From a bacterium (GTDB taxonomy: Bacteria; Electryoneota; RPQS01), in NCBI GenBank assembly GCA_013360195.1, contig JABWCQ010000005.1:62001-126000 (forward strand): DNA of 64,000 nucleotides, read 5' to 3'. Below the pieces are notes generated by a model. That model had not been told where the DNA came from. It worked only from the letters and a program-made list of their open reading frames with translations, and searched no databases. Made by a program: the position numbers and the translations under genes. Of this stretch, positions 1 through 64,000 are shown piece after piece (position 1 is the stretch's first letter; each line of letters opens with the position of its first letter).

Positions 1-371
1 CACGCGAAAATGACTCCGCCCCAAAACAGGATGGTGGAGATGATGATGATAGGAAACAGCCAGAGCTTTTCTTTGCGCGCGAGCGCGGGGCTGATGAAAC
101 CGTATAACTGCCAAGCGACGAAGGGCGACGCCAGCAGAATGCCGAGCAGCAGCGAAATCTTGATTTCAATGATGAATCCGTCGGACGGCGCCAAGAGCGA
201 CAGCGTTCCCGGAACGGATTTGTGAAACGGCTCCATCAGGAAGTCGCGCGACTTGTCCGCCAGCAGAAATCCGGCAATCGCCCCCACCGCGACGAACAGC
301 ACGCTCCGCAAAAGCCGCTTGCGCAGTTCGTCTATATGATCCCAAAAGGTGAGGGGTTGGTCGGAAGGCAC
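1..371 (-). CDS. tatC: Sec-independent translocase TatC (partial, 5' part)
   Basis: This is the N-terminal 123 codons of TatC, the multi-spanning receptor subunit of the twin-arginine translocase that exports folded proteins across the inner membrane. The gene runs off the left edge of the window. The start is a GTG at 371 with an in-frame stop 15 bases upstream. The product opens with the family hallmark WDHIDELRKRLLRSV, followed by a first membrane segment (VLFVAVGAIAGFLLA), the conserved periplasmic stretch, and the motif IKISLLLGILLASPFVAWQL leading to FISPALARKEK. These are the standard TatC signatures. It lies 29 bases downstream of the queuosine-precursor transporter on the same strand and may be cotranscribed with it. 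No TatA/B gene is visible in the window. Confidence 0.93.
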   Translation of the reverse strand, partial: MPSDQPLTFWDHIDELRKRLLRSVLFVAVGAIAGFLLADKSRDFLMEPFHKSVPGTLSLLAPSDGFIIEIKISLLLGILLASPFVAWQLYGFISPALARKEKLWLFPIIIISTILFWGGVIFA

Positions 372-400
372 GCTGGAGTTGTTTTAGTCTTTTGAAGGTG

Positions 401-1123
401 CTACTTTGCGGTTGCGGCCGTTTCGCCGGCGCCCCACAACCGGAACTTCGTGTGGGTGTCATAGATGTCCACCTGCTCTTTGCGCTTGAGAAAACCGACC
501 GCGGCGTAGGTGACGGGTGTCAGAAGAATTTCGACTCCGCACTTGAATACATAGTTAAAGGCCATCATCAGCCACAGTTCGTTCATCGGAATCACGCCGT
601 AGAAGGCAATCATGACGAACAGCACCGTGTCAATGCCTTCTCCCACGAGAGTGGAGCTGATGGTGCGTGCCCACAGCCGTTTACCCTTGGTGGCAACCTT
701 CAGTTTCGCCAGAATGACCGAATTGGCAAATTCACCAAACAGGTAGGCGACCAGCGAGGCCAGCACGATGCGGGGCACGAAGCCGAGGATGCTTGCAAAG
801 GCCTCTTGATTCGGCCAAATCGCGGCGGGCGGCAGGGCGGTCACGACGGCAAAGGTGAGCGCGGCGAGCGCGTTGGCCGCAAAGCCCAGCCAGATGACTC
901 TGCGCGCGCGGGCAAAGCCATAAACTTCGGTGAGGATATCGCCGAAGATATAGCTGAGCGGGAACAGGAAAGTCCCGCCGTCAAAAGGAAAACTGCCGAA
1001 GCCGACCAGCTTGGTGGCCGCGATATTGGAGATGAGCAGGATGGCGACGAACATTCCGCCGATCAAATCGTAGTAGCGCAGGCCGCGGGGCAGGTCTTTG
1101 GGGAGAACGATCCAGTTGGTCAT
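401..1123 (-). CDS. yhhQ: Queuosine precursor transporter (YhhQ/QPTR family)
   Basis: The 240-residue product is an integral membrane protein of the YhhQ/Vut_1 family, whose studied members import queuosine precursors (queuine, preQ0, preQ1). Seen in the sequence are about six hydrophobic segments, the early motif LISNIAATKLVGFG, the stretch SYIFGDILTEVYGFARARRV, and GEFANSVILAKLKV followed by GEGIDTVLFVMIAFYG; all are family hallmarks. I start it at the ATG at 1123 (MTNWIVLPKDLP); a longer in-frame start at 1216 would overlap the divergent gene and adds a non-conserved tail. No strong ribosome site is seen. It is divergent from queG with 75 bases between starts, and both act on queuosine, which supports the assignment. 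Specificity between precursors cannot be told from sequence. Confidence 0.88.
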   Translation of the reverse strand: MTNWIVLPKDLPRGLRYYDLIGGMFVAILLISNIAATKLVGFGSFPFDGGTFLFPLSYIFGDILTEVYGFARARRVIWLGFAANALAALTFAVVTALPPAAIWPNQEAFASILGFVPRIVLASLVAYLFGEFANSVILAKLKVATKGKRLWARTISSTLVGEGIDTVLFVMIAFYGVIPMNELWLMMAFNYVFKCGVEILLTPVTYAAVGFLKRKEQVDIYDTHTKFRLWGAGETAATAK

Positions 1124-1198
1124 GTGGAGTTTTGGAAAAGGAAGAGCGCACGCGAAATACGACACAACACCCTGAAATCTATTAACTATTGAGCGAAA

Positions 1199-2251
1199 TT
1201 GCAACCAAGCCTTCAACAGAACGTTTCTGACCTGATTTCGGCTAAGGCGCGGGAATTGGGGTTTGATTTGTGCGGAGTTTCGCGGGCGGTCCCGTCACCG
1301 CACGGCGAGCAGGTGCGGACATGGCTGGCCAACGGTATGGCCGGGAGAATGACCTATCTGAATCGTTCGGCGGAGCGGCGAATAAATCCGGAACTCGTGC
1401 TGCCGGGAGTTGCGAGTGTTATCTCCGTAGGGCAGTCGTACTTCACGGGATTTCTTCCCGATGAGATTCGCAACGACCCGTCACGCGGAATCATTGCGAG
1501 TTATGCCTGGGGGCAGGATTATCATGATTTAATGGGGCACGCACTGGAAGAGTTGGCGGAGTTTGTACAGTCACTATCTTTCGATGTGAAGACGAAAGCT
1601 TATGTGGATACGGGACCCGTGTTGGAACGGGAAGTTGCAGCGCGCGCGGGGTTGGGGTTCATCGGCAAGAACACGCTGCTGATTCATCCGAAGATGGGAT
1701 CGAATGTATTTCTCGGTGAGATCCTAACCACACTTGAGCTTGAGCCTTCTCGCCCGCCGAAAAGAGTTTCGTGCGGAAGTTGTTCGAGATGTTTGGATGT
1801 TTGTCCGACGCACGCGTTTCCGTCGGCGTATGTGTTGGATTCGCGGTTGTGTATTTCGTATTTGACGATTGAATTACGCGGCTCGATTCCGGTTGACTTG
1901 AGAGCGAAAATGGGGAATCACATTTTCGGGTGTGATGATTGTCAGACGTGCTGTCCGTGGGTAAATCGGTTTTCAACTCACACTCGGCAGCAGGCTTATG
2001 CGAATACAATCGAGCGCAAGGCTCCCAAACTTGCTGAACTTGCAAAGCTGAGTGGTGCGGAGTTTGTCGAGATGTTCAGGGGCAGCGCGGTGCTGAGACC
2101 GAAATACGAAGGGTTTATGCGAAACGTAGCCGTGGCGATTGGGAATTGGAACACTGAAGATGCAATTGTTGCTTTAGAGCCGTTGCTTAAACATGAAAGT
2201 GAGTTAGTGCGGGAACATGCGGAGTGGGCAAAGACCAATATCTGCATCTAA
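1199..2251 (+). CDS. queG: Epoxyqueuosine reductase QueG
   Basis: QueG reduces epoxyqueuosine to queuosine in the wobble position of certain tRNAs, using cobalamin and two [4Fe-4S] clusters. The 350-residue protein shows the catalytic-region motif DTGPVLEREVAARAGLGFIG, then two ferredoxin-type cluster motifs (CGSCSRCLDVCP and CDDCQTCCPW), and a C-terminal HEAT-like stretch (AIVALEPLLKHESELVREHA). Order and length match the family. The start is a TTG at 1199 preceded by little ribosome-site sequence; the next in-frame candidates would cut conserved N-terminal residues (ARELGFDLCGVSRA). It is divergent from the queuosine-precursor transporter, an informative pairing: the cell appears to salvage a precursor and finish the modification itself. 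The cytoplasm is the site of action. Confidence 0.95.
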   Translation: MQPSLQQNVSDLISAKARELGFDLCGVSRAVPSPHGEQVRTWLANGMAGRMTYLNRSAERRINPELVLPGVASVISVGQSYFTGFLPDEIRNDPSRGIIASYAWGQDYHDLMGHALEELAEFVQSLSFDVKTKAYVDTGPVLEREVAARAGLGFIGKNTLLIHPKMGSNVFLGEILTTLELEPSRPPKRVSCGSCSRCLDVCPTHAFPSAYVLDSRLCISYLTIELRGSIPVDLRAKMGNHIFGCDDCQTCCPWVNRFSTHTRQQAYANTIERKAPKLAELAKLSGAEFVEMFRGSAVLRPKYEGFMRNVAVAIGNWNTEDAIVALEPLLKHESELVREHAEWAKTNICI

Positions 2252-2495
2252 TATAAAGTATATGAACGTTTGTGTAAAGTTTTTGTTCCAAAAAAAATGA
2301 TTTTATGTAAACATTTGTTCAAATTATGATTACAGGGTTTTGGCATTGGAGTTACGAGTTTTGGGAGGTAATTGAGGAGGCATGAAATCGGGGTCACGAG
2401 GCTTGACAGCGGGGGATTTCGGTATTATATTCCTCATGGTGCACCAAAGGGCGGTGCTCCATGGGCGGAAACATAGCAGAAAACGGAGGCACTCC
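2252..2495 (+). promoter_or_regulatory. Promoter and leader hairpin of first Cys-rich/beta-helix unit
   Basis: The AT-rich interval holds TTGACA at 2403-2408 and TATATT at 2426-2431 with a 17-base spacer. The expected transcript start, near 2437, coincides with a hairpin: TGGTGCACC (2437-2445) pairs with GGTGCTCCA (2453-2461), with one mismatch. A ribosome site (GGAGG, 2485-2489) lies six bases before the ATG at 2496. The last ~35 bases are similar to the leader of the second unit. Confidence 0.75.
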
Positions 2496-2981
2496 ATGAG
2501 TAAAGCACCTTCTACCTTGACCGCAGCAGTAATGCTTGCGGTTTTCTTGTGTCTGGGAGGTGCGAAGATTTTCGCGCAGTGCACGTTGTGTATTGACGGG
2601 GGTACTGACCAAACATGCAGTGGGTCATATGATGACTGCGGATCAGACTACGCAAATTGTACAAGCTCGGGGGCATTCACTGTTCCTTGCGACGGCTCAT
2701 ATACACTCAGCGCGGTCATGGATTGCAATGGAGAGGGCTGCCATTGTTCGTCTTGTGTTCATGTTGTGAAAGAAACGACAGGGGTGATTGTGGGCTGGAC
2801 TGACAGCGACTGCAATCAATCACAATGCCAAGCTTCTGTAACTGTTTCTTTGCTAATCAACACGACATACCGCCTTTATGTTTGCAAACGTCCTTGCGAC
2901 GGCTTGTCAACGTGTGAAGAGTGTGATACAGATTGCAAGGCAAAAGGCTGGCTACACAGAGAAGTACTCTCCTGTCCATGA
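2496..2981 (+). CDS. Secreted 18-cysteine protein, unit 1
   Basis: I do not recognise a named family. The 161-residue product has a clear signal peptide (LTAAVMLAVFLCLGGAKIFA, cleavage before QCT) and a mature part with 18 cysteines, enough for nine disulfides. A recognisable end motif is YRLYVCKRPC followed by CEECDTDCKAKGW. A homologue with the same cysteine number lies at 4751-5239 and a more distant one at 57581-58081. The start at 2496 is set by GGAGG six bases upstream and by the signal peptide. The stop overlaps the start of the following beta-helix gene by ATGA, so the two are translationally coupled. Inference: an exported, disulfide-stabilised partner of the beta-helix protein, in the periplasm or at the surface. 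No membrane anchor, lipobox or sorting domain is visible. Confidence 0.85.
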   Translation: MSKAPSTLTAAVMLAVFLCLGGAKIFAQCTLCIDGGTDQTCSGSYDDCGSDYANCTSSGAFTVPCDGSYTLSAVMDCNGEGCHCSSCVHVVKETTGVIVGWTDSDCNQSQCQASVTVSLLINTTYRLYVCKRPCDGLSTCEECDTDCKAKGWLHREVLSCP

Positions 2982-4621
2982 GAGTCTTAATCTTCATAGT
3001 TATTGCCGCAGGTGGTATAACGAGCGGACTCTGGGGGCGGACACTTGCTGTACCGGAGGAATACAACAGTATCGGAAATGCTGTCAATGCGGCGCTCAGC
3101 GGTGACACAATTCTCGTGTCGGCAGGACTGTATGAAGAAGCACTCTCCATTCCAGCAATTACGCTCACAATTCGTGGCACACAGTTGCTGGACTCGGCTA
3201 CGACGGAGTTTGCAATATTAGATCCGACAGGGCTTCCGGGATCTGATACGATGTCTTGCGCAAAATTGTACGGCAGCAGCGTAACATTTGAAGATTTTGT
3301 GTTTCGCAATCGTTGGCAGATGACGGAAGGCCGCGCGGGTTCAAGCACAGGCGGAATCGCTGGCGATACCGCGTCGCGTGAAGTAATATTCCGCAGATGT
3401 GTGTTTGATTCGGTACATGTCGGCGTTGCCCGGATTCCGCGGATGACGTTCGACCATTGCCGGTTTGTGGGGTCGAAAGTGATTGCGGCCTACACATTGT
3501 TTACCGGGAAAGTCTATGCAGACGGGACATGGTTTGATGGTGCAACAGGCTCATTGGTGTATTCCCGCAGAGGAGGACACATCAAGGACTGTCTGTTCAC
3601 GCATCGTGGCACGGGTTATTTGTTTCTGGGCCTGGGCGACAGTCTAGTCGTTGACGGCTGTCGTTTTGTCGGGTTGTCTCCACAAACAGGTGAAGCGTTA
3701 ATAATCCGACCTCGCTGCGGCTCAGAGCTGCGGAACTGCGTTTTTGAGAATCTGCTTGTTGGCCATCCGGTTATTGTTATTCAGGACTCGTGCTTCAACC
3801 AGCCAAAAGGCTGGGAATGCGCGATGAAAGTGACCAACAATCGATTTGTGAATTGCGGATGGGGAGGATTCCCGGAAGGCCAAGGGGGAGAAATGATCCT
3901 GGTGAAATGCAGCGAAGCATCAACTCAGGGTTACATCGCATATCTGGACAGCAATAGCGTGGATTCCGTTGGTGAAGTGAGGGGATCCGCCTCCGGATTC
4001 CTAATTGAGACATCATGCACAATCAAGAATACCCGGTTTGGCAACATACTTCCGGCAAACAAACCACAAATCTTCCTTAACTGCCTTGGCGGCCTGGACA
4101 CCATTTACGTGCGGGGAACAGATTTTTCGCAGGACTATGACGGGATAACTCGCGGTTCACTTGACGGGTCTGTCGTCGACGCCCGTTGGAACTGGTGGGG
4201 ACACGAGAGCGGGCCGTATCATCCGGAGAACAATCCGCAAGGACAAGGGGCAAGTGTTGATGACGGAATCCGGTTCAATCCGTGGCTGTTTTCTGACCCG
4301 GATACCTCAACTCACGGGGACACAACCGAGTCAGTTGGACCTGAGATTGATCTTGTACCGGAGCAATTTTCGATTCGCGCATTTCCGAATCCGTTCAATG
4401 CGCTGACAACACTTGAGATTGAGGTTGCGCGGGCAGGTGAATATGAAGTGGTGTTGTATGATGTGACGGGAAGAATTGCCGCGAACGTTTTCAGAGGGAG
4501 AATTGAGCATTCACAACGACTGAGTGTGGATGCGGCGGGGTTAGCGAGCGGAGTTTATTTTGCACAGTTGACCGGACAGGGCGATGCATCCGCCTTGACC
4601 AAACTTTTGTATTTGCGATAG
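2978..4621 (+). CDS. Right-handed beta-helix protein with type IX sorting domain, unit 1
   Basis: The 547-residue product has a signal peptide (MRVLIFIVIAAGGITSG), a body of parallel beta-helix coils (DGDTILV-type opening, then repeated short strands ending in N or C, such as IKDCLFTHR, VDGCRFVG, LRNCVFENL, VTNNRFVNC), the capping motif NWWGHESGPYHPENNP, and a C-terminal sorting domain from about residue 469 (FPNPFNALTTLEIEV, LYDVTGRIAANVF, GLASGVYFAQL, ending KLLYLR). The fold resembles pectate-lyase-like and NosD-like helices, but no catalytic signature is evident. By its ends it should be exported by Sec and then moved to the surface by the type IX system whose porU/porV lie at 33-40 kb. 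It overlaps the cysteine-rich gene by four bases. Its final 386 bases are nearly identical to the second unit while the helix body is diverged. Confidence 0.9.
   Translation: MRVLIFIVIAAGGITSGLWGRTLAVPEEYNSIGNAVNAALSGDTILVSAGLYEEALSIPAITLTIRGTQLLDSATTEFAILDPTGLPGSDTMSCAKLYGSSVTFEDFVFRNRWQMTEGRAGSSTGGIAGDTASREVIFRRCVFDSVHVGVARIPRMTFDHCRFVGSKVIAAYTLFTGKVYADGTWFDGATGSLVYSRRGGHIKDCLFTHRGTGYLFLGLGDSLVVDGCRFVGLSPQTGEALIIRPRCGSELRNCVFENLLVGHPVIVIQDSCFNQPKGWECAMKVTNNRFVNCGWGGFPEGQGGEMILVKCSEASTQGYIAYLDSNSVDSVGEVRGSASGFLIETSCTIKNTRFGNILPANKPQIFLNCLGGLDTIYVRGTDFSQDYDGITRGSLDGSVVDARWNWWGHESGPYHPENNPQGQGASVDDGIRFNPWLFSDPDTSTHGDTTESVGPEIDLVPEQFSIRAFPNPFNALTTLEIEVARAGEYEVVLYDVTGRIAANVFRGRIEHSQRLSVDAAGLASGVYFAQLTGQGDASALTKLLYLR
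4178..4563 (+). repeat. Near-identical 386-bp direct repeat, copy 1
   Basis: This block encodes the beta-helix cap and sorting domain and aligns without gaps to 6442-6827. By eye there are about 20 differences, so roughly 95% identity, against much weaker similarity in the beta-helix body upstream. It is a product of tandem duplication with conservation or gene conversion of the 3' end. Confidence 0.9.
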
Positions 4622-4655
4622 TTTAGGAGCATTGATTTTATTCTAGTTCACACGC

Positions 4656-4750
4656 TTGACAAATCGAAGGCTTTCGAATATCTTGTTACAGGTGCCGACA
4701 GAAGCGGCGCACGTTTGGGCGGAAAACTTAGCAGAATTCGGAGGCTTGCC
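4656..4750 (+). promoter_or_regulatory. Promoter and ribosome site of second Cys-rich/beta-helix unit
   Basis: TTGACA at 4656-4661 and TATCTT at 4679-4684 are separated by 17 bases. The predicted transcript start near 4691 is followed by a weak, bulged hairpin (GTGCCG with CGGCGCAC). GGAGG (4740-4744) lies six bases before the ATG at 4751. No terminator separates this promoter from the end of the first unit, so read-through is possible. Confidence 0.7.
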
Positions 4751-5239
4751 ATGGCAAAAGTACCTTTCACCTTGACCGCAGCGGTTATGCTTGCGGTTTT
4801 TTTGTGTCTGGGAAATGCGAAAATTCTTGCGCAGTGCACAATCTGTGTTTCGGCAGTGGATCAAACCTGCTCGGGGTCCCATGCGGACTGTGAGACAAGT
4901 ACGGGTGGGTGCAGTTCATCGTCTGTATTTCAAGTGAGTTGCAACGGCAGTTACGATTTGGGCGCAAAGATTTACAGTTGCACAAATGCCTGCGATTGCA
5001 ATTCGTGTGTAATGGTATTGAAGGAAGCAAGCGGCTCTGTTCAGGGTTCTATTCGGTCATTTTGCGAGAACCAGCTATGCTCGCAGACTACCACCGTGTA
5101 CCTTGAGACAGGCATTGACTATCGTCTCTATGTCTGTAAGCGGCCTTGCTCATCCGATCCAGGTATCGACTGTGAAGATTGTGACGAGGACTGCAAAGCT
5201 CTTGGCTGGGTGAGCGGCGCAGTGACGAGTTGCCCATGA
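4751..5239 (+). CDS. Secreted 18-cysteine protein, unit 2
   Basis: Paralogue of the 2496-2981 product: 162 residues, the same signal peptide with few changes (TLTAAVMLAVFLCLGNAKIL), and again 18 cysteines in the mature part. Shared patterns are QCTIC near the N-terminus, SCNGSY, a CDCNSC cluster, YRLYVCKRPC and CEDCDEDCKALGW, and a terminal SCP. The intervening loops are diverged. At the DNA level the signal-peptide segment is much more alike than the mature segment. The start follows GGAGG by six bases. The stop overlaps the next start by ATGA. The function is unknown; the coupling and co-duplication with the beta-helix gene argue that both products work together. Confidence 0.85.
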   Translation: MAKVPFTLTAAVMLAVFLCLGNAKILAQCTICVSAVDQTCSGSHADCETSTGGCSSSSVFQVSCNGSYDLGAKIYSCTNACDCNSCVMVLKEASGSVQGSIRSFCENQLCSQTTTVYLETGIDYRLYVCKRPCSSDPGIDCEDCDEDCKALGWVSGAVTSCP

Positions 5240-6885
5240 GAAGCGCAACTTGTTTACTCATCATTGGCCATCTGATTGCACTACCGGCTTTCAGTGAAGT
5301 GCTACGCGTACCTTCTGTATATGGAACCATTCAGTTCGCGCTATCAAATGTGAGCGATGGGGATACAATTCTTGTCGCGCCGGGGATATATGTAGAATCG
5401 CTGACCACGCCGCCTCGAGTCTTCACATTGAAAAGCGAAGTCCGATTGGATTCAAGCTCGACACAGTTTGCAGTGTTAGACCCGACAGATGTCCCGGGGT
5501 CTGACACTTTGGCAAGCCTTACATTAACCGGAGGTCGCGTGTTCATAGAGGACATGGTCATTCGCAACCGTAGTGGAATGACGGACGGTAGGCCAAGCAG
5601 CATTTCAGGCGGTGTCGTCGGTGATACGGCAGTGCACGAGATATCGGCGACAAGGTGTCTTTTCGATTCTGTGGCAGGCGGGATTTCGCAATGTGATAGA
5701 ATTACACTGCGAGGGTGCCGATTTATCGGTTCCAAAGGCAGCGCAGTGTTTACCGGACTATGGCGCGGCAAACTATTCGCCTATGATACCTGGTTTGATG
5801 GAGCGAATGGGGGGCTGGTTACAAGCGGACGCGGCTGTGAGATAAAAAATTGTTTGTTTACTCAGCGCGGCGAACTTTCAATGTTTGTCGGTCTTGGTGA
5901 CAGTCTGTATATCGAGAATTGCAGATTTGTCGGACTTGATACCATGCGTTTCAATGCTGTGCAATTGCGTCCTCGTTGCGGATCCACCATTCGCGATTGC
6001 GTGTTCGAAAACATCGTAATCAACGGTGGAAACGCTTTATGGGTAACGGACACATGTTTCAATCAGCCCAAAGACTGGGAGTGTGTGTTTAAGATTATAA
6101 ATAATCGCTTTGTAAACTGTGGTTCATCAATTGGCGGTGTACAAAACGGCGGAGAGCCGATCTACATTCAATGTTCTGAAGGTTCCAGCCAGGGCTTTAT
6201 CGCATTGCTTGATAGTAATCGCATTGATTCGACCGGAAGCGTCCGTGGTCATGCATCTGGCATTCTTCTACGAGCATCCGCAGTAATACGAAATACGACT
6301 TTCGGGGACGTATTGCCGCATGGCAAACCGCAAGTTGCAATCTACAACCGATCACTAAACGACACGGTGTACCTGCGGTTCAACTCTTTTTCGCAAGACT
6401 TCAGCGGAGTAGATTACTTTCTGGCCGGTAATACGCTCGTTGACGCCCGTTGGAACTGGTGGGGACACGAGAGCGGGCCGTATCATCCTCAGAACAACCC
6501 GCAAGGACAAGGGGCAAGTGTTGATGACGGAATCCGGTTCAATCCGTGGCTGTTGTCTGACCCGGATACCTCAACTCACGGGGACACAACCGAGTCAGTT
6601 GGACCTGAGATTGATTTTGCACCGGAGCAATTTTCGATCCGGGCATTCCCGAATCCGTTCAATGCGGTGACGACACTTGAGATTGAGGTTGCGCGGGCGG
6701 GTGAATATGAAGTGGTGTTGTATGATGTGACGGGGAGAGTTGCGGCAAATGTTTTCAGAGGGAGAATTGAGCATTCACAACGACTGAGTGTGGATGCGGC
6801 GGGGTTGTCGAGTGGAGTTTATTTTGCCAGATTAAGCGGAAGTGAGGGAGCGCTTGCCGTTGGAAAGGTTTTGTTGTTAAAGTGA
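5236..6885 (+). CDS. Right-handed beta-helix protein with type IX sorting domain, unit 2
   Basis: Paralogue of the 2978-4621 product, 549 residues. It has a signal peptide (CLLIIGHLIALPAFS), beta-helix coils (IKNCLFTQR, IENCRFVGL, IRDCVFENI, INNRFVNCG), the cap NWWGHESGPYHPQNNPQGQG, and a sorting domain (FPNPFNAVTTLEIEV, LYDVTGRVAANVF, GLSSGVYFARL, ending KVLLLK). The start ATG at 5236 overlaps the stop of the cysteine-rich gene; a TTG two codons earlier is less likely. The 3' 386-base block is about 95% identical to unit 1, while the helix body is diverged in sequence but collinear. The gene ends just before a hairpin terminator. A role in surface binding of polysaccharide or another polymer is possible from the fold, but no catalytic residues can be assigned. 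Confidence 0.9.
   Translation: MRSATCLLIIGHLIALPAFSEVLRVPSVYGTIQFALSNVSDGDTILVAPGIYVESLTTPPRVFTLKSEVRLDSSSTQFAVLDPTDVPGSDTLASLTLTGGRVFIEDMVIRNRSGMTDGRPSSISGGVVGDTAVHEISATRCLFDSVAGGISQCDRITLRGCRFIGSKGSAVFTGLWRGKLFAYDTWFDGANGGLVTSGRGCEIKNCLFTQRGELSMFVGLGDSLYIENCRFVGLDTMRFNAVQLRPRCGSTIRDCVFENIVINGGNALWVTDTCFNQPKDWECVFKIINNRFVNCGSSIGGVQNGGEPIYIQCSEGSSQGFIALLDSNRIDSTGSVRGHASGILLRASAVIRNTTFGDVLPHGKPQVAIYNRSLNDTVYLRFNSFSQDFSGVDYFLAGNTLVDARWNWWGHESGPYHPQNNPQGQGASVDDGIRFNPWLLSDPDTSTHGDTTESVGPEIDFAPEQFSIRAFPNPFNAVTTLEIEVARAGEYEVVLYDVTGRVAANVFRGRIEHSQRLSVDAAGLSSGVYFARLSGSEGALAVGKVLLLK
6442..6827 (+). repeat. Near-identical 386-bp direct repeat, copy 2
   Basis: Gap-free partner of 4178-4563. It covers the end of the beta-helix, the linker and the sorting domain of the unit 2 protein. 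Confidence 0.9.
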
Positions 6886-6942
6886 GACAATTTCCCTTGC
6901 GGGTCTGGAGACCCACAACGGCTTGGGCTTAGAATTAAGAAC

Positions 6943-6970
6943 GGCAGCCTTGCGGCTGCCTTTCATTTTA
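6943..6970. terminator. Bidirectional intrinsic terminator between beta-helix unit 2 and the NtrC-type gene
   Basis: A perfect hairpin GGCAGCC-TTGC-GGCTGCC (6943-6960) is followed by TTTCATTTTAT on the plus strand. It sits between converging genes. A smaller hairpin (GGGTC-TGGA-GACCC, 6901-6914) precedes it. Confidence 0.75.
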
Positions 6971-8521
6971 TTCGTCTGCGGGATGCAGGTCTATGCCCAG
7001 CTCTTTGGCTTTCTTCCAGAGAGTCGTGCGATCAATCTGCAGCATGCGCGAGGCCTTGATGACATGGCCGTTGGCGGCAATCATGGCATTCTCGATGAAC
7101 TGTTTTTCAAAGTTGCGCACGGCCTGTTTCAACGGTCCCAGACTCATCAGATTCTCCGGAGCGGCAGGTGCCGCCGTCACGACGCTGTTGCCGTTTGGAG
7201 TATTGACGGGGTAGTTAACAGAAACCGGAGTGAAGCTGTTGTTCTCGGTGGTCGTGAAGGGTTGCTTCAGGAATTGCAGCGTCGTGGCGGTGATGGTGGT
7301 GCTGTTCGACGCGAGAATGGCCCGCTCGATAACATTTTCGAGTTCGCGGACATTCCCGGGCCACGGATGCGAAAGCATCAGCGCCATAGCATCATCCGTC
7401 ATGGTGAAGTTGCCCTTTTGCAGCCGTCCGCCGATTTTGTCAAGGAAGTGTGCACAAAGCATGGGGATATCTTCCTTGCGTTCGCGCAGCGGCGGAATCG
7501 TGATGGGCACGACGTTCAGCCGGTAGTAAAGATCCATGCGGAAACGGCCTTCCTGAATCATTCGTTCGAGGTCGCGGTTGGTAGCCGTCACGACGCGAAT
7601 GTTAACGGGAATTTTGCGATTCCCGCCGAGTCGTTCGATTTCTCGGTCCTGCAGGACATTGAGCAATTTGACCTGCGTCGAGAGCGAGAGTTCGCCGATT
7701 TCGTCCAGGAAGATGGTGCCGCCGTTGGCCGCTTCAAACTTTCCGATGCGGGTCTGCTTGGCATCGGTGAAAGCACCCTTTTCATGTCCGAAGAGTTCAG
7801 ATTCGAGCAGGGTTTCGGGCAATGCCGCGCAATTGACCTTGATAAAGGGCTTGTCGGCGCGCGGACCTTCGAAGTGCAGTGCACGAGCGACGAGTTCCTT
7901 ACCGGCACCGGTTTCAGCCCGGATAAGGACCGTGGTGTCCACCGCAGCCACATCGCGGATCGCATCAAAGACTTTGTGCATGGCGGCTGAGCGTCCCACC
8001 AAGCCGCCGAGCTTGTGATCCCCGCCGAGCCGACGCTTGAGTTTTTCGACTTCGCCGGCGAGGCGAAGGTTCGAGAGCGCGGCATCGACTGTTCGGGCGA
8101 GAAGCCGGGGCTCCATGGGCTGCGAGACGTAGTTGGTCGCGCCGTTCTCCATAGCCTCGACAATTCGCTCGGAGTCATCGGAATCGGAATAGATGACTAC
8201 GGGCAATCTCAAGTGTCGGGAGCGGATGTCTCCGATAAGCGAGATTCCGGATGCCCCCTTGAGGTCGACATCGCAGAGCACGACGTCAACATTTTCGGTT
8301 TCGAGCCTGTTCAGTACATTCCCGGGGTTAGTTTCGTGGAGCACACGATATCCCCCTTCTCCGCGCAGGGAACGCGTAAAGCGCTCGATGGCGGAGGTTT
8401 CCTCGTCGACAATCAAAAGCGTTGGTTCCGGCATATTCCGGGTCTCCCGTTTCCATAATCCATTCGTTAGCACCCACAGTACATCCATGCCCTCGGCAAA
8501 GACTGGGCCGAGCTGATTCAT
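6968..8521 (-). CDS. Sigma-54-dependent response regulator (NtrC family)
   Basis: The 517-residue product has a receiver domain (about residues 33-150, phosphorylatable Asp in VVLCDVDLKG), an AAA+ sigma-54 activation domain (Walker A ETGAGKE, Walker B GGTIFLDEIGE, arginine-finger region PPLRERKEDIP, PWPGNVRELENV) and a C-terminal Fis-type helix-turn-helix (HVIKASRMLQIDRTTLWKKA). It would activate sigma-54 promoters after phosphorylation. The sigma-54 contact loop reads GAFTDA rather than the classical GAFTGA, a variant that also occurs in this family. I place the start at ATG 8521 because AAGGAGG lies five bases upstream; this adds about 29 residues before the usual receiver start at 8434 (MPEPTLLIVDEE). 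No histidine kinase is adjacent, so the partner is unknown. Confidence 0.93.
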   Translation of the reverse strand: MNQLGPVFAEGMDVLWVLTNGLWKRETRNMPEPTLLIVDEETSAIERFTRSLRGEGGYRVLHETNPGNVLNRLETENVDVVLCDVDLKGASGISLIGDIRSRHLRLPVVIYSDSDDSERIVEAMENGATNYVSQPMEPRLLARTVDAALSNLRLAGEVEKLKRRLGGDHKLGGLVGRSAAMHKVFDAIRDVAAVDTTVLIRAETGAGKELVARALHFEGPRADKPFIKVNCAALPETLLESELFGHEKGAFTDAKQTRIGKFEAANGGTIFLDEIGELSLSTQVKLLNVLQDREIERLGGNRKIPVNIRVVTATNRDLERMIQEGRFRMDLYYRLNVVPITIPPLRERKEDIPMLCAHFLDKIGGRLQKGNFTMTDDAMALMLSHPWPGNVRELENVIERAILASNSTTITATTLQFLKQPFTTTENNSFTPVSVNYPVNTPNGNSVVTAAPAAPENLMSLGPLKQAVRNFEKQFIENAMIAANGHVIKASRMLQIDRTTLWKKAKELGIDLHPADE

Positions 8522-8707
8522 CGCAACCTCCTTGTTCATCCATTACAACATCGGGAAAAGCCCGAAACTCTAAGATTCTATCCTCCGGAAAATACATGGT
8601 TAGGGACAGGTTATTCACATAACAGTTTGCACAGCAAAGACCAAAGAGTCAAGGGTTCTGACCCAAATTGGTGTAAAAGCGGCGACATGCTGAGAATGAC
8701 TGCAAAT

Positions 8708-8736
8708 TTGACAATCCGATGGCTCTAAGGTATATT
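8708..8736 (+). promoter_or_regulatory. Promoter of the dapA-dapB row
   Basis: TTGACA (8708-8713) and TATATT (8731-8736) are separated by 17 bases, about 70 bases before the dapA start. The rest of the 285-base gap between the divergent genes shows no other clear element. Confidence 0.75.
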
Positions 8737-8806
8737 CTAATTCGGGAATTTTGGGCATGTTGCGAAGTCGCGACGTGCGGATTGAGAACACAAACTCCAT
8801 AACAAC

Positions 8807-9694
8807 ATGAACTTCTATACAGGATTATGGATAGCCTTGGTGACACCGTTCAAAAACGGTCAAATTGACGAGGCTGCCCTGCAAAATTTGGTCAATGGTC
8901 TTGCAAGTCGCGGTGTGGACGGATTCGTGCCTCTGGGGACGACAGGGGAGGCCTCATGCCTCTCCCGGGAAGAACGGCGGCGGGTCATCCAGCTGGTGTT
9001 AGAAGCATCTCAGGGGATTTCCGTGGCACCGGGATGCGGGACAAATTCAACCGAGCAGACAATTGAGCAGGTGAACGAAGCCAAGGAGCTGGGGGCACAA
9101 GGGGCGATGGTGATTACACCGTATTACAATAAGCCGACGCAGGAGGGACTGTATCAGCATTTTGCGGCGGTGCATGAGGCCACGGAGCTTCCGCTGCTGC
9201 TTTATAATGTGCCGGGCCGGACCAGCGTGAACATGCTGCCGGAGACGGTCGAGCGGCTGGCCGACTTCAAGCGAGTGTGCGCCATCAAGGAAGCAAGCGG
9301 CAATTTGGAGCAGATAAGTGAGACGACGGCGCGGGTCGAGGGCCGGATGACAGTGCTGTCGGGTGACGACGGTCTGACGTTGCCTGTGATGGCGGTCGGC
9401 GGGGTGGGTGTCGTGTCGGTGGTGGGGAATGTGGCTCCAGACCTGATGAAGGGGTTAATCAAAGCGTACGACCGCCGGGACACGGATTCGGCACTCCTGC
9501 TGCATCACACTCTGGCACCGATTGCCAAGGCGATGTTCCTTGAAACGAATCCCGGTCCCGTAAAATACGCTCTGCATGCGATGGGCAAGATTGCCAACGA
9601 GTTCAGACTGCCGATGGTGCCCGTGAAGAAGGAGACGGAAGGCAAGATTCGCGCGGCGATTGCGGCGTATCTGGAGAATCCGAATGTCGCGTGA
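8807..9694 (+). CDS. dapA: 4-hydroxy-tetrahydrodipicolinate synthase
   Basis: DapA condenses pyruvate with aspartate semialdehyde in the cytoplasm, the first committed step of the diaminopimelate/lysine pathway. The 295-residue product starts GLWIALVTPFKNGQID and carries PLGTTGEASCLSREER, the substrate-site tyrosine in LLYNVPGRTSVN (about 133), the Schiff-base lysine in AIKEASGN (about 161), and SGDDGLTLPVMAVGGVGVVS. Length is standard. It begins the rightward gene row and overlaps dapB by 11 bases. Aspartate kinase from the same pathway lies 3.5 kb downstream. Confidence 0.97.
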   Translation: MNFYTGLWIALVTPFKNGQIDEAALQNLVNGLASRGVDGFVPLGTTGEASCLSREERRRVIQLVLEASQGISVAPGCGTNSTEQTIEQVNEAKELGAQGAMVITPYYNKPTQEGLYQHFAAVHEATELPLLLYNVPGRTSVNMLPETVERLADFKRVCAIKEASGNLEQISETTARVEGRMTVLSGDDGLTLPVMAVGGVGVVSVVGNVAPDLMKGLIKAYDRRDTDSALLLHHTLAPIAKAMFLETNPGPVKYALHAMGKIANEFRLPMVPVKKETEGKIRAAIAAYLENPNVA

Positions 9695-10400
9695 GCCGAT
9701 TCACATCGCGTTGTTCGGCGCAGCAGGCCGAATGGGGAAGGTACTTCTGCATGAGGCGCGGTTATTCCCGGGTCTCAAGATCACGCATGCATTTGACCCG
9801 GCGGGAGCAGGGCAGTATTTCGATGATTTGTTGATTGAACCGAAGTGCTACGGCGTGCATAATCATGTGAAGGTGGCTGTCGATTTTTCGACGGCGGCCT
9901 CGGTGATTGAAAATGTGCAGTGCTGTCAGAAAGCGAAAGTGAATTACGTCTGCGGCGTGACGGGCGTGCCGGAAAATGTTAAGAAGGAATTACGCGAAGC
10001 TGCAAAGAGTATTGCGGTCTTGCATGCGCCGAATATGTCACCCGGGATGAACGTGCTGTTTGCGCTGGTGGCGGAAGCGGCGGCGGCGCTGCCCGGGTAT
10101 GAAGTGTATTTGTCGGAAGCGCATCACACGAAAAAGGTGGATGCTCCATCGGGAACGGCAATTCGGATAGCTGAGATCATCGAAGATACGGTTGGCAAGA
10201 AGCCTGAGGTGTTTTCACTTAGAGTTGGAGACGTTGTGGGTGAGCATACGCTCGTGCTCGGTGGACATGGCGAGCGATTGGAGATAACTCATCGTGCCGA
10301 CTCGCGCGCGGTATTTGCGCATGGAGCGTTGCGCGCGGCGGAATGGCTGGCGGACCAGCCTGCGGGGTTTTACGGGATGGGGGATGTGTTGGGTCTATGA
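9684..10400 (+). CDS. dapB: 4-hydroxy-tetrahydrodipicolinate reductase
   Basis: DapB reduces the DapA product with NAD(P)H. The 238-residue product has the nucleotide-binding loop LFGAAGRMGKV, DFSTAASV, CGVTGVPENV, and the signature SEAHHTKKVDAPSGTA that includes the catalytic histidine/lysine region. The start ATG at 9684 lies within the last codons of dapA, indicating coupled translation. The gene ends eight bases before the left hairpin repeat of the DUF559 cassette and is intact. Confidence 0.96.
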   Translation: MSREPIHIALFGAAGRMGKVLLHEARLFPGLKITHAFDPAGAGQYFDDLLIEPKCYGVHNHVKVAVDFSTAASVIENVQCCQKAKVNYVCGVTGVPENVKKELREAAKSIAVLHAPNMSPGMNVLFALVAEAAAALPGYEVYLSEAHHTKKVDAPSGTAIRIAEIIEDTVGKKPEVFSLRVGDVVGEHTLVLGGHGERLEITHRADSRAVFAHGALRAAEWLADQPAGFYGMGDVLGL

Positions 10401-10408
10401 TCTTCTAT

Positions 10409-10446
10409 TTCCCCCCAGTCCTCTGGGGGGACAAAAGGGGGGTAAA
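10409..10446 (+). repeat. Left inverted repeat/hairpin of DUF559 cassette
   Basis: The 38-base segment contains a self-complementary hairpin CCCCCCAG-TCCT-CTGGGGGG (10411-10430) followed by a G-run and TAAA. Its reverse complement closely matches 10823-10861, with small length differences in the G-runs. It lies directly before the GTG start of the DUF559 gene. Confidence 0.88.
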
Positions 10447-10448
10447 CA

Positions 10449-10811
10449 GTGAGAGACTTCGACAAAGTTAAGTGGAAAACCTGGCAGCGTGCGCGCGAGT
10501 TCCGACGAGATCGAACTGAAGCGGAAAGACTGCTTTGGTACAAGCTGCGAACTGAGCAGCTCGGTGTGAAGTTTCGACGACAGCATGCCATCGGTGAGTA
10601 CATTGTTGATTTCATCTGTATAGAGCGGAAGTTGATTGTGGAAGTAGATGGCCCAACGCATGCTGAGATAGAGCGACAGTTGCACGATGCGCGACGAACG
10701 GATTTTCTGGAGTCATTAGGTTATCGAGTTATTCGAGTTACTAATTTACAAGTTAAGGAGAGCATGCCCTATGTTCTCGAAACTATTCTTGATGCGCTCA
10801 AACGTAAATAA
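10449..10811 (+). CDS. DUF559 (Vsr-like) endonuclease-domain protein
   Basis: The 120-residue product belongs to DUF559, a family related in fold to very-short-patch-repair endonucleases. It shows AREFRRDRTEAERLLWYKLR, the core VKFRRQHAIGEYIVDFICI, the acidic pair in LIVEVDGPTH, and RRTDFLESLGYRVIRVTNLQ, consistent with a PD-(D/E)xK-like active site. The start is GTG at 10449, three bases after the left inverted repeat. The gene is enclosed between inverted hairpin repeats and sits between dapB and an unrelated secreted-protein gene, so it looks inserted into the row. The cellular role of DUF559 proteins is not established; mobility or repair of its own cassette is an inference. Confidence 0.85.
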   Translation: MRDFDKVKWKTWQRAREFRRDRTEAERLLWYKLRTEQLGVKFRRQHAIGEYIVDFICIERKLIVEVDGPTHAEIERQLHDARRTDFLESLGYRVIRVTNLQVKESMPYVLETILDALKRK

Positions 10812-12609
10812 ACCGCTTGGAATTTTACCCCCCCTTACCCCCCCAGAGGACTGGGGGGGAATCAGAGTACTACTTTTTTTGATTCTTGCATCGTCTGCGT
10901 TTGCTCAGCCGTTTCCGCCGGACTCGGTGTGGACGTTTTCATTTGATGATGGCGGGGATGAATATTTTTATGACGCGATTGAAGTTGAAGACGGTTTCTT
11001 GTTGTGCGGGGAAGCGCGGGAGTGGAATGCTCTGGCGGGGGACGGCATCATCGTAAAACTTAATCGTGATGGCGAATTGGTCTGGGAACGGCGCTACGGT
11101 CAGTCGCAGAGGGAACGATTTCCTGCGATTGTTAAGCGCGGCCCGAATGATTACCTATTAGGCTGCGAGAGATTAAGTGCAAACGGCGAATCATCACGGC
11201 TGCTAGTATATGAAATTGACGACTTTGGAAACGTGAATGTCACGTTCTGGCATGAGCTGGGGCAAGTTGAGGCTTATCCGGTGCGAATGGGCGGAATGAG
11301 CGTACCGGGCTCGCACAATTTTGCAACCTCATATTCGCTGGAGCTCTTTCAAGGCGAGCGGATGTTCGCACTTGAGATTTCCGACAGAGTCGGCAACTCG
11401 CAAATCCGCTATTACAGTACAGGCGCATTGAACGAGAACTCAGGTCATACGTTAATCGACTCCACAACTTTTGAATCGGTTTTGTTTGGCAAGACTCGGG
11501 CCGGAACCGCTGACGACTCTGACGGACTTCTTGAATATGACGATGGAATTTCCGCCGCCCATGGCGGCGCAGGAGATGACGGATTCCTAGGTGCGAGACT
11601 GGATGCGATGCAATCACGTGTCGTGGCGACCGGATTTACGACATTGGACGGTTCTGGCAGTGACTTGTGGGTTACCGCGACCGGCTTGCACCGCCCTGAT
11701 TCCGTCATTTGGTCCCGCCACTATGGCGGCCTGTCCTATGAGGACGGCGTAGAGATTATTAACGCATCCGACTCCGGTTTCATCATTGCCGGGAATTTCT
11801 CATCTGAAAATATCAATTTTGAGCAGTCGGATTATTGGCTACTTAAAGTTGATGAAGATGGGGACAGTGTTTGGTCGGTGGTAAAGGGCGGGGATGAAGC
11901 GGATCGTTGTGAAGGGATGATTGAAACGGAAAACGGATTTTTGTTGTTTGGTTCGTCGCAATCGTTCGCCGTGCCGGGGTGGGACGGGTGTGCGATGCTG
12001 CTCGCTTATGTGCCGGACATTGCGGCGACACCGGGGAGTTTGAATTTCGGGCCGGTGGCGGTGGGCTTAACCGCGACGCGAACTTTGGGACTCATCAACA
12101 CAGGGTCGAATGTGCTGACGGTGACGGAGATTCAAGGCAGCGGAGATTACTCAACAGCGTTTACAGGTCCTGCGACGGTGGAAATCGGAGACACATTGCG
12201 AGTTGACATTCTATTCACTCCGCAATCAGTCGGAAACCATGTGGACACGCTCCGCATTTTCAGCAACGCTATCTCAGGTGTCAAGACGGTTCGCTGTTTA
12301 GGTGCGGGAACGGCGGCGAACGCGGACGAGGAGAGTCTGCTTCCGACGGAGTTCAAACTGCATCCTCCCTACCCCAATCCGTTTAATCCGACGACGACGA
12401 TTGCGTTTGACATGCCGACGACGCAAAGTGTCGCTCTGAATTTGTATGATGTCTCGGGCCGTCTCGTCAGAGAGCTTGTTCAACAGGAGTTTGCGGCAGG
12501 ACGGCAGTGCGTGTCCATTGACGGCAAAGAGATGGCTTCGGGGATTTACTTCGTTTCAATGGTGTCCGGAGAATTTCAGGCTGCGCAGAAATTGGTGCTT
12601 ATGAAATGA
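10771..12609 (+). CDS. Secreted beta-propeller-like/ASH-domain protein with type IX sorting domain; 5' end altered by cassette
   Basis: The recognisable protein begins with a signal-peptide core RVLLFLILASSAFAQ (residues 32-46 of this reading). It is followed by propeller-like repeats of the kind GDGIIVKLNRDGELVWERRY and YWLLKVDEDGDSVWSVVKGG, an ASPM/SPD-2/Hydin-type Ig domain (TPGSLNFGPVAVGLTATRT), and a sorting domain (YPNPFNPTTTIAF, LYDVSGRLVREL, MASGIYFVSM, LVLMK). No natural start precedes the signal peptide: the upstream in-frame codons read through the right hairpin repeat of the DUF559 cassette (giving PPLTPPEDWGG) into the end of the DUF559 gene. ATG 10771, with AAGGAG ten bases upstream, is the best available start; ATG 10792 is an alternative. 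The native start was probably displaced by insertion. Its stop overlaps the next start by ATGA. Confidence 0.8.
   Translation: MFSKLFLMRSNVNKPLGILPPLTPPEDWGGIRVLLFLILASSAFAQPFPPDSVWTFSFDDGGDEYFYDAIEVEDGFLLCGEAREWNALAGDGIIVKLNRDGELVWERRYGQSQRERFPAIVKRGPNDYLLGCERLSANGESSRLLVYEIDDFGNVNVTFWHELGQVEAYPVRMGGMSVPGSHNFATSYSLELFQGERMFALEISDRVGNSQIRYYSTGALNENSGHTLIDSTTFESVLFGKTRAGTADDSDGLLEYDDGISAAHGGAGDDGFLGARLDAMQSRVVATGFTTLDGSGSDLWVTATGLHRPDSVIWSRHYGGLSYEDGVEIINASDSGFIIAGNFSSENINFEQSDYWLLKVDEDGDSVWSVVKGGDEADRCEGMIETENGFLLFGSSQSFAVPGWDGCAMLLAYVPDIAATPGSLNFGPVAVGLTATRTLGLINTGSNVLTVTEIQGSGDYSTAFTGPATVEIGDTLRVDILFTPQSVGNHVDTLRIFSNAISGVKTVRCLGAGTAANADEESLLPTEFKLHPPYPNPFNPTTTIAFDMPTTQSVALNLYDVSGRLVRELVQQEFAAGRQCVSIDGKEMASGIYFVSMVSGEFQAAQKLVLMK
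10823..10861 (-). repeat. Right inverted repeat/hairpin of DUF559 cassette
   Basis: This segment contains the hairpin CCCCCCCAG-AGGA-CTGGGGGGG and a preceding C-run, in inverted orientation to 10409-10446. It lies 12 bases beyond the DUF559 stop and is read in frame as the N-terminal extension of the downstream secreted protein. Confidence 0.88.
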
Positions 12610-13157
12610 GGCAATGGATTTCCATAATCGCTGCCGCGTTATTGCTTTCCGCCTGTGAAGAGGGCAATAAGCCGGAGTCACGCGGGGGCTACGAGATTCT
12701 CGTGGGCGATACGTTGATTACCATATCTGCGGAGGCGATTGAGTTTGCCGGACTGCTGACGGACGGCAATCACTTCAATTTTCACGCCTACATGCTGCGC
12801 GAGTATCAGGTGGCGACGATTCCGCGGGACGATGGTACGCCCTATTCGGGGTCCCTGATTCAATGGAAGAACACAGGCTGGAACACGCGGCGGACGTTTC
12901 TGTTTCCGCCGTTTGTACACGACGTAACGACGGAGTCGCCGGAACTTTTCTATTACATGATTGGCACATACCCGGAGCAGTTCGGATACGGCTGGGTGGA
13001 CACCTATGATCCTGAGGCGGATTTGTCGAACGCGGCGCTTCGCCCGTGGCTGCATCCGGCGGATTCGACCTTGACGCCGGACAATCCGGGCACACTCGAG
13101 TTTGACGGCGGATTGGGAGATATGCTGGAGTATCGGGCGATGTGGGTGGTGGAATGA
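12606..13157 (+). CDS. Lipoprotein of unknown function
   Basis: The 183-residue product has a lipoprotein signal (IIAAALLLSAC, cysteine at about 16) and would be anchored to a membrane on the periplasmic side or at the surface. I recognise no domain; the mature part is rich in aromatic residues and prolines (RRTFLFPPFVHDV, FGYGWVDTYDPEAD). The ATG overlaps the stop of the preceding secreted-protein gene (ATGA), so the two are probably coexpressed and functionally linked. Confidence 0.82.
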   Translation: MRQWISIIAAALLLSACEEGNKPESRGGYEILVGDTLITISAEAIEFAGLLTDGNHFNFHAYMLREYQVATIPRDDGTPYSGSLIQWKNTGWNTRRTFLFPPFVHDVTTESPELFYYMIGTYPEQFGYGWVDTYDPEADLSNAALRPWLHPADSTLTPDNPGTLEFDGGLGDMLEYRAMWVVE

Positions 13158-13182
13158 AGCGCACTGAATTTTGAGATAGTTG

Positions 13183-14349
13183 ATGCCCTTAATCATCCAA
13201 AAATACGGTGGGAAGACGCTTGCGACGCCTGCGGATATTTTGCAGGTGGCGGGGCTGGTCCATGCGCGGGTGAAGGCCGGGACGCAGGTGGTGGTGGTGG
13301 TGTCGGCATTGGCGGATACGACTGACCAATATGTGGCGATGGCGCGGGCTGTGAACCCCGAGCCGCGCGGGCGGGAATTGGACGTGCTGCTGTCAACGGG
13401 CGAGCGGGTGGCGATTGCGATGCTGGCGCTGGCGCTGAACTCGATTGAGCCCGACATCGCCGTTTCGCTGACGGGCGCTCAGGCCGGAATCATCACGGAC
13501 ACGCTGCACACGGCGGCGCGGATTGTAGAAGTCCGGCCTCTGCGGGTGCGGGAAGTCCTCGAGCAGGGGAAGATTCCCGTGATTGCGGGTTATCAGGGGA
13601 TTACGACCGAGAAGAACATCTCGACTTTGGGCCGCGGCGGGACGGACGCGACAGCTGTGGCATTGGCGGTGGCGCTAGGGGCGGAACAGGTCGAGTTCAT
13701 GAAGGACGTAGACGGGGTGGCGAGTGCCGACCCGAAACTGGTTTCAGGTGCGAAAATTCTTTCACACCTGAATTATGACGAAGCGCTGTCCATGATGGGG
13801 TTAGGCGCGAAGATTTTGCAGGTTCCGGCCGTGGAATTGGCGGCAGAATTCAGGATGAAACTGGCCATCGGGAACTCGAAGACAGGGGTTGCGGGGACAA
13901 TAATCACGGACAAGCCTCTTGCGAGGCGTACGTTAGGTGCTGTTATTCATACACCTGCAACAATTTTGCCGCTTGCAACTCTGCTTCAGTTTTTGTTTGT
14001 TGAACGAACTTTGCGCGAGACAGGGGTTTTGCCGCTGTATTTGCGTGGTGGAGACTCCCCCCTAGCAGTGTTCAAGCAGAGTGACGAGCCGCACTTGCTG
14101 CTCAAAGACTACGCGGACGCGATGGACTCCAGCTATGATCTGGTTGCTCTGGTCGGTCCGGGAGCTGGCGGGGTGGGTGTGCTGGCAGACCAAATCGCGA
14201 GCGCGCTGGAACCGCATCGCGAGGTGATACGAGAGGAGCTGCACATTGAGAATCGTCTGCTTTTGTTAGTGAAGCGAGAGCAGTCGGCGGAGCTGGTGCG
14301 GGAACTGCATGTGTTGTGCGAAGGCGCGGCGGCACCGGCCACTGCATAG
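13183..14349 (+). CDS. Aspartate kinase
   Basis: Aspartate kinase phosphorylates aspartate at the head of the lysine/threonine/methionine/diaminopimelate pathways. The 388-residue product shows IIQKYGGKTLATPADI near the N-terminus, LLSTGERVAIAMLALAL, VIAGYQGIT, TLGRGGTDATAVALAVALGA, the aspartate-binding loop KDVDGVASADPKLV and LNYDEALSMMGLGAKILQ. The opening motif is unusual: the common KFGGTSV is KYGGKTL here. The C-terminal third (from about 245) shows only weak ACT-domain resemblance (DLVALVGPGAGGVGVLADQI), so feedback control may differ from the usual enzyme. ATG 13183 is preferred over a TTG one codon earlier. The link with dapA/dapB in the same row supports the call; lysC versus another paralogue cannot be decided. 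Confidence 0.88.
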   Translation: MPLIIQKYGGKTLATPADILQVAGLVHARVKAGTQVVVVVSALADTTDQYVAMARAVNPEPRGRELDVLLSTGERVAIAMLALALNSIEPDIAVSLTGAQAGIITDTLHTAARIVEVRPLRVREVLEQGKIPVIAGYQGITTEKNISTLGRGGTDATAVALAVALGAEQVEFMKDVDGVASADPKLVSGAKILSHLNYDEALSMMGLGAKILQVPAVELAAEFRMKLAIGNSKTGVAGTIITDKPLARRTLGAVIHTPATILPLATLLQFLFVERTLRETGVLPLYLRGGDSPLAVFKQSDEPHLLLKDYADAMDSSYDLVALVGPGAGGVGVLADQIASALEPHREVIREELHIENRLLLLVKREQSAELVRELHVLCEGAAAPATA

Positions 14350-14397
14350 ATTGAGACAAAACAGAACAGAGTCGGTCCCGGGGGCGGGGTTCGATAG

Positions 14398-16005
14398 TTG
14401 ACCGAGACAAAACACTACCTACAACCTTTGAACACGCAACTTCAACCCACTCAACCTCCAGTTAGTGTCCGCGTCGGACTTTTGGAGGGCTACGAACGGG
14501 TCACCTTCAGGTATTCCGGCCGCTACCGGATAGAGACGCGCGCGGGGGAACTGTTGCGCGAAGCGGACACATCCACTTTGAAGTGGCGGGTACTGCGCGA
14601 GAAGAGTACACCGACGAAATTTCTGTACAGCGTGCTGGTGGCTTCATTCACGACACGTGAGGAAGCCATGTCGCTTGCCGAGCAGTTTGAAGAGCGGGGC
14701 TTGCAGGCGGTGATGCGGCAGATTGGCGGCCCGATTGAAATTGACGGTCAGATTATCGGGGACAATACGCTCTATCGTGTGCAGGTTGGCAATTTTCAAG
14801 TTGAAGAGGATGCACGGCATCTGCTGGCAAAGTTGGAGCTGGATTACGCGCCGCGGCTGGTACGCGAAGTTCTGACGCAATCACACGGCAAGCTTGAGCT
14901 GTTTGACCAGAGTTTGGAACAGCACTTCGAGAGCACGGACGGTTTTAGGATTGTGCCGGAGGACGCGGAGTCGCGGCTGACGATTCTTGGTGTGCGGATG
15001 AATTCCGGGTTTGCCTATGAGCCGACGGAGGACCGGACGTATGAGGGCGAGATCGAGTTTTATGTTGACCACGAAGGGGAAATCGCGGCGCTGACGGAAA
15101 TACCGATTGACGTTTATCTGCGCGGTGTAGTGGCGACGGAGATGCCGGTGGATTATCCTGAAGAAGCGCTGCGGGCTCAGGCAATCGCATCGCGCAGTCT
15201 GGTCATCGCGACGAAATCCATCAAACATTTGAACGATCCGTTCGAACTGTGCGCACATGTTCATTGTCAAGTTTACAGCGGCGTGACGTATGAGAATCCG
15301 ACGGTGACGAAGGCCGTGACGGATACACGGGGGCAGATTCTTTTTCACAACGGAGCGGTTGTTGACGCACACTATTCGAAGGTCTGCGGAGGCCATACGG
15401 AGGACGTGCAGGCAACATGGATGACACCGCCGATTTATGCGGGCAAGGGTGTTCCCTGTGATTGCACGGCCGAGATGGAAGTACCGGACTTGACCACGGA
15501 GAACGGCGCACGAAGATGGATTCAGTCGCGGCCGAGCGCATGCTGCAATCTGGACGGAGTGGATTTGCCGGTTTCACGGGCCTACGGCCGCAGGCATTTC
15601 CGCTGGGAGACGACGCTGCTGCGCTCCGAGCTTGAGGAGATTATTTTGACCAAGACCGGAGTGGACATCGGGATGCTCTATGACATCCTGCCGATACGGC
15701 GCGGACGCAGCGGACGGTTGATGGAAGTGGAAGTTTTGGGTTCACTGGCCAATTTGCGAATTAAGCGAGAATTGCGGATACGGAGGCAGCTTTCCCACAC
15801 GGCTCTCGAGAGTTCGGCGTTCCTGGTGGAAGTGCTGACCGACTCGTCAGGAAATCCGATGGAGTTGATTTTCACGGGAGCGGGATGGGGACATGGTGTG
15901 GGCATGTGTCAAGCCGGTGCGGCACGGATGGCCGGCAATGGCAGGAGTGCGGAGGAGATTCTTCAGCACTACTATCAAGCGTGCGTCATCCAGAAGAAGT
16001 ATTGA
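14398..16005 (+). CDS. SPOR and SpoIID/LytB-domain protein
   Basis: The 535-residue product has an N-terminal region with SPOR-like repeats (FLYSVLVASFTTREEAMSLA and TLYRVQVGNFQVEEDARHLL, about residues 77-145) and a SpoIID/LytB domain (about 225-530). Visible in it are the catalytic-glutamate motif GVVATEMPVDYPEEALRAQA, SRSLVIA, the cysteine/histidine cluster CAHVHCQVY, CGGHTEDV and the closing GWGHGVGMCQAGAARMA. SpoIID proteins are lytic transglycosylases that cut peptidoglycan stripped of its side peptides, and SPOR domains bind such denuded glycan, so a role in cell-wall turnover or division is likely; sporulation need not be involved. The start is TTG at 14398, and no signal peptide is visible, which is odd for a wall enzyme; no better start is seen. 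Confidence 0.85.
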   Translation: MTETKHYLQPLNTQLQPTQPPVSVRVGLLEGYERVTFRYSGRYRIETRAGELLREADTSTLKWRVLREKSTPTKFLYSVLVASFTTREEAMSLAEQFEERGLQAVMRQIGGPIEIDGQIIGDNTLYRVQVGNFQVEEDARHLLAKLELDYAPRLVREVLTQSHGKLELFDQSLEQHFESTDGFRIVPEDAESRLTILGVRMNSGFAYEPTEDRTYEGEIEFYVDHEGEIAALTEIPIDVYLRGVVATEMPVDYPEEALRAQAIASRSLVIATKSIKHLNDPFELCAHVHCQVYSGVTYENPTVTKAVTDTRGQILFHNGAVVDAHYSKVCGGHTEDVQATWMTPPIYAGKGVPCDCTAEMEVPDLTTENGARRWIQSRPSACCNLDGVDLPVSRAYGRRHFRWETTLLRSELEEIILTKTGVDIGMLYDILPIRRGRSGRLMEVEVLGSLANLRIKRELRIRRQLSHTALESSAFLVEVLTDSSGNPMELIFTGAGWGHGVGMCQAGAARMAGNGRSAEEILQHYYQACVIQKKY

Positions 16006-16033
16006 GCCGCGGGGCAGAGCGAAGCGGTCATAG

Positions 16034-16927
16034 ATGATTGTCGTCGCCTATCTGGCACTCTGCATCATTTGGGGGACGACATATCTTGTCATCAAGGTCG
16101 CACTCGGAGGATTTCCGCCGTTTGTGCTGGGAGCAATCCGGTTTGCCATTGCGGGCGCGGTGTTTCTGCCGATTCTGCTGATGCACCGCGACAGACTGCC
16201 CAAGACGAAAGAGCAATGGGGATGGCTAGCGCTGACCGGAACGCTCATGCTTGCCGGCGGAAACGGGCTGGTGAATTTCGGAGAGCAGTATATTGATTCC
16301 GGCTTGACGGCATTGACGGTATCGACAACTCCCGCGTGGTCGGCATTGTTCGGAAGAATGATAATCGGCGACTCGGAGAAATTGGATAAGGTATCGCTGC
16401 TCGGCATTGTGCTGGCGATGGGCGGAATCGCGGTGCTGCATCACAATCGCATGAGCTTTGAGTTGAACGAGTGGCCGGGGCTGGTGGCGCTGCTGTTGTG
16501 TCCACCGGTGTGGACCATCGCGGCAATATGGACGCGCAAACATCTGCGTGGGCTTGACACTATCACCGTTTCCGCGACGCAGATGCTGGCAGGCGCGGTG
16601 TCGTTTGCGCTGATTTCAGCCCTGTTCGGCGAATCATGGGACATCAATCCAAGCACGGACGCCGTGTTGGCAATGCTGTATCTTGCGGTGATGGGCTCGG
16701 TGGTCGCATTTACGGCCTATGCCTATTTGTTGGCGCGAGTTCCCGCGGCGCGGGTGAACACATACAGTCTGGTCAATCCGGTCATTGCGCTGTTTGCCGG
16801 AGCGATTATCTTAAAGGAACCGATTACACCGGAAGTGATTCCCGCGACGATATTAATCCTGGCGGGATTGGTGATACTTTATATAATGCGAAATCGCGGA
16901 GCAGTATCCGCGGCAAAGAATCGTTAG
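16034..16927 (+). CDS. EamA/DMT-family permease
   Basis: The 297-residue product has about ten membrane segments arranged as two EamA repeats. The first includes AYLALCIIWGTTYLVIKVAL and FVLGAIRFAIAGAVFLPILL; the second ends with AYAYLLARVPAARVNTYSLV and NPVIALFAGAIILKEPITPE, a typical signature. Members export or import small metabolites such as amino acids; the substrate cannot be told. It sits seven bases upstream of prfB in the same row. Confidence 0.9.
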   Translation: MIVVAYLALCIIWGTTYLVIKVALGGFPPFVLGAIRFAIAGAVFLPILLMHRDRLPKTKEQWGWLALTGTLMLAGGNGLVNFGEQYIDSGLTALTVSTTPAWSALFGRMIIGDSEKLDKVSLLGIVLAMGGIAVLHHNRMSFELNEWPGLVALLLCPPVWTIAAIWTRKHLRGLDTITVSATQMLAGAVSFALISALFGESWDINPSTDAVLAMLYLAVMGSVVAFTAYAYLLARVPAARVNTYSLVNPVIALFAGAIILKEPITPEVIPATILILAGLVILYIMRNRGAVSAAKNR

Positions 16928-16933
16928 AGGGAC

Positions 16934-18086
16934 ATGAAACCTGAAGAACTGACACAGCAGATAGCAGACTACAAGCCGAAGCTGGACGTGTTGCGGAGGT
17001 CGCTTTGACTACGCCAAGCGGCTGTCTGAAATTGAGAAGTTAGAGACGCTTTCGGGCGGCGCCGGCTTTTGGGATGACCAAGAGCAGGCACAGAAAGTGC
17101 TGCGGCAGATTTCCGAGCACAAGTCGTGGGTGGAGGCTTTTCGCAAAGTGGAGACTGCTCTGGGGGACCTGGATGCATTGCGCGATCTTGCCAGTGAGTC
17201 ACCGGGGGACTTCGCGCCGGAAGATTTGGACAGTGAGGCGAAAAAATTTGCCGCGCTGTTTGACGATTTGGAGACGCGCGCGATGCTGAAAGACCCGAAC
17301 GACAGCAAGAGCGCGATTATACATATTCATCCGGGGGCAGGGGGCACTGAATCGTCTGATTGGGCTTCGATGCTGTATCGGATGTATTTGCGCTGGACGG
17401 AACAGCGGGGCTGGAAGGTGGATGTGCTTGATTTTGAGCCGGCTGAAGAGGCAGGCATCAAGTCGGCAGTGCTGGAAGTTACGGGTGAGTTTGCGTACGG
17501 TTATTGCAAGGCCGAAACGGGAGTTCACCGTCTGGTCAGGATTTCGCCGTTTGATTCCAATGCGCGGCGGCACACGTCGTTCGCAAGCGTGTTTGTGTAT
17601 CCGGAAGTGGAGGAAGTGCCGGAAATCGAAGTTCGACCTGAGGACTTGCGCATAGACACGTTTCGCGCCTCGGGCGCGGGCGGCCAGCATGTCAACCGGA
17701 CTGAGTCGGCAATCCGCATTACGCACATTCCGACAAATATCGTGGTGACGTGTCAAACCGACCGTTCGCAGCACCGGAACCGTGAGTCTGCAATGAAGGT
17801 TTTGTACGCGCGGCTTTATCAGAAGTATCTGGACGACGAGCGAGCGAAGAACGCGTCCATCGAAAACGCGAAGACGGATATCGCGTGGGGTCACCAGATT
17901 CGCTCCTATGTCTTCCAGCCGTATCAAATGGTGAAAGACCACCGGACGGGAGTGGAGACCTCGAGTATTCAGAAGGTGATGGACGGGGATTTGGACGAGT
18001 TCGTGCGCGCGTTTCTGCTGTTGGGAGCGCAAGGGAAGTTTGCGCGTTCGCGGCAGCAGCCGGCGGGAGATGAGGACGATTTGTAA
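16934..18086 (+). CDS. prfB: Peptide chain release factor 2 (programmed +1 frameshift)
   Basis: RF2 ends translation at UGA and UAA. The 24-codon first frame starts at ATG 16934 (MKPEELTQQIADYKPKLDVL) and stops at the in-frame TGA 17006-17008; after skipping T17006 the frame continues from GAC 17007 to TAA 18084-18086, giving 383 residues, which is normal. The second part has RF2 features: the stop-recognition tripeptide in VRISPFDSNARRHTSFASVF and the peptidyl-hydrolysis motif GAGGQHVNRTESAIRITH. The coding is therefore join(16934..17005,17007..18086). UGA in the shift site lets RF2 control its own synthesis, the classic autoregulation. Confidence 0.97.
16995..17009 (+). promoter_or_regulatory. 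prfB +1 frameshift site
   Basis: GGAGG (16995-16999), a three-base spacer, the slippery CTT (17003-17005), TGA (17006-17008) and a following C reproduce the E. coli arrangement in which a Shine-Dalgarno-like element just upstream of CUU UGA C promotes the shift. Confidence 0.95.
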
Positions 18087-18108
18087 TCACAATACAGGGA
18101 GACCGGGA

Positions 18109-20169
18109 ATGAAGCGTTTAATAGTACTGTTGGTGCTGCTTACGGCAGTGTGCGTATGGGCTAAACCAACACAGCCGCAGGATGCCGCGGGCGAACCTTA
18201 TTACGAGTTCGTTCAGAACCACGTTTTGGTGGCGTTTTCGAAGGCACTGCCGCAATCGAAAATAGACGAGATTATCGCTCGCAGCGGCGGCAAGGTGGGC
18301 AGGTATTCCGAGTTGCTGGACTTTTATCGAGTGGAGCTGCCGACAACCGCACAGGAGGGCGTACGCTACTTCCGGGCTCAGGAGGGTGTGTTGTGGGCGA
18401 ATTACAATTACATCGCGCGGGCACACTATGTCCCGAACGATCAGTTTTATCAGTATCAATGGCATTATCCGCGCATCAATATGGAACAGGCGTGGGATAT
18501 CACGCGCGGTGATCCGAGTATCGTCGTTGCGGTACTGGATCAAGGCTATCAATTTGATCATGAAGATTTCGCTGGCGTTGCAAGAACGGCTCCTCGCGAT
18601 TGCATCGACAACGACAACAATCCGGAAGAGCCTAATCTTGAAGATTCGCACGGCATGCATACCGCGGGAACGATTGTCGCCGCAACGAATAACACGACGG
18701 GTGTTGCGGGTGTCGCTCCGCTGTGCACGTTGATGCCGGTGCGGGTGCTTGACAACGAAGGCTCCGGGTCTTCTGAAGCAATCGCGAACGGCTTCGCGTG
18801 GGCGGCGCAGAACGGCGCCGACGTCGTCAATGCAAGTTTAGGTTTCGGCAATCCGAACAATCTGCCGCCGGTTGACCCGGGCCAACCACTGTCCGGCGCG
18901 GTTCAACAGTGTGCTGCGGCCAATGTCGTCATGGCGGTATCCTCGGGTAATGATAATGCGGACTATGTGTCCTATCCTGCCGCCTATCCGGCCTGCATTG
19001 CAGTCGGCGCAACGGCGGTGAACGACGCGCGTGCTCCATATTCGAATAAGGGCAGCGAACTCGACATCACCGCACCCGGTGGAAATACTGACGAGGATTT
19101 GAATCAGGACGGCTACATTGACGGCGTGCTGTCCACGGTTCGCGCGGCGTCGCAGGGCGGCGATTACTACGCGTTTTGGCAGGGCACGTCCATGGCCGCA
19201 CCGCATGTCGCGGGAGTGGCCGCATTGATATTGGCGCACGGCTGCCCGCCTTCGCAGGTTCGTACGGCATTGCAGTCGACAGCCGTTGACTTGGGACAAG
19301 CGGGCTGGGATCCGCAATTTGGTCACGGCCGCGTCAATGCGCTGGCCGCACTCCAGTACAATTGTCAAGGCGGCGGCGGTGAGACGGTGTTGTTTAATGG
19401 GCCGATGGAAGGCAACAACGAAGGTTGGACGGTGAGCGAAGAGGGACAGAACGGTGTTGGCTGGAGATTCCTGGACTTTGGCGCTCCCGACTGCGGCGCA
19501 CAGCCGCACGGAGGCCAAAACGGCTTGTGGCATGACGACGAACAGGGTGTCGGCCTTCTGGACGACTGGCTCTATACACCGCAAATCAGCATACCCGCAA
19601 GCGCGTCGTCTGTCGCGCTGTCGTTCTGGCAGCGCAACTGTTACGTGAATGATACGTATTATGATTTGCATGCACTGTACTATTCCACGGACGGTAACAA
19701 CTATACTCAGGTGGCCGAGTTCGACGACGCCGCGCAGTCGTGGGAACAGATCACGGTGGACGCGAGCGCACTGGCGGGCAGCAACGTTTTCTTCGCGTGG
19801 CGCTATCGCGGCGACTATGCGACGGAGTGGTTTCTTGACGACGTGCTCGTGACGGCGATGATTGGCAGCGACGCTGCTCCGCATGCAGATGTTGTCATTC
19901 CCAAGGAACTTGAGCTCGGCTCGCCGTTCCCGAATCCGTTCAACAGCACGGTGCAAATTCCGTTTGAGGTTGCGGTACCGAAGGAATTGTCTCTCACGAT
20001 TTACAACGTGACGGGACAGAAGGTCGCAACGCTGCTGAACAATGAACGATATGAAGCCGGCTCACACCGCGTCATGTGGCAGGCGGAACACGCGGCCAGC
20101 GGAGTATATCTCGTTCGGCTGACGAACGGCTCGCTCACGATGACTCAAAAGATGCTGCTGGTGAAATAA
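18109..20169 (+). CDS. Secreted subtilisin-like serine protease (S8) with type IX sorting domain
   Basis: The 686-residue product has a signal peptide (LIVLLVLLTAVCVWA), a propeptide-like region (YEFVQNHVLVAFSKALPQSK), and an S8 catalytic domain with Asp in VVAVLDQGYQFDHEDF (about 145), His in EDSHGMHTAGT (about 180) and Ser in GTSMAAPHVAGVAALI (about 360). After it come a jelly-roll/MAM-like domain with aromatic-rich strands (VALSFWQRNCYVND, FLDDVLV) and a sorting domain (SPFPNPFNSTVQIPF, IYNVTGQKVATLL, ASGVYLVRL, KMLLVK). It should be a surface or secreted endopeptidase processed by PorU. The start ATG 18109 is chosen from the signal peptide. It follows prfB by 22 bases but is functionally unrelated. 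Confidence 0.95.
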   Translation: MKRLIVLLVLLTAVCVWAKPTQPQDAAGEPYYEFVQNHVLVAFSKALPQSKIDEIIARSGGKVGRYSELLDFYRVELPTTAQEGVRYFRAQEGVLWANYNYIARAHYVPNDQFYQYQWHYPRINMEQAWDITRGDPSIVVAVLDQGYQFDHEDFAGVARTAPRDCIDNDNNPEEPNLEDSHGMHTAGTIVAATNNTTGVAGVAPLCTLMPVRVLDNEGSGSSEAIANGFAWAAQNGADVVNASLGFGNPNNLPPVDPGQPLSGAVQQCAAANVVMAVSSGNDNADYVSYPAAYPACIAVGATAVNDARAPYSNKGSELDITAPGGNTDEDLNQDGYIDGVLSTVRAASQGGDYYAFWQGTSMAAPHVAGVAALILAHGCPPSQVRTALQSTAVDLGQAGWDPQFGHGRVNALAALQYNCQGGGGETVLFNGPMEGNNEGWTVSEEGQNGVGWRFLDFGAPDCGAQPHGGQNGLWHDDEQGVGLLDDWLYTPQISIPASASSVALSFWQRNCYVNDTYYDLHALYYSTDGNNYTQVAEFDDAAQSWEQITVDASALAGSNVFFAWRYRGDYATEWFLDDVLVTAMIGSDAAPHADVVIPKELELGSPFPNPFNSTVQIPFEVAVPKELSLTIYNVTGQKVATLLNNERYEAGSHRVMWQAEHAASGVYLVRLTNGSLTMTQKMLLVK

Positions 20170-20209
20170 CCATCCGTTGCCTCCCCATACTTTAACTTTG
20201 CCGAAGGTG

Positions 20210-21337
20210 ATGTCGGCCGATGAGGTGAAACCTCATCGGCCGACTTTCGCGCGCATTTTCCGCACTGCCATCGCGGAGAATTTCTCGAGATTCCGCAACT
20301 TGTCGCCGCAGTCCAAGCTGATGGCGGTGGTGAAGGCGGACGCGTACGGTCACGGATTGCTGCACTGCGCGAATCTGTTCAGTGAACTGGGAGCGGATTC
20401 CTTAGGGGTCGGCTTTGTGGAGGAGGGAATTGTCCTTCGGCGCGCGGGTATCCGGCAGCCGATTCTTGTGCTGGGCGGAATCGTCGGGTCTCAGATTGAC
20501 CTGTTCCTTGAGTATGATTTAGACTTGACGGCCAGTTCGCTATATAAGCTTGAAGCCATTGAACGTGAAGCACGAGCCGCAGGCAAAACGGCACGAGTGC
20601 AACTGAAGATTGACACGGGAATGAACCGTATCGGCCAGAATTTCCGCACGGCGGAGAGTCTGCTGCAGGCAGCCCGGAATTCGAAGCACGTGCATGTAAC
20701 CGGAATTTATTCGCACCTTGCGACCGCCGAAGAAAGTGACCGCAGTTTTGCCGAAACGCAGATAGCCCGGTTTATGGACGTACGCGAGTTATCACGCAGT
20801 ATCGGTTTCCGCGACGTGGAGTTTCATCTGGCCAATTCCGCGGGAGCCATTCGTTTTCCCGAAGCACGGCTCGACATGATTCGCCCCGGGCTTGGACTGT
20901 ACGGTCAACATGCGGCAAACGGCTTGCAGCGCGAGTTTCCGCTGTTGCCCGCTCATCAACTGGTCAGTGAAATCGTATACATCAAGGGCGTCCGCAAAGG
21001 CGAAGGGGTGAGTTACAACCTGCGCTGGACAGCTCCGGAGAATGTATGGGTGGCGACGGTGCCTGTCGGCTACGGCGACGGTTATCCACGGCTCTTGTCC
21101 AACAAGGCAAGCGTGCTCATCGGCGGCAAGCGCTATCCGATTGTCGGAACGGTATGCATGGATCAGTTCATGGTGAATTTAGGCCATGACAGGCACGCGG
21201 TCGGTGAAGAGGTTGTATTGTGGGGAAAACAGGGGGATGAGGAAATTACGTTGTGGGAACTGTGCGATGCGGCAGGGTTCATTCCGTATGAATTGCCCAT
21301 CTATCTGACGGGACGAGTGCCGAGGTTGTTTGTGTGA
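20210..21337 (+). CDS. alr: Alanine racemase
   Basis: Alr makes D-alanine for peptidoglycan, using PLP. The product has the PLP lysine in AVVKADAYGHGLLHC, VQLKIDTGMNRIGQNF, GIYSHLATAEESD, ANSAGAIRFPEARLDMIRPG and the second-site region KGEGVSYNLRWTA, with the substrate-side GTVCMDQFMVNLG. I prefer ATG 20210 (375 residues, starting MSADEVKPHRPTF), as the conserved part begins at HRPTFARI; a TTG at 20177 would add eleven residues. It overlaps the following acetyltransferase by four bases (GTGA). Confidence 0.94.
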   Translation: MSADEVKPHRPTFARIFRTAIAENFSRFRNLSPQSKLMAVVKADAYGHGLLHCANLFSELGADSLGVGFVEEGIVLRRAGIRQPILVLGGIVGSQIDLFLEYDLDLTASSLYKLEAIEREARAAGKTARVQLKIDTGMNRIGQNFRTAESLLQAARNSKHVHVTGIYSHLATAEESDRSFAETQIARFMDVRELSRSIGFRDVEFHLANSAGAIRFPEARLDMIRPGLGLYGQHAANGLQREFPLLPAHQLVSEIVYIKGVRKGEGVSYNLRWTAPENVWVATVPVGYGDGYPRLLSNKASVLIGGKRYPIVGTVCMDQFMVNLGHDRHAVGEEVVLWGKQGDEEITLWELCDAAGFIPYELPIYLTGRVPRLFV

Positions 21338-21888
21338 TCCGCCTCGCCAATCCATCCGATGCCGCGGCGTGCTTGCGGATTTATGCTCCGATCATTGAGC
21401 ACACTGCGATTAGTTTTGAGACGGCTGTGCCGGATGTTTCGGAGTTCGCAGTTCGAATGGAGAAAATCATGGCGCACTACCCGTTTCTGGTGTGGGATGA
21501 GAACGGGAGTACTCTGGGGTATGTTTACGCCACTCGCTATCGGGAACGCGCCGCCTATGACTGGATTTGCGAATCCGCCATCTATCTCGATAAAAAGGCA
21601 CGCGGCAAGGGAATTGGCCGCAAGCTCTATTTGAAGCTGTTTGAGTGCCTGCGAATGATGAATATGGTCTCAGTAATCGGCGGAATTCGTTCGGGCTCGC
21701 CCAGCGCGGAGTTTCACCGGCACATGGGCTTCACGTCCGTGGGTACGATTCCTTACGCGGGATTCAAGTTCGGAGAGTGGCACGATGTGGAGTTCTGGCA
21801 ATACCTGTTGTTCGACCCGCCTCCCTTCTCCCCTGCTCCGGTGAAGGCCTTTCCCAAGGTGGCGCACCTCATTTCCTTCGATGAGTAA
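21334..21888 (+). CDS. GNAT N-acetyltransferase, phosphinothricin acetyltransferase-like
   Basis: The 184-residue product matches the Pat/MnaT subgroup of GNAT enzymes, which acetylate amino groups of methionine sulfone, methionine sulfoximine, phosphinothricin and related amino acids. Seen are the opening IRLANPSDAAACLRIYAPII, SFETAVPD, the acetyl-CoA-binding RGKGIGRKLYLKLFECL, and HRHMGFTSVGTIPYAGFKFG followed by WHDVEFWQ, the subgroup signature. The start is a GTG overlapping the alr stop. The last 20 or so residues are proline-rich and not conserved. The true substrate is unknown. Confidence 0.86.
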   Translation: MIRLANPSDAAACLRIYAPIIEHTAISFETAVPDVSEFAVRMEKIMAHYPFLVWDENGSTLGYVYATRYRERAAYDWICESAIYLDKKARGKGIGRKLYLKLFECLRMMNMVSVIGGIRSGSPSAEFHRHMGFTSVGTIPYAGFKFGEWHDVEFWQYLLFDPPPFSPAPVKAFPKVAHLISFDE

Positions 21889-22657
21889 GACCGCCTTGAT
21901 AACCGGCGCGTCGAGCGGCATTGGCTTGGAGCTCGCGCAACTCATGGCACGCGATGGAGTGTCGCTTGTGCTGGTGGCACGCAGTGAAGACAAGCTGAAC
22001 GAAATCGCGCAGGGATTTCGCTCCTTGTACAAGGTTGACGTGGCTGTGATTGTCAGCGACCTGTCACAGGCGAATGCGCCGTTTGAATTGCATGCGGAGG
22101 TGAAACGGCGCGGTCTTGTTGTGGATTATCTGGTGAACAACGCGGGCTTCGGAATTTACGACAGGTTTTTGGCCACGGACTTGAGCCGCGAGCTGGAGAT
22201 GATTCAATTGCATGTTGCGGCCACGACGGCGTTAACCAAGCTGTTTGCCGACGACATGGCCAAACGCGGCGGCGGACGGATTATGAATGTCGCCTCGACG
22301 GCTGCGTTTCAACCGGGACCGTGGATGGCAGTTTATTATGCCACCAAGGCCTATATGCTCAGCTATTCTGAGGCCGCAAATCAAGCCTTGAAGGGAACAG
22401 GAGTCACGGTAACCTGCCTTTGCCCCGGCCCGACTCCGACGAACTTTCAAGTGCGCGCAAAGAACCGCAAACGCGGCGTGCTGCGGCACGTCAAGACCAC
22501 AGCCTCGTTTGTCGCCCGGGAGGGGTATCTCGGTATGCTGTCACGCAAGCCGCTGGTCATACCCGGTGTCCTCAACAAGTTAGGAACAGTAGCGGTTCGT
22601 TTCCTTCCCCGGAGGCTGGTGACCTATCTCTCCGGCAAAGCCGCGGAAAAATCTTAA
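21881..22657 (+). CDS. Short-chain dehydrogenase/reductase
   Basis: The 258-residue product is a classical SDR: cofactor loop ALITGASSGIGLELAQLMAR, VSDLSQ, the NNAG motif in LVNNAGFGIYDRF, catalytic serine in NVASTAAFQPGP, the YxxxK pair in AVYYATKAYMLSYSEA, and CLCPGPTPTNF. Arginine after the cofactor loop (VARSEDKL) suggests NADP(H). It overlaps the acetyltransferase gene by eight bases, the last member of this row. The substrate is not predictable; the C-terminal PRRLVTYLSG is like lipid- or steroid-active SDRs, but that is weak evidence. Confidence 0.9.
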   Translation: MSKTALITGASSGIGLELAQLMARDGVSLVLVARSEDKLNEIAQGFRSLYKVDVAVIVSDLSQANAPFELHAEVKRRGLVVDYLVNNAGFGIYDRFLATDLSRELEMIQLHVAATTALTKLFADDMAKRGGGRIMNVASTAAFQPGPWMAVYYATKAYMLSYSEAANQALKGTGVTVTCLCPGPTPTNFQVRAKNRKRGVLRHVKTTASFVAREGYLGMLSRKPLVIPGVLNKLGTVAVRFLPRRLVTYLSGKAAEKS

Positions 22658-22766
22658 AACTTCGATTTTCTCTGCCACAATTTTCGATAAATTGCTCTCC
22701 TATTCTCTGGATCGGTGTGGTGTCACCGTCCGTAAGCCGAATCTTACTACACGTTCTGGAGGACCC

Positions 22767-24962
22767 ATGCCATTTGCTTTCGCCGTTTTCGTCTTGATAC
22801 TGTTTCGGACTGCCGGGGCGGATATGCCGGGCTATGAGATAGTTGCTCAAAGGCTTGCCACCCCCATCCACTTGGACGGTAAACTGGAAAGCGCCTGGCT
22901 TTCGGGCGGGAAGGCCGACAACTTTATTCAGCGCGAACCGGGCTATCCTGCTCCTGCGACCCAGAAGTCAGAAGTGTATGTCCTCTATGACGAGGATGCG
23001 CTTTACTTCGGATACATGCTCTATGACACAGCTCCGGACAGCGTCAAGGGTCAGATTCAGAGACGGGACAACGACGCCAACTCGGATTTCATCGACCTGT
23101 ATCTCGACACGTTTCACGACCAGCGCAGCGGCTATTGGTTCACGGTAACCGCAGCCGGTGTGCAGGCGGAAGGGACGTTCTTCAGCGAATCGAACTTGAG
23201 CGCGTCGTGGGACGCGGTATGGGAATCGGCCGTGGCCATTACGGACAGCGGCTGGAGCTGTGAGCTGCGGATTCCGTTTCAAATCATGCGTCACGGCGGT
23301 CCGCGCGAAGACGGCTGGGGAGTCGCCTTTGCGCGCAAGCTCTATCGCATTAACGAGGCGGGATTCTGGCCGCCTGTGGACCCCGAAATCGGCTGGAAGG
23401 CTTCGAACATCGGGGTGCTGAAGGGTCTTCAAAACATCGCTCCCTCCGCGCACATAGAGATTCTCCCACATGCCGTCGGCAGATGGGACGCTCCCGCCGG
23501 CGAGGATTTCCGTTCTGAAAATGAATGGGAGAATCTGGGTCTCACTGTCAAATATGTTCCGTCTGCTGCACTGAGTATTGACGCGGCATATCAGCCGGAT
23601 TTTGCGCAAGTGGACGTGGACGACGAGGTGATTAATCTTTCCGATTATCCGGTATTTCTGGAAGAGAAGCGACCGTTCTTCTTGGAATCGAAAGAGTATT
23701 TCGAAGAGACTCCCTACCGCCTGATTTATACGCGCCGTGTGGCCGATCCGGATTATGGCGGACGAGTGAATGTGCAGGAGGGCAGGTTCAAACTCAGTGC
23801 TCTGGCCGGGAAGAACCGTCTTGCCTACCGCGACGAGAATTTTGACAGCCGCGAGATTCTGCAGGACGCGACGGCGGGACGGACAACGCTGAACATCGGA
23901 CAGCGCAACCGCGTCGGGTTAACCTGGACTTATCTGAATCAATCGGGCTATCAAGCGGGGGCCGCCGGCTTGGATGCGCGCTTCCGCTGGCGCGAACGGG
24001 ACAGGCTGCACGTTTGGTTCGGTGCGGTGGACAGAAGCGGCAAGCCCGTGCAGCATTGGTACCGCGTCGCTGAAGTTCGCGATGAGCAGCCGGTCGAGGC
24101 GCGCGCGGCCTATTTGCGGGATTACGGCCCCGTGCAGATGGATTTGGCCATCGCCTATCGCGGCAAGGATTACGATGTCAACGACCTCGGATGGGGCGAC
24201 TTCTCCAATGCGTTTCGCCAGTCGTTCTGGATTGGTGACAACTATTTCTTGAACGGTACATTTCTGCGCAACATAGGTTTCGACATCAATGGACTGCGCT
24301 CCGCTCTGCAGGATAACACGAAAGCCGAGGGAACGGTCAGCGCAGGTTTCTTTGCCACAACGAGAAGCAACTGGGATTTCGGTGCGGGAACAGAGCACGG
24401 CGACGACTTTCGCAGGCGCTATGTCGGCCCGTCCGGCGGCGAGTACCGCGATAATTTCGGCAGCTTCAATTTCGAATACTACAAATACTTCTGGCACTGG
24501 CTTTGGTTCTACAGCGATAACACCAAGCCCTACCGCTATTCGCTGGAAGCGCGCTACCGCTATTTCCGCGACGGCAAGGCTGTCGGTCTTGACCCGCAAT
24601 TCACGCTGCGTCCGCGCTCGAATGTCGAGACCAACCTGCGGATGAACTGGACACAGGTTCAGGATGCGCGCGACTTCAACGATGAGCGCACGGACTTTCG
24701 CATTTGGATATGGAAAACAACGTGGTCACCGACGCTCAAGCTCTCGTTCCGCGGCACGTTTCAATGGGTCGAGAAGGATTTCTACGAGTCTGAACAGGGC
24801 AGGTTGTACACGAATCTGCTCATGTCCTATAATTGGAATCCGGGCAGCTGGGTGTATCTTGTGTACGACGAAACATACCGCGATGTTGAACCGATTGATG
24901 TGAGCATGCCGGGCGACCGGACATTGCGCGCGAAACTAACCTACTTCTTTACGGTGCCGTAA
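22767..24962 (+). CDS. CBM9-like/DUF5916 outer-membrane protein
   Basis: The 731-residue product has a short signal peptide (FAFAVFVLILFRTAGA), an N-terminal family-9 carbohydrate-binding-like domain (IHLDGKLESAWLSGGKADNF ... YVLYDEDALYFGYMLYD ... FIDLYLDTFHDQRSGYWFTV ... ELRIPFQI) and a long region rich in aromatic beta-strands typical of DUF5916 (DYPVFLEEKRPFFLESKEYF, LIYTRRVADP, then barrel-like strands to the end, FTVP). Such proteins are predicted outer-membrane barrels with a sugar-binding-like front domain and are frequent in FCB bacteria. The start follows GGAGG (22758-22762) by four bases. It stands alone between the SDR gene and lysS. Confidence 0.88.
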   Translation: MPFAFAVFVLILFRTAGADMPGYEIVAQRLATPIHLDGKLESAWLSGGKADNFIQREPGYPAPATQKSEVYVLYDEDALYFGYMLYDTAPDSVKGQIQRRDNDANSDFIDLYLDTFHDQRSGYWFTVTAAGVQAEGTFFSESNLSASWDAVWESAVAITDSGWSCELRIPFQIMRHGGPREDGWGVAFARKLYRINEAGFWPPVDPEIGWKASNIGVLKGLQNIAPSAHIEILPHAVGRWDAPAGEDFRSENEWENLGLTVKYVPSAALSIDAAYQPDFAQVDVDDEVINLSDYPVFLEEKRPFFLESKEYFEETPYRLIYTRRVADPDYGGRVNVQEGRFKLSALAGKNRLAYRDENFDSREILQDATAGRTTLNIGQRNRVGLTWTYLNQSGYQAGAAGLDARFRWRERDRLHVWFGAVDRSGKPVQHWYRVAEVRDEQPVEARAAYLRDYGPVQMDLAIAYRGKDYDVNDLGWGDFSNAFRQSFWIGDNYFLNGTFLRNIGFDINGLRSALQDNTKAEGTVSAGFFATTRSNWDFGAGTEHGDDFRRRYVGPSGGEYRDNFGSFNFEYYKYFWHWLWFYSDNTKPYRYSLEARYRYFRDGKAVGLDPQFTLRPRSNVETNLRMNWTQVQDARDFNDERTDFRIWIWKTTWSPTLKLSFRGTFQWVEKDFYESEQGRLYTNLLMSYNWNPGSWVYLVYDETYRDVEPIDVSMPGDRTLRAKLTYFFTVP

Positions 24963-24990
24963 TTGCGGCACCATCACCTGTCCCGCCGAT

Positions 24991-26505
24991 ATGACTGAAC
25001 ATACGCACGACCAACACGAAGAACTCTCCGAACTTTTAAGACTGCGCCGCGAAAAACTTGACACGCTGCGCAGTCACGGTGTCAATCCCTACCCCTATTC
25101 GTTTGAAAAGACGATTCACATTCCCGAGCTGCTCGAAAGGTTTGAGAGTGTGCAGGAGTCAGAAGACCACGTCGGTCCCGAGTTCGCGATTGCCGGCCGC
25201 ATTGTCTCCGTGAGAATCATGGGCAAGGCGGCCTTTTGTCATGTGCGAGATGAATTCGGCCAGATGCAGGTCTATGTGCAGCGCGACCGCGTCGGTGACG
25301 AGGCATTCACTCTCTTCAAGCTTTTTGACATTTCCGACTGGATTGGAGTGCGCGGCACGGCGTTCCTGACCAAGACCGGCGAGAAGTCGCTTCGCGCAAG
25401 TGAAGTGGTGATACTCTCCAAGAGCGTCAAGCCTCTTCCCGTTGTCAAGCAGCAGGGCGATGAAGTCTTTGATGCGTTCTCTGACAAGGAGTCACGCTAT
25501 CGTCAGCGTTATATTGACCTTGCCGTCAATCCGGAGAATCGCGGGATTTTCCGCACGCGGGCGAAAATTATCTCGGCGATTCGCGAGTTTCTTGATGCGC
25601 GCGGCTATCTCGAAGTGGAGACTCCCGCATTGCAGCCGCTTTACGGAGGAGCGCTTGCCCGTCCCTTCATGACTCACTACAACGCGCTTGACCGCACGTT
25701 CTATTTGCGCATCGCCGATGAACTCTACTTGAAGCGGCTCTTGGTGGGCGGCTTCGAGAAAGTGTATGAAATCTGCAAGGACTTTCGCAACGAGGGTATG
25801 GACAGATTCCATAATCCTGAATTCACCATGCTGGAGTTCTATCAGGCCTTCGCGGATTTTGAAATGATTATGAACCTCTCAGAAGAGATGTTCCGGCACG
25901 TCGCGATGCGCGCACTTGGCACAACTGTGGTCACCTATCAAGGCAAGACCGTGGATTTCGGAAAGCCGTTCAGACGCGCGCGTTTCTTTGATTTGCTGAA
26001 GGAAGCCACGGGCAGGGACTTGCTCGGGATTTCGCTTGCGGAATTGGGCGAAGCGGCCAAGTCACACGATGTCGAAATTACGCGCGAGATGGGTGAAGGC
26101 AAGATTCTCGATGAAATGATGAAGACGCTTGTGCGGCCGAAGCTCGTCGAGCCGACCTTCATCTACGATTATCCGCTGTCCCTGTCGCCGCTTGCCAAGA
26201 AACATCGTGGAGACCCGCGTTTGGTGGAGCGCTTTCAGCCTTTCGCATTGGGATTCGAATTAGGCAATGCCTTCTCAGAGCTCAACGATCCGCTCGACCA
26301 GCGCGAACGCTTTGAAGCTCAGCGCAAACTAAAAGAGGCCGGCGACGAAGAGACGCAGCCGATTGACGAAGATTTCCTGAACGCACTCGAATACGGCATG
26401 CCTCCGACAGGCGGCATGGGCATCGGCATTGACAGATTGACGATGCTCCTGACGGATCAGGATTCTATCCGCGAAGTAATTTTGTTCCCGCATTTGAGAA
26501 GTTAA
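24991..26505 (+). CDS. lysS: Lysyl-tRNA synthetase (class II)
   Basis: LysRS charges tRNA-Lys. The 504-residue product has an N-terminal OB-fold anticodon-binding domain (IAGRIVSVRIMGKAAFCHVR), class II motif 1 region (FLDARGYLEVETPALQPLYG), motif 2 (FRNEGMDRFHNPEFTMLEFY) and motif 3 (GMGIGIDRLTMLLTD). Length and layout are standard. The permease gene follows after only six bases. Confidence 0.97.
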   Translation: MTEHTHDQHEELSELLRLRREKLDTLRSHGVNPYPYSFEKTIHIPELLERFESVQESEDHVGPEFAIAGRIVSVRIMGKAAFCHVRDEFGQMQVYVQRDRVGDEAFTLFKLFDISDWIGVRGTAFLTKTGEKSLRASEVVILSKSVKPLPVVKQQGDEVFDAFSDKESRYRQRYIDLAVNPENRGIFRTRAKIISAIREFLDARGYLEVETPALQPLYGGALARPFMTHYNALDRTFYLRIADELYLKRLLVGGFEKVYEICKDFRNEGMDRFHNPEFTMLEFYQAFADFEMIMNLSEEMFRHVAMRALGTTVVTYQGKTVDFGKPFRRARFFDLLKEATGRDLLGISLAELGEAAKSHDVEITREMGEGKILDEMMKTLVRPKLVEPTFIYDYPLSLSPLAKKHRGDPRLVERFQPFALGFELGNAFSELNDPLDQRERFEAQRKLKEAGDEETQPIDEDFLNALEYGMPPTGGMGIGIDRLTMLLTDQDSIREVILFPHLRS

Positions 26506-26511
26506 GACTTC

Positions 26512-27729
26512 TTGTCCACCCCCCTTTTCATAGCCTCGCGATACCTGCGTGCGCGGACGCACGGCGGGTTTATCTCGCTGATAACCTATCTATCGGTAGG
26601 CGGTGTCACGATTGGCACCGCCGCGCTGATTATTGTGCTGTCGGTCATGAACGGCTTTGAGACGGAAGTGCGCGCGCGGATTTTGGGAGCGGACGCGCAT
26701 CTGCGTTTGGAGACATTTGACCAAGACGGACTCGCTGCTTGGCAGGACGCGCAGAAGATCGTGCGCGAAGTCCCCGACGTGACGGGAGTGTCGCCGTTCA
26801 TTTTCGAAAAGGGAATGGTGCGCGCGAAGAAGAAAGCGGAGGCGGCAGCATTTCGCGGAGTGGATGAGGCCACGCTTGCCGAAGTGTCCGACTTGCCATT
26901 GCATATGAAGACCGGCACACTGAAACTGAAGCGCGACGGACTGCCGGGAATTGTGCTGGGCAGATTTCTGGCCGAACGGCTCGATGTCGCCGCCGGGGAC
27001 ACGGTCGTGGTTTTCTCACCCGCAGGCGTGACCGGCCCACTTTCAACTCCGCAAGTCAAACAGTTCGTGCTTGCCGGAACGTTTCAGACGGGTTTATTCG
27101 AGTTCGACGACGTACTCGCTTATATGGATATCGAGACGGCGCAAAGAGTGTTCCTGCGCAAGGACAAGGTGGACGGTCTCGAAATAAAAATCGCCGACCT
27201 CTTTGCCGCTGACCAGGTGCGCGAGAAAATCGAATCGAAGTTCAGCGCCGATTTCTTCGTGCGCACGTGGTATGAGCTGCGCTCGACGCTGTTTTCGTGG
27301 ATGAAGATCGAGAAATGGATGTGGACGATTATTCTCTCCATCATCATCATCGTGGCGGCGTTTAATATTCTCTCCACCTTGATCATGGTGTCCATGGAGA
27401 AACGGCGCGATATCGGGATATTGAAAGCCATGGGTGCTCGTGACAAGGATATCGCAGCCGTGTTTTCGCTGCAGGGACTGATTGTCGGTATCAGCGGCGC
27501 CGTGCTGGGGACATTGCTCGGATTCGTCGTATGCTACGGCCAACTCAAGTATGAGTGGATTGCTCTGCCCTCGGATATCTACTTTCTCGACGCGCTGCCC
27601 GTCAAAATGATGCCGCTCGATTTCGTGCTCGTGATTGTCATCGCGATTCTGCTGGCTTATCTGGGGTCGCTCTATCCTGCGCGCAAAGCATCGAGGCTGT
27701 CTCCCGTGGAGGCGATTCGTGAAGGATAG
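26512..27729 (+). CDS. LolC/LolE-type ABC transporter permease
   Basis: The 405-residue product has the layout of lipoprotein-releasing permeases: N-terminal FIASRYLRARTHGGFISLIT and first membrane segment (VTIGTAALIIVLSVMNGFE), a large periplasmic MacB-like domain, and three C-terminal membrane segments with the FtsX-type motif STLIMVSMEKRRDIGILKAM and ending YPARKASRLSPVEAIREG. It would work with a LolD-like ATPase to release lipoproteins from the inner membrane; none is seen in the window. The start is TTG 26512, six bases after the lysS stop. It overlaps the glycosyltransferase by 11 bases. Confidence 0.9.
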   Translation: MSTPLFIASRYLRARTHGGFISLITYLSVGGVTIGTAALIIVLSVMNGFETEVRARILGADAHLRLETFDQDGLAAWQDAQKIVREVPDVTGVSPFIFEKGMVRAKKKAEAAAFRGVDEATLAEVSDLPLHMKTGTLKLKRDGLPGIVLGRFLAERLDVAAGDTVVVFSPAGVTGPLSTPQVKQFVLAGTFQTGLFEFDDVLAYMDIETAQRVFLRKDKVDGLEIKIADLFAADQVREKIESKFSADFFVRTWYELRSTLFSWMKIEKWMWTIILSIIIIVAAFNILSTLIMVSMEKRRDIGILKAMGARDKDIAAVFSLQGLIVGISGAVLGTLLGFVVCYGQLKYEWIALPSDIYFLDALPVKMMPLDFVLVIVIAILLAYLGSLYPARKASRLSPVEAIREG

Positions 27730-29191
27730 TTCTCCGGCGCGAGATATTCCGGCATATGTCCTCTTCGTAATTACGGCGGCGGCGTTTTGCGTGCGCGTGC
27801 CGTATCTTGATTACAGTTTTTATGGCGATGAAGGATTCTCCGTCATCCGCGACAGTTCCAAGCTGATTACGGACACCGAAGACCGCTTTCGTCCACTCTT
27901 CTTCACTCTCCTCTATATATGGCGGCAGCTCGGCTTTGAAGGCGAACTCGGCCTGCGAATGCTGCCGTTACTCTTCGGTGTGGTGCAGATTCCGCTCGCG
28001 TATCTATTCGGCCGCAAACTTCGCGACGAGAAACTCGGCCTTTTGCTGGCCGTGCTGGTGGCCGCGTCACCCATGCTGATTGAATTCTCGCAGGAACTGC
28101 GCATGTACTCGATGGTGGCGGCGATTGCGCTGGCGCAAGCCTATTTGCTCCTGCTCATCCTCGAACGTTTTACGTGGTGGCGGTGGCTTGGATTCGTGCT
28201 GGTTGCCGTTGCCGGAGTGTACACGCATCTGCTATACTGGCTCTTCTTGATGGGCATGGCTTTGACATTTCTGCGCGAGCGCAAACGACTTTCGCTCATC
28301 AGGGGTTGGAGTTCGCTCGCGGCCACGGTTCTGCTCTATCTGCCGAATCTGCCGAACCTGATGCGCTTTCAGGAAACTCGCGGCGGCGAGTATCACATGC
28401 ATTTTCTGAGCGCAATCCCGAAACTGCTGGCGGCCTTCACCGTGGGATTCAATTACTTCGCCTTGGGAGAACAGGGCGCGGGGCGCGCAGTGGGAGCGGG
28501 TGATTTGCTGGCCAATCTGCCGCTGGCCCTGCTTGTTCTGATTGCCGGAGCCGTTATCCTGTGGAAAGTGGCGTGGCTGCACTCGCGGGACACCGGACGG
28601 GCTTCGCTGTGGCTGGGACACGAACTGTTTACCGTGCCGGTCCTGCTGGCAGCGCTGGCCAGCGCCGCGACGGGAAAGTATTTTCTGCAGCCGAAATACT
28701 TGATTTTCTCCCTCCCGTTTGCGTTGTTATTCCTCGCCCTTGCCTTTGACGATATTCGCAACCTCAACGGTCGGAAAACAATGGCGGCCATAGGTGCAAT
28801 CATCGCAGCTGTTGCCCTGTCGCATTATTGGAGTCCGGAACACTATGGCCGCAAGGAGAACTGGCGTACGGCGGCCGAGGTGCTCTCCACCTCTGTGAGT
28901 GAGTCCTCCTCCCTGGTCCTGCTTCCCGGTCACTATCGTCTCTTGAGTTACTACGCTCCCGGAATTGAAAAGAACTGGGAGCAGATCGATCTGCAGGCGG
29001 ACAGCTTGGCTGCGGTTACAAAACTCACCGAACTGTCGCGACTGAAAGACGAGATATACTACCTTCGCCACGATGTCGTCCAGAATCTCCGCGATCCGGA
29101 TGACAATCTTATTACAATACTGAACCGGTCAGGAAAGACACTCTCGATTACGCAACTCAATCCACGTTTCAAAATCTACCGTTGGGGTTAA
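27719..29191 (+). CDS. GT-C membrane glycosyltransferase (GT39/ArnT-like)
   Basis: The 490-residue product has ten or more membrane segments and an early loop acidic pair (YSFYGDEGFSVIRDS), like the catalytic DE/DxE of GT-C enzymes that move sugars from polyprenyl phosphates. Also visible are PLLFGVVQIPLAYLFGRKL and SPMLIEFSQELRMYSMVAAI, both typical of the GT39/PMT-like group, and a C-terminal soluble domain with WSPEHYGRKENWRTAAE. GTG 27719 is chosen because GGAGG (27707-27711) lies seven bases upstream, inside the end of the permease gene. The acceptor is unknown. Confidence 0.85.
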   Translation: MKDSSPARDIPAYVLFVITAAAFCVRVPYLDYSFYGDEGFSVIRDSSKLITDTEDRFRPLFFTLLYIWRQLGFEGELGLRMLPLLFGVVQIPLAYLFGRKLRDEKLGLLLAVLVAASPMLIEFSQELRMYSMVAAIALAQAYLLLLILERFTWWRWLGFVLVAVAGVYTHLLYWLFLMGMALTFLRERKRLSLIRGWSSLAATVLLYLPNLPNLMRFQETRGGEYHMHFLSAIPKLLAAFTVGFNYFALGEQGAGRAVGAGDLLANLPLALLVLIAGAVILWKVAWLHSRDTGRASLWLGHELFTVPVLLAALASAATGKYFLQPKYLIFSLPFALLFLALAFDDIRNLNGRKTMAAIGAIIAAVALSHYWSPEHYGRKENWRTAAEVLSTSVSESSSLVLLPGHYRLLSYYAPGIEKNWEQIDLQADSLAAVTKLTELSRLKDEIYYLRHDVVQNLRDPDDNLITILNRSGKTLSITQLNPRFKIYRWG

Positions 29192-29192
29192 G

Positions 29193-29663
29193 ATGCTTCT
29201 CTCGCGACCGACTACTTATGCAGTGCGCGCTCTCCTTTATCTGGCAAAGCAGGATTCTGCGGTGCCGATACTCGCACCGACGATTGCTAAAGAGGAGCAT
29301 TTGCCGGCCCCGTTTCTGGCTAAGCTCTTGCGAACCCTTGCGGAGGCGAAGATTCTGACATCCAATCGTGGCCCGGGGGGAGGTTACAAGCTGGCGAAAT
29401 CACCGGAACAGATATCCTTGCAGGATGTGTCCGTGCTGTTCGACGGTCTGACCCTCGCCAATGAGTGCCTGCTTGGTTATGGCCGCTGTTCGGACACGAC
29501 ACCCTGCCCGGTACATAAGCTTTGGGGTCCCCGCAAGACGTACATGCAGGAATTTCTGCGGGAGACCACCATCGCCAGCCTATTGTCCCTTGAATCAAGC
29601 CGCGTGGGACCCGTCATCGATGACACAAAACGGGGACGACGAAAGACAACAAAGTATAAATGA
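29193..29663 (+). CDS. Rrf2-family transcriptional regulator, copy 1
   Basis: The 156-residue product starts with SRPTTYAVRALLYLAKQ and carries the winged-helix DNA-binding part (IAKEEHLPAPFLAKLLRTLA, RGPGGGYKLAK) and a cysteine cluster (ECLLGYGRCSDTTPCPVH, spacing C-x6-C-x5-C) typical of Rrf2 regulators that bind Fe-S clusters and sense nitric oxide, redox state or iron. A basic tail (RGRRKTTKYK) is extra. It follows the glycosyltransferase by one base and so may share its transcript; a hairpin terminator lies right after it. The second Rrf2 gene and nirK downstream make a nitrogen-oxide-sensing role a reasonable inference. Confidence 0.92.
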   Translation: MLLSRPTTYAVRALLYLAKQDSAVPILAPTIAKEEHLPAPFLAKLLRTLAEAKILTSNRGPGGGYKLAKSPEQISLQDVSVLFDGLTLANECLLGYGRCSDTTPCPVHKLWGPRKTYMQEFLRETTIASLLSLESSRVGPVIDDTKRGRRKTTKYK

Positions 29664-29671
29664 CACGTATG

Positions 29672-29697
29672 GAGAGGCCTGATGGCCTCTCTTTTTT
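29672..29697 (+). terminator. Intrinsic terminator after Rrf2 copy 1
   Basis: Perfect hairpin GAGAGGCC-TGAT-GGCCTCTC (29672-29691) followed by T6. It ends the lysS-permease-glycosyltransferase-Rrf2 row. Confidence 0.92.
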
Positions 29698-29737
29698 GAC
29701 CACCACGTGGGGGCATTTCCGTAAGAGTTTGTTAAAT

Positions 29738-29823
29738 AATTGCATGCAATTGTCATTTATTGAAACCAAATACTTGACAAAGCGGTCTAAAATTATAGAT
29801 TATGATTAAAAGATACGTTAATC
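29738..29823 (+). promoter_or_regulatory. Promoter and possible operators upstream of Rrf2 copy 2
   Basis: TTGACA at 29774-29779 is followed 16 bases later by TAGATT (29796-29801). A perfect 14-base palindrome AATTGCATGCAATT (29738-29751) lies upstream, and a near-palindrome TCTAAAATTATAGA (29786-29799) overlaps the -10 region. Both are candidate sites for the Rrf2 proteins; this is inferred from symmetry only. Confidence 0.6.
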
Positions 29824-29827
29824 AATT

Positions 29828-30265
29828 ATGATATTCTCCCGTCCAACCAGCTACGCCGTCCGGGCACTTGTCTATCTGGCACATCACTATGGCAGAGGCC
29901 CTGTTCTGGGTTCCGATATTGCCAAGGGAGAAAACCTGCCCGCTCCGTTTCTGGCAAAGTTGATGCGTGAACTTACATCCTCCGGAATCGTCAAAGCCTC
30001 TCGCGGCCCCGGCGGCGGTTTTGTTCTGGGACGCGATCCCAGGCAGATTTCCCTCTGGGATGTCTTTACTCAATATGACGGGCTCGCGCTCTCAGGTGAA
30101 TGCTTGCTGGGCTGTGGCACGTGTTCTGAAGACAACTCGTGTTATGTTCATGCCGAATGGGCAGAGCCAAAGGCTGTTCTAAAATCTTTCTTGAAAAGGA
30201 CTTCGATTGCCGACTTGGCAGCTCGAAAGACCGCTGTCCAAGGCTTGGTCGAGGCCGGCAATTAA
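29828..30265 (+). CDS. Rrf2-family transcriptional regulator, copy 2
   Basis: The 145-residue product is a paralogue of the 29193-29663 gene: SRPTSYAVRALVYLAHH, IAKGENLPAPFLAKLMRELT, RGPGGGFVLGRDPRQISLWD, and the cysteine cluster ECLLGCGTCSEDNSCYVH. It has four cysteines in that region, one more than copy 1 (C-x3-C-x2-C-x5-C). It has its own promoter, with symmetrical sequence over the -10 region, suggesting autoregulation. Its position just upstream of nirK suggests that it controls nitrite reductase in response to NO or redox state, as NsrR-type Rrf2 proteins do elsewhere. That target is an inference. Confidence 0.92.
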   Translation: MIFSRPTSYAVRALVYLAHHYGRGPVLGSDIAKGENLPAPFLAKLMRELTSSGIVKASRGPGGGFVLGRDPRQISLWDVFTQYDGLALSGECLLGCGTCSEDNSCYVHAEWAEPKAVLKSFLKRTSIADLAARKTAVQGLVEAGN

Positions 30266-30290
30266 TCAGGCCTTTTCTTTTTCTCAAATT

Positions 30291-30308
30291 GTTGATAAAA
30301 AGGTCAAC
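30291..30308 (+). promoter_or_regulatory. Dyad upstream of nirK
   Basis: GTTGA-N8-TCAAC (30291-30308) is a symmetrical element about 25 bases before the nirK start, in an AT-rich gap that also holds a weak -35/-10 pair. A ribosome site (AGGAG) follows at about 30323. It is a candidate operator for Rrf2 copy 2 or another redox regulator. Confidence 0.45.
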
Positions 30309-30333
30309 TAATCAGTTAAAATAGGAGCTCATC

Positions 30334-31416
30334 ATGGCTCACCTGTCCCTCAAGTCCATCGTGCTGTCGCTCTCAATTCTGGCACTCGCCGCCCTCTCCC
30401 TGTGGTTTGTAACCGGCTGTAATGGCGAAGCACGGGCTAACAAAACAACCTATGAGAACATCGTCCTCGGTTCGGAAAAATCCAAACTGAGCATGACTCC
30501 GCCCACAACGAAACAACTCGCGGAAGGCCCTTCGCTGAGTCAGGCTCCCAATGTGAAGCCTTTGGTCAAAGCCAAGGAGCACAATGTCCGCATTGACTGC
30601 ACGCACAGCATGATTGAAGTCGAAGACGGCGTCACCTATGCGGCATGGACATTCGGCGGCACACTGCCAGGTCCGGTGCTGCGTGTGAAGCAGGGCGACC
30701 TTGTTCACTTCACGATGACCAACCGCTCGGACAAGACCATGAACATCTCCCCCCCGTCTCCGCACTCGATTGATTTTCACGCGGCGATGGTGAATCCGCA
30801 TGACAAGTATCAGGAAGTTGTTCCCGGTGCTACGATTCAGTTTGACTGGACTGCGAATTATCCGGGAGTATTCATGTATCATTGCGGCTCCCCGGCAATT
30901 TTGCAGCACATGATTTACGGCATGGTGGGAATGACGATTGTCGAGCCGAAAGACGGCTACCCGACCGAAGTTGACAAGGAATTCGCGCTGGTGCAGAGCG
31001 AATACTATCTGACCAAGCTTGACGACGGAACATGGGTGACGGACATGACGGCGGCGCTGGACAAGAACGCGACCTATGTGACGTTTAACGGCAAGCCGGC
31101 ACAGTATGTCAACAATCCGCTCAAGGTGAAAGCCGGAGAACGAGTTCGCCTCTTCCTCTGCAATGTCGGGCCGTGCGGAACGTCGAGCTTCCACGTCGTC
31201 GGAACCATCTTCGACCGTGTGTGGTTTGACGGCAATCCGGACAATGAAATGCGCGGCATGCAGACGGTTCTGCTCGGCGCTTCCAGCGGTGCAATTGTGG
31301 AATTCGTTCTGCCTGAAGAAGGCACTTATCCGTTCGTTGACCACGAATTCGCGGATGTCGAAAAGGGCGCCGTTGGTTTATTTGTCGCCGAAGGCACACT
31401 GCTCGCGTCCAAGTGA
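30334..31416 (+). CDS. nirK: Copper-containing nitrite reductase (NO-forming), NirK-like
   Basis: NirK reduces nitrite to nitric oxide in the periplasm. The 360-residue product has an N-terminal hydrophobic segment ending in a lipobox-like FVTGC, so it may be membrane-attached. Two cupredoxin domains follow: the first has TFGGTLPGPVLRVKQGD and HSIDFHAA (type 1 His, catalytic Asp, type 2 His), then FMYHCGSPAILQHMIYGMVG (type 2 His, type 1 Cys, His and Met). The second has the distant histidines in SSFHVVGTIFD and FVDHEFADVEKG. The Cys-His spacing is eight, one less than in proteobacterial NirK, as I would expect for the alternative clade with HCG-type loops. It is followed by a redoxin gene and preceded by an Rrf2 regulator. 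A related multicopper oxidase is a less likely alternative. Confidence 0.88.
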   Translation: MAHLSLKSIVLSLSILALAALSLWFVTGCNGEARANKTTYENIVLGSEKSKLSMTPPTTKQLAEGPSLSQAPNVKPLVKAKEHNVRIDCTHSMIEVEDGVTYAAWTFGGTLPGPVLRVKQGDLVHFTMTNRSDKTMNISPPSPHSIDFHAAMVNPHDKYQEVVPGATIQFDWTANYPGVFMYHCGSPAILQHMIYGMVGMTIVEPKDGYPTEVDKEFALVQSEYYLTKLDDGTWVTDMTAALDKNATYVTFNGKPAQYVNNPLKVKAGERVRLFLCNVGPCGTSSFHVVGTIFDRVWFDGNPDNEMRGMQTVLLGASSGAIVEFVLPEEGTYPFVDHEFADVEKGAVGLFVAEGTLLASK

Positions 31417-31431
31417 GCAATGGAGTTTCAC

Positions 31432-31971
31432 ATGATTCGACGCTCACTCATCCTCGCGCTTGTGCTGCCGGCACTGCTCTTCGGAGCCACGATTCCCGAC
31501 CGCAAAATGACGAGCTACGTTCCCGGCAAGCGGGGAACCGTGCTGATATTCGTTTCAAGCATGTGCCCCTGCACGGACCAGCATCGCATTGAAGTGAAGC
31601 AACTTTTGACCACGACGCGGTCGCGGGGAATCTCCTACTATTGCGTGTTCTCGAATATCACGGAAAACGACAGCCGCATCGGTCAATTCTATCGCAACAT
31701 CGGCTGGGACATGCCCTACATTCATGACAAGGATGGAAGTCTGGCGAAGAAATTCGGAGCTTCACATACGCCGCAAGTGGTCATGCTGGACGCGAATCTG
31801 CAGATGATTTATCGCGGTCCGATTGACGACTCGAACAGAAATCTCGGCAAGATTGAACATGCCTACTTGCGTGACAATGTCAATTCACTGTTGAAAGAGG
31901 AATCGCTTCCGTTCACGGAAGTGGCTCCCATTGGCTGCTGGCTCGTGACCTCTCTGAGCATGCAGCAATGA
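31432..31971 (+). CDS. Secreted thioredoxin-fold (redoxin) protein
   Basis: The 179-residue product has a signal peptide (SLILALVLPALLFGA) and a redoxin/AhpC-TSA-like thioredoxin fold: VLIFVSSMCPCTDQHRIEV, YCVFSNITENDSRIGQFY, DKDGSLAKKFGASHTPQVVM (with the cis-proline region TPQ). The active-site region has CPC (two cysteines one residue apart) instead of CxxC. It is 15 bases after nirK and likely cotranscribed, ending at a strong terminator. It may supply reductant, protect the metal centre or insert copper; Sco-like and TlpA-like proteins have similar folds. ATG 31432 follows GGAG by about seven bases. Confidence 0.85.
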   Translation: MIRRSLILALVLPALLFGATIPDRKMTSYVPGKRGTVLIFVSSMCPCTDQHRIEVKQLLTTTRSRGISYYCVFSNITENDSRIGQFYRNIGWDMPYIHDKDGSLAKKFGASHTPQVVMLDANLQMIYRGPIDDSNRNLGKIEHAYLRDNVNSLLKEESLPFTEVAPIGCWLVTSLSMQQ

Positions 31972-31994
31972 CGGCCCGGGGGGGGCTGATATGA

Positions 31995-32030
31995 AAAGGG
32001 CTGTGCACTTCGCACAGCCCTTTGTGTTTT
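31995..32030. terminator. Bidirectional terminator between nirK-redoxin and the porU operon
   Basis: Perfect 12-base stem AAAGGGCTGTGC / GCACAGCCCTTT around ACTTC (31995-32023), flanked by A-rich and T-rich runs, between converging genes. Confidence 0.93.
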
Positions 32031-32043
32031 CTCTGGTAATGCG

Positions 32044-32562
32044 CTATTCCGCTATGAAGAAGAAATAATAAACGTTGGCGACGATGGCGAGTTGACCGAC
32101 CACCTGCGCGACGTCGGCCACAAGCTGCCATGCCGAGCCGTGCACGACGATTGTGTCTTCCGGTTTCAAATCGGGAATCAACCGTTTGTCACCCGTCTTG
32201 ATGTATTTGCGCACGTTGACCGTCATGACATCCTGCTCACCGGTGTCCTCTTCGCGCACAACTTTGACGTCTGAGAGCCGCGAACGCGCACTCGGACCTC
32301 CCGCCAGCGACATCAGCGCCACCAAGTCCGTTTCCGCCGGCACGTAATACTGTCCGGGACGCTGCACCCTGCCCCAGATGTTAACACGTATCAGCAGTTC
32401 GTTCGCTTCGTTGAGATAGTACTTGCTGCCTTCGCCGATGCGCTTCACTTGCGGAATCTTGTAGGGCACTTGCCCGACCTGCATATCGGTCTGTGCAAAC
32501 GCGGACATCACGGTGAAGGACAGCAGAACTATGATGAATGGGAAGTTTCGTACGAGCCTCAT
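32044..32562 (-). CDS. SLBB-domain periplasmic/outer-membrane protein
   Basis: The 172-residue product has a signal peptide (FIIVLLSFTVMSAFAQ) and a domain of the Wza/polysaccharide-export SLBB type: LLIRVNIWGRVQRPGQYYVP, DLVALMSLAGGPSARSRLSDVK, LKPEDTIVVHGSAWQLV, then a hydrophobic C-terminal tail (DVAQVVGQLAIVANVYYFFF). GGAGG lies five bases upstream of the ATG at 32562. It is the last gene of the porU-porV operon, 17 bases after the fibronectin-like lipoprotein. It may help build a surface channel or a polysaccharide attachment site for secreted proteins, which is an inference from operon position. Confidence 0.83.
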   Translation of the reverse strand: MRLVRNFPFIIVLLSFTVMSAFAQTDMQVGQVPYKIPQVKRIGEGSKYYLNEANELLIRVNIWGRVQRPGQYYVPAETDLVALMSLAGGPSARSRLSDVKVVREEDTGEQDVMTVNVRKYIKTGDKRLIPDLKPEDTIVVHGSAWQLVADVAQVVGQLAIVANVYYFFFIAE

Positions 32563-32579
32563 GCGGCCTCCGTTTCGAC

Positions 32580-33407
32580 TCACTCTTTATATGTAAATGT
32601 TGTGTACATCGCGGACCCTGCCAGCGCGACGTCATTGGTATCCGACGCGACATAGCTGACCGCATTCAACTGCCAGACATAAGTACAGTCCCGCGTCATG
32701 GGTCTGAAGGCTCCGCCGGAGCCGACCAGAACGGAATTGTTCTCCGCATAAAGCTGCAGGTCATGATCCCAAATCAGCGAATCCATGCCGTACCATTGCG
32801 AATAGACGCGAATCTTGTAAAACGAAAGATAGGTTCCCGTTCCGCCGATAGGGTAATTCCAGGTCAATCTCGTATTGTCACCCGTGCCTGCGATATTCAG
32901 ATTGTAGGGGTTATAAATCATCCGAAAATACACGGAATCGCTCCACTCCGAGCGGTTTCCAGCCGTGTCGTAGGCCTGCACCTGCCACCAATAGCCGCGC
33001 GTGAGTCCCTGATCATTCGGAGCGAGCAGATTCGCCGGATCGCCGAATTGATCTTCGCCGCGGTCAATCCAGAACAGGACGAATTGATCAATCAGATCAA
33101 CTCCAATCGCCAAGTCCGCGACAATCGGAGCCTCGTCGGCTGTCGTATGCTCGTACCACCTGCGGACGCGGTATCCTGACAAATCGTCTTCCGGATTTCG
33201 GTACCATTCAACACGAGTCCAGTAGTTCCGATCAGTCCGAGTCGGCTCAGGTCTGATTCCCGCCTGCGGATAAATTGCATCGTTGCTGCGAGGAACCATC
33301 AGCGGCCGTTGCGGCGGCACGTCGTCACGGCTTGCCGTATCTTCTCCGCAGCTTACAATCAGGAATGCGGCCAGCGCAGCGAACATCACATGTCTTACCA
33401 TGGTCAT
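32580..33407 (-). CDS. Lipoprotein with fibronectin type III-like domains
   Basis: The 275-residue product has a lipoprotein signal (FAALAAFLIVSCGED) and two immunoglobulin/FnIII-like stretches with typical motifs (WTRVEWYRNPEDDLSGYRVR, RGYWWQVQAYDTAGNRSEWS, TRLTWNYPIGGTGTYLSFYK). It is the third gene of the porU-porV operon, with a GAGG ribosome site five bases before the ATG and seven bases after porV. A surface or periplasmic lipoprotein accessory to secretion is suggested by context. The exact role is unknown. Confidence 0.85.
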   Translation of the reverse strand: MTMVRHVMFAALAAFLIVSCGEDTASRDDVPPQRPLMVPRSNDAIYPQAGIRPEPTRTDRNYWTRVEWYRNPEDDLSGYRVRRWYEHTTADEAPIVADLAIGVDLIDQFVLFWIDRGEDQFGDPANLLAPNDQGLTRGYWWQVQAYDTAGNRSEWSDSVYFRMIYNPYNLNIAGTGDNTRLTWNYPIGGTGTYLSFYKIRVYSQWYGMDSLIWDHDLQLYAENNSVLVGSGGAFRPMTRDCTYVWQLNAVSYVASDTNDVALAGSAMYTTFTYKE

Positions 33408-33414
33408 ACGTGCC

Positions 33415-34473
33415 TCATTTCAGCTTGATGGAAACGCTGACACGGTGTGTCGTGCCCAGGTCGCGCGCGTAGTATGCATAATCCGCCGTCATCCTCCAGA
33501 GCTGAATACCGGCTCCGGCAGACCACTCGTCATGCCACATGCCGCCGCGAATTGACAGCACGTTTTCAAAGTTATACTCAATCCCGGCGTGCCGCCTGCG
33601 CTCGTAACGCTTTTCCGTTTCATAGGCCAGCGTGAGTCTGCTGTTTTGGCCGGGCATTTTCTGTTCCAGCGAAATCGAGCTGTAGAAGTTCGTCGGGACA
33701 GCGTCCTTCACTCCTTCGCCCCAGTCCACCTCCGTGCGTGTCAAATCCTTGACCACTGCGCCATAACTCAGCTTTGCCCGCCAGTTGTCAAGCACGATTT
33801 CATCCATCGGAAACCGGAACTGAATACCCGCGTCCGCACCGATACCCGTGCCCGATGAGCTGCCCAGCTTGTTGTTGAGCAGTTTCAAATTCAACCCGAC
33901 GGGCATTTCCAGCGGAATCGTGAAATACGACCAGCCCAAATCCAGTGTGAACTGATTATACTTCGCAAAAGTGAAAAACAGGGCTGACTCGGTATCTGAG
34001 AACACTCCCGACGGCGATGCGCCGGTGGCCAGCAGATACTCCTGCACCGAATTGATGTAAATCGTATCTCCGTCCACAATGACAAACCGGAACGCGGGCG
34101 CGCGCGCAAGAATCGCGGCCACTTCCGCGTCATAATCCGGGTGCTGCTGAATATCCGGCACGCCCAGTCGTACGTAGTTGATTGCGAAGACCGAGCCGGT
34201 GACCGGCAACGTGACACCTGTTGAGGAGAAATTCGCCAGTCCGTCCCACAAATCCGCATACATTCCCGTCGCCTGAATACCTGTGACATATCCCATGCCG
34301 GCGGGATTCCAGTAGAAGCTCGACCCGTCGTATGTGTGCGCCGCCATCGCGCCGCCCATGGCGATTCCCCGCGCGCCCACACCAAGCTCAAGAAACTCAC
34401 CGGCGTATTTCGCCGCGTGTACCGAAGTCGAGGCGGTCAGCAGAAGAATCAGGATGCGAATGAACTGTATCAT
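33415..34473 (-). CDS. porV: Type IX secretion protein PorV-like outer-membrane beta-barrel
   Basis: The 352-residue product has a signal peptide (ILILLLTASTSVHA) and the PorV/PorQ/UPF0164 hallmark AGEFLELGVGARGIAMGGAM followed by SSFYWNPAGM. The remainder alternates as a beta-barrel of the FadL-like type and ends LGTTHRVSVSIKLK. In the type IX system PorV is the outer-membrane shuttle that carries substrates to the PorU sortase. The ATG overlaps the porU stop (ATGA), as often seen for this pair. PorQ or another family member cannot be ruled out from sequence, but the porU neighbour favours PorV. Confidence 0.9.
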   Translation of the reverse strand: MIQFIRILILLLTASTSVHAAKYAGEFLELGVGARGIAMGGAMAAHTYDGSSFYWNPAGMGYVTGIQATGMYADLWDGLANFSSTGVTLPVTGSVFAINYVRLGVPDIQQHPDYDAEVAAILARAPAFRFVIVDGDTIYINSVQEYLLATGASPSGVFSDTESALFFTFAKYNQFTLDLGWSYFTIPLEMPVGLNLKLLNNKLGSSSGTGIGADAGIQFRFPMDEIVLDNWRAKLSYGAVVKDLTRTEVDWGEGVKDAVPTNFYSSISLEQKMPGQNSRLTLAYETEKRYERRRHAGIEYNFENVLSIRGGMWHDEWSAGAGIQLWRMTADYAYYARDLGTTHRVSVSIKLK

Positions 34474-37400
34474 TTGCGCACCTTCGCAAGTTTGACAACT
34501 TCTTCTATCTCCTGCTCTCCTTGCCTGGCGATTATCTTGGCGAAATACACGCCGTTGGCGACCTCGTCACCGTAGTCGTCGCGGCCGTCCCACTTCTGCG
34601 TGCGATAGTTCGCTGTAGCGCGTTCATTATCACGAAGTGTGCGAATCAAACGTCCGGACACCGTGTAAATCTTGATTTCGGTGAAGTCGTCGGTAACACC
34701 TGTCAGCGTGTAGGCAATCGTCGTGTTGCTGGCAAACGGATTGGGATAGTTGATTGCCCACTCAAAGCCGAAGCTGCCCCGCACTTCAAACTGTGTCTCA
34801 TAGACCGTGCTGTTGCGCTGATTGTCGCTGGCCAAAATTTCCATCGTGTGGATGCCCGTATCGAGATCAGGTTCAAACATCGCGGTCATCGTCGACGCAG
34901 TCAGCACCGTGTCGTTCCACGTAATCATGTCGTCGGGAACGGTGTCTCCGTCCAGAATCATGTAGAACAAACCCTCGTCGCGCCGCACGCCTCCCGGGTC
35001 GGAAAACGTCGCGAAGATTTGTGGATTGCGCGGCACCAGCGCGCCCTGTGTATAGCGGACACCGCCGACGGCAAGCTCGATGGTTGGTCCTTGGCTGTCC
35101 GCTCGCCGGAAGATGGCTAGTTCACCCACATAAGGCACAGTCCCCGTTGCGCGCAGCCTCCACACAATAATGGTATCGAGCGACGGATTCGCGGGAACGG
35201 GAAGAACACGAATGACATCCACAGTATCCCGCGTCAGCGTGACATCTTCGGCCATCTGCCAATACTCCAACTGCGGATCCTTGACAAACAGCGAATACGG
35301 TGCGAGCGGCACAAGACTGCGCAAAGTGTCGCGTCCCTCGATGGAGAGCGTGACCCGCGCTGAGAAACTGTCGGAAAGCGATGACACCGTGTCATCGAAC
35401 ATCGCCTTGAACACACCGTGCGTGCTCTGCGTGAACGGCTGTCTTAAGCCCTGGGATTGCAGCTGCGCGGTCTCGGCCGCCGTCAGCATTCGCGGCTGCG
35501 AGTAACCGATAGCGGCGCTGTCGCGGTCAAGAATGCTCGGCGGCACCTGCACAAACAGCGAGTCATTGTTGGACAGCGACCAGTACTTGTGCGCACCGAT
35601 TTGGAACGGCCGCTCCTGGAAAGTACCGCGCATTCTCGTGCACGGATAGTACGACGGCAATTCAATCACGAATTCACGGAGATTGTTATCCTCACGGAAT
35701 TCGAGATACTCATCCTCCGGGTCGACCTCAACGGTCACGCTGTATCTGCCCGGCTGGAAACTCGTGGGGATGTAAGCTCCCTGTTCCGGCTCGCCGAAAC
35801 CAAGAGTTGTCATGACGTGGTCCACGGTAAACGAATCGAGCACCACCGTCACCGTGTCACCGGACTCGACATAGCTGGAGTCCCGCACGGCGGTCAGACG
35901 AATGGTGACATCTTCAATTTCGCGCGTGACACTGCTGCGCGATACTCGCACCGGCTGATAATAATACGGACGCCTTCCGCCCTTCTCACCGGGCGAGGAG
36001 GAGAGAACAAAAGTCAGGTTCAGGTCCGGACGCTGCGCGATTCGTAAGTCATAGTAGTCCGATTCAAATTCGCTTTCACCGACCGGCGTCACGAAGAACT
36101 TCATGCGGTAGGTCGCGCCTTCGAAATCGTAAGGACCGAGCTGACTGGTGGTTTGAAATACTCCCGGATTGAACTGCACCATGCTCATCGTGTCGAGCCG
36201 AACCGGTCCTTGCGGCGGAGTGAAAATTCCCCTGAATCGCACCGACTGAATATCGCTTTCATGCAGAATCGTAGCTCCGACGCGGAATGGTTCGCCGCTG
36301 TGTGCCACCGGGCCGGGAAGCGGACCGACATCGAATATCTGCACATGTTCGAGGCTGTCGGCCAGGAACATCGGGAAACAGCCAATCGCGTTGCGCTTTA
36401 GAACCGGGTCTGTCAAATAGACGACGACCGTGCCGCGCGGTGCAATGAAGTTCGGAATCGGAATTACCGGCGACAGCCACTCGCGTGTCAAAACGTCATA
36501 TTGTTCGATATCGTCGGGATCAAACGCGGGCGAGTGAATCGTGGCCAGCGACGCCACCACTCGCGGCGGAATGCCGATGGTGCGGTATTCGTAAATTTCG
36601 TCGTTGTAAGGCAGCACATACGCGAAAGTCGCATTTTGTTCGGTCACTTCCCACGGCACCGTCACCTGCACGCGCAAATTCTGAGTGCCGGTTGTGTCAT
36701 CGGGATTGACGACGTTGGACTCACCGGCGATTTCAGGATCAATTCTGTCCTTGGGTACGGCCAACTGCAGCCCCGGGTCCCCGAGCAGATTCATCATCAT
36801 CATCATCGCCATCGGCGACGTAAATCCGATAGGTGTATTTAGCGAACTCCAATACCGTGCCTTATTGAATTGCGTTGCCTCGCCCATGGTCAGCGCGTCA
36901 CCGGATAACGCGAACTCAAACAGCCTCCGCTGCATAATCTGACCCGCAATAGCCCATCCGACTCCCGACGAGCTGTAAAATCCGATGGCGCCGATAATAT
37001 CGTTGTTGTTATTGCGTGTGAACAGGAATGCTTCACCGAGTACCGCAGACTGACTACGGTCATCGAACGCGCCCACATAGCAGGTGAAGTTGGTGATGAA
37101 GGGGAAAGTCTCGCGGTTGTTAAGCAGGCGCACTCCGGTCACGTCAATCAAGCGGCTGCCTGACCAAACTCCACCGCCCCCGTGTCCGTTGTAGTTAACG
37201 ACGACACAGCCTTCGCGCAGAGCGTCACGTAAGCGAATGGGACCTTGTCCCGCCGGAATACTGTCCAAATACATGCGCGTCACGTTCATGCACGAACTGT
37301 TGACCAGTTCCCGAATCGCCGGCTCTGAATAGCCTGATACGAAGTCATTTCGACCGTCAAACGTATCCGCAATCATCAGCACATTGCTCTGGAACATGCC

Positions 37401-39893
37401 CTCATAGTCAGGGTCGGTTTCGTATTTGATTGCCTTGCGGACATAGGTCTGCAGTTCCAGCGGCGTGCGGCACGAAATTCTACCGACGGCAATATCGGGA
37501 ATAATATCATACTCCGACCCCGACACACAGCCCATGAGGTAATCCGCGGATGCAGAGCCAAAATCAAGCGTCGGCGGTGAGAAGGACGGCAGCTGATTTC
37601 CCGGAATACTGCCTTCACGCTGTTCGAGCACGGCGTCTCCCACCAAACACAGGTGCGTTGGCCGCACGGTCCAATGGTCGTACGCATACTTCATGAAGTC
37701 GCGAATCGCATACGGCGTAAACAATCCGCCGGAAAACTGCTCAAACACTTCACTCAACGGAATTGTCAGCACCGAGTTGTTGAAATTAATCCGCCGCAGG
37801 CTGTCCAGCGCGCGCAGCGACGTGTCGGCCAGATACGGATCATAAGCGATGAGCACATATTCGGCTCCCGGGTGGTTCCGCAAATCAACCGCAATCGTAT
37901 CCGGCACCATGGAGAACGGCGGCAGCACATAATTATCCCCCCACACCAGCACGTCATGCGGTCCATTCGAAACCAGCGGAAAACGCACCGCCCAGCTCGC
38001 GCTTTCATCTGCCGGAGTCACTCGCCGCACGTCCAGCGATGTCAGACGGCTGTGACCAAGTTTCCAGACTTGAACATTGGATGTACCGAAACCGCGAATG
38101 TCATAGGCCACCGTATCTCGGAGCGGCGCGTTGAAATCAAACCTGAATTCTCCGTTGCGCGCGCGCATGTCTCTTTCGTACTCGACTTCAAACCAGTTGA
38201 CCAATACCTTGTCCAGCGTGCCTGAAATGGCATTTCCCGGCACGGTGACCGTGAACGTGTTGATGCCGTTAATAAGATCTTCTGTTTGGATATTGCTCGA
38301 ACCGGAGGAATTCAATTTCGTCTGGAAGATGACTGCCGACTGCCCGCCCCACACCGCCGCCGTATCGCTGCTGTTCTGTCGTCCAATGGTCAATCCATTG
38401 TCCGTCAGTCCGTTCAACGACACAACCGCATAGTGATTGTATCCCGGGTTGGCACTGAATCCTGTCAGACAGGCGCGCACAATCACCGGCTCAAAACTAT
38501 AGGGTGGATTCGGATTCGGGAACGGAATGAACTCGTCAAAATTTCGCGATGTCAGCGCGTCAATGCGTTCGCCCCAGAACCAGTTGTCCTGCAAAAGTGC
38601 AAGCGGGCCTTCGCGCAACAGCTTTGATCCAAGGAACGTGTAGGAATCCGAGAGTCGGTCAAAGTAGCGGTCGCGTTCGAAATGCATTTTTGCCTTCACA
38701 CTGCGCACGAGTTCCGCGTTCCACGTCGGCTGCCATGACCCATCCTCTTCACCCAGTCGCAATCCCGGACGTCCGTCACCCCAATAGAGTTGATAGCAAT
38801 TTTCGATGGAAAACGGATCCTGATAGAGCGCGGGCACCAGATGAGTGTAGGTCTTTTCGTTGCGCTCGCCGAAGAAATCAATATGATCGAACATATCAAA
38901 GCGGCCGTCCTCCTGCCCCTCAACGACAATCGGAATCTCACGTCCCTTGTTATAGACGTGCAGGTCCCACGGAGTAATCTGGTCAATCGGCACACCCATC
39001 ATATGCATGTATTCGCCGGTCAAGCGCACGATGCTTGTTTCGCGCACGTATACCCGCCAGCTATTCACATTGTAGATTGGCCCGTCGTGGTCGTCCAGTC
39101 CCCGATTGTCCCGGCCTTCCCGGACATCCCGCGCCCGCGAGGGTAGCGCCGTTTCGGCCATTTTTCCCAGCATTTTGCGCAGGGCCAATGTCTCGTTGGG
39201 ACGGTCAGGAAGTCTTATTTCGCTATTTGACGAATTAGGCCTTATCACCTGAATCCGGGCTCGCTTCAACACCCGGCCTTGCCCCGTTAAAGTGTTGATT
39301 TGTATCGGCCTGATGTTTAAGGAAAGAAGCCGGTGACCTCGAAATACTCCGGTCTCCGACAGCTCAACCAAGCGAACCGGCCACAGCTCACCCTTTTTTT
39401 CCGTCCGAAGTTTACGCTCGTAGAACGATAAATCCTTGAATTCGTCCTCGACCGCCCACACTGCATCAGCTGAGGATGAGCTCGGCCGCTCATCCATGAT
39501 GAAGTCCTCGGGCATCGGCAGGCACGCCCCAAAGTTCACTTCTTCGAATTGGGATTCAATCAGAGTAACGGACGCAGGTCCGGGCAGGGCGTCTATCAGC
39601 TCTGAAATTCCCGGCAGCAGAACCACGCCCGGCTCGTGCACCGGAACGCATCCGGCCATGTGTATTTCAGTAAGATGCCCCGTAGCAGGATCATGAACGG
39701 TTTCGTAATCAGGACACACCCATTCCAGCAGAATCCGGTCAGGCTGAATTTCGCGGACGTGCAAGCCCGGCTCGCTGGCCTTTGCGACTTGGAGCGTCTG
39801 CTTCCCGGACTGCTTTTGCCCGGCCGAAAAGCCCTGCCAGAATAACCCTGCCAGAGCGAGTAAAGTTAGAAGTATTAGTCCTTTAGATTTCAT
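34470..39893 (-). CDS. porU: Type IX secretion sortase PorU (gingipain-like C25 peptidase)
   Basis: The 1807-residue product is the cell-surface peptidase that removes C-terminal sorting domains and attaches substrates. It has a signal peptide (GLILLTLLALAGLFWQGFSA), an N-terminal region, a C25 peptidase domain with the catalytic histidine in VVNYNGHGGGGVWSG (about 901) and cysteine in NFTCYVGAFDDRSQ (about 938), then long Ig-like and CARDB-like parts (VTVEVDPEDEYLEFREDNNL), and its own sorting domain (NYPNPFASNTTIAYTLT, YTVSGRLIRTL, NGVYFAKI, KLAKVRK; from about 1716). I prefer ATG 39893 over an earlier ATG at 39914, since the hydrophobic segment follows directly. It is overlapped by porV. 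It is longer than typical PorU proteins of Bacteroidota (about 1100-1300 residues). Confidence 0.92.
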   Translation of the reverse strand: MKSKGLILLTLLALAGLFWQGFSAGQKQSGKQTLQVAKASEPGLHVREIQPDRILLEWVCPDYETVHDPATGHLTEIHMAGCVPVHEPGVVLLPGISELIDALPGPASVTLIESQFEEVNFGACLPMPEDFIMDERPSSSSADAVWAVEDEFKDLSFYERKLRTEKKGELWPVRLVELSETGVFRGHRLLSLNIRPIQINTLTGQGRVLKRARIQVIRPNSSNSEIRLPDRPNETLALRKMLGKMAETALPSRARDVREGRDNRGLDDHDGPIYNVNSWRVYVRETSIVRLTGEYMHMMGVPIDQITPWDLHVYNKGREIPIVVEGQEDGRFDMFDHIDFFGERNEKTYTHLVPALYQDPFSIENCYQLYWGDGRPGLRLGEEDGSWQPTWNAELVRSVKAKMHFERDRYFDRLSDSYTFLGSKLLREGPLALLQDNWFWGERIDALTSRNFDEFIPFPNPNPPYSFEPVIVRACLTGFSANPGYNHYAVVSLNGLTDNGLTIGRQNSSDTAAVWGGQSAVIFQTKLNSSGSSNIQTEDLINGINTFTVTVPGNAISGTLDKVLVNWFEVEYERDMRARNGEFRFDFNAPLRDTVAYDIRGFGTSNVQVWKLGHSRLTSLDVRRVTPADESASWAVRFPLVSNGPHDVLVWGDNYVLPPFSMVPDTIAVDLRNHPGAEYVLIAYDPYLADTSLRALDSLRRINFNNSVLTIPLSEVFEQFSGGLFTPYAIRDFMKYAYDHWTVRPTHLCLVGDAVLEQREGSIPGNQLPSFSPPTLDFGSASADYLMGCVSGSEYDIIPDIAVGRISCRTPLELQTYVRKAIKYETDPDYEGMFQSNVLMIADTFDGRNDFVSGYSEPAIRELVNSSCMNVTRMYLDSIPAGQGPIRLRDALREGCVVVNYNGHGGGGVWSGSRLIDVTGVRLLNNRETFPFITNFTCYVGAFDDRSQSAVLGEAFLFTRNNNNDIIGAIGFYSSSGVGWAIAGQIMQRRLFEFALSGDALTMGEATQFNKARYWSSLNTPIGFTSPMAMMMMMNLLGDPGLQLAVPKDRIDPEIAGESNVVNPDDTTGTQNLRVQVTVPWEVTEQNATFAYVLPYNDEIYEYRTIGIPPRVVASLATIHSPAFDPDDIEQYDVLTREWLSPVIPIPNFIAPRGTVVVYLTDPVLKRNAIGCFPMFLADSLEHVQIFDVGPLPGPVAHSGEPFRVGATILHESDIQSVRFRGIFTPPQGPVRLDTMSMVQFNPGVFQTTSQLGPYDFEGATYRMKFFVTPVGESEFESDYYDLRIAQRPDLNLTFVLSSSPGEKGGRRPYYYQPVRVSRSSVTREIEDVTIRLTAVRDSSYVESGDTVTVVLDSFTVDHVMTTLGFGEPEQGAYIPTSFQPGRYSVTVEVDPEDEYLEFREDNNLREFVIELPSYYPCTRMRGTFQERPFQIGAHKYWSLSNNDSLFVQVPPSILDRDSAAIGYSQPRMLTAAETAQLQSQGLRQPFTQSTHGVFKAMFDDTVSSLSDSFSARVTLSIEGRDTLRSLVPLAPYSLFVKDPQLEYWQMAEDVTLTRDTVDVIRVLPVPANPSLDTIIVWRLRATGTVPYVGELAIFRRADSQGPTIELAVGGVRYTQGALVPRNPQIFATFSDPGGVRRDEGLFYMILDGDTVPDDMITWNDTVLTASTMTAMFEPDLDTGIHTMEILASDNQRNSTVYETQFEVRGSFGFEWAINYPNPFASNTTIAYTLTGVTDDFTEIKIYTVSGRLIRTLRDNERATANYRTQKWDGRDDYGDEVANGVYFAKIIARQGEQEIEEVVKLAKVRK

Positions 39894-39920
39894 TCCCGCT
39901 ATAGAGTTGGCCATAAATAA

Positions 39921-40039
39921 AAAATTCGCTGACCTCTCTTCCGTTCCATGCAACAACCCAAAAGGAGGCCATCCCATAACGGAACAGCTTCCGGAGATCT
40001 ACGAGGTTACATCGAACGGAAGAAAAGTTAGCGAATTTT
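39921..40039. repeat. 119-bp element with 26-bp inverted ends in the porU leader
   Basis: The left arm (39921-39946, beginning AAAATTCGCT) is the reverse complement of the right arm (40014-40039) with three mismatches. Partial symmetry continues inward. Both strands carry an open reading frame giving related short peptides (KFADLSSVPCN on plus, KFANFSSVRCN on minus, and NGRKVSEF/NGREVSEF), a consequence of the symmetry. It lies between the porU promoter and the porU start, so it would form a large hairpin in the leader RNA. It resembles a short dispersed inverted-repeat element or MITE. Confidence 0.8.
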
Positions 40040-40072
40040 CGCTTGTGGTCTCTCGTTTCCGAATTGCCTCGG

Positions 40073-40101
40073 AGTATAGGTATCTTTTTCCAGCTTGTCA
40101 A
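40073..40101 (-). promoter_or_regulatory. Promoter of porU-porV operon
   Basis: On the minus strand TTGACA (40101-40096) and TATACT (40078-40073) are separated by 17 bases. The transcript would start near 40066 and have a leader of about 170 bases. Confidence 0.8.
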
Positions 40102-40315
40102 GGGATTCTTGCCTCGTAACTGCAATAATTCCGTGCTTATGGTGAGCAGTGGGTGATTCCGGAGTCATAGTGCAAATGACAGACCTCGCTTGACCCACGG
40201 ATCGTCGGAAAGAGGGGCAAAAAGGGCTGATTTGCCTTGAAGTCCTGCATAAATTTCGCTATAATGTTGAGTTCCGGAAACTGATTTTTCTCGACTTGGC
40301 CTGGGAGGGCCGCAC
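40102..40315 (+). promoter_or_regulatory. Promoter of pgi
   Basis: TTGAAG (40237-40242) and TATAAT (40260-40265) are 17 bases apart, about 50 bases before the pgi start at 40316. The remainder of the divergent gap shows no other clear element. Confidence 0.75.
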
Positions 40316-41680
40316 ATGTCACTGACCGTAAATTTCGGCTACGCATATTCGAAGAAGCTGGCCGGCCACGGGATTGCCAATGAAATGCTGAAGCCGGCAC
40401 TGGAACGTACGGCCAAGGCAATCGATCATATTCGCACTGACCGAGCGGCGGATAAACTGCCCTATCTGAACTTGCCCGAAGACGGCAAGACCAAACAAGC
40501 CTGCAAGGAGCTTGCGGCGAAGTTTGACGGATACGAGAATTTCCTGCTGTCGGGCATCGGCGGAAGTTCGCTGGGACCTCTGGCGATATTCAACGCGCTG
40601 GCTCACCCGCTGCACAATTTGCTTTCCGGAGCCAAGCGCAAGAATCATCCGCGTTTCTTTGTTCTGGACAATGTTGATCCCGTGCAGGCGGACGCGCTGT
40701 TCAATTTCTGCAAGCCGGAAAAAACGGTTTATAATATCATTTCCAAAAGCGGTGCCACGGCGGAAACGGCCGCGGCCTCACTGATAATTTTCGATCTGCT
40801 CAAGAAGCGGATGGGTGACGAGTGGAAAAAGAATCTCGTCTGCACGACGGATCCATCAAGCGGCGACTTGCGCAAACTCTGCAATGACGAAAAATTGCAG
40901 ACGCTGCCTTTGCACCCGGGAGTCGGCGGCAGATTCTCCGTCTTGACTCCCGTGGGTTTGTTTCCGTCCTATTGTCTTGGCTTTGACGTGGACGCGATGC
41001 TTGCCGGAGCGGCGGAAATGCGCGAACGCTGCCTCGATAGCGACGTGCAGAAGAATCCCGCCGCGCAACTGGCCGCGCTGCTCTATCTTTTTGACAGCAC
41101 ACAGCACAAGAAAATGCACGTGATGATGGCCTATGCGAACGGGCTCTACGGCATGGCCGATTGGTTCAGACAATTGTGGGCCGAATCGCTGGGCAAGGAA
41201 GCGGACAATGAAGGCCGCATCGTCAACGTCGGCCCGACTCCGCTGAAAGCTCTCGGCGCGACCGACCAGCATTCGCAGGTGCAGCTCTACATCGAAGGCC
41301 CATATGACAAGGTGTTCCTGTTCCTCGAGTGCAAGAAATTCGGCAAACGGCTAAAACTGCCCGAGTATTACGATAACATTTCATCCTTGAACTACCTCGG
41401 CGGACAAACGATGAACAAACTCATCGCCGCCGAATTTGCCGCCACCCGCGAAGCGCTCGCTCAGCGCGGTCGTCCATCCATCACCATCACATTTCCAGAG
41501 ATTGACGCTCACGGAATCGGTGAATTTTTCATGTTGTGGGAAATCACCACCTCCATCGCCGGCGCGCTCTACCGCATCAATCCTTACGACCAACCCGGCG
41601 TCGAATTAGGCAAGCAGTTGACCTACGGCTTGATGGGCCGCGCGGGTTTTGAAGACAAGGCCAAAGGGATAAAGGTGTAA
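40316..41680 (+). CDS. pgi: Glucose-6-phosphate isomerase
   Basis: Pgi interconverts glucose-6-phosphate and fructose-6-phosphate in the cytoplasm. The 454-residue product has LLSGIGGSSLGPLAIFNAL, VYNIISKSGATAETAA, GVGGRFSVLTPVGLFPSY, and the catalytic glutamate/histidine regions WFRQLWAESLGKEADNEGR and ALGATDQHSQVQLYIEGPYD, with the closing MLWEITTSIAGALYRINPYD. Length fits the shorter bacterial type (as in Bacillus and Thermotoga). The following ATPase gene begins one base after its stop but has very different base composition. Confidence 0.95.
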   Translation: MSLTVNFGYAYSKKLAGHGIANEMLKPALERTAKAIDHIRTDRAADKLPYLNLPEDGKTKQACKELAAKFDGYENFLLSGIGGSSLGPLAIFNALAHPLHNLLSGAKRKNHPRFFVLDNVDPVQADALFNFCKPEKTVYNIISKSGATAETAAASLIIFDLLKKRMGDEWKKNLVCTTDPSSGDLRKLCNDEKLQTLPLHPGVGGRFSVLTPVGLFPSYCLGFDVDAMLAGAAEMRERCLDSDVQKNPAAQLAALLYLFDSTQHKKMHVMMAYANGLYGMADWFRQLWAESLGKEADNEGRIVNVGPTPLKALGATDQHSQVQLYIEGPYDKVFLFLECKKFGKRLKLPEYYDNISSLNYLGGQTMNKLIAAEFAATREALAQRGRPSITITFPEIDAHGIGEFFMLWEITTSIAGALYRINPYDQPGVELGKQLTYGLMGRAGFEDKAKGIKV

Positions 41681-41681
41681 G

Positions 41682-42884
41682 ATGAACCTATCCGTACAAA
41701 ACTTTCGCTCAATTAAGGACGAGACATTTGACTTGGCTCCGATAACTGTTTTCTACGGACCGAACGGATCGGGCAAGTCCACTGTCTTGTATTCCTTACT
41801 CACTTTCAAAAACATAGTTCTCAATCCGAATCAACAAGTTTCCGGTTTTTTTAATTACGGATTTATGAATCTAGGAGGTTTTGAGAGTGTTGTTTTCGAT
41901 CATCGAAAATCTAAAGAAATACTGTTTAAGTTTGAATTAGGCGGTTTTGAGAACTCTGTTTCTCATGAAGTTAAGTTTGGTCAAAGCGCGGGTACATTTA
42001 GCTTAAAAGTATTTCCAGATTCTCTTAAAACTCCCTTACAAATTCATGCAGAAGTGACATTCCCATATCCTTTGAATCAGGCTTCGATTGGCGAAGCTGA
42101 TTTCAAGAAAGGAGGCTCCACAAAAGTTACGTGGAATGGAATCGACACTAAACAAGTTTCTGGCACCACCGGTTATGAAACATTCTTCCCAGGAATTCAA
42201 GAACTTGCAAACAAAGTATCATCTTGCCTGCGCAATGTCGTAATGGTCCCATTGAAAAGAGGCTTTTCGAAACCATCTTACTCTTCAATCCCCGTGACCC
42301 CGCTTCTTGCGACAGAAGATGAAATTGCAACGATGTTGTCTACTGACAAGTATTTGGTTGCAAAAATAAGCAGCTATCTTGAGAGTATAACTGGAAGGGA
42401 CTTTCGACTTAACGTTCAGCCCGGCACTGCAGTGTTTTCACTCGATGCTTTGGACAAAAGAACTGGCATTGCTTCTGAGTTAGTTAATGAAGGGTTTGGT
42501 ATTAATCAGCTAGTTCACATGCTTGCGCGCTGTCTAGTGCCAGATGCATCAATTGTTTGCGTTGAGGAACCTGAGATTCATCTACATCCTAGCGCAGTTC
42601 GTGCCCTTGCTCAATCGTACGTTAAGATGACAAAAGAAGAGGATAGAAGTTTTGTCGTCGCGACTCACAGTGAAGTATTTATTTCTACTATGCTTGCTGA
42701 AATAGCGAGAGGTGCGATGAAGCCCAATGATTTAAGTTGTTATCTGGTAACAAAAGACGGCAAAGCGTCCAAATTCGAGAAACAGGAAGTGAATGAGAAA
42801 GGGCAGATCTCAGGGGGGTTGCAAGCCTTCGCGCAAGCGGAGCTTGAGAACACAAAAATCTTGCTTGGAATATCTGACGAGTAA
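41682..42884 (+). CDS. AAA-family (RecF/OLD-like) ATPase, AT-rich
   Basis: The 400-residue product has an SMC/RecF-like ATPase layout: opening LSVQNFRSIKDETFDLAPIT, Walker A FYGPNGSGKST, a long divergent middle, ABC-type signature region (EGFGINQLVHMLARCL), Walker B SIVCVEEPEIHLHPSAVRAL, and the switch histidine in FVVATHSEVFI. There is no TOPRIM nuclease domain. The gene is markedly AT-rich, unlike pgi before it and the genes after 43351, suggesting recent acquisition together with the next gene. Such ATPases paired with a small nuclease are common in phage-defence and abortive-infection modules; function here is inferred, not shown. Confidence 0.88.
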   Translation: MNLSVQNFRSIKDETFDLAPITVFYGPNGSGKSTVLYSLLTFKNIVLNPNQQVSGFFNYGFMNLGGFESVVFDHRKSKEILFKFELGGFENSVSHEVKFGQSAGTFSLKVFPDSLKTPLQIHAEVTFPYPLNQASIGEADFKKGGSTKVTWNGIDTKQVSGTTGYETFFPGIQELANKVSSCLRNVVMVPLKRGFSKPSYSSIPVTPLLATEDEIATMLSTDKYLVAKISSYLESITGRDFRLNVQPGTAVFSLDALDKRTGIASELVNEGFGINQLVHMLARCLVPDASIVCVEEPEIHLHPSAVRALAQSYVKMTKEEDRSFVVATHSEVFISTMLAEIARGAMKPNDLSCYLVTKDGKASKFEKQEVNEKGQISGGLQAFAQAELENTKILLGISDE

Positions 42885-42892
42885 GCTGGGGC

Positions 42893-43351
42893 ATGCGGAT
42901 CGTAATCAATGACTGGCTCATCGAGGATGCGCTGGGGAACAACGGAGAGCATCGACAAGGACGTTCACTATTGGTCTTTGAAAAGCTTACGCTTCGCGAG
43001 GACGTCCTTGTTGTCCTCGAGAACAGCAGTTGGACGAGGAAAGCCTATCTGATGTGGACGAAGAAGGACCTCGGTGCAAGGCGAGTATCAAAGATGTTCA
43101 TGGGATCTGTTTGGGAGGACTCGTCGAATTGCCAAAGGATTCCAAAATTAGAGAGTTTTGAGTTGCCTGAGTCTTTACTTCATGTAGATGAAGATGATCA
43201 CTATTTGATAGAGGCCTACCTAAACGGAAACGCAGATTTGCTTGTTACAACAGACGACCAGCTTATTGAATTCTGCAAACAATCTAAAGATCCGATTGTT
43301 GTCGCTATTCACCGCGACGACTTCCTCCGCTCATGGAACATCGCGCCCTAA
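42893..43351 (+). CDS. PIN-like nuclease-fold protein
   Basis: The 152-residue product begins MRIVINDWLIEDAL and has the stretch DEDDHYLIEAYLNGNADLLV followed by TTDDQLIEFC, which resembles PIN-domain RNases (acidic residues at the start, then D-x-x-ADLLVTxDxxL). It therefore probably cuts RNA, but the key acidic residues need structural checking. It starts eight bases after the ATPase and is AT-rich too, so the two form a unit. Its last 19 bases overlap the start of the following lipoprotein gene. Confidence 0.7.
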   Translation: MRIVINDWLIEDALGNNGEHRQGRSLLVFEKLTLREDVLVVLENSSWTRKAYLMWTKKDLGARRVSKMFMGSVWEDSSNCQRIPKLESFELPESLLHVDEDDHYLIEAYLNGNADLLVTTDDQLIEFCKQSKDPIVVAIHRDDFLRSWNIAP

Positions 43352-43920
43352 TCATACTTCTTGTCGCGGTCTTCTTCTCCGGTTGCGCGCACACATTCAT
43401 AATCGAAAAAGACGCGCCGCCGCAAAGATATGCGGAAGCGGACAAGTTTCTGCACGACAAACCGGCCACAGTAAAGATGCATGCCGGAAGCACACTGCAC
43501 GCGACCGACGTGTTTATCGGGCCGGACTCGACGGTGTTTCGGATTGACGGTGCGACAGACCGGATTGTCGTGATGAATGACCGCATTCGCTCGATTGCCA
43601 CGCAGGACGTCCGCAAAGGCATCAAAGACGGTGCGCTGATTGGCGGCATTACTGGCAGTGTGCTCGGGCTGATTATTGGCGGCATGATTGCGGCGATTGA
43701 TCCGGATTATGTGGAAGAGACAGGGCCTGAGTCTCAACCGTATGGACACTTTCAAGACAAGGAGAACGACGCTGTTGTGATTATTCAAAGCGTCGCGGCA
43801 GGCGCGATAATCGGCGGCACTTTCGGCGGATTAATCGGCAGTCAATCCGGCACAATGCACAGCGTAGAGTTTTACAAAGACCCGAAAGATCCGCGAAGAT
43901 GGGAATATTTGCCACGATAA
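43333..43920 (+). CDS. Lipoprotein with glycine-zipper segments
   Basis: The 195-residue product has a lipobox (LVAVFFSGCAH) and two glycine-rich hydrophobic stretches (GALIGGITGSVLGLIIGGMI and AAGAIIGGTFGGLIGSQSG) that are typical of glycine-zipper membrane segments. The N-terminal half has a small beta domain (VTVKMHAGSTLHA-like, TVFRIDGATDRIVVMNDRIR). The function is unknown. The base composition returns to the host average, so it does not belong to the AT-rich pair. It overlaps the glutathione peroxidase start by 22 bases. Confidence 0.8.
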   Translation: MEHRALIILLVAVFFSGCAHTFIIEKDAPPQRYAEADKFLHDKPATVKMHAGSTLHATDVFIGPDSTVFRIDGATDRIVVMNDRIRSIATQDVRKGIKDGALIGGITGSVLGLIIGGMIAAIDPDYVEETGPESQPYGHFQDKENDAVVIIQSVAAGAIIGGTFGGLIGSQSGTMHSVEFYKDPKDPRRWEYLPR

Positions 43921-44444
43921 CTAATTTGATGATACCGCTTGCAATTATGGCTTCCGAATTGACCACCATCCCCTTTCAAACCAATTCCGGTGACACAACG
44001 ACGCTTGAGGCTTTCAAGGGTCAAGTGGTGCTCATCGTGAATACCGCCAGCGAATGCGGGCACACTCCGCAATACGCGGGGTTGGAAGCCATTTACGAGA
44101 AATACATGCATCGAGGTTTCACAGTCATCGCTTTTCCCTCCAATGATTTCGGCCAGCAGGAACCGGGGACGGACGCGCAAATCAAAGAGTTTTGCACTAC
44201 CACCTACGGTGTGAAATTCCCGTTGATGAAAAAGATTCCGGTGCTGGGCGAGAACAAGCATCCGCTCTACAGATATCTGGTCGAGCACAGCGAGCCCGCC
44301 GAGGAAGTTCCGTGGAACTTTACGAAGTTTCTGCTGGACAGAGACGGCAACATCGCCGCGCGCTTTCACTACAAAGTGCAGCCGGATGCACCTGAAGTAA
44401 TCGCGAAAATTGAAGCATTGCTGGGAGAGAAACCATCGGAATGA
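43899..44444 (+). CDS. Glutathione/thioredoxin peroxidase (GPx family)
   Basis: GPx-family enzymes reduce hydroperoxides. The product (up to 181 residues) has the peroxidatic cysteine in IVNTASECGHTPQYAGLEAI, the second motif FPSNDFGQQEPGT and WNFTKFLLDRDGNIAARF. No selenocysteine is involved. The start is uncertain: ATG 43899 gives a short hydrophobic N-terminus that might be a signal peptide, while ATG 43947 (MASELTTIPF) gives a cytosolic form. It overlaps the next gene by ATGA. Confidence 0.9.
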   Translation: MGIFATITNLMIPLAIMASELTTIPFQTNSGDTTTLEAFKGQVVLIVNTASECGHTPQYAGLEAIYEKYMHRGFTVIAFPSNDFGQQEPGTDAQIKEFCTTTYGVKFPLMKKIPVLGENKHPLYRYLVEHSEPAEEVPWNFTKFLLDRDGNIAARFHYKVQPDAPEVIAKIEALLGEKPSE

Positions 44445-45916
44445 CACGCAGTCCGGTTTTTCGGCCAGCTTCGGATAAGTATCTTCCCCTGTTATTCGCC
44501 GTCTTGCCGATGGCAGTAGTCATCTGGGCAACGCAGCTGTGGGGCATTGCGGTAACGCACGAGCAATTCTCGTGGCTGAAGACTGCGCGCGACCTTTCCG
44601 CCGGCGCAAAGTTCCAATTCGCGGCTGCGGAATTTCCGGCCGGACCGCTGTGGCCACTATTGCTATCGTTGTTCGCGAAAACCGGACTTGAAATCGAGTT
44701 TGCCGCGCGCTTCTGGCAGTCGCTGATGCTCGGCTTGCTGCTCTATACCATCACGAGATTCTATTTGCGGCATTTGCTCTCGCGCGTCGTCGTGGCCGGA
44801 GCTTCGCTCGCGGCCTGCATGGGGGTGTTGCTCTTTTCGGAAGCGTTTTCGCTCTCTCCTCTGCCGACTGCTCTCTTGCTGTGCACTTTGGGACTGCTGG
44901 CGCTGGCGAGATTTCTGCTTGAAGAGGAGAATCTTGCTTTTGCCGCCGCAGCACTATGTTTCGGAGTGGCGGGCTTGATTTGGCTTCCGGCGATCGTGAT
45001 TTCCTCTGGCTGCGCACTGGCGATTCTTCTGGGCGGACGCGGCAATCTCGCGCGGCGTGGTTCAGCCGTGATATTTTTCAGTGCCGCCGCACTCGCGCCG
45101 TCACTCTACGTATTCTCTCAGATCAGCGCACCGCATATCGAGCTGTTCGGCGGAATACTTCCCGCAATAGATTCGATATCCGCATGGACAATGCGGGCAA
45201 GCTGGCCGCTGTGGGTGCGCGTGATTGCAACACTCGCGATTCTAGCCGGATTACTGTATGTCTATCTTACGACGCGCGGCCCGGCGGGAATCGGTCCCGC
45301 GTTAAAGCGGCGTGAGCTGCAAGTTTGGATTTTGCTCTGTTTCGTCTGGCTTGCGCATCTTCTGCTTTTTCCGCTTGCCACGACAATGGTCGTGCTGATT
45401 CCGGCGTTCGTGCTTTGGCCGGCGTTGGGAATTGACAGCTTCCGTGATTTTCAGCCGGTATCCAGTGCGTGGTCTGGCAAGGGCACGGCCGTCGCGGTTT
45501 GGTCGTGTGTCGTGCTGCTCCTTTTTCCCGTCTGGCAGACGGGAGAGTTCGCATGGCAATCATTTCAAGCGGGCGGCGGAGTGCGCGGTTTTGACTACCA
45601 GAGTTCGTCCCTGCTGATGGAGCTTCGAGATGAATACAATACGCCGATTTACAGTGACCGTTCCGATTTACTTGCCTATGCTCTGCGCCGCGACGTGCGC
45701 GCGCTGCCCCAAGACTTGACAAAACTTGAATTGGTCGAGAGCAGAATCGTGATTCTGGGTGACTCCTGTCCGCCCGGCATCTGCAAAGATGATTCGGCTC
45801 ATCCGACGCTGCAATTTACTTCGAAACTTGCCGCACGCGAAGGTTTGCTCTACGACGTCACCTTCCGCGCACCGGAACCCGCCTTGACCGCTTCGGATTC
45901 TCTCATCGTTCCGTAA
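44441..45916 (+). CDS. Multi-pass membrane protein, possible GT-C glycosyltransferase
   Basis: The 491-residue product has about ten to twelve membrane segments in its first 380 residues and a soluble C-terminal domain, a layout shared by GT-C glycosyltransferases (compare the gene at 27719). The first loop reads GIAVTHEQFSWLKTARDLSA, with a histidine-glutamate pair where GT39 members have acidic residues. The C-terminal part, with MELRDEYNTPIYSDRSDLLA, resembles the luminal domain of such proteins. I cannot assign a substrate. It overlaps the peroxidase by four bases. Confidence 0.7.
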   Translation: MTRSPVFRPASDKYLPLLFAVLPMAVVIWATQLWGIAVTHEQFSWLKTARDLSAGAKFQFAAAEFPAGPLWPLLLSLFAKTGLEIEFAARFWQSLMLGLLLYTITRFYLRHLLSRVVVAGASLAACMGVLLFSEAFSLSPLPTALLLCTLGLLALARFLLEEENLAFAAAALCFGVAGLIWLPAIVISSGCALAILLGGRGNLARRGSAVIFFSAAALAPSLYVFSQISAPHIELFGGILPAIDSISAWTMRASWPLWVRVIATLAILAGLLYVYLTTRGPAGIGPALKRRELQVWILLCFVWLAHLLLFPLATTMVVLIPAFVLWPALGIDSFRDFQPVSSAWSGKGTAVAVWSCVVLLLFPVWQTGEFAWQSFQAGGGVRGFDYQSSSLLMELRDEYNTPIYSDRSDLLAYALRRDVRALPQDLTKLELVESRIVILGDSCPPGICKDDSAHPTLQFTSKLAAREGLLYDVTFRAPEPALTASDSLIVP

Positions 45917-45944
45917 TCTTATTCACTTATCATACTGTTCACCT

Positions 45945-47201
45945 ATGAAGTCGCTCAGCACTTTTGTCACCGTTTTATTGTTGGCCGCTTGCTCATTTGC
46001 ACAAGCTCCGATGCCGGATGACGGCGCGGGAACCAGACCCGGTTCGTTTTCGGCGCGATCGCTTGGGCTTGGTCACACCTTCCTGACGAATCAATTAGGC
46101 AATGCGGCGCTGATGGGCAATCCCGCTACGATGGCTTTTCAAACTGACAAGTGGCTCGTGGGCTTCAATGCGGATGTATCGCGCATCAAGGAAACCCGCT
46201 CCTATCCGTTTTATGACGCGTTCGACGGAGTGCTGGGATACAACAACTATGCGCTGAATGACCACGTTTACTCCAAGCTGGACGGCGGCGCCTCTTACCG
46301 TGTGAAACAGAATGAGCTTGAATCCTTCGTCATTTCTCTCGGCAGCTATTCGGCCTATCAATTTGATTACACCTATCACGAAGAGGTGCGCAATCGTTTC
46401 ACCTCGGGCGGTGTGCAGGATTTGGTGCTGGGCAAGAACGTGCTCGAAGTGACCGGTGATTTGCGCGCGTTCACATTGGGAGCGGCCGCCAAGCAGGGCA
46501 AGATGGCAATGGGATTCAGCTTGTCCCTGCTCACGGGTGATTGGGGTTACGACAACGGCGTGTTTTACGCGAATCCCGATTCGCTCGACCAATCGCAGCA
46601 CGTGGATTACTCGCTCGATGGCATGCCGGTTGATGTGAATTTTGGCGGAACCTATGACATTAACGAGCGCGTGCGGGTTGGTGCGCGTGCGCTGTTTCCG
46701 ACCGGCAAATTGAAATATGAAGTCAGAAACAACATCACGATAGGCGACAGCACGACGAGTACGACCGCAGATGGCCGCGTTACCTATCCCGCGCATATTG
46801 CAGCGGGAGTGCAGTACCGTCCGCAGAACGAATACCGTCCGCAAGTCTATTTCGAATCCGAGCTGCACACGTTCAGTCAGGTGGACGATGGTTTGAACGA
46901 CGTGCTGGAGTTTCGCGCAGGCGCGGAGCAACAGATTGTGCCGGGCACACCGGCGCGGTTTGGAATCGTCTATGCCACATCGCCGTCGGACAAGGATCGC
47001 GCGACGACGCTGTTCACGGCGGGCATCGGCTTCACGCTGCGCAGGATGCACGCGGATTTCGGATTGGAATTCGGCGAGATGAACTACGCGGCGGATGATT
47101 TATTTCCGCAATCGCTTTACGGCGAGACCGACCGTGAAGACCGTGACCGGGTGGAAACGGCGGTGTTTCGCGGCATGATGTCGCTCACGTGGGAGCTCTA
47201 G
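45945..47201 (+). CDS. Outer-membrane beta-barrel protein (FadL/PorV-like)
   Basis: The 418-residue product has a signal peptide (VTVLLLAACSFAQA; the cysteine could make it a lipoprotein but the spacing favours ordinary cleavage) and an N-terminal segment SARSLGLGHTFLTNQLGNAA followed by LMGNPATMAF, then repeated aromatic-ended strands to the terminal MMSLTWEL, all typical of FadL/OmpP1-type barrels. It may transport hydrophobic compounds or act as a porin. It lies five bases upstream of the 5'-nucleotidase gene. Confidence 0.84.
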   Translation: MKSLSTFVTVLLLAACSFAQAPMPDDGAGTRPGSFSARSLGLGHTFLTNQLGNAALMGNPATMAFQTDKWLVGFNADVSRIKETRSYPFYDAFDGVLGYNNYALNDHVYSKLDGGASYRVKQNELESFVISLGSYSAYQFDYTYHEEVRNRFTSGGVQDLVLGKNVLEVTGDLRAFTLGAAAKQGKMAMGFSLSLLTGDWGYDNGVFYANPDSLDQSQHVDYSLDGMPVDVNFGGTYDINERVRVGARALFPTGKLKYEVRNNITIGDSTTSTTADGRVTYPAHIAAGVQYRPQNEYRPQVYFESELHTFSQVDDGLNDVLEFRAGAEQQIVPGTPARFGIVYATSPSDKDRATTLFTAGIGFTLRRMHADFGLEFGEMNYAADDLFPQSLYGETDREDRDRVETAVFRGMMSLTWEL

Positions 47202-47206
47202 AGTTT

Positions 47207-48826
47207 ATGAAGAGAAGTTTGATTTGCATAGCGCTGTTGGTGGTCGCGGCGCAGTTTGCGCAGGCGGAAACCTACAAACTGGTCATCTGTAACACAAATG
47301 ACGTACACGGCGGCGTCGATTCGTCGAAGGCGACGTTTATGAATCCGGAGTTTCCGCCGGAGCTCGGCGGCGGCGCTTCGCTGGCAACGCTTGCAAAGCG
47401 ATTGCGGCAGCACGCACAGGAGAACGGCAAGGGCTTTCTGCTGCTCGACACGGGTGATATTTTTCAGGGTACCCTCGTGGGCACGAAGAGCGAAGGTGAA
47501 GCGGTGATGCGCTTCATGAACGAAGTGAAGTATGACGCTTGGGTGCTCGGCAATCATGAGTTTGACCTCGGCCGTCATGTGCCTGAGAAGTTAATCAGGA
47601 TGGCGGAGTTTCCCACGCTGTCCGCGAATACCTATGATATCACGAACGGGGACACGACGAATTTTTGCGGCACGTATATCATCAAGGAATACGGTCCGCT
47701 GAAAGTCGGAATCATCGGGATTACGACTTCGGGAACGGAGCGCGCGAGTTTTGAAGAGAATGTGCGGAATCTTTATTTCGCACCGGAAACAACAACTCTC
47801 GAAAAGTATCGCGACAGTTTACGCGCGCTGGGCTGCAATGTCATTATCGCGGCCTGCCATTTGGGACTGCCGTTTGACCGTTGGGATGCGTGGGACGACC
47901 TCGAACGCCGTGAGAAGGAGGGGTGGAAATCACCTTATGTTCGCAACTCCTTTGAATTGGCGCGCCGGGTGCCGGGAATAGACATATTGTTCGCCGGCGA
48001 TATTCACGTCGGGTATGTCGAGCCCTGGGTTGACCCGGTGACGCATACGCCGTGTTTTCAGGGGTACGGCCGGGGGACGAATCTGATGGCCGTGGAATTT
48101 GAGTTTGACGTGGCGACGGGACAGCTCTTGGGGTGGAAGAATTTTTCCGACGAGAGTACACTGATAACGCTGTTCTCCGATCAATTTCCGCGCGACCGGG
48201 AGATTGCGGAGTGTATTGACACGGTTGTGGCTCGCGTGGAGGTCGGATTCAACGATGTAATTGGCAAGGCTGAACAGCCGATAACACGCATCGGCGAAGC
48301 GGAATCCGCCTTGGGTAATCTGGTGTGTGATGCCATGCTGTGGCGGCTAAAAGGAGATATTTCCATCACGAACAAAGGCGGCGTACGTACGGACTTGCCG
48401 GGCGGGAATTTGACTCCGCAGGATGTTTTTAATGTGCTTCCGTTTGACAACACACTCGGCGCGGTGGAAGTGACGGGCGCGTTTATCAAGGAGATGATCG
48501 AAGACAAGGTCGCCTACGGTGGCAGCGGCTTGTATGTGGGCGGTATGCGCGTGAAGGTTGACCGCACGCGCGAGCGCGGCGACAGAGTGATTTTGCTGGA
48601 AATCGGTGGAAAGCCTGTCGAACCGGACAAAACCTACAGACTCGTGACGACGGATTATCTGCTGGAAGGCAATTCCGGCATGGAGAAACTCTCGGCATTG
48701 CGCAGTCAAGCGGCGGTGGAATCCGGAGTCTATATGCGTGAGGCGGTCATTGAGTATATCAAATCGCACATTGAGCCGCTCCGTCCGAAACTGGACGGCA
48801 GATGGCAGTTCGTGGACAGAAGCTAA
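47207..48826 (+). CDS. Secreted 5'-nucleotidase/metallophosphatase (UshA-like)
   Basis: The 539-residue product has a signal peptide (LICIALLVVAAQFAQA), a calcineurin-like metallophosphatase domain (CNTNDVHGG, LLDTGDIFQGT, VLGNHEFDLG, AACHLG, FAGDIHVG: the metal ligands) and a C-terminal 5'-nucleotidase domain (ALGNLVCDAMLWR, SITNKGGVRTDLPGG, LPFDNTLGAVEVTG). Enzymes of this family hydrolyse nucleotides, UDP-sugars or cyclic phosphates in the periplasm. ATG 47207 is chosen from the signal peptide. No C-terminal sorting domain is present. Confidence 0.94.
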   Translation: MKRSLICIALLVVAAQFAQAETYKLVICNTNDVHGGVDSSKATFMNPEFPPELGGGASLATLAKRLRQHAQENGKGFLLLDTGDIFQGTLVGTKSEGEAVMRFMNEVKYDAWVLGNHEFDLGRHVPEKLIRMAEFPTLSANTYDITNGDTTNFCGTYIIKEYGPLKVGIIGITTSGTERASFEENVRNLYFAPETTTLEKYRDSLRALGCNVIIAACHLGLPFDRWDAWDDLERREKEGWKSPYVRNSFELARRVPGIDILFAGDIHVGYVEPWVDPVTHTPCFQGYGRGTNLMAVEFEFDVATGQLLGWKNFSDESTLITLFSDQFPRDREIAECIDTVVARVEVGFNDVIGKAEQPITRIGEAESALGNLVCDAMLWRLKGDISITNKGGVRTDLPGGNLTPQDVFNVLPFDNTLGAVEVTGAFIKEMIEDKVAYGGSGLYVGGMRVKVDRTRERGDRVILLEIGGKPVEPDKTYRLVTTDYLLEGNSGMEKLSALRSQAAVESGVYMREAVIEYIKSHIEPLRPKLDGRWQFVDRS

Positions 48827-48868
48827 ACAGAAATTTCTATTTTCATAAGATAAATCAGGAGACGAAAG

Positions 48869-50371
48869 ATGCGTTTGAAAGCGGTTTTAATGTTGTGTCT
48901 GCTTGCGCCGATGGCATTCGGACAGGTGATGATCAACGAGGTTCTCTATGACAATCAGGGGACCGACGACACGAACATTCTCTATACCGAAATTTACGGT
49001 CCGGCAGGGACGGATCTTGACGGCTGGTCGTTGGTTGGAATCAACGGCAACGGTGGCGCGGTATATTTTACGGTGAACTTGACCGGCACGATTCCGAATG
49101 ACGGATATTACGTCGTCGGCGGATCGGCGGTGCAAAACGTTGATCAGGTTTCACCGCACGATTGGCAGAACGCTGGCAGCGCGGACGCGGTGTCCTGCGA
49201 CGGCATAGATTTGCGCAACGCGCAGGGGCAAACGGTTGACCATCTTTGCTACGGACAGTGCGATGCGGACGACAATTGCACGGGCGAAGGCGGCACGAAC
49301 GCTCCGGATCCGTTTCCGTCACAGGGTGTGAACTATCCTCTGGCGCGTATTCCTGATCATTCGGATACGGACAATAACGCGACGGACTGGGCGAGCGCGG
49401 ACACTCAAACTCCGGGCGCGCCGAACAGCGGCGAACCGTGCGATCCGATTGTCGCGATCCTTGAAGATTTGCGCGAGAACGACGACAACGGTGTGCCGAC
49501 TTTGCTCGGTGAATTTGTTGTTGTGCGCGGCATCGTGAATGTCAACAATTACACGCTGGACAGCCTGACGGAATCGAACTTCTTTATTCAGGATGACAAC
49601 GCGGGAGTTAACGTGTTCCGCGGCACAGTTCCGGCAGGGATTACGGAAGGCGACTGCGTGGAGGTATCGGGCTGGGTCGGTCAGTTCAACGGGTTGACAG
49701 AGATTCTCGCTTCAGGCGCGGGTAATTGCACATTCCAAGTCGAGGTACTCGAAGGAACGGGCGAGATAACTCCTCTGGTGTTGACGGGCGCATCCTTCCT
49801 CGAAGCATTTGAAGGCATGCTGGTCGAAGTTCGCAATGTGACGATTGTCGGCGGCGATCCGTGGCCGTCGGGTTCGGGTCAGAATGCGAATATCACAGTG
49901 ACGGACGGAGCGGGAACGCTGACGATTCGCTTTGACGGAGATTCGCAGGCAGGCACGGCTCCGCAGCCGTCGGGTCCGTTCACGGTGCGCGGCATCGTGA
50001 CGCAGTTTGACAACAGCTCTCCTTATACGGACGGCTATCAAATCACATTGCGCTATCCAACTGACGTGATTGCCGGATCGGCGGTCGGCGATGAACCGCT
50101 TGCGATGGCGGAGAGTTTTGCATTGGTGAACAGCTATCCGAATCCGTTTAACGGAATCGCGACGCTCGAGTTTGCGGTCGGCAGCGCGCGCGACATCAAC
50201 ATTACGATTACGGACGTGCTGGGACGCGAAGTGTATGCGAACCGGATGAGCAACCTGACACCGGGCACACATCGTATGCAGTGGTCACCGGAAGGAGCGG
50301 CCGGATTGTATTTCGTTCGCGCGACATCGGCCACGACAGTGCAGACGAGCAAACTGCTTTATCTGAAGTAG
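48869..50371 (+). CDS. Secreted lamin-tail/OB-fold-like protein with type IX sorting domain
   Basis: The 500-residue product has a signal peptide (AVLMLCLLAPMAFG), an N-terminal lamin-tail domain (VMINEVLYDNQGTDDTNILY, EIYGPAGTDLDGWSLVGING, YVVGG), a middle with OB-fold-like strands (FVVVRGIVNVNNYTLDSLTE, FFIQDDNAGVNVFRG, VEVSGWVGQFNGLTEI), a second similar stretch, and a sorting domain (NSYPNPFNGIATLEF, ITDVLGREVYANRM, AAGLYFVRA, KLLYLK). Similar domain sets occur in extracellular nucleases, but no nuclease domain is seen. A GGAG ribosome site precedes the ATG. It lies 42 bases after the 5'-nucleotidase and may be coexpressed. Confidence 0.9.
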   Translation: MRLKAVLMLCLLAPMAFGQVMINEVLYDNQGTDDTNILYTEIYGPAGTDLDGWSLVGINGNGGAVYFTVNLTGTIPNDGYYVVGGSAVQNVDQVSPHDWQNAGSADAVSCDGIDLRNAQGQTVDHLCYGQCDADDNCTGEGGTNAPDPFPSQGVNYPLARIPDHSDTDNNATDWASADTQTPGAPNSGEPCDPIVAILEDLRENDDNGVPTLLGEFVVVRGIVNVNNYTLDSLTESNFFIQDDNAGVNVFRGTVPAGITEGDCVEVSGWVGQFNGLTEILASGAGNCTFQVEVLEGTGEITPLVLTGASFLEAFEGMLVEVRNVTIVGGDPWPSGSGQNANITVTDGAGTLTIRFDGDSQAGTAPQPSGPFTVRGIVTQFDNSSPYTDGYQITLRYPTDVIAGSAVGDEPLAMAESFALVNSYPNPFNGIATLEFAVGSARDINITITDVLGREVYANRMSNLTPGTHRMQWSPEGAAGLYFVRATSATTVQTSKLLYLK

Positions 50372-50395
50372 CATTCGACGCGCTGGTTTCATAAG

Positions 50396-50425
50396 CGGGC
50401 GGCCATGCGGCTGCCCGTTTTTTTT
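50396..50425. terminator. Terminator between the lamin-tail gene and the SRPBCC gene
   Basis: Hairpin CGGGCGGCC-ATGC-GGCTGCCCG (50396-50417, one G-T pair) followed by T8. It overlaps the stop region of the converging SRPBCC gene. Confidence 0.88.
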
Positions 50426-51251
50426 ATGCCGGTTGGGCAAGCGCGGCGGCGAATCTTTCGTGAAAGAGTTTTTCGATTCTCACGGCACGCTGCTCGTCCA
50501 TGTCGTAAAGGGCAAGCCAGGCAAAAAAGAAACGCTGACCGGCACCGATGCGAAAGAGACCTTGATTCAAACTCTCGATGACGCCCGCGAATTGGTCGTG
50601 GCCGTCCGGTTCGAGTTGCACGACTTTCCCTTGAATGATTTCGGACTCATTCAGTGGGAAACGAAAGGTATCGCCGACTTTGAAGCTGCGAAGGCTCTTT
50701 TCCGCAAACAGACCGGTGGAGTCCGCGAGATGTTTGTAGGGATTCGTAATACCGTGTTCGGCGTAATTGAGTGCCGTCCAGATGAGGCGGCGCTGTTTTC
50801 CGAAGTGATGTGTCAGATAATGTGAAAGCGAGAACAGTTCATAGTTCCAGCCGCCGAAGTAGGAATCGAACTCATCATCCCATTTGGCGTCAGTTGAGAA
50901 GCCGGAATGAACCATCGTCAGTTTGGTTTTGCCTTTGCCGGTGGTGATGACAAACTCGCAGAGGTAGTCGAGTCCCTCTTTGGCGACGGTTTCAGGCCGG
51001 GGAGCGAAGGCCAATCTTTTGTCAGGTTCCCAGATGGTGATACGGTCAATCCACTCGAAATCAAAGAGCGGCTTCCAATCGAATTGAATTTCGCCGTTCA
51101 CTTTTCCTTCGACACGCGCGCGCAGACTGAACCAGTTGGCGATTTCTTCGGGGTCGGTGAGAGCTCTCCAGACATCCTGCGGTGCGAGATCAAATTCAAA
51201 TTCGCCGATTATGGCGCGGTGATTCCCTTCGATTTGCTTATAGACCGGCAT
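50424..51251 (-). CDS. SRPBCC/AHSA1-domain protein
   Basis: The 275-residue product contains an AHSA1-type START-like domain (IIGEFEFDLAPQDVWRALTD, PEEIANWFSLRARVEGKVNG, FEWIDRITIWEPDKRLAF, GKTKLTMVHSGFSTDAKWDD, FGGWNYELFSLSHYLTHHFG) and a further C-terminal half without a known domain. Such proteins bind hydrophobic ligands or partner with chaperones. It is 13 bases after the ArsR gene, a common operon pairing. The start at ATG 51251 follows AAGGGG. Confidence 0.87.
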   Translation of the reverse strand: MPVYKQIEGNHRAIIGEFEFDLAPQDVWRALTDPEEIANWFSLRARVEGKVNGEIQFDWKPLFDFEWIDRITIWEPDKRLAFAPRPETVAKEGLDYLCEFVITTGKGKTKLTMVHSGFSTDAKWDDEFDSYFGGWNYELFSLSHYLTHHFGKQRRLIWTALNYAEHGITNPYKHLADSTGLFAEKSLRSFKVGDTFRFPLNESEIIQGKVVQLEPDGHDQFAGVIESLNQGLFRIGAGQRFFFAWLALYDMDEQRAVRIEKLFHERFAAALAQPA

Positions 51252-51264
51252 GGTTGTTCCCCTT

Positions 51265-51846
51265 TTAATCATCTTTGACGATTGGATACGCTCCGAACAT
51301 CCACGCGAATTTCCGCGAGTCGGGAGCATCATTATTGTATTTTGCGGTGATGCGAGTCAGTGCATCGGTGACTTCAGCAGCGAATTTCGCGCGTTCGTCG
51401 GCGCTCGCAAAGGAAACTTCGGCAGAGAAAGTCAGTGTCGCGACTTTCTTTTTTTGCTCCGTGGCTTTTTGCATCACACGGCCGAGGTCACGAATCAGAC
51501 GCGCAGCGGTAGCGAGCAGAAAGTTAGCCGAGAGTTTGTCAGGTTCACGTTCCGGGGCAGGCGCCATTTTGCCGAGAACATCAGGGCTGAAGTAGAGCAC
51601 ATCGTTGGTGCGCACGAGCACCCGTTCGATGCAGTTTCCCCGCCTGCGGTCTTCGACGTGCTTGATGAATCCGCGTTTTTCAAGTTCACGCAGGTGATAG
51701 TTGATTTGCTGGCGCGGACGATTGGTAATGCGGGCAAGCGAACTGGCGGAATGGGACTCTTTCAGGAGGTCAAGCAGCTCTTGTCGCTCCTGATTGAGGA
51801 TTTGAGCGGCGACTTCGAGGTCGGAGATAATTCTCGCGGCGTTCAT
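51265..51846 (-). CDS. ArsR-type winged-helix regulator
   Basis: The 193-residue product has an ArsR-like winged helix in its first half (QELLDLLKESHSASSLARIT, RPRQQINYHLRELEKRGFIK, HVEDRRRGNCIERVL) and a helical C-terminal part. No metal-binding cysteine set is evident, so it is probably a non-metal member of the ArsR group found next to SRPBCC/AHSA1 genes. It is transcribed with the SRPBCC gene from a promoter that overlaps its start so closely that the transcript is expected to lack a leader. Confidence 0.86.
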   Translation of the reverse strand: MNAARIISDLEVAAQILNQERQELLDLLKESHSASSLARITNRPRQQINYHLRELEKRGFIKHVEDRRRGNCIERVLVRTNDVLYFSPDVLGKMAPAPEREPDKLSANFLLATAARLIRDLGRVMQKATEQKKKVATLTFSAEVSFASADERAKFAAEVTDALTRITAKYNNDAPDSRKFAWMFGAYPIVKDD

Positions 51847-51852
51847 GGGTGT

Positions 51853-51881
51853 AATTTACAACCGAAAAATTAATTTGTCAA
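51853..51881 (-). promoter_or_regulatory. Promoter of arsR-SRPBCC (probable leaderless transcript)
   Basis: On the minus strand TTGACA (51881-51876) and TAAATT (51858-51853) are 17 bases apart. Only six bases separate the -10 box from the ATG (first base 51846), so the start codon falls at the expected +1. Confidence 0.72.
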
Positions 51882-52075
51882 GAAGAATTTTTATGTCAAT
51901 ACAATTACAAATTCTTAAAAAACAATAGATGCTTGAAATTTGGAGAGGCTTCCGGGAGGCAAGAGGTGGGTCAGAGAGGTTTTGGAAACCGTGCACGAGG
52001 CGAGTGGGACGCGGAATCAAAGAAGTGGATGCGCAGACGGCCGGAGGCCGCCGGTAGCATAAAGGGATGCTCTCC

Positions 52076-54466
52076 TTAATATAGCTCGACGACGGTGGAG
52101 CCGAAGTCATCCTGATTGGCGCCTCCGTCATGCATATTTTTGACCAGAGGGTGCCGCTGAAGAAACTCACGAACGCGGACGCGCAGCGCGCCGGTGCCTT
52201 TGCCGTGAATGATTTTGACACTGGGATATCGCTGTTCTGAAGCGACAGCAAGATAGCGGTCAATCATGGGAACGGCCTCATCACCAAGCTTGCCGCGCAG
52301 ATCGAGTTCGCCGGTGATGCGCTCATCACTCATTTGCACGTTGACTTTGATTTGTGCCGACTTTTTCTTTTTCGAGAGGTCGGGCATGTAGAGCCGCGAC
52401 GCATCGAACCACAAGCGCATGCCGTTCATTTCGACTTCGACCTGTTTGCCGCCGCGCTTCAGATTTGTGACCACACCTTCACCTTCGACGCCGTCCACCC
52501 CGACATGCAAGCCGACTTCAATGGCTTGCGGACGGCGAATTTCAGGAACCGGTTCCTTCAGCTCCTTGACATTTTTTGTCTTTTCGACTTCGACTTTTTC
52601 GCGAAGCGCACGCAATTTTTCACGCGCGGACGTGACGGCGGCTTTTTCAGCCTGCTGTTCTTTAATCTGCTGAACGAGCTTTTCGATTTCCTTACGCGAC
52701 TCTTCGACAAGCTTTTCCGCTTCCGCGAGAGCCTGTTTCTTGGCTTGCGCCTTGATTTTCTTCAGTTCGTCAGACCGCTCCTGATAGAGTTTGGAGAGCG
52801 CTTCGTACTGAGTGAGCTTCAGGTCGGACTCTTTGCGCAGTTTTTCGTATTCCTCGATCTTGCGTGAGAGTTCGCTGACGAGTTCTTCGAGACCGAGCGC
52901 GCCCTTATCGAGGAAGGAGCGTGCACGAGTCAGGACACGGTTAGGAAATCCGACTCGCTGGGCAATTTCGAGGGCGTAGCTTGAGCCGGGCAATCCTTCA
53001 CGGAAGTGATATGTTGGAGTCAGGCTTTGTTCGTCGAAAGCCATTGAGCCGTTCACCAAACCTTCGGTTTCGTGCGCGAAGGCTTTCAGCGAGCCATGGT
53101 GTGTGGTGACGACACTGACGGCATTCTGCATCGTCCATTCGAGCAACGTGGCTTGCGCGAGTGCGGCACCAATTGCGGGGTCGGTGGAGGAACCGATTTC
53201 ATCCACAAGCAGGAGCTTGCTGCGCGCGGATTCCTCTGTCATTTTTCGCAATCGCGCGACGTGACCGGTGAAAGTTGACAAATCCCCTTCGAGGGATTGC
53301 GCGTCGCCGATGTCAGCCCAGATGCTTTCGAAGTACGGGAGCTGACTTCCGGAGGAAGCGGGAATAAAGAAGCCCGCGCCAGCCATCAGGCTCAAGAGAC
53401 CGACGGTTTTCAGCGCCACCGTTTTGCCGCCGGCGTTGGGGCCGGAAACAACGACGGTGCGAATCGGGGGGATGATTTCTAAAGTGAGCGGAACAACGGA
53501 CTGTAATTTTTTTTCGCGCATGCGCTCAATCAAGAGCGGATGCCTGGCGCGCCACAGCCGGATGACACCGATATCATTGAGTTCCGGCGCAGTGCCTTCC
53601 CAACGCAGCGCGAGTCTTGCGCGCGCATAAAGCTCATCGAACTCGGCCATGATTTCAAGCGAGAGAATAATCTCTTCGAGGTGCTCGTGGACAAGCGCTG
53701 TGAGTTTCAAAAGAATGCGATGAATTTCGCGCTTTTCTTCGAGTTCGAGTTGCCGAAGCTTGTTGGAAATAGGAAGTGTTTCGACGGGTTCAAGAAAGAC
53801 GGTGGCGCCGGAGGCGCTGGTGTCCACCATCACTCCCTGCACTTTGTGCTTGGCATCATCGCGCACAGGGAGAACGAGTTTGCCGTCGCGGAAACTGACG
53901 ACGCTGTCCTGCAGATAGCCTTGGTCCGCCCATTTCTGCATGATGGATCCGAGCCGGTCCTCGAGGTGCTTGTTTTCCTTGCGGCGTTCGTGACGGAGCC
54001 GTTTCAAGTCGGGAGACGCATCATCAAAGAGCTCGCCGTTGAGATCAATGGCGGATTCGATTTGTTTGGCGATACGGCCGTGGTCCCAGAGACGGCCGGC
54101 AAGTCCTGCCAGTTCGGGGAGTGATTCACCTCGCGTGTGAAGCTGCACGCGGACACGATTATAGCAGGCGATGGATTCGGCAATCTTGCGTAAGTCAAGC
54201 GGGTCGAGGCTTGCTCCCTCAATAGCGGCACGCGAGAGTGGTTCGCGAACGTCGGCAAGACCATCCATGGGTAATCCGCCGTCCGTCTCCGTGAGCACAC
54301 GAACCATTTCCTGTGTGCGAATAAGCAGAAGTTCAGCGCGGTTCTTTGAGACGGGAACATCGAGTGCTAAAAGCCGCTCCGCCCCGAGGGGTGAAGCGGC
54401 CAAGCCGGCGGCAATAGAGATAACCCGCTCCCATTCGAGAGCGAGGAGGGTTTCTTCACCAATCAT
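52076..54466 (-). CDS. mutS2: MutS2 ATPase/Smr endonuclease
   Basis: The 796-residue product has MutS-type core and clamp regions, the ATPase with Walker A SGPNAGGKTVALKTVGLLSL, LSTFTGHVARL, Walker B LLLVDEIGSSTDPAIGAALA and THHGSLKAFA, a long charged coiled coil (about 510-640), and a C-terminal Smr domain (ELDLRGKLGDEAVPMIDRY, VKIIHGKGTGALRVRVREFL). MutS2 suppresses homologous recombination and rescues collided ribosomes in studied bacteria. The start ATG at 54466 overlaps the cvpA stop by ATGA, and AGGTGG lies about four bases upstream; a GTG at 54472 is less likely. The cvpA-mutS2 pairing is common. Confidence 0.96.
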   Translation of the reverse strand: MIGEETLLALEWERVISIAAGLAASPLGAERLLALDVPVSKNRAELLLIRTQEMVRVLTETDGGLPMDGLADVREPLSRAAIEGASLDPLDLRKIAESIACYNRVRVQLHTRGESLPELAGLAGRLWDHGRIAKQIESAIDLNGELFDDASPDLKRLRHERRKENKHLEDRLGSIMQKWADQGYLQDSVVSFRDGKLVLPVRDDAKHKVQGVMVDTSASGATVFLEPVETLPISNKLRQLELEEKREIHRILLKLTALVHEHLEEIILSLEIMAEFDELYARARLALRWEGTAPELNDIGVIRLWRARHPLLIERMREKKLQSVVPLTLEIIPPIRTVVVSGPNAGGKTVALKTVGLLSLMAGAGFFIPASSGSQLPYFESIWADIGDAQSLEGDLSTFTGHVARLRKMTEESARSKLLLVDEIGSSTDPAIGAALAQATLLEWTMQNAVSVVTTHHGSLKAFAHETEGLVNGSMAFDEQSLTPTYHFREGLPGSSYALEIAQRVGFPNRVLTRARSFLDKGALGLEELVSELSRKIEEYEKLRKESDLKLTQYEALSKLYQERSDELKKIKAQAKKQALAEAEKLVEESRKEIEKLVQQIKEQQAEKAAVTSAREKLRALREKVEVEKTKNVKELKEPVPEIRRPQAIEVGLHVGVDGVEGEGVVTNLKRGGKQVEVEMNGMRLWFDASRLYMPDLSKKKKSAQIKVNVQMSDERITGELDLRGKLGDEAVPMIDRYLAVASEQRYPSVKIIHGKGTGALRVRVREFLQRHPLVKNMHDGGANQDDFGSTVVELY

Positions 54467-54960
54467 ACCCACCTGCGCTTTTCCCAGCTCTCCCAGTGGG
54501 TGATGCTGAAGGCGACTTTCTTTCCTTCGCGAATAAGTTTTGACTTATTCATGAAGGTGCTCATATTTCCGCTTGCATCAGCCCATTGAATGACCATGAC
54601 CAAAGCGGCAAGCAGGAAGATTCCTTTTGCCGTTCCGCCGAGCAGGCCGAGAATTCGGTCGGGCCATTTCAGTTTCGTGCCGTCTATCCACGTGTGCATA
54701 CGGTGTCCGAAATAGGCAAAGACAAGGTAGATAAGCAGGAAGAAAAGCAGGAAGACCAGACCCGATGCCCAGCGCAATTCCCAACCGGGGTCGGCGAAGC
54801 GTCCGGCGATATCCTGTAATTGGTCCCGGAAGAGCAGCGTCAGGAGCAAGCTTGCCGCAAGACCGATGGTGATCATCAGTTCGAAGAGGAAGCCGCGCCG
54901 GATTCCGCCGATGCCGAAGCCGATGAGTAGGAAGATGATGAGGATATCAAGGATATGCAT
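54463..54960 (-). CDS. cvpA: CvpA family membrane protein
   Basis: The 165-residue product begins MHILDILIIFLLIGFGIGGI, has RRGFLFELMITIGLAASLLL and about four membrane segments with a short soluble tail, the features of CvpA (colicin V production) proteins. Studied members affect envelope stability and tolerance to bile salts. It is directly upstream of and overlapping mutS2, as in many bacteria. Confidence 0.9.
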   Translation of the reverse strand: MHILDILIIFLLIGFGIGGIRRGFLFELMITIGLAASLLLTLLFRDQLQDIAGRFADPGWELRWASGLVFLLFFLLIYLVFAYFGHRMHTWIDGTKLKWPDRILGLLGGTAKGIFLLAALVMVIQWADASGNMSTFMNKSKLIREGKKVAFSITHWESWEKRRWV

Positions 54961-55026
54961 GAGTGACTTACAATTTATTCAAGCGGAAGCACAGGCGCAA
55001 CGCGGATACATATAATGAAAGCGAAA

Positions 55027-55054
55027 TCGCCCGGACAGAAAGCTGTTCGGGCGA
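55027..55054 (-). terminator. Terminator after rpsU
   Basis: Stem TCGCCCGGACAG / CTGTTCGGGCGA around AAAG (plus-strand view, one mismatch), followed on the minus strand by TTTCGCTTTCATT. Confidence 0.75.
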
Positions 55055-55074
55055 CTTGGAAAGGCAATCAGAGT

Positions 55075-55275
55075 TTAGCGGTTGCGGAGGATTCGGTTGA
55101 TTTTGCGAATCTTACGCTCAGCTTGGCTGCGTTCCCGCTTGGCCGTTTCACAGGGTTTTTCGTAGAATTGACGGCGGCGGACTTCGGACAGGATTCCGGA
55201 CTTTTCACAGGCCTTCTGAAAGCGGCGCACAAGGCGCTCCATAGGTTCACCCTCTCGGGCTTTGACAAATGGCAT
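55075..55275 (-). CDS. rpsU: 30S ribosomal protein S21
   Basis: The 66-residue product matches S21: [40 protein letters not shown], then a basic tail of [17 protein letters not shown] type. S21 sits on the 30S platform near the 3' end of 16S rRNA and helps initiation. The ATG at 55275 follows a perfect GGAGGTGA about 13 bases upstream. It has its own promoter and terminator. Confidence 0.96.
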
Positions 55276-55332
55276 GGCTAAAAGTTCACCTCCTTCCGAA
55301 CAGCGGTTAGTTTACGGATTTTATAGACACGT

Positions 55333-55361
55333 AAGATACGGCTGTTTGAGCAGAAAATCAA
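55333..55361 (-). promoter_or_regulatory. Promoter of rpsU
   Basis: Minus-strand TTGATT (55361-55356) and TATCTT (55338-55333) are 17 bases apart, about 60 bases before the rpsU start. The remaining gap to nrfA (55362-55547) is AT-rich; no confident nrfA promoter can be picked, but an AAGGAGA ribosome site precedes nrfA. Confidence 0.7.
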
Positions 55362-55547
55362 CCGTTTGAGAAGATAGGTGCAATGGCGTATAATAAACAA
55401 TATTTTAGTGCCTCTCGATTTTGGACAAATTTATCTTAAATATAGAGTTTACTGTAATTAGGACACCGGTGGTCAATATTATGGGGTGGTTGATTTAAGT
55501 TCCTGACCGCCGTACCTTAAGGGCATCCCGAACAAGGAGAACCTCTC

Positions 55548-56900
55548 ATGAAAAAGTTATTATCTTCGCGCGGCGCAGCCGCACCCATACTTTTGTTTTT
55601 CATCAGCGCAGTGGCCGTTCTTTTTCTGGTGTGGCTGCTGACGGACATTTTTGAGAAGAAGCAGGAAGCCCGCTATTCCTATATCAAGACTCAGGAGATT
55701 TCGTGGGGCGAGCCGGATCCCGAGAAGTGGAAGGCGAATTTCCCGCGCGAATATGCGGCTTATATGAAGACGATGAAGACGTCGGAGCTTGCGAAGATCA
55801 GTCCGTATGCAAGATATGGCGGATCAGAATCGTTTTCGAAGCTTGAAAAGGACCCGCGAATGGTTCGGTTGTTCGCGGGCTACTCGTTCAGCGTTGACTA
55901 TAACGAAGAGCGCGGGCATATGAATGCCCTTCCGGACATGCTCGAGATAAAACGACTTGGCGACAAGAAGCCGGGGTCGTGTATGACGTGCAAGAGTCCG
56001 CAAGTTCCGCTTTTTATCGAAGAGAACGGAGCTGAAGCATTTTACAAGACACCGGTTAAGGAACTTGTGGAAAAGCACGGATTCAAGCATTCGATATCGT
56101 GCGGCGACTGCCACAACTCGGAGACGATGGAGTTGCTCGTGCGGCGGCCTGCATACATAGAAGCGCAGACGCGGAGGGGGATAGACATCAAAGCGCACGA
56201 TCAGAATTTGAAGCGGACGGACGCCTGCGCACAGTGTCATGTGGAGTATTACTGGCAGAAGGAGACAAATTATGTAACCTTCCCGTGGGACAAGGGGCTT
56301 TCGATTGACTCGATAGAAGCTTATTACGATTCCATCGGATTCTATGACTGGGTTCACGCGGAGACGGGCGCGAAGATGGTGAAGATGCAGCATCCGGAGT
56401 ACGAAATGTGGAGCAGCGGTATTCACTCGCGGAGCGGCGTGGGCTGCGCGGATTGCCACATGCCTTACACGAGGGACGGATCCATCAAGATAACAGACCA
56501 TTGGATACGCTCGCCGTATATGAATTTGACGAACGCGTGTTTGACATGCCATCGCGAGAGCGAGGACGAAATGGCGATGCGGATTCGGGAGATTCAAGAC
56601 CGGACCTATAATTTGATGGACAGGTCGGAAGTTGCCATCATCGCGGCGATTGACGCAATCAAGGCAGCAATTGCGGCGGGAGCGACGGATGCGGAACTTG
56701 AAGAGTGCAGGAAGCTGCATCGCAAGGCACACATCCGTTGGGATTTTGTATCGGCGGAGAATTCGATGGGATTCCACAGTCCTCAGGAAGCGACACGCAT
56801 GTTGGGTGACGCAATAGACTTTGCGCGGCAGGCGGAGCTTTCAGCGACGAAACTTCTGGCAAAACACGGCAAGCTTGATGTCGCATCGTTGACCAAATAG
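55548..56900 (+). CDS. nrfA: Cytochrome c nitrite reductase, catalytic subunit NrfA
   Basis: NrfA reduces nitrite to ammonium with six electrons in the periplasm. The 450-residue product has an N-terminal membrane anchor/signal (PILLFFISAVAVLFLVWLLT) and exactly five heme motifs: CMTCK (active-site heme with lysine as proximal ligand), CGDCH, CAQCH, CADCH and CLTCH. Also visible are YNEERGHMNALPDM, WHCGSP-like absence, and the substrate-site region QHPEYEMWSSGIHSRSGVGC. Length matches NrfA. It precedes nrfH, an order reverse to the common nrfHA. Confidence 0.96.
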   Translation: MKKLLSSRGAAAPILLFFISAVAVLFLVWLLTDIFEKKQEARYSYIKTQEISWGEPDPEKWKANFPREYAAYMKTMKTSELAKISPYARYGGSESFSKLEKDPRMVRLFAGYSFSVDYNEERGHMNALPDMLEIKRLGDKKPGSCMTCKSPQVPLFIEENGAEAFYKTPVKELVEKHGFKHSISCGDCHNSETMELLVRRPAYIEAQTRRGIDIKAHDQNLKRTDACAQCHVEYYWQKETNYVTFPWDKGLSIDSIEAYYDSIGFYDWVHAETGAKMVKMQHPEYEMWSSGIHSRSGVGCADCHMPYTRDGSIKITDHWIRSPYMNLTNACLTCHRESEDEMAMRIREIQDRTYNLMDRSEVAIIAAIDAIKAAIAAGATDAELEECRKLHRKAHIRWDFVSAENSMGFHSPQEATRMLGDAIDFARQAELSATKLLAKHGKLDVASLTK

Positions 56901-56914
56901 CCGGGGTTTAGAGC

Positions 56915-57373
56915 ATGAAGAAACCCTCATTTCTGGTCTCGTTGACGGCGATATTGCTTGGCGCATTCGTGGCGCTTGGGCTGTACACGGCCTATTACAG
57001 TAAGGCGTATTCGTACCTTCAGGACGATCCGCTGGCATGCGTGAATTGCCATGTGATGAAGGACGCTTACGACGGCTGGAAGGTGTCGAGTCACCGTCAC
57101 ATCACGTGCAACGAGTGTCACACGCCGAATGATTTCGTCGGGAAGTATGCGACGAAAATGGAGCATGGTGCGCGGCACTCGTATGTGTTCACATTTGGCG
57201 ATCCGCAACTGATGCGGCTGAAGGAATCCGGTGAAGACATCGTCACGAATAATTGCGTGGCATGTCATCAAACGCTCGTCAACTCAACCTTACCGGATCA
57301 CATGAACGAGCGACGATGCTTAATCTGTCACGAAGGCGTTGCGCACGGGAAAATGGCGAATCGAAGAAGATAG
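56915..57373 (+). CDS. nrfH: Cytochrome c nitrite reductase, small subunit NrfH
   Basis: NrfH is the membrane-anchored quinol oxidase that feeds electrons to NrfA. The 152-residue product has one N-terminal membrane helix (VSLTAILLGAFVALGLYTAY) and four heme motifs (CVNCH, CNECH, CVACH, CLICH), with the NapC/NirT-family stretch CHVMKDAYDGWKVSSHRHIT. It is 14 bases after nrfA and cotranscribed. Confidence 0.95.
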   Translation: MKKPSFLVSLTAILLGAFVALGLYTAYYSKAYSYLQDDPLACVNCHVMKDAYDGWKVSSHRHITCNECHTPNDFVGKYATKMEHGARHSYVFTFGDPQLMRLKESGEDIVTNNCVACHQTLVNSTLPDHMNERRCLICHEGVAHGKMANRRR

Positions 57374-57497
57374 TTGTACGGTTTCTAACAGGAATTTTCA
57401 CAGCGGGCGGCAGCAATGTCGTCCGTTTTTATCGTGTTGAGAAGTTTTCACTTAAACGGCTTGAAATGACATATTAACGTGGAATTGGTGAACTCTC

Positions 57498-57580
57498 TTG
57501 ACAAAGTCAGCTTTTTTTTGATATAATGACAGCAACCCCGCCTCGGCTGGGGGCGGGGCGCCAAACAATAGGAGGTTGCG
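57498..57580 (+). promoter_or_regulatory. Promoter and leader hairpin of third Cys-rich/beta-helix unit
   Basis: Perfect TTGACA (57498-57503) and perfect TATAAT (57522-57527) are separated by 18 bases. A G/C-rich hairpin (CCCCGCC 57536-57542 with GGCGGGG 57552-57558) starts at the expected transcript start. GGAGG (57571-57575) lies five bases before the ATG at 57581. Confidence 0.85.
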
Positions 57581-58081
57581 ATGAAGAGACATGTTTTGTG
57601 GGTCATATTGCAACTGCTGTACTGCACGACGGTATTTGGGCAGACGGATGATCCGGGGTGTAATAAACTTGTTATCGGATCGGATAGGGAGTGCTCAGCA
57701 GCGCCAAACTGTAACTCCTTAATTGGTTGTACATCTTACACTTTCCACGTGGACTGCGGGGGAACCTACAAGTTAAAGGCTATTGTGGATTGCGGTGAAA
57801 ACAATTGCGGTCACTGCGCATCTTGTGTAAGTATCTATACTGATCCACCTGGAGTCGCACCTGTTGCAACTGTTAACACATTAAGCGTCTGCGGCAACAA
57901 CTTATGCGCGGATAGCACAAATGTTACGAGCATGACGTCGGGCAACTATATTATGTATGTGTGCTTGATTCCATGTACTGATGAAGAAGAAGACATTGAC
58001 GCATGTTGCGAAGAGTTCATTGACATTTGTAAAGCTTACGGGTGTCTGGAATGGGGAACATCTGGCGCGGGATGCCTGTAA
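57581..58081 (+). CDS. Secreted 18-cysteine protein, unit 3
   Basis: Distant homologue of the unit 1 and 2 cysteine-rich proteins. The 166-residue product has a signal peptide (VLWVILQLLYCTTVFG) and 18 cysteines in the mature part. Matching positions are VDCGGTY (VPCDGSY, VSCNGSY), CGENNCGHCASC (CNGEGCHCSSC), VCGNNLC, and YIMYVCLIPC (YRLYVCKRPC) followed by an acidic, cysteine-rich end. Otherwise the sequence is diverged. It is followed after seven bases by the unit 3 beta-helix gene. The conserved cysteine number and gene order at an unlinked place argue for a conserved two-component unit. Confidence 0.82.
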   Translation: MKRHVLWVILQLLYCTTVFGQTDDPGCNKLVIGSDRECSAAPNCNSLIGCTSYTFHVDCGGTYKLKAIVDCGENNCGHCASCVSIYTDPPGVAPVATVNTLSVCGNNLCADSTNVTSMTSGNYIMYVCLIPCTDEEEDIDACCEEFIDICKAYGCLEWGTSGAGCL

Positions 58082-58088
58082 TTGATCC

Positions 58089-59645
58089 GTGGGAATTTGC
58101 CTACTCATCATATGTCTTTTCGAATCGCTGTTTGCCCGAATCGTCCATATTCCGGCCGAATTCGATAGCATTCAAGAAGGACTCGACTCTCTTTCTGAAA
58201 ATGACACGCTCATGGTCGCGTTGGGGACATATGAAGAGGCGCTGATTGCTCCTGCAATTTCTTTTACGATGCTTGGAGAAGTTGATTCAATGTTAGGCGA
58301 GAGAGTCCAGCCTGTCATTGACATAGCGAATCTAGAGCTTCCAGATTCAACTCCGTTGCTTGTTCTACAACGCTCATCGTCAGCAATAATCAGAGATTTT
58401 TATTTCCGGAACGGAGGTCGTGACTGTATTCGAAGTTGGGCAGATGGAACAGTGATTAGCAACTGTATTATTGATTCTGCATATTACGGCTTTAATCAGA
58501 AACAGGACAGCATTGGCGCCATTGTTAGACTTGAAGCATGTGACTTCAGATCGGTTTTGTTTACAGGCGTCATCGTTAGATATGGCAACACACTTTTGGC
58601 AAGGCTTTGCAAATTTTCAAGCTTTGAGAGCGGAATGCGAAGCCTTGTAAACGTCAGTTCATCCATACTCGATTCATGCGAGTTTTCCTGTGACGGCGGG
58701 ATGCGATTGCTCTCGGCTAGCCGTGGACCTCACACTGTAAAGAATTGCACGTTCGGCCCGGCTATCATGTCACCTTTTGAAAGCGCGGTATCAATAGGTG
58801 ACACAATGCCAATATTCATTAACAATACAATCCTTGATTGTGTATATGGAAACCACGCCGTCAGGATCGGCGCGGTGCTGCCTGATTCGGCGAGAATAGC
58901 AGGCAATACCTTCATTCGCTGTACGGGACTAAATGTTGGACAAATGGCGGCGGGCGCGTTGGGGATACTTTACACGACTACACCAACTGGGCGAGGCGCG
59001 CTCATTTTTGGCAATAGCTTCGTTGAGTGCGCGGGCTATGTGACGGCTGACGACATTTGGCCGTACGTAGGATATCCGGCTTTGATCGAGAACAACCGCT
59101 TCGTTCACGACAGCCTGAACGGCCTGCCTTCAATTGGCGGAAGCGGGGGTCCGTGGCAGGGGATGCCGCACACAATGAGGAATAACGTTTTTGTTGATTG
59201 CGGTTATGCGCTTGACGGTTCAGCGCAAACTGACGCTCGTTTCAACTATTGGGGCGACGCAAGTGGACCGTATCACGAGACGGACAACCCGCTTGGCTTG
59301 GGAGACACGATCACCGGGCCTGTTCAATTTATTCCGTGGTTGACGGATACGATTACTTCCGTGGATAATGAAGTTGAACTCCCACAGAGCATAGAGTTGG
59401 TTGTTTTCCCGAATCCATTTAACGCATCCACGACGCTGTCGTTTGAGCTGAAGCACGGGGCACACAGCGTGATTACCATATTTGATGTTTTAGGACGGGA
59501 GGTTTGGAGGTCTGCCGAGGAGTTTCGAACGATCGGCGCGCACAGCGTGCAGTTTGACGCAAGCGGCTTCGCGAGCGGTATCTACTTTGCCAAGCTGGTC
59601 ACACAATTCGAATCCGTTGCCGCGAAGATTGTCCTATTAAAATAG
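58089..59645 (+). CDS. Right-handed beta-helix protein with type IX sorting domain, unit 3
   Basis: The 518-residue product has a short signal peptide (GICLLIICLFESLFA), beta-helix coils (VISNCIIDSA, VKNCTFGPA, FINNTILDCV, FGNSFVECA, IENNRFVHDS, MRNNVFVDCG), the cap NYWGDASGPYHETDNPLGLG, and a sorting domain (VFPNPFNASTTLSFEL, IFDVLGREVWRS, FASGIYFAKL, KIVLLK). It is clearly diverged from the units at 2978 and 5236 but has the same layout. The start is GTG 58089, chosen from the signal peptide. A strong bidirectional terminator follows. Confidence 0.87.
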   Translation: MGICLLIICLFESLFARIVHIPAEFDSIQEGLDSLSENDTLMVALGTYEEALIAPAISFTMLGEVDSMLGERVQPVIDIANLELPDSTPLLVLQRSSSAIIRDFYFRNGGRDCIRSWADGTVISNCIIDSAYYGFNQKQDSIGAIVRLEACDFRSVLFTGVIVRYGNTLLARLCKFSSFESGMRSLVNVSSSILDSCEFSCDGGMRLLSASRGPHTVKNCTFGPAIMSPFESAVSIGDTMPIFINNTILDCVYGNHAVRIGAVLPDSARIAGNTFIRCTGLNVGQMAAGALGILYTTTPTGRGALIFGNSFVECAGYVTADDIWPYVGYPALIENNRFVHDSLNGLPSIGGSGGPWQGMPHTMRNNVFVDCGYALDGSAQTDARFNYWGDASGPYHETDNPLGLGDTITGPVQFIPWLTDTITSVDNEVELPQSIELVVFPNPFNASTTLSFELKHGAHSVITIFDVLGREVWRSAEEFRTIGAHSVQFDASGFASGIYFAKLVTQFESVAAKIVLLK

Positions 59646-59670
59646 ATAAATACTTTCAGTCTAAAGTTAT

Positions 59671-59703
59671 AAAAAAGGCCCGCTCGAAATGAGCGGGCTT
59701 TTT
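59671..59703. terminator. Bidirectional terminator after beta-helix unit 3
   Basis: GCCCGCTC-GAAAT-GAGCGGGC (59678-59698) is preceded by A-rich and followed by T-rich runs. It ends both the unit 3 genes and the converging DUF3078 gene. Confidence 0.93.
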
Positions 59704-59724
59704 ACATTTGCAAATTTGCAGTTC

Positions 59725-60651
59725 TTATTTCTTTTCAGCTTCCTTGTCGTAATTGGCCCAGTTATAGACCAGTCCGACACTCAACGCCTGCTTCAGTCGG
59801 CCACCGAGGTCAATTTCCTTGTCATACAAGAGTTGCCAGGCCAATCCGACGTTGATCAGTGAAGACACTTTGACTCTGAGGATGTTGTCCCAGTTGAGGT
59901 CGGCGGTTTTCCAATAATCGTTGACAGCTTCATCAGATTTTGAATTGAATAACGCTTGGAAGACGGTTAGTTTTGAGTCGAAACTGTACTTGCTGGTGGC
60001 TGAACCAAGTTTCAAGTCAGTGACCCATTCGACACCGCCGTCCATGGTAGATTCGGACTTTGTACCCGGAGACGTATCGGTGGAATCAGAAAAGTCATCA
60101 TAGCGAGTGAATCGCTGACGCAAACCAAGGCCCAGCCGCGACGTCAAGAGTGTCTTGTCGGGAATGTTTACAATGGTACGCGCGAGACCAGAGGATTCGG
60201 TCAATTCAAGCGGATTTACGTAGCGCGTGTTGTACGGACTTGACGCATCGAGAAACTGCGATTCGACCGTCAACGCGAAATAGGGATCTGCGAACCAGCC
60301 TTTTGTCAGGCGCAGGATTGCGTCGCCGCGAATTTTGTCTTCAGACTTCGTGGGCTTCTGCCAGTCCTTGGATTCCTTGTCTTGAATATGCGTTTGACCG
60401 AATGAAAGTTTCCAATCGTACTGATTGTACCAATTGCGTGTGATTTGACGCTTCGTGGTGCTGTTATAAAAAGCAATCCAATTGATGGATCCTGCTTCGC
60501 CGCCGGTCCAATTGTCGGAATAGGCGGATTGTGTGGTAAGGATTCCGGTTGAGAATTCGGCTTTCCACGGGGTCGGTTCAGGCTGCTCCGCGGCAATCGC
60601 GGCAGCGGTAAGAACGAAGAGGGCGAGAAAAATTTTAGTCAGATTGTTCAT
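59725..60651 (-). CDS. DUF3078 outer-membrane protein
   Basis: The 308-residue product has a signal peptide (IFLALFVLTAAAIAAE) and the DUF3078 pattern (SAYSDNWTGGEAGSINWIAF, RNWYNQYDWKLSFGQTHIQD, KSEDKIRGDAILRLTKGW) followed by beta-strands ending in aromatic residues, so an outer-membrane barrel is likely. The family is typical of Bacteroidota and relatives. It is eight bases after mscL and probably cotranscribed with it. Confidence 0.88.
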   Translation of the reverse strand: MNNLTKIFLALFVLTAAAIAAEQPEPTPWKAEFSTGILTTQSAYSDNWTGGEAGSINWIAFYNSTTKRQITRNWYNQYDWKLSFGQTHIQDKESKDWQKPTKSEDKIRGDAILRLTKGWFADPYFALTVESQFLDASSPYNTRYVNPLELTESSGLARTIVNIPDKTLLTSRLGLGLRQRFTRYDDFSDSTDTSPGTKSESTMDGGVEWVTDLKLGSATSKYSFDSKLTVFQALFNSKSDEAVNDYWKTADLNWDNILRVKVSSLINVGLAWQLLYDKEIDLGGRLKQALSVGLVYNWANYDKEAEKK

Positions 60652-60659
60652 CGTATATC

Positions 60660-61088
60660 TTATTTCTTTTTCAACAGGTCACGGATCTCTTCAAGCAGGA
60701 CTTCGGATTTCGGAGGAGCCGGTGGTGCAGCGGGAGCGGCCTCCTGTTTGCGGCGCGCGGCATTTGCCGCTTTGACGACAAGGAAAATCGCAAAGGCCGT
60801 AATCAAGAATGTAATGATGGTGTTGAACCAGATGCCCCATGCCATCACAACAGCGCCGGCGCCTTTTGCGGCTTCAAAGGAATTGTACGGACCGGCGGGA
60901 GTACCATCTTTCAGAACAAGAAAGATATTGGAGAAGTCAACATTTCCAAGAACAAGACCAAGCGGCGGCATTAGAATCCCATCGACGAGCTTACCGACAA
61001 TGGGTCCAAAGGCCGCGCCCATGATAATACCGACAGCCATGTCGAGCACATTCCCGCGCATGATGAACTCTTTGAATTCCTTAACCAT
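60660..61088 (-). CDS. mscL: Large-conductance mechanosensitive channel
   Basis: MscL opens under membrane tension and releases solutes on osmotic downshock. The 142-residue product has FKEFIMRGNVLDMAVGIIMG, AAFGPIVGKLVDGILMPPLG, the second helix (WFNTIITFLITAFAIFLVVK) and a charged C-terminal bundle (EVLLEEIRDLLKKK) after an Ala/Pro linker. Length and motifs are standard. Confidence 0.96.
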   Translation of the reverse strand: MVKEFKEFIMRGNVLDMAVGIIMGAAFGPIVGKLVDGILMPPLGLVLGNVDFSNIFLVLKDGTPAGPYNSFEAAKGAGAVVMAWGIWFNTIITFLITAFAIFLVVKAANAARRKQEAAPAAPPAPPKSEVLLEEIRDLLKKK

Positions 61089-61122
61089 TCGATACTCCTT
61101 TGTGGGTTAGAAAAGCATCAAT

Positions 61123-61151
61123 AATATAGTACTATCCTCAAACTATATCAA
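61123..61151 (-). promoter_or_regulatory. Promoter of mscL-DUF3078
   Basis: Minus-strand TTGATA (61151-61146) and TATATT (61128-61123) are 17 bases apart, about 35 bases before the mscL start. A small hairpin (CGCAG-TTTGA-CTGCG, minus strand) overlaps the -35 region and could also end the upstream gene. Confidence 0.75.
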
Positions 61152-61219
61152 ACGCAGTCAAACTGCGGTGTTCAACGCTGCGCAATCATCAGCAATTGCA
61201 GTCATTCAATACAGGCGGA

Positions 61220-62314
61220 TTACATGCCTGCTTGAACCTGTTCAGCAAGCCAGATAACGCTGTCGAGCAAATCCTGTTCGTGACCCTTACCATGAACCAA
61301 TGCGTGGACATATCCGTCCGCGCCCACGACGAAAACGCAGGGCTTCTTGGGTGAATCAAGTCGCAAATCCAGCGCATCAGCACTCTGAATGAAATTGACA
61401 TTCCAGCGAGTGCCGTTGCGGTCAGTTTCGGAGATCAACGAACTTGCATCAGCCTGATTACCTCCGAGATGGACAGCATAAACCGGCCATTTGATTTTTT
61501 CTTCATTGATGGCCTTGTTCATTTCGGCAAGAGTGTGATTGATACATATCTCGGAGCCCATCGACCAATAGACCAGCAGAGAGACTTTGCCGCGCAGGTC
61601 ATCGGGCTTTACCTTCTTCTCAGGTGCGCCGATCGTGCCCAACTCAACGTCCAGCGGACTCTCGGGCACGAGATTATTGATCAGAGCGAAATAGGCTTGA
61701 GCATCACGCTGCCCCAGACAAATATCCAGCAATCTTGAACGCATGTGTTCGTCCTGCGGGTCACAGACCAGACCGGACTCATAGGCCTCGCGCGCAGACT
61801 TCAAGTCGTTTCTTTCGTCATAAAGCATTCCCAAAAAGCTGTAGCCTTCGGGTCGGGACGGATTCAATTGTATCGCCTGTTCAACGCGCTCTTCAACAAT
61901 ATTAAGATCGGGAGTCTCTTTGTGCCACTCGGCAGCCATATGACAGAGCCGGAGCCAGAAATTATCGGGCTCACGCTCGATCCAGGATTCGATTTCACTT
62001 TCCTCCAACGTGAAGTTCGTCGCGCGTGCATACAGATAGAATGTGGCCGATGTGTTCAGCCTTTCGTACCGAGTGCGAAAATAAGCTCGTGAGTCCGGAA
62101 GCAATTTGCCGATTGCCTTTTGCACTTCGCGTCCTGCAGGCACATCATCAGGGAATTGTTCGAGCAGCGCAATTCCGCGTTCAATGCGAGCCGCGGAATC
62201 GAGTGCGGCGAGGTTTGCTTCCTGTACGGCAATCTCTCCGAGTGAACGCGAGACCGGTGCAGGGCCAATCGCCCACGCGGGCAGTGCTGCAAGGAGCATG
62301 AAAAGCAGGGCCAT
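61220..62314 (-). CDS. Secreted TPR/thioredoxin-fold protein
   Basis: The 364-residue product has a signal peptide (ALLFMLLAALPAWA), a helical repeat region with a recognisable TPR (NPSRPEGYSFLGMLYDERND, LKSAREAYESGLVCDPQDE), and a C-terminal thioredoxin-like domain (LRGKVSLLVYWSMGSEICIN, KKPCVFVVGADGYVHALVHG). The usual CxxC is absent (SMGSEICIN), so thiol-disulfide activity is doubtful. GAGG lies five bases before the ATG. It is likely periplasmic; the function is unknown. Confidence 0.82.
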   Translation of the reverse strand: MALLFMLLAALPAWAIGPAPVSRSLGEIAVQEANLAALDSAARIERGIALLEQFPDDVPAGREVQKAIGKLLPDSRAYFRTRYERLNTSATFYLYARATNFTLEESEIESWIEREPDNFWLRLCHMAAEWHKETPDLNIVEERVEQAIQLNPSRPEGYSFLGMLYDERNDLKSAREAYESGLVCDPQDEHMRSRLLDICLGQRDAQAYFALINNLVPESPLDVELGTIGAPEKKVKPDDLRGKVSLLVYWSMGSEICINHTLAEMNKAINEEKIKWPVYAVHLGGNQADASSLISETDRNGTRWNVNFIQSADALDLRLDSPKKPCVFVVGADGYVHALVHGKGHEQDLLDSVIWLAEQVQAGM

Positions 62315-62328
62315 TATTTCCTCAGAAC

Positions 62329-62358
62329 AATATAAGTGAGTTTATCACAAGAAAACAA
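62329..62358 (-). promoter_or_regulatory. Possible promoter of the TPR/thioredoxin-fold gene
   Basis: Minus-strand TTGTTT (62358-62353) and TATATT (62334-62329) have an 18-base spacer. The -35 match is weak. Confidence 0.4.
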
Positions 62359-62373
62359 GCACAGAGATAATGA

Positions 62374-62395
62374 AGCCCGCTACCTTGAGCGGGCT
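62374..62395 (-). terminator. Terminator after the histone-tail/zinc-ribbon gene
   Basis: Hairpin AGCCCGCT-ACCTTG-AGCGGGCT (plus-strand view) directly follows the stop of the minus-strand gene, with a short T-rich run after it. Confidence 0.75.
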
Positions 62396-62403
62396 CCTAA
62401 ATC

Positions 62404-63291
62404 TTAGTAGTCGTCGTCACCACCACCGTCGTCAGGACCGCCGTATCCTGAATAGTCTTCATCCTTCTTGCGCTGCGCGACGCGCTTTTTCAGGCAATTA
62501 AAGCAGACCTTCTCGATGGACAGCCAGCCAAATTGCTGACCACAATCGGCGCACGTCAGCATTCTGGGAGCAAGTCTTTTTGGCCGTGGCGGGAGCTGTG
62601 CAGGCGGAGCAGGCGGAGGTCCCGCCAGTTCGGGATCGAGAATCAGCGCGCTTGAAAACGGATCGAGATCATCAAGAATCTCGACGTCATCAACTTCTTC
62701 GACTTCCTCCATGTCCTCTTCGAGGAACTCTTCCGTGGCGCTGCGCCGGCGGCCGCGCACACCTTTCTTTCCGCTCTCTTTCTTCTTACCGCGAGCAGGC
62801 CGGACCTCGTCATCATCATCTTCTTCATCGTCATCGAAGTCGTCATCATCTTCTTCGAGATCATCGTCATCAGATTCCACGACAGGTTTCTTTCGTCCTC
62901 GTCCAGCCGGTTTCTCGTCCAGCTCGATATCATCATCACTTTCATCGCCGAGCGGATTCTTTGGTTTGCGTCCACGCTTAGCCGGCTTCTTTTCTTCGAT
63001 CTCAGACGGTGAAGCAGGCTTGGCGACTTTCACCTTAGCGGCAGACACTTGTTCAACAACAACGGGCTTGATGTCATCTAAAGTGGCATCAGCTGCAACC
63101 GGTGGTGCTGTCTTTTTGCTTTTCGCGGCTTTATTCAATGGTGCGGTAGTTTTTTTTGCTGCAGAAGAGGCGGATGGTGACTTGGCCGGTTTGGCTCGCA
63201 CAGCAGCCTTACTGTCCGGTGTGGACTTCACAGCGGCAGTTTTCTTGCTCTTTACCGGTTTCGAGGGGGGTGTTTTTGCCCGCGTGGCCAT
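62404..63291 (-). CDS. Low-complexity protein: histone-H1-like tail, acidic tract, zinc ribbon
   Basis: The 295-residue product is mostly disordered. Residues 1-110 are rich in Lys, Ala, Pro, Ser with KKTA and AKS repeats like histone H1 tails; then come AT-hook-like basic clusters (KRGRKPKNP, AGRGRKKP, VRGRRRS) alternating with long Asp/Glu runs (DDDLEEDDDDFDDD). A proline-rich linker leads to a C-terminal zinc-ribbon-like CADC-x15-CFNC and a glycine/aspartate tail. I recognise no named family. The base-triplet bias in the acidic run makes a long antisense frame of serines, which is a shadow. A role in nucleoid organisation or binding to RNA or transcription partners is possible. The start ATG 63291 is the first in the frame. 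Confidence 0.78.
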   Translation of the reverse strand: MATRAKTPPSKPVKSKKTAAVKSTPDSKAAVRAKPAKSPSASSAAKKTTAPLNKAAKSKKTAPPVAADATLDDIKPVVVEQVSAAKVKVAKPASPSEIEEKKPAKRGRKPKNPLGDESDDDIELDEKPAGRGRKKPVVESDDDDLEEDDDDFDDDEEDDDDEVRPARGKKKESGKKGVRGRRRSATEEFLEEDMEEVEEVDDVEILDDLDPFSSALILDPELAGPPPAPPAQLPPRPKRLAPRMLTCADCGQQFGWLSIEKVCFNCLKKRVAQRKKDEDYSGYGGPDDGGGDDDY

Positions 63292-63419
63292 GGTCAGCTT
63301 GCCTCGTTTGTCGAAGTGGAAGGCACGAATTGGGGAATGTTAGTCCAAAAACCCCAATGCACCTTGTGAGGTTCCCGGCAGGACTGGAGCAAATTGAGTC
63401 CTCCTGCCAAAGGCGATGC

Positions 63420-63448
63420 AATATAGGTGACCAATAAACCGCAGTCAA
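63420..63448 (-). promoter_or_regulatory. Promoter of the histone-tail/zinc-ribbon gene
   Basis: Minus-strand TTGACT (63448-63443) and TATATT (63425-63420) have a 17-base spacer. The leader is about 120 bases, in the 327-base gap 63292-63618; an AT-rich partly symmetrical stretch around 63493-63520 may serve the rightward gene. Confidence 0.7.
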
Positions 63449-63618
63449 TAGTCAAGCCTCGGGCTTTTCTTGGTTTAGGATATGAGATTTTTGTTGTAAC
63501 ATATTGTTATATATACAACTATGGGAAAAGTGGTTCTTCTCAAGTGCCTGATGAAGAGGCACTGTCGTGGAATTTAGCCCACAGGTGCTGGCACCCTCCT
63601 TGCTTCAGCAGAGTCGAA

Positions 63619-64000
63619 ATGGGCACACCCGGCGATTCGTCCCCTGGCAGTTCGGCACTTCTGCCGACTGATATAAGCGTGACGTCCGGACCTTCATGGG
63701 GGTCGGGCGGGCGGATCTTGTGGCTATCCAACGAATGGGAAAAGCCGCATCCGCTGCCTGAGAGTTTGCGCGGTCTGGGAATGGAAGTAAAGTGCGTTCA
63801 CAGTAGTCTTGTGGCGCTCGGGCTGGTATCCGACTTCAATGCGGACGTGTTCTGGCTTGAGAGTTCGGACGGCGAGCTTTCCCTGGAAGAGATCCTCGAT
63901 GCCCTGCGGGGGCCGCGGCGAATCAATCCACTTGGAGTGGTTATCTCACCAGGCTGGTCGAGCGCATTGCCGGGAAACGAGCTTGGCCCTTCGGACGAAA
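63619..64000 (+). CDS. Unidentified protein, possible degenerate receiver domain (partial, 3' end outside window)
   Basis: A frame opens at ATG 63619 and runs past the right edge (127 codons seen). After a Ser/Pro/Gly-rich start it reads GGRILWLSNEWEKPHPLPES, LRGLGMEVKCVHSSLVAL and VSDFNADVFWLESSDGELSL, which looks like a degenerate response-regulator-type fold (beta strand, helix, then VFWLESS in place of the usual phospho-Asp loop). No phosphorylatable Asp pair is clear. The domain identity is uncertain, and a longer protein is expected beyond the window. Confidence 0.5.
   Translation, partial: MGTPGDSSPGSSALLPTDISVTSGPSWGSGGRILWLSNEWEKPHPLPESLRGLGMEVKCVHSSLVALGLVSDFNADVFWLESSDGELSLEEILDALRGPRRINPLGVVISPGWSSALPGNELGPSDE

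Follow-up and report, generated by a model that had tools for sequence, protein, structure and literature searches.

The genome from which the 64,000-nucleotide stretch of DNA analysed here (the window) derives carries a repeated two-gene unit, in which a gene for a small cysteine-rich protein (A) directly precedes a gene for a beta-helix protein with a type IX secretion system (T9SS) sorting tail (B). A profile built from the three A proteins of the window detected 12 core A genes in this 3.2-Mb genome (G000), all of them directly followed by a B gene, and the pairing in the window is therefore not due to chance. By the sequence searches, A constitutes a new protein family. It is known so far from a single bacterial family, where its genes lie in surface gene units that occur in multiple copies and turn over quickly. 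We give a probability of about one half to the reading that A is a dedicated Sec-exported partner of its own T9SS cargo B and that the paired units represent varied surface structures.

Units in the window and their upstream regions

The first unit (w1) comprises A1 (2496-2981, + strand; 161 aa), which by cysteine count and AlphaFold model has a signal peptide and an 18-cysteine beta-sandwich, and B1 (2978-4621, +; 547 aa), a predicted right-handed beta-helix protein with a type A T9SS tail (PF13229, PF18962, TIGR04183 and AlphaFold model). It is followed by w2, with a second 18-cysteine protein identified by cysteine count, A2 (4751-5239, +; 162 aa), and a second beta-helix protein with a T9SS tail identified by profile matches, B2 (5236-6885, +; 549 aa). 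The third unit (w3, 57581-59645) consists of A3 (57581-58081, +; 166 aa), an 18-cysteine protein that belongs to another subtype, and B3 (58089-59645, +; 518 aa), again with profile matches to a beta-helix and T9SS tail. A1 and A2 possess 19 cysteines each, of which one belongs to the signal peptide and the other 18 remain in the mature protein. The preliminary description of 2496-6885 as two units, each of an 18-cysteine signal-peptide protein and a beta-helix protein with a sorting domain, agrees with these counts and profile matches, and the third cysteine-rich protein that it mentioned is A3, which likewise has 18 mature cysteines and precedes a beta-helix gene. The same description had the stop and start codons overlapping as ATGA in both tandem units, and both junctions do read CCATGA, while A3 and B3 are separated by a 7-bp gap instead. 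Across all 27 intact A-B pairs the two genes overlap or lie within about 30 bp of one another.

A separate TTGACA-N17 promoter had also been proposed for each tandem unit, and promoter-like sites were recovered with a consensus scan, TTGACA-N17-TATATT for unit 1 (2403-2431, +; 11/12 matches, with the position kept in most paralogues) and TTGACA-N17-TATCTT for unit 2 (4656-4684, +). The promoter-like site of unit 3 reads TTGACA-N18-TATAAT (57498-57527, +). We infer that the A and B of each unit are made together from one short mRNA. The leader of unit 1 (2436-2495, +), with a GTGCACC hairpin and a ribosome-binding GGAGG, is conserved among paralogues; as a candidate RNA element it had no Rfam match and its fold was not better than those of shuffled sequences. 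When 2403-2580 of the window was compared with the upstream ends of paralogous units (L013, L014, L015, L016, L017, L073, and L074), synonymous sites in the signal-peptide codons of A were conserved among the paralogues and across two species (pS 0.15-0.4, versus about 0.8 elsewhere). The conserved codons include CTTGCGGTTTTTTTGT, a 16-base core that is nearly confined to A genes in G000 and a second genome of the family, G001. Together with the leader hairpin, this pattern suggests a nucleotide-level constraint.

Predicted structure and export of A and B

All three B proteins of the window score above the curated cut-off of TIGR04183, and B1 and B2 also exceed those of PF18962 and PF13229 (Beta_helix). 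The structural model of B (pLDDT 82) shows a right-handed beta-helix in which short strands form one coil after another and, C-terminal to it, a distinct sandwich that resembles the solved T9SS C-terminal domains of mirolase (TM of target, 0.69) and RemA (0.63). These sequence tests place B among the T9SS type A cargos, as one with a beta-helix; the N-terminus is hydrophobic and is taken as a signal peptide, and the genome possesses T9SS machinery (SprA, 730 bits). B would pass through Sec and then the type IX system and would stay attached to the cell surface by its C-terminal domain, with the beta-helix as the exposed part. The helix shares its fold with the right-handed parallel beta-helix proteins (PF13229; lyases, epimerases, and tailspikes) and gives weak matches to polysaccharide lyases, epimerases, and phage tailspikes, but the TM-scores are <0.5 and no active site was recognised. 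Because the conserved residues, including a DARxNWWGxxSGPYHP motif, look structural, B is more likely to serve as a scaffold or in binding, an enzymatic function being possible but less probable.

For A, no convincing match was found in Pfam, NCBIfam, PHROGs, PADLOC, PDB sequences, or phage or plasmid records, in keeping with the preliminary description, which had not recognised the family. AlphaFold predicts an eight-strand sandwich with a mean pLDDT of 87 and values >90 over most of the mature domain, which has about 130 residues. The model falls in the general jelly-roll/sandwich class, with weak, generic fold matches in the PDB to CBM6, CBM35, C1q, and GOLD domains; it differs from them in that TM-scores are mostly <0.5, identities are 4-17%, and no PDB chain matches in sequence. 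Assignment as a carbohydrate-binding module was rejected, given TM-scores <0.5 to CBM6 and CBM35 and the lack of a Pfam, NCBIfam, or PDB sequence match, and assignment as a lipoprotein was rejected as no consistent lipobox was seen by eye. Among 32 related rows, compared without a formal probability, the number of mature cysteines ranges from 16 to 23 and is even in 29, and the cysteines C29 and C65 either co-occur or are both missing (six rows) in every case. The even numbers and the joint presence or absence of C29 and C65 point to disulfides, with metal sites less likely. VKOR, looked for in five genomes, was not found, which counts against the partner reading.

A carries a Sec-type signal and no T9SS sorting tail. 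It would be exported by Sec and fold into a small beta-sandwich that about nine disulfides hold in place; since it has no tail of its own, delivery to the surface would need piggy-backing on another protein or some other route. As the partner of its own B, A may be a surface-carried subunit or may act as an escort in the folding or export of B. Adjacent genes for a surface cargo and a partner needed for that cargo occur in Flavobacterium johnsoniae as SprB and SprF, and the gene arrangement of the A-B units is alike. SprF-type partners are barrels of the outer membrane that accompany type B tails, whereas A, which accompanies type A tails, is predicted to be a small, soluble sandwich rich in disulfides. 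As A is not a barrel, having an eight-strand sandwich in its model and no Pfam match, the A-B unit was rejected as a cargo-barrel pair of the SprB/SprF kind. Cargos of the type IX system are generally regarded as single proteins, and no description of such an A-B pair was found in the literature searched. If the partner reading is true, a small partner that co-evolves with an entire cargo clade throughout the family would represent a novel arrangement, and the A-B units would be a clear test case for whether the T9SS can carry partners without a tail of their own.

Pairing across genomes and its exceptions

The 12 B genes that follow an A in G000 are also the 12 best matches to the B profile in that genome. 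A 13th match, on contig C25 (350 bits), has no A, though its G001 counterpart (L080) does, and the next match reaches only 211 bits. Core A genes occur in six genomes, all from one bacterial family (G000, 12; G001, 10; G002, 3; G003, 1; G006, 2; G008, 6), and are followed by a B in 28 of 34 cases (12, 9, 3, 1, 2, and 1, respectively), or in 27 of 28 with G008 set aside. Conversely, 28 of the 29 B-clade genes in the phylum (≥226 bits) come after an A. The profile search proposed as a check in the preliminary description thus recovered the pairing throughout the family, and neither A genes mostly lacking a B nor a place for A in a known family, the two outcomes named there as telling against a paired system, was found. 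In a search that covered about 375 genomes outside the bacterial family, none of the remaining genomes of the phylum, of which 39 were included in all, had an A, nor did any of some 347 beyond it. A search of a contig collection with the first A alignment returned no match, and one with B returned mostly unrelated beta-helix loci, among which only the G006 record (MAG SJ276) has an A.

With its tail above both cut-offs and a genome that encodes SprA and at least 150 T9SS tails, B resembles other type A cargos; it differs in forming a clade of its own with an adjacent A gene, while nearly all other tails in G000 have no A neighbour, apart from the exceptions given below. The number of tails, and the presence of SprA, compared with only 12 core A genes indicate that A is not a general companion of T9SS cargo. 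This bears on the idea that A is a periplasmic chaperone or escort only, left behind when B is exported, which we regard as unlikely. That A is made first, with a Sec-type signal and no sorting tail, from junctions that suggest translational coupling, would suit a chaperone; the many tails without a neighbouring A, the richness of A in cysteines and its rapid divergence, and the retention of A without B in G008 would not be explained by it.

In G008, five A genes lack a B and there is only one B-clade gene, which indicates that A can be kept without B. Four of the five lie in tandem (L090, 4542-6670, -), a separate expansion, and the fifth stands singly. One of the six core A genes that lack a B, in G001 (L078, 4060-7661, +), lies directly before the gene of a different T9SS cargo, a subtilase. 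At the matching place in G000 the A seems to be absent, judged from the length of the matching interval. More divergent A-like proteins (30-53 bits) are encoded at L117 (5286-5819, +), L086 (4417-4959, +), and L082 (4654-5112, +); the first of these is the one extra gene added in G000 by a broader A profile and is probably membrane-anchored, as the protein from L086 also appears to be. Two of the three (L117 and L082) lie ahead of genes for other T9SS cargo, which, like the A before the subtilase, speaks in favour of the partner reading. The B reading frame breaks in or near the tail in two G000 units (L018, 6198-7808, -; L020, 6547-7815, +), and a G001 unit (L077, 5330-6739, -), counted among the nine pairs of that genome, looks decayed, with a stop codon in A and a split B; sequencing error may account for the breaks in all three.

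Co-diversification and turnover of the units

Nearly all well-supported groups are shared by the trees of the 27 A and 27 B proteins. The only notable mismatch is the place of w1, which may result from gene conversion with its tandem neighbour. Pairwise distances of A and B are correlated (Mantel r = 0.80 over 27 pairs and 0.85 over the 12 in G000), and none of 5000 shuffles reached the observed value; when partners were shuffled within genomes, the maximum was 0.37. As no within-genome shuffle of partners matched the observed correlation, each A tracks its own B, and the sequence comparison fits units that duplicate and diverge as blocks. Because the two genes are linked, the co-divergence reflects joint inheritance and is not by itself proof of contact. 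Coupling and co-duplication, from which the preliminary description argued for a two-component surface system, are strongly upheld by the 28 of 34 pairs and the concordant trees; a strict dependence of A and B on each other is not, in view of G008, the subtilase locus of G001, and the C25 B gene that lacks an A.

In the main rival to the partner reading, A works on its own as a binding protein, secreted or periplasmic, and shares an operon with B for use under the same condition with no contact between them. The five A genes without a B in G008, the A placed before a subtilase, and fold matches to generic carbohydrate-binding and C1q-like sandwiches all favour independence, which we nevertheless consider rather doubtful, as B-clade genes are almost never found without an A and the diversification is partner-specific inside a single genome, although block duplication by linkage could also produce the latter. 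Under the partner reading, paralogous units with diverged pairs would provide a set of different surface structures, probably with a role in recognition or adhesion.

Entire units come, go, or are replaced at fixed positions. In the interval from nrfHA to a conserved gene downstream, G000 has w3 and G001 a unit from another clade (L074), with conserved flanks on both sides, and the nearest G001 relative of w3 lies at another locus (L075). The c10 unit of G000 (L019) is missing from the matching intergenic gap in G001 (L078). Downstream of a queG-like gene, for which only the upstream flank was compared, w1 and w2 in G000 correspond to a unit of a different clade in G006 (L088). No obvious repeats that would mark the ends of a mobile element were seen when the unit boundaries were read by eye. 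Many diverged copies of two linked genes that come and go at fixed positions would also suit a toxin-immunity or defence pair; with no PADLOC match, no toxin or immunity domain, export signals on both proteins, and conserved residues across the B copies that look structural, such a pair is highly improbable. A more specific form of the partner reading can be put forward tentatively, in which A is a co-exported, B-specific subunit and the bicistron is a swappable cassette under a shared promoter and leader, changing the repertoire of disulfide-locked surface recognition complexes.

The tandem units of the window also appear to exchange sequence locally. In the comparison of w1 with w2, the mature part of A and the core of B are saturated at synonymous sites, while pS is 0.05 at the start of the C-terminal region of B. 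The 3' parts of B1 and B2 (4170-4570 and about 6440-6840) are about 95% identical, compared with about 50% for most of the rest of the units. This mosaic is read as a sign of recent local gene conversion between the tandem copies, and a weaker version of it is present in the other tandem pair of units.
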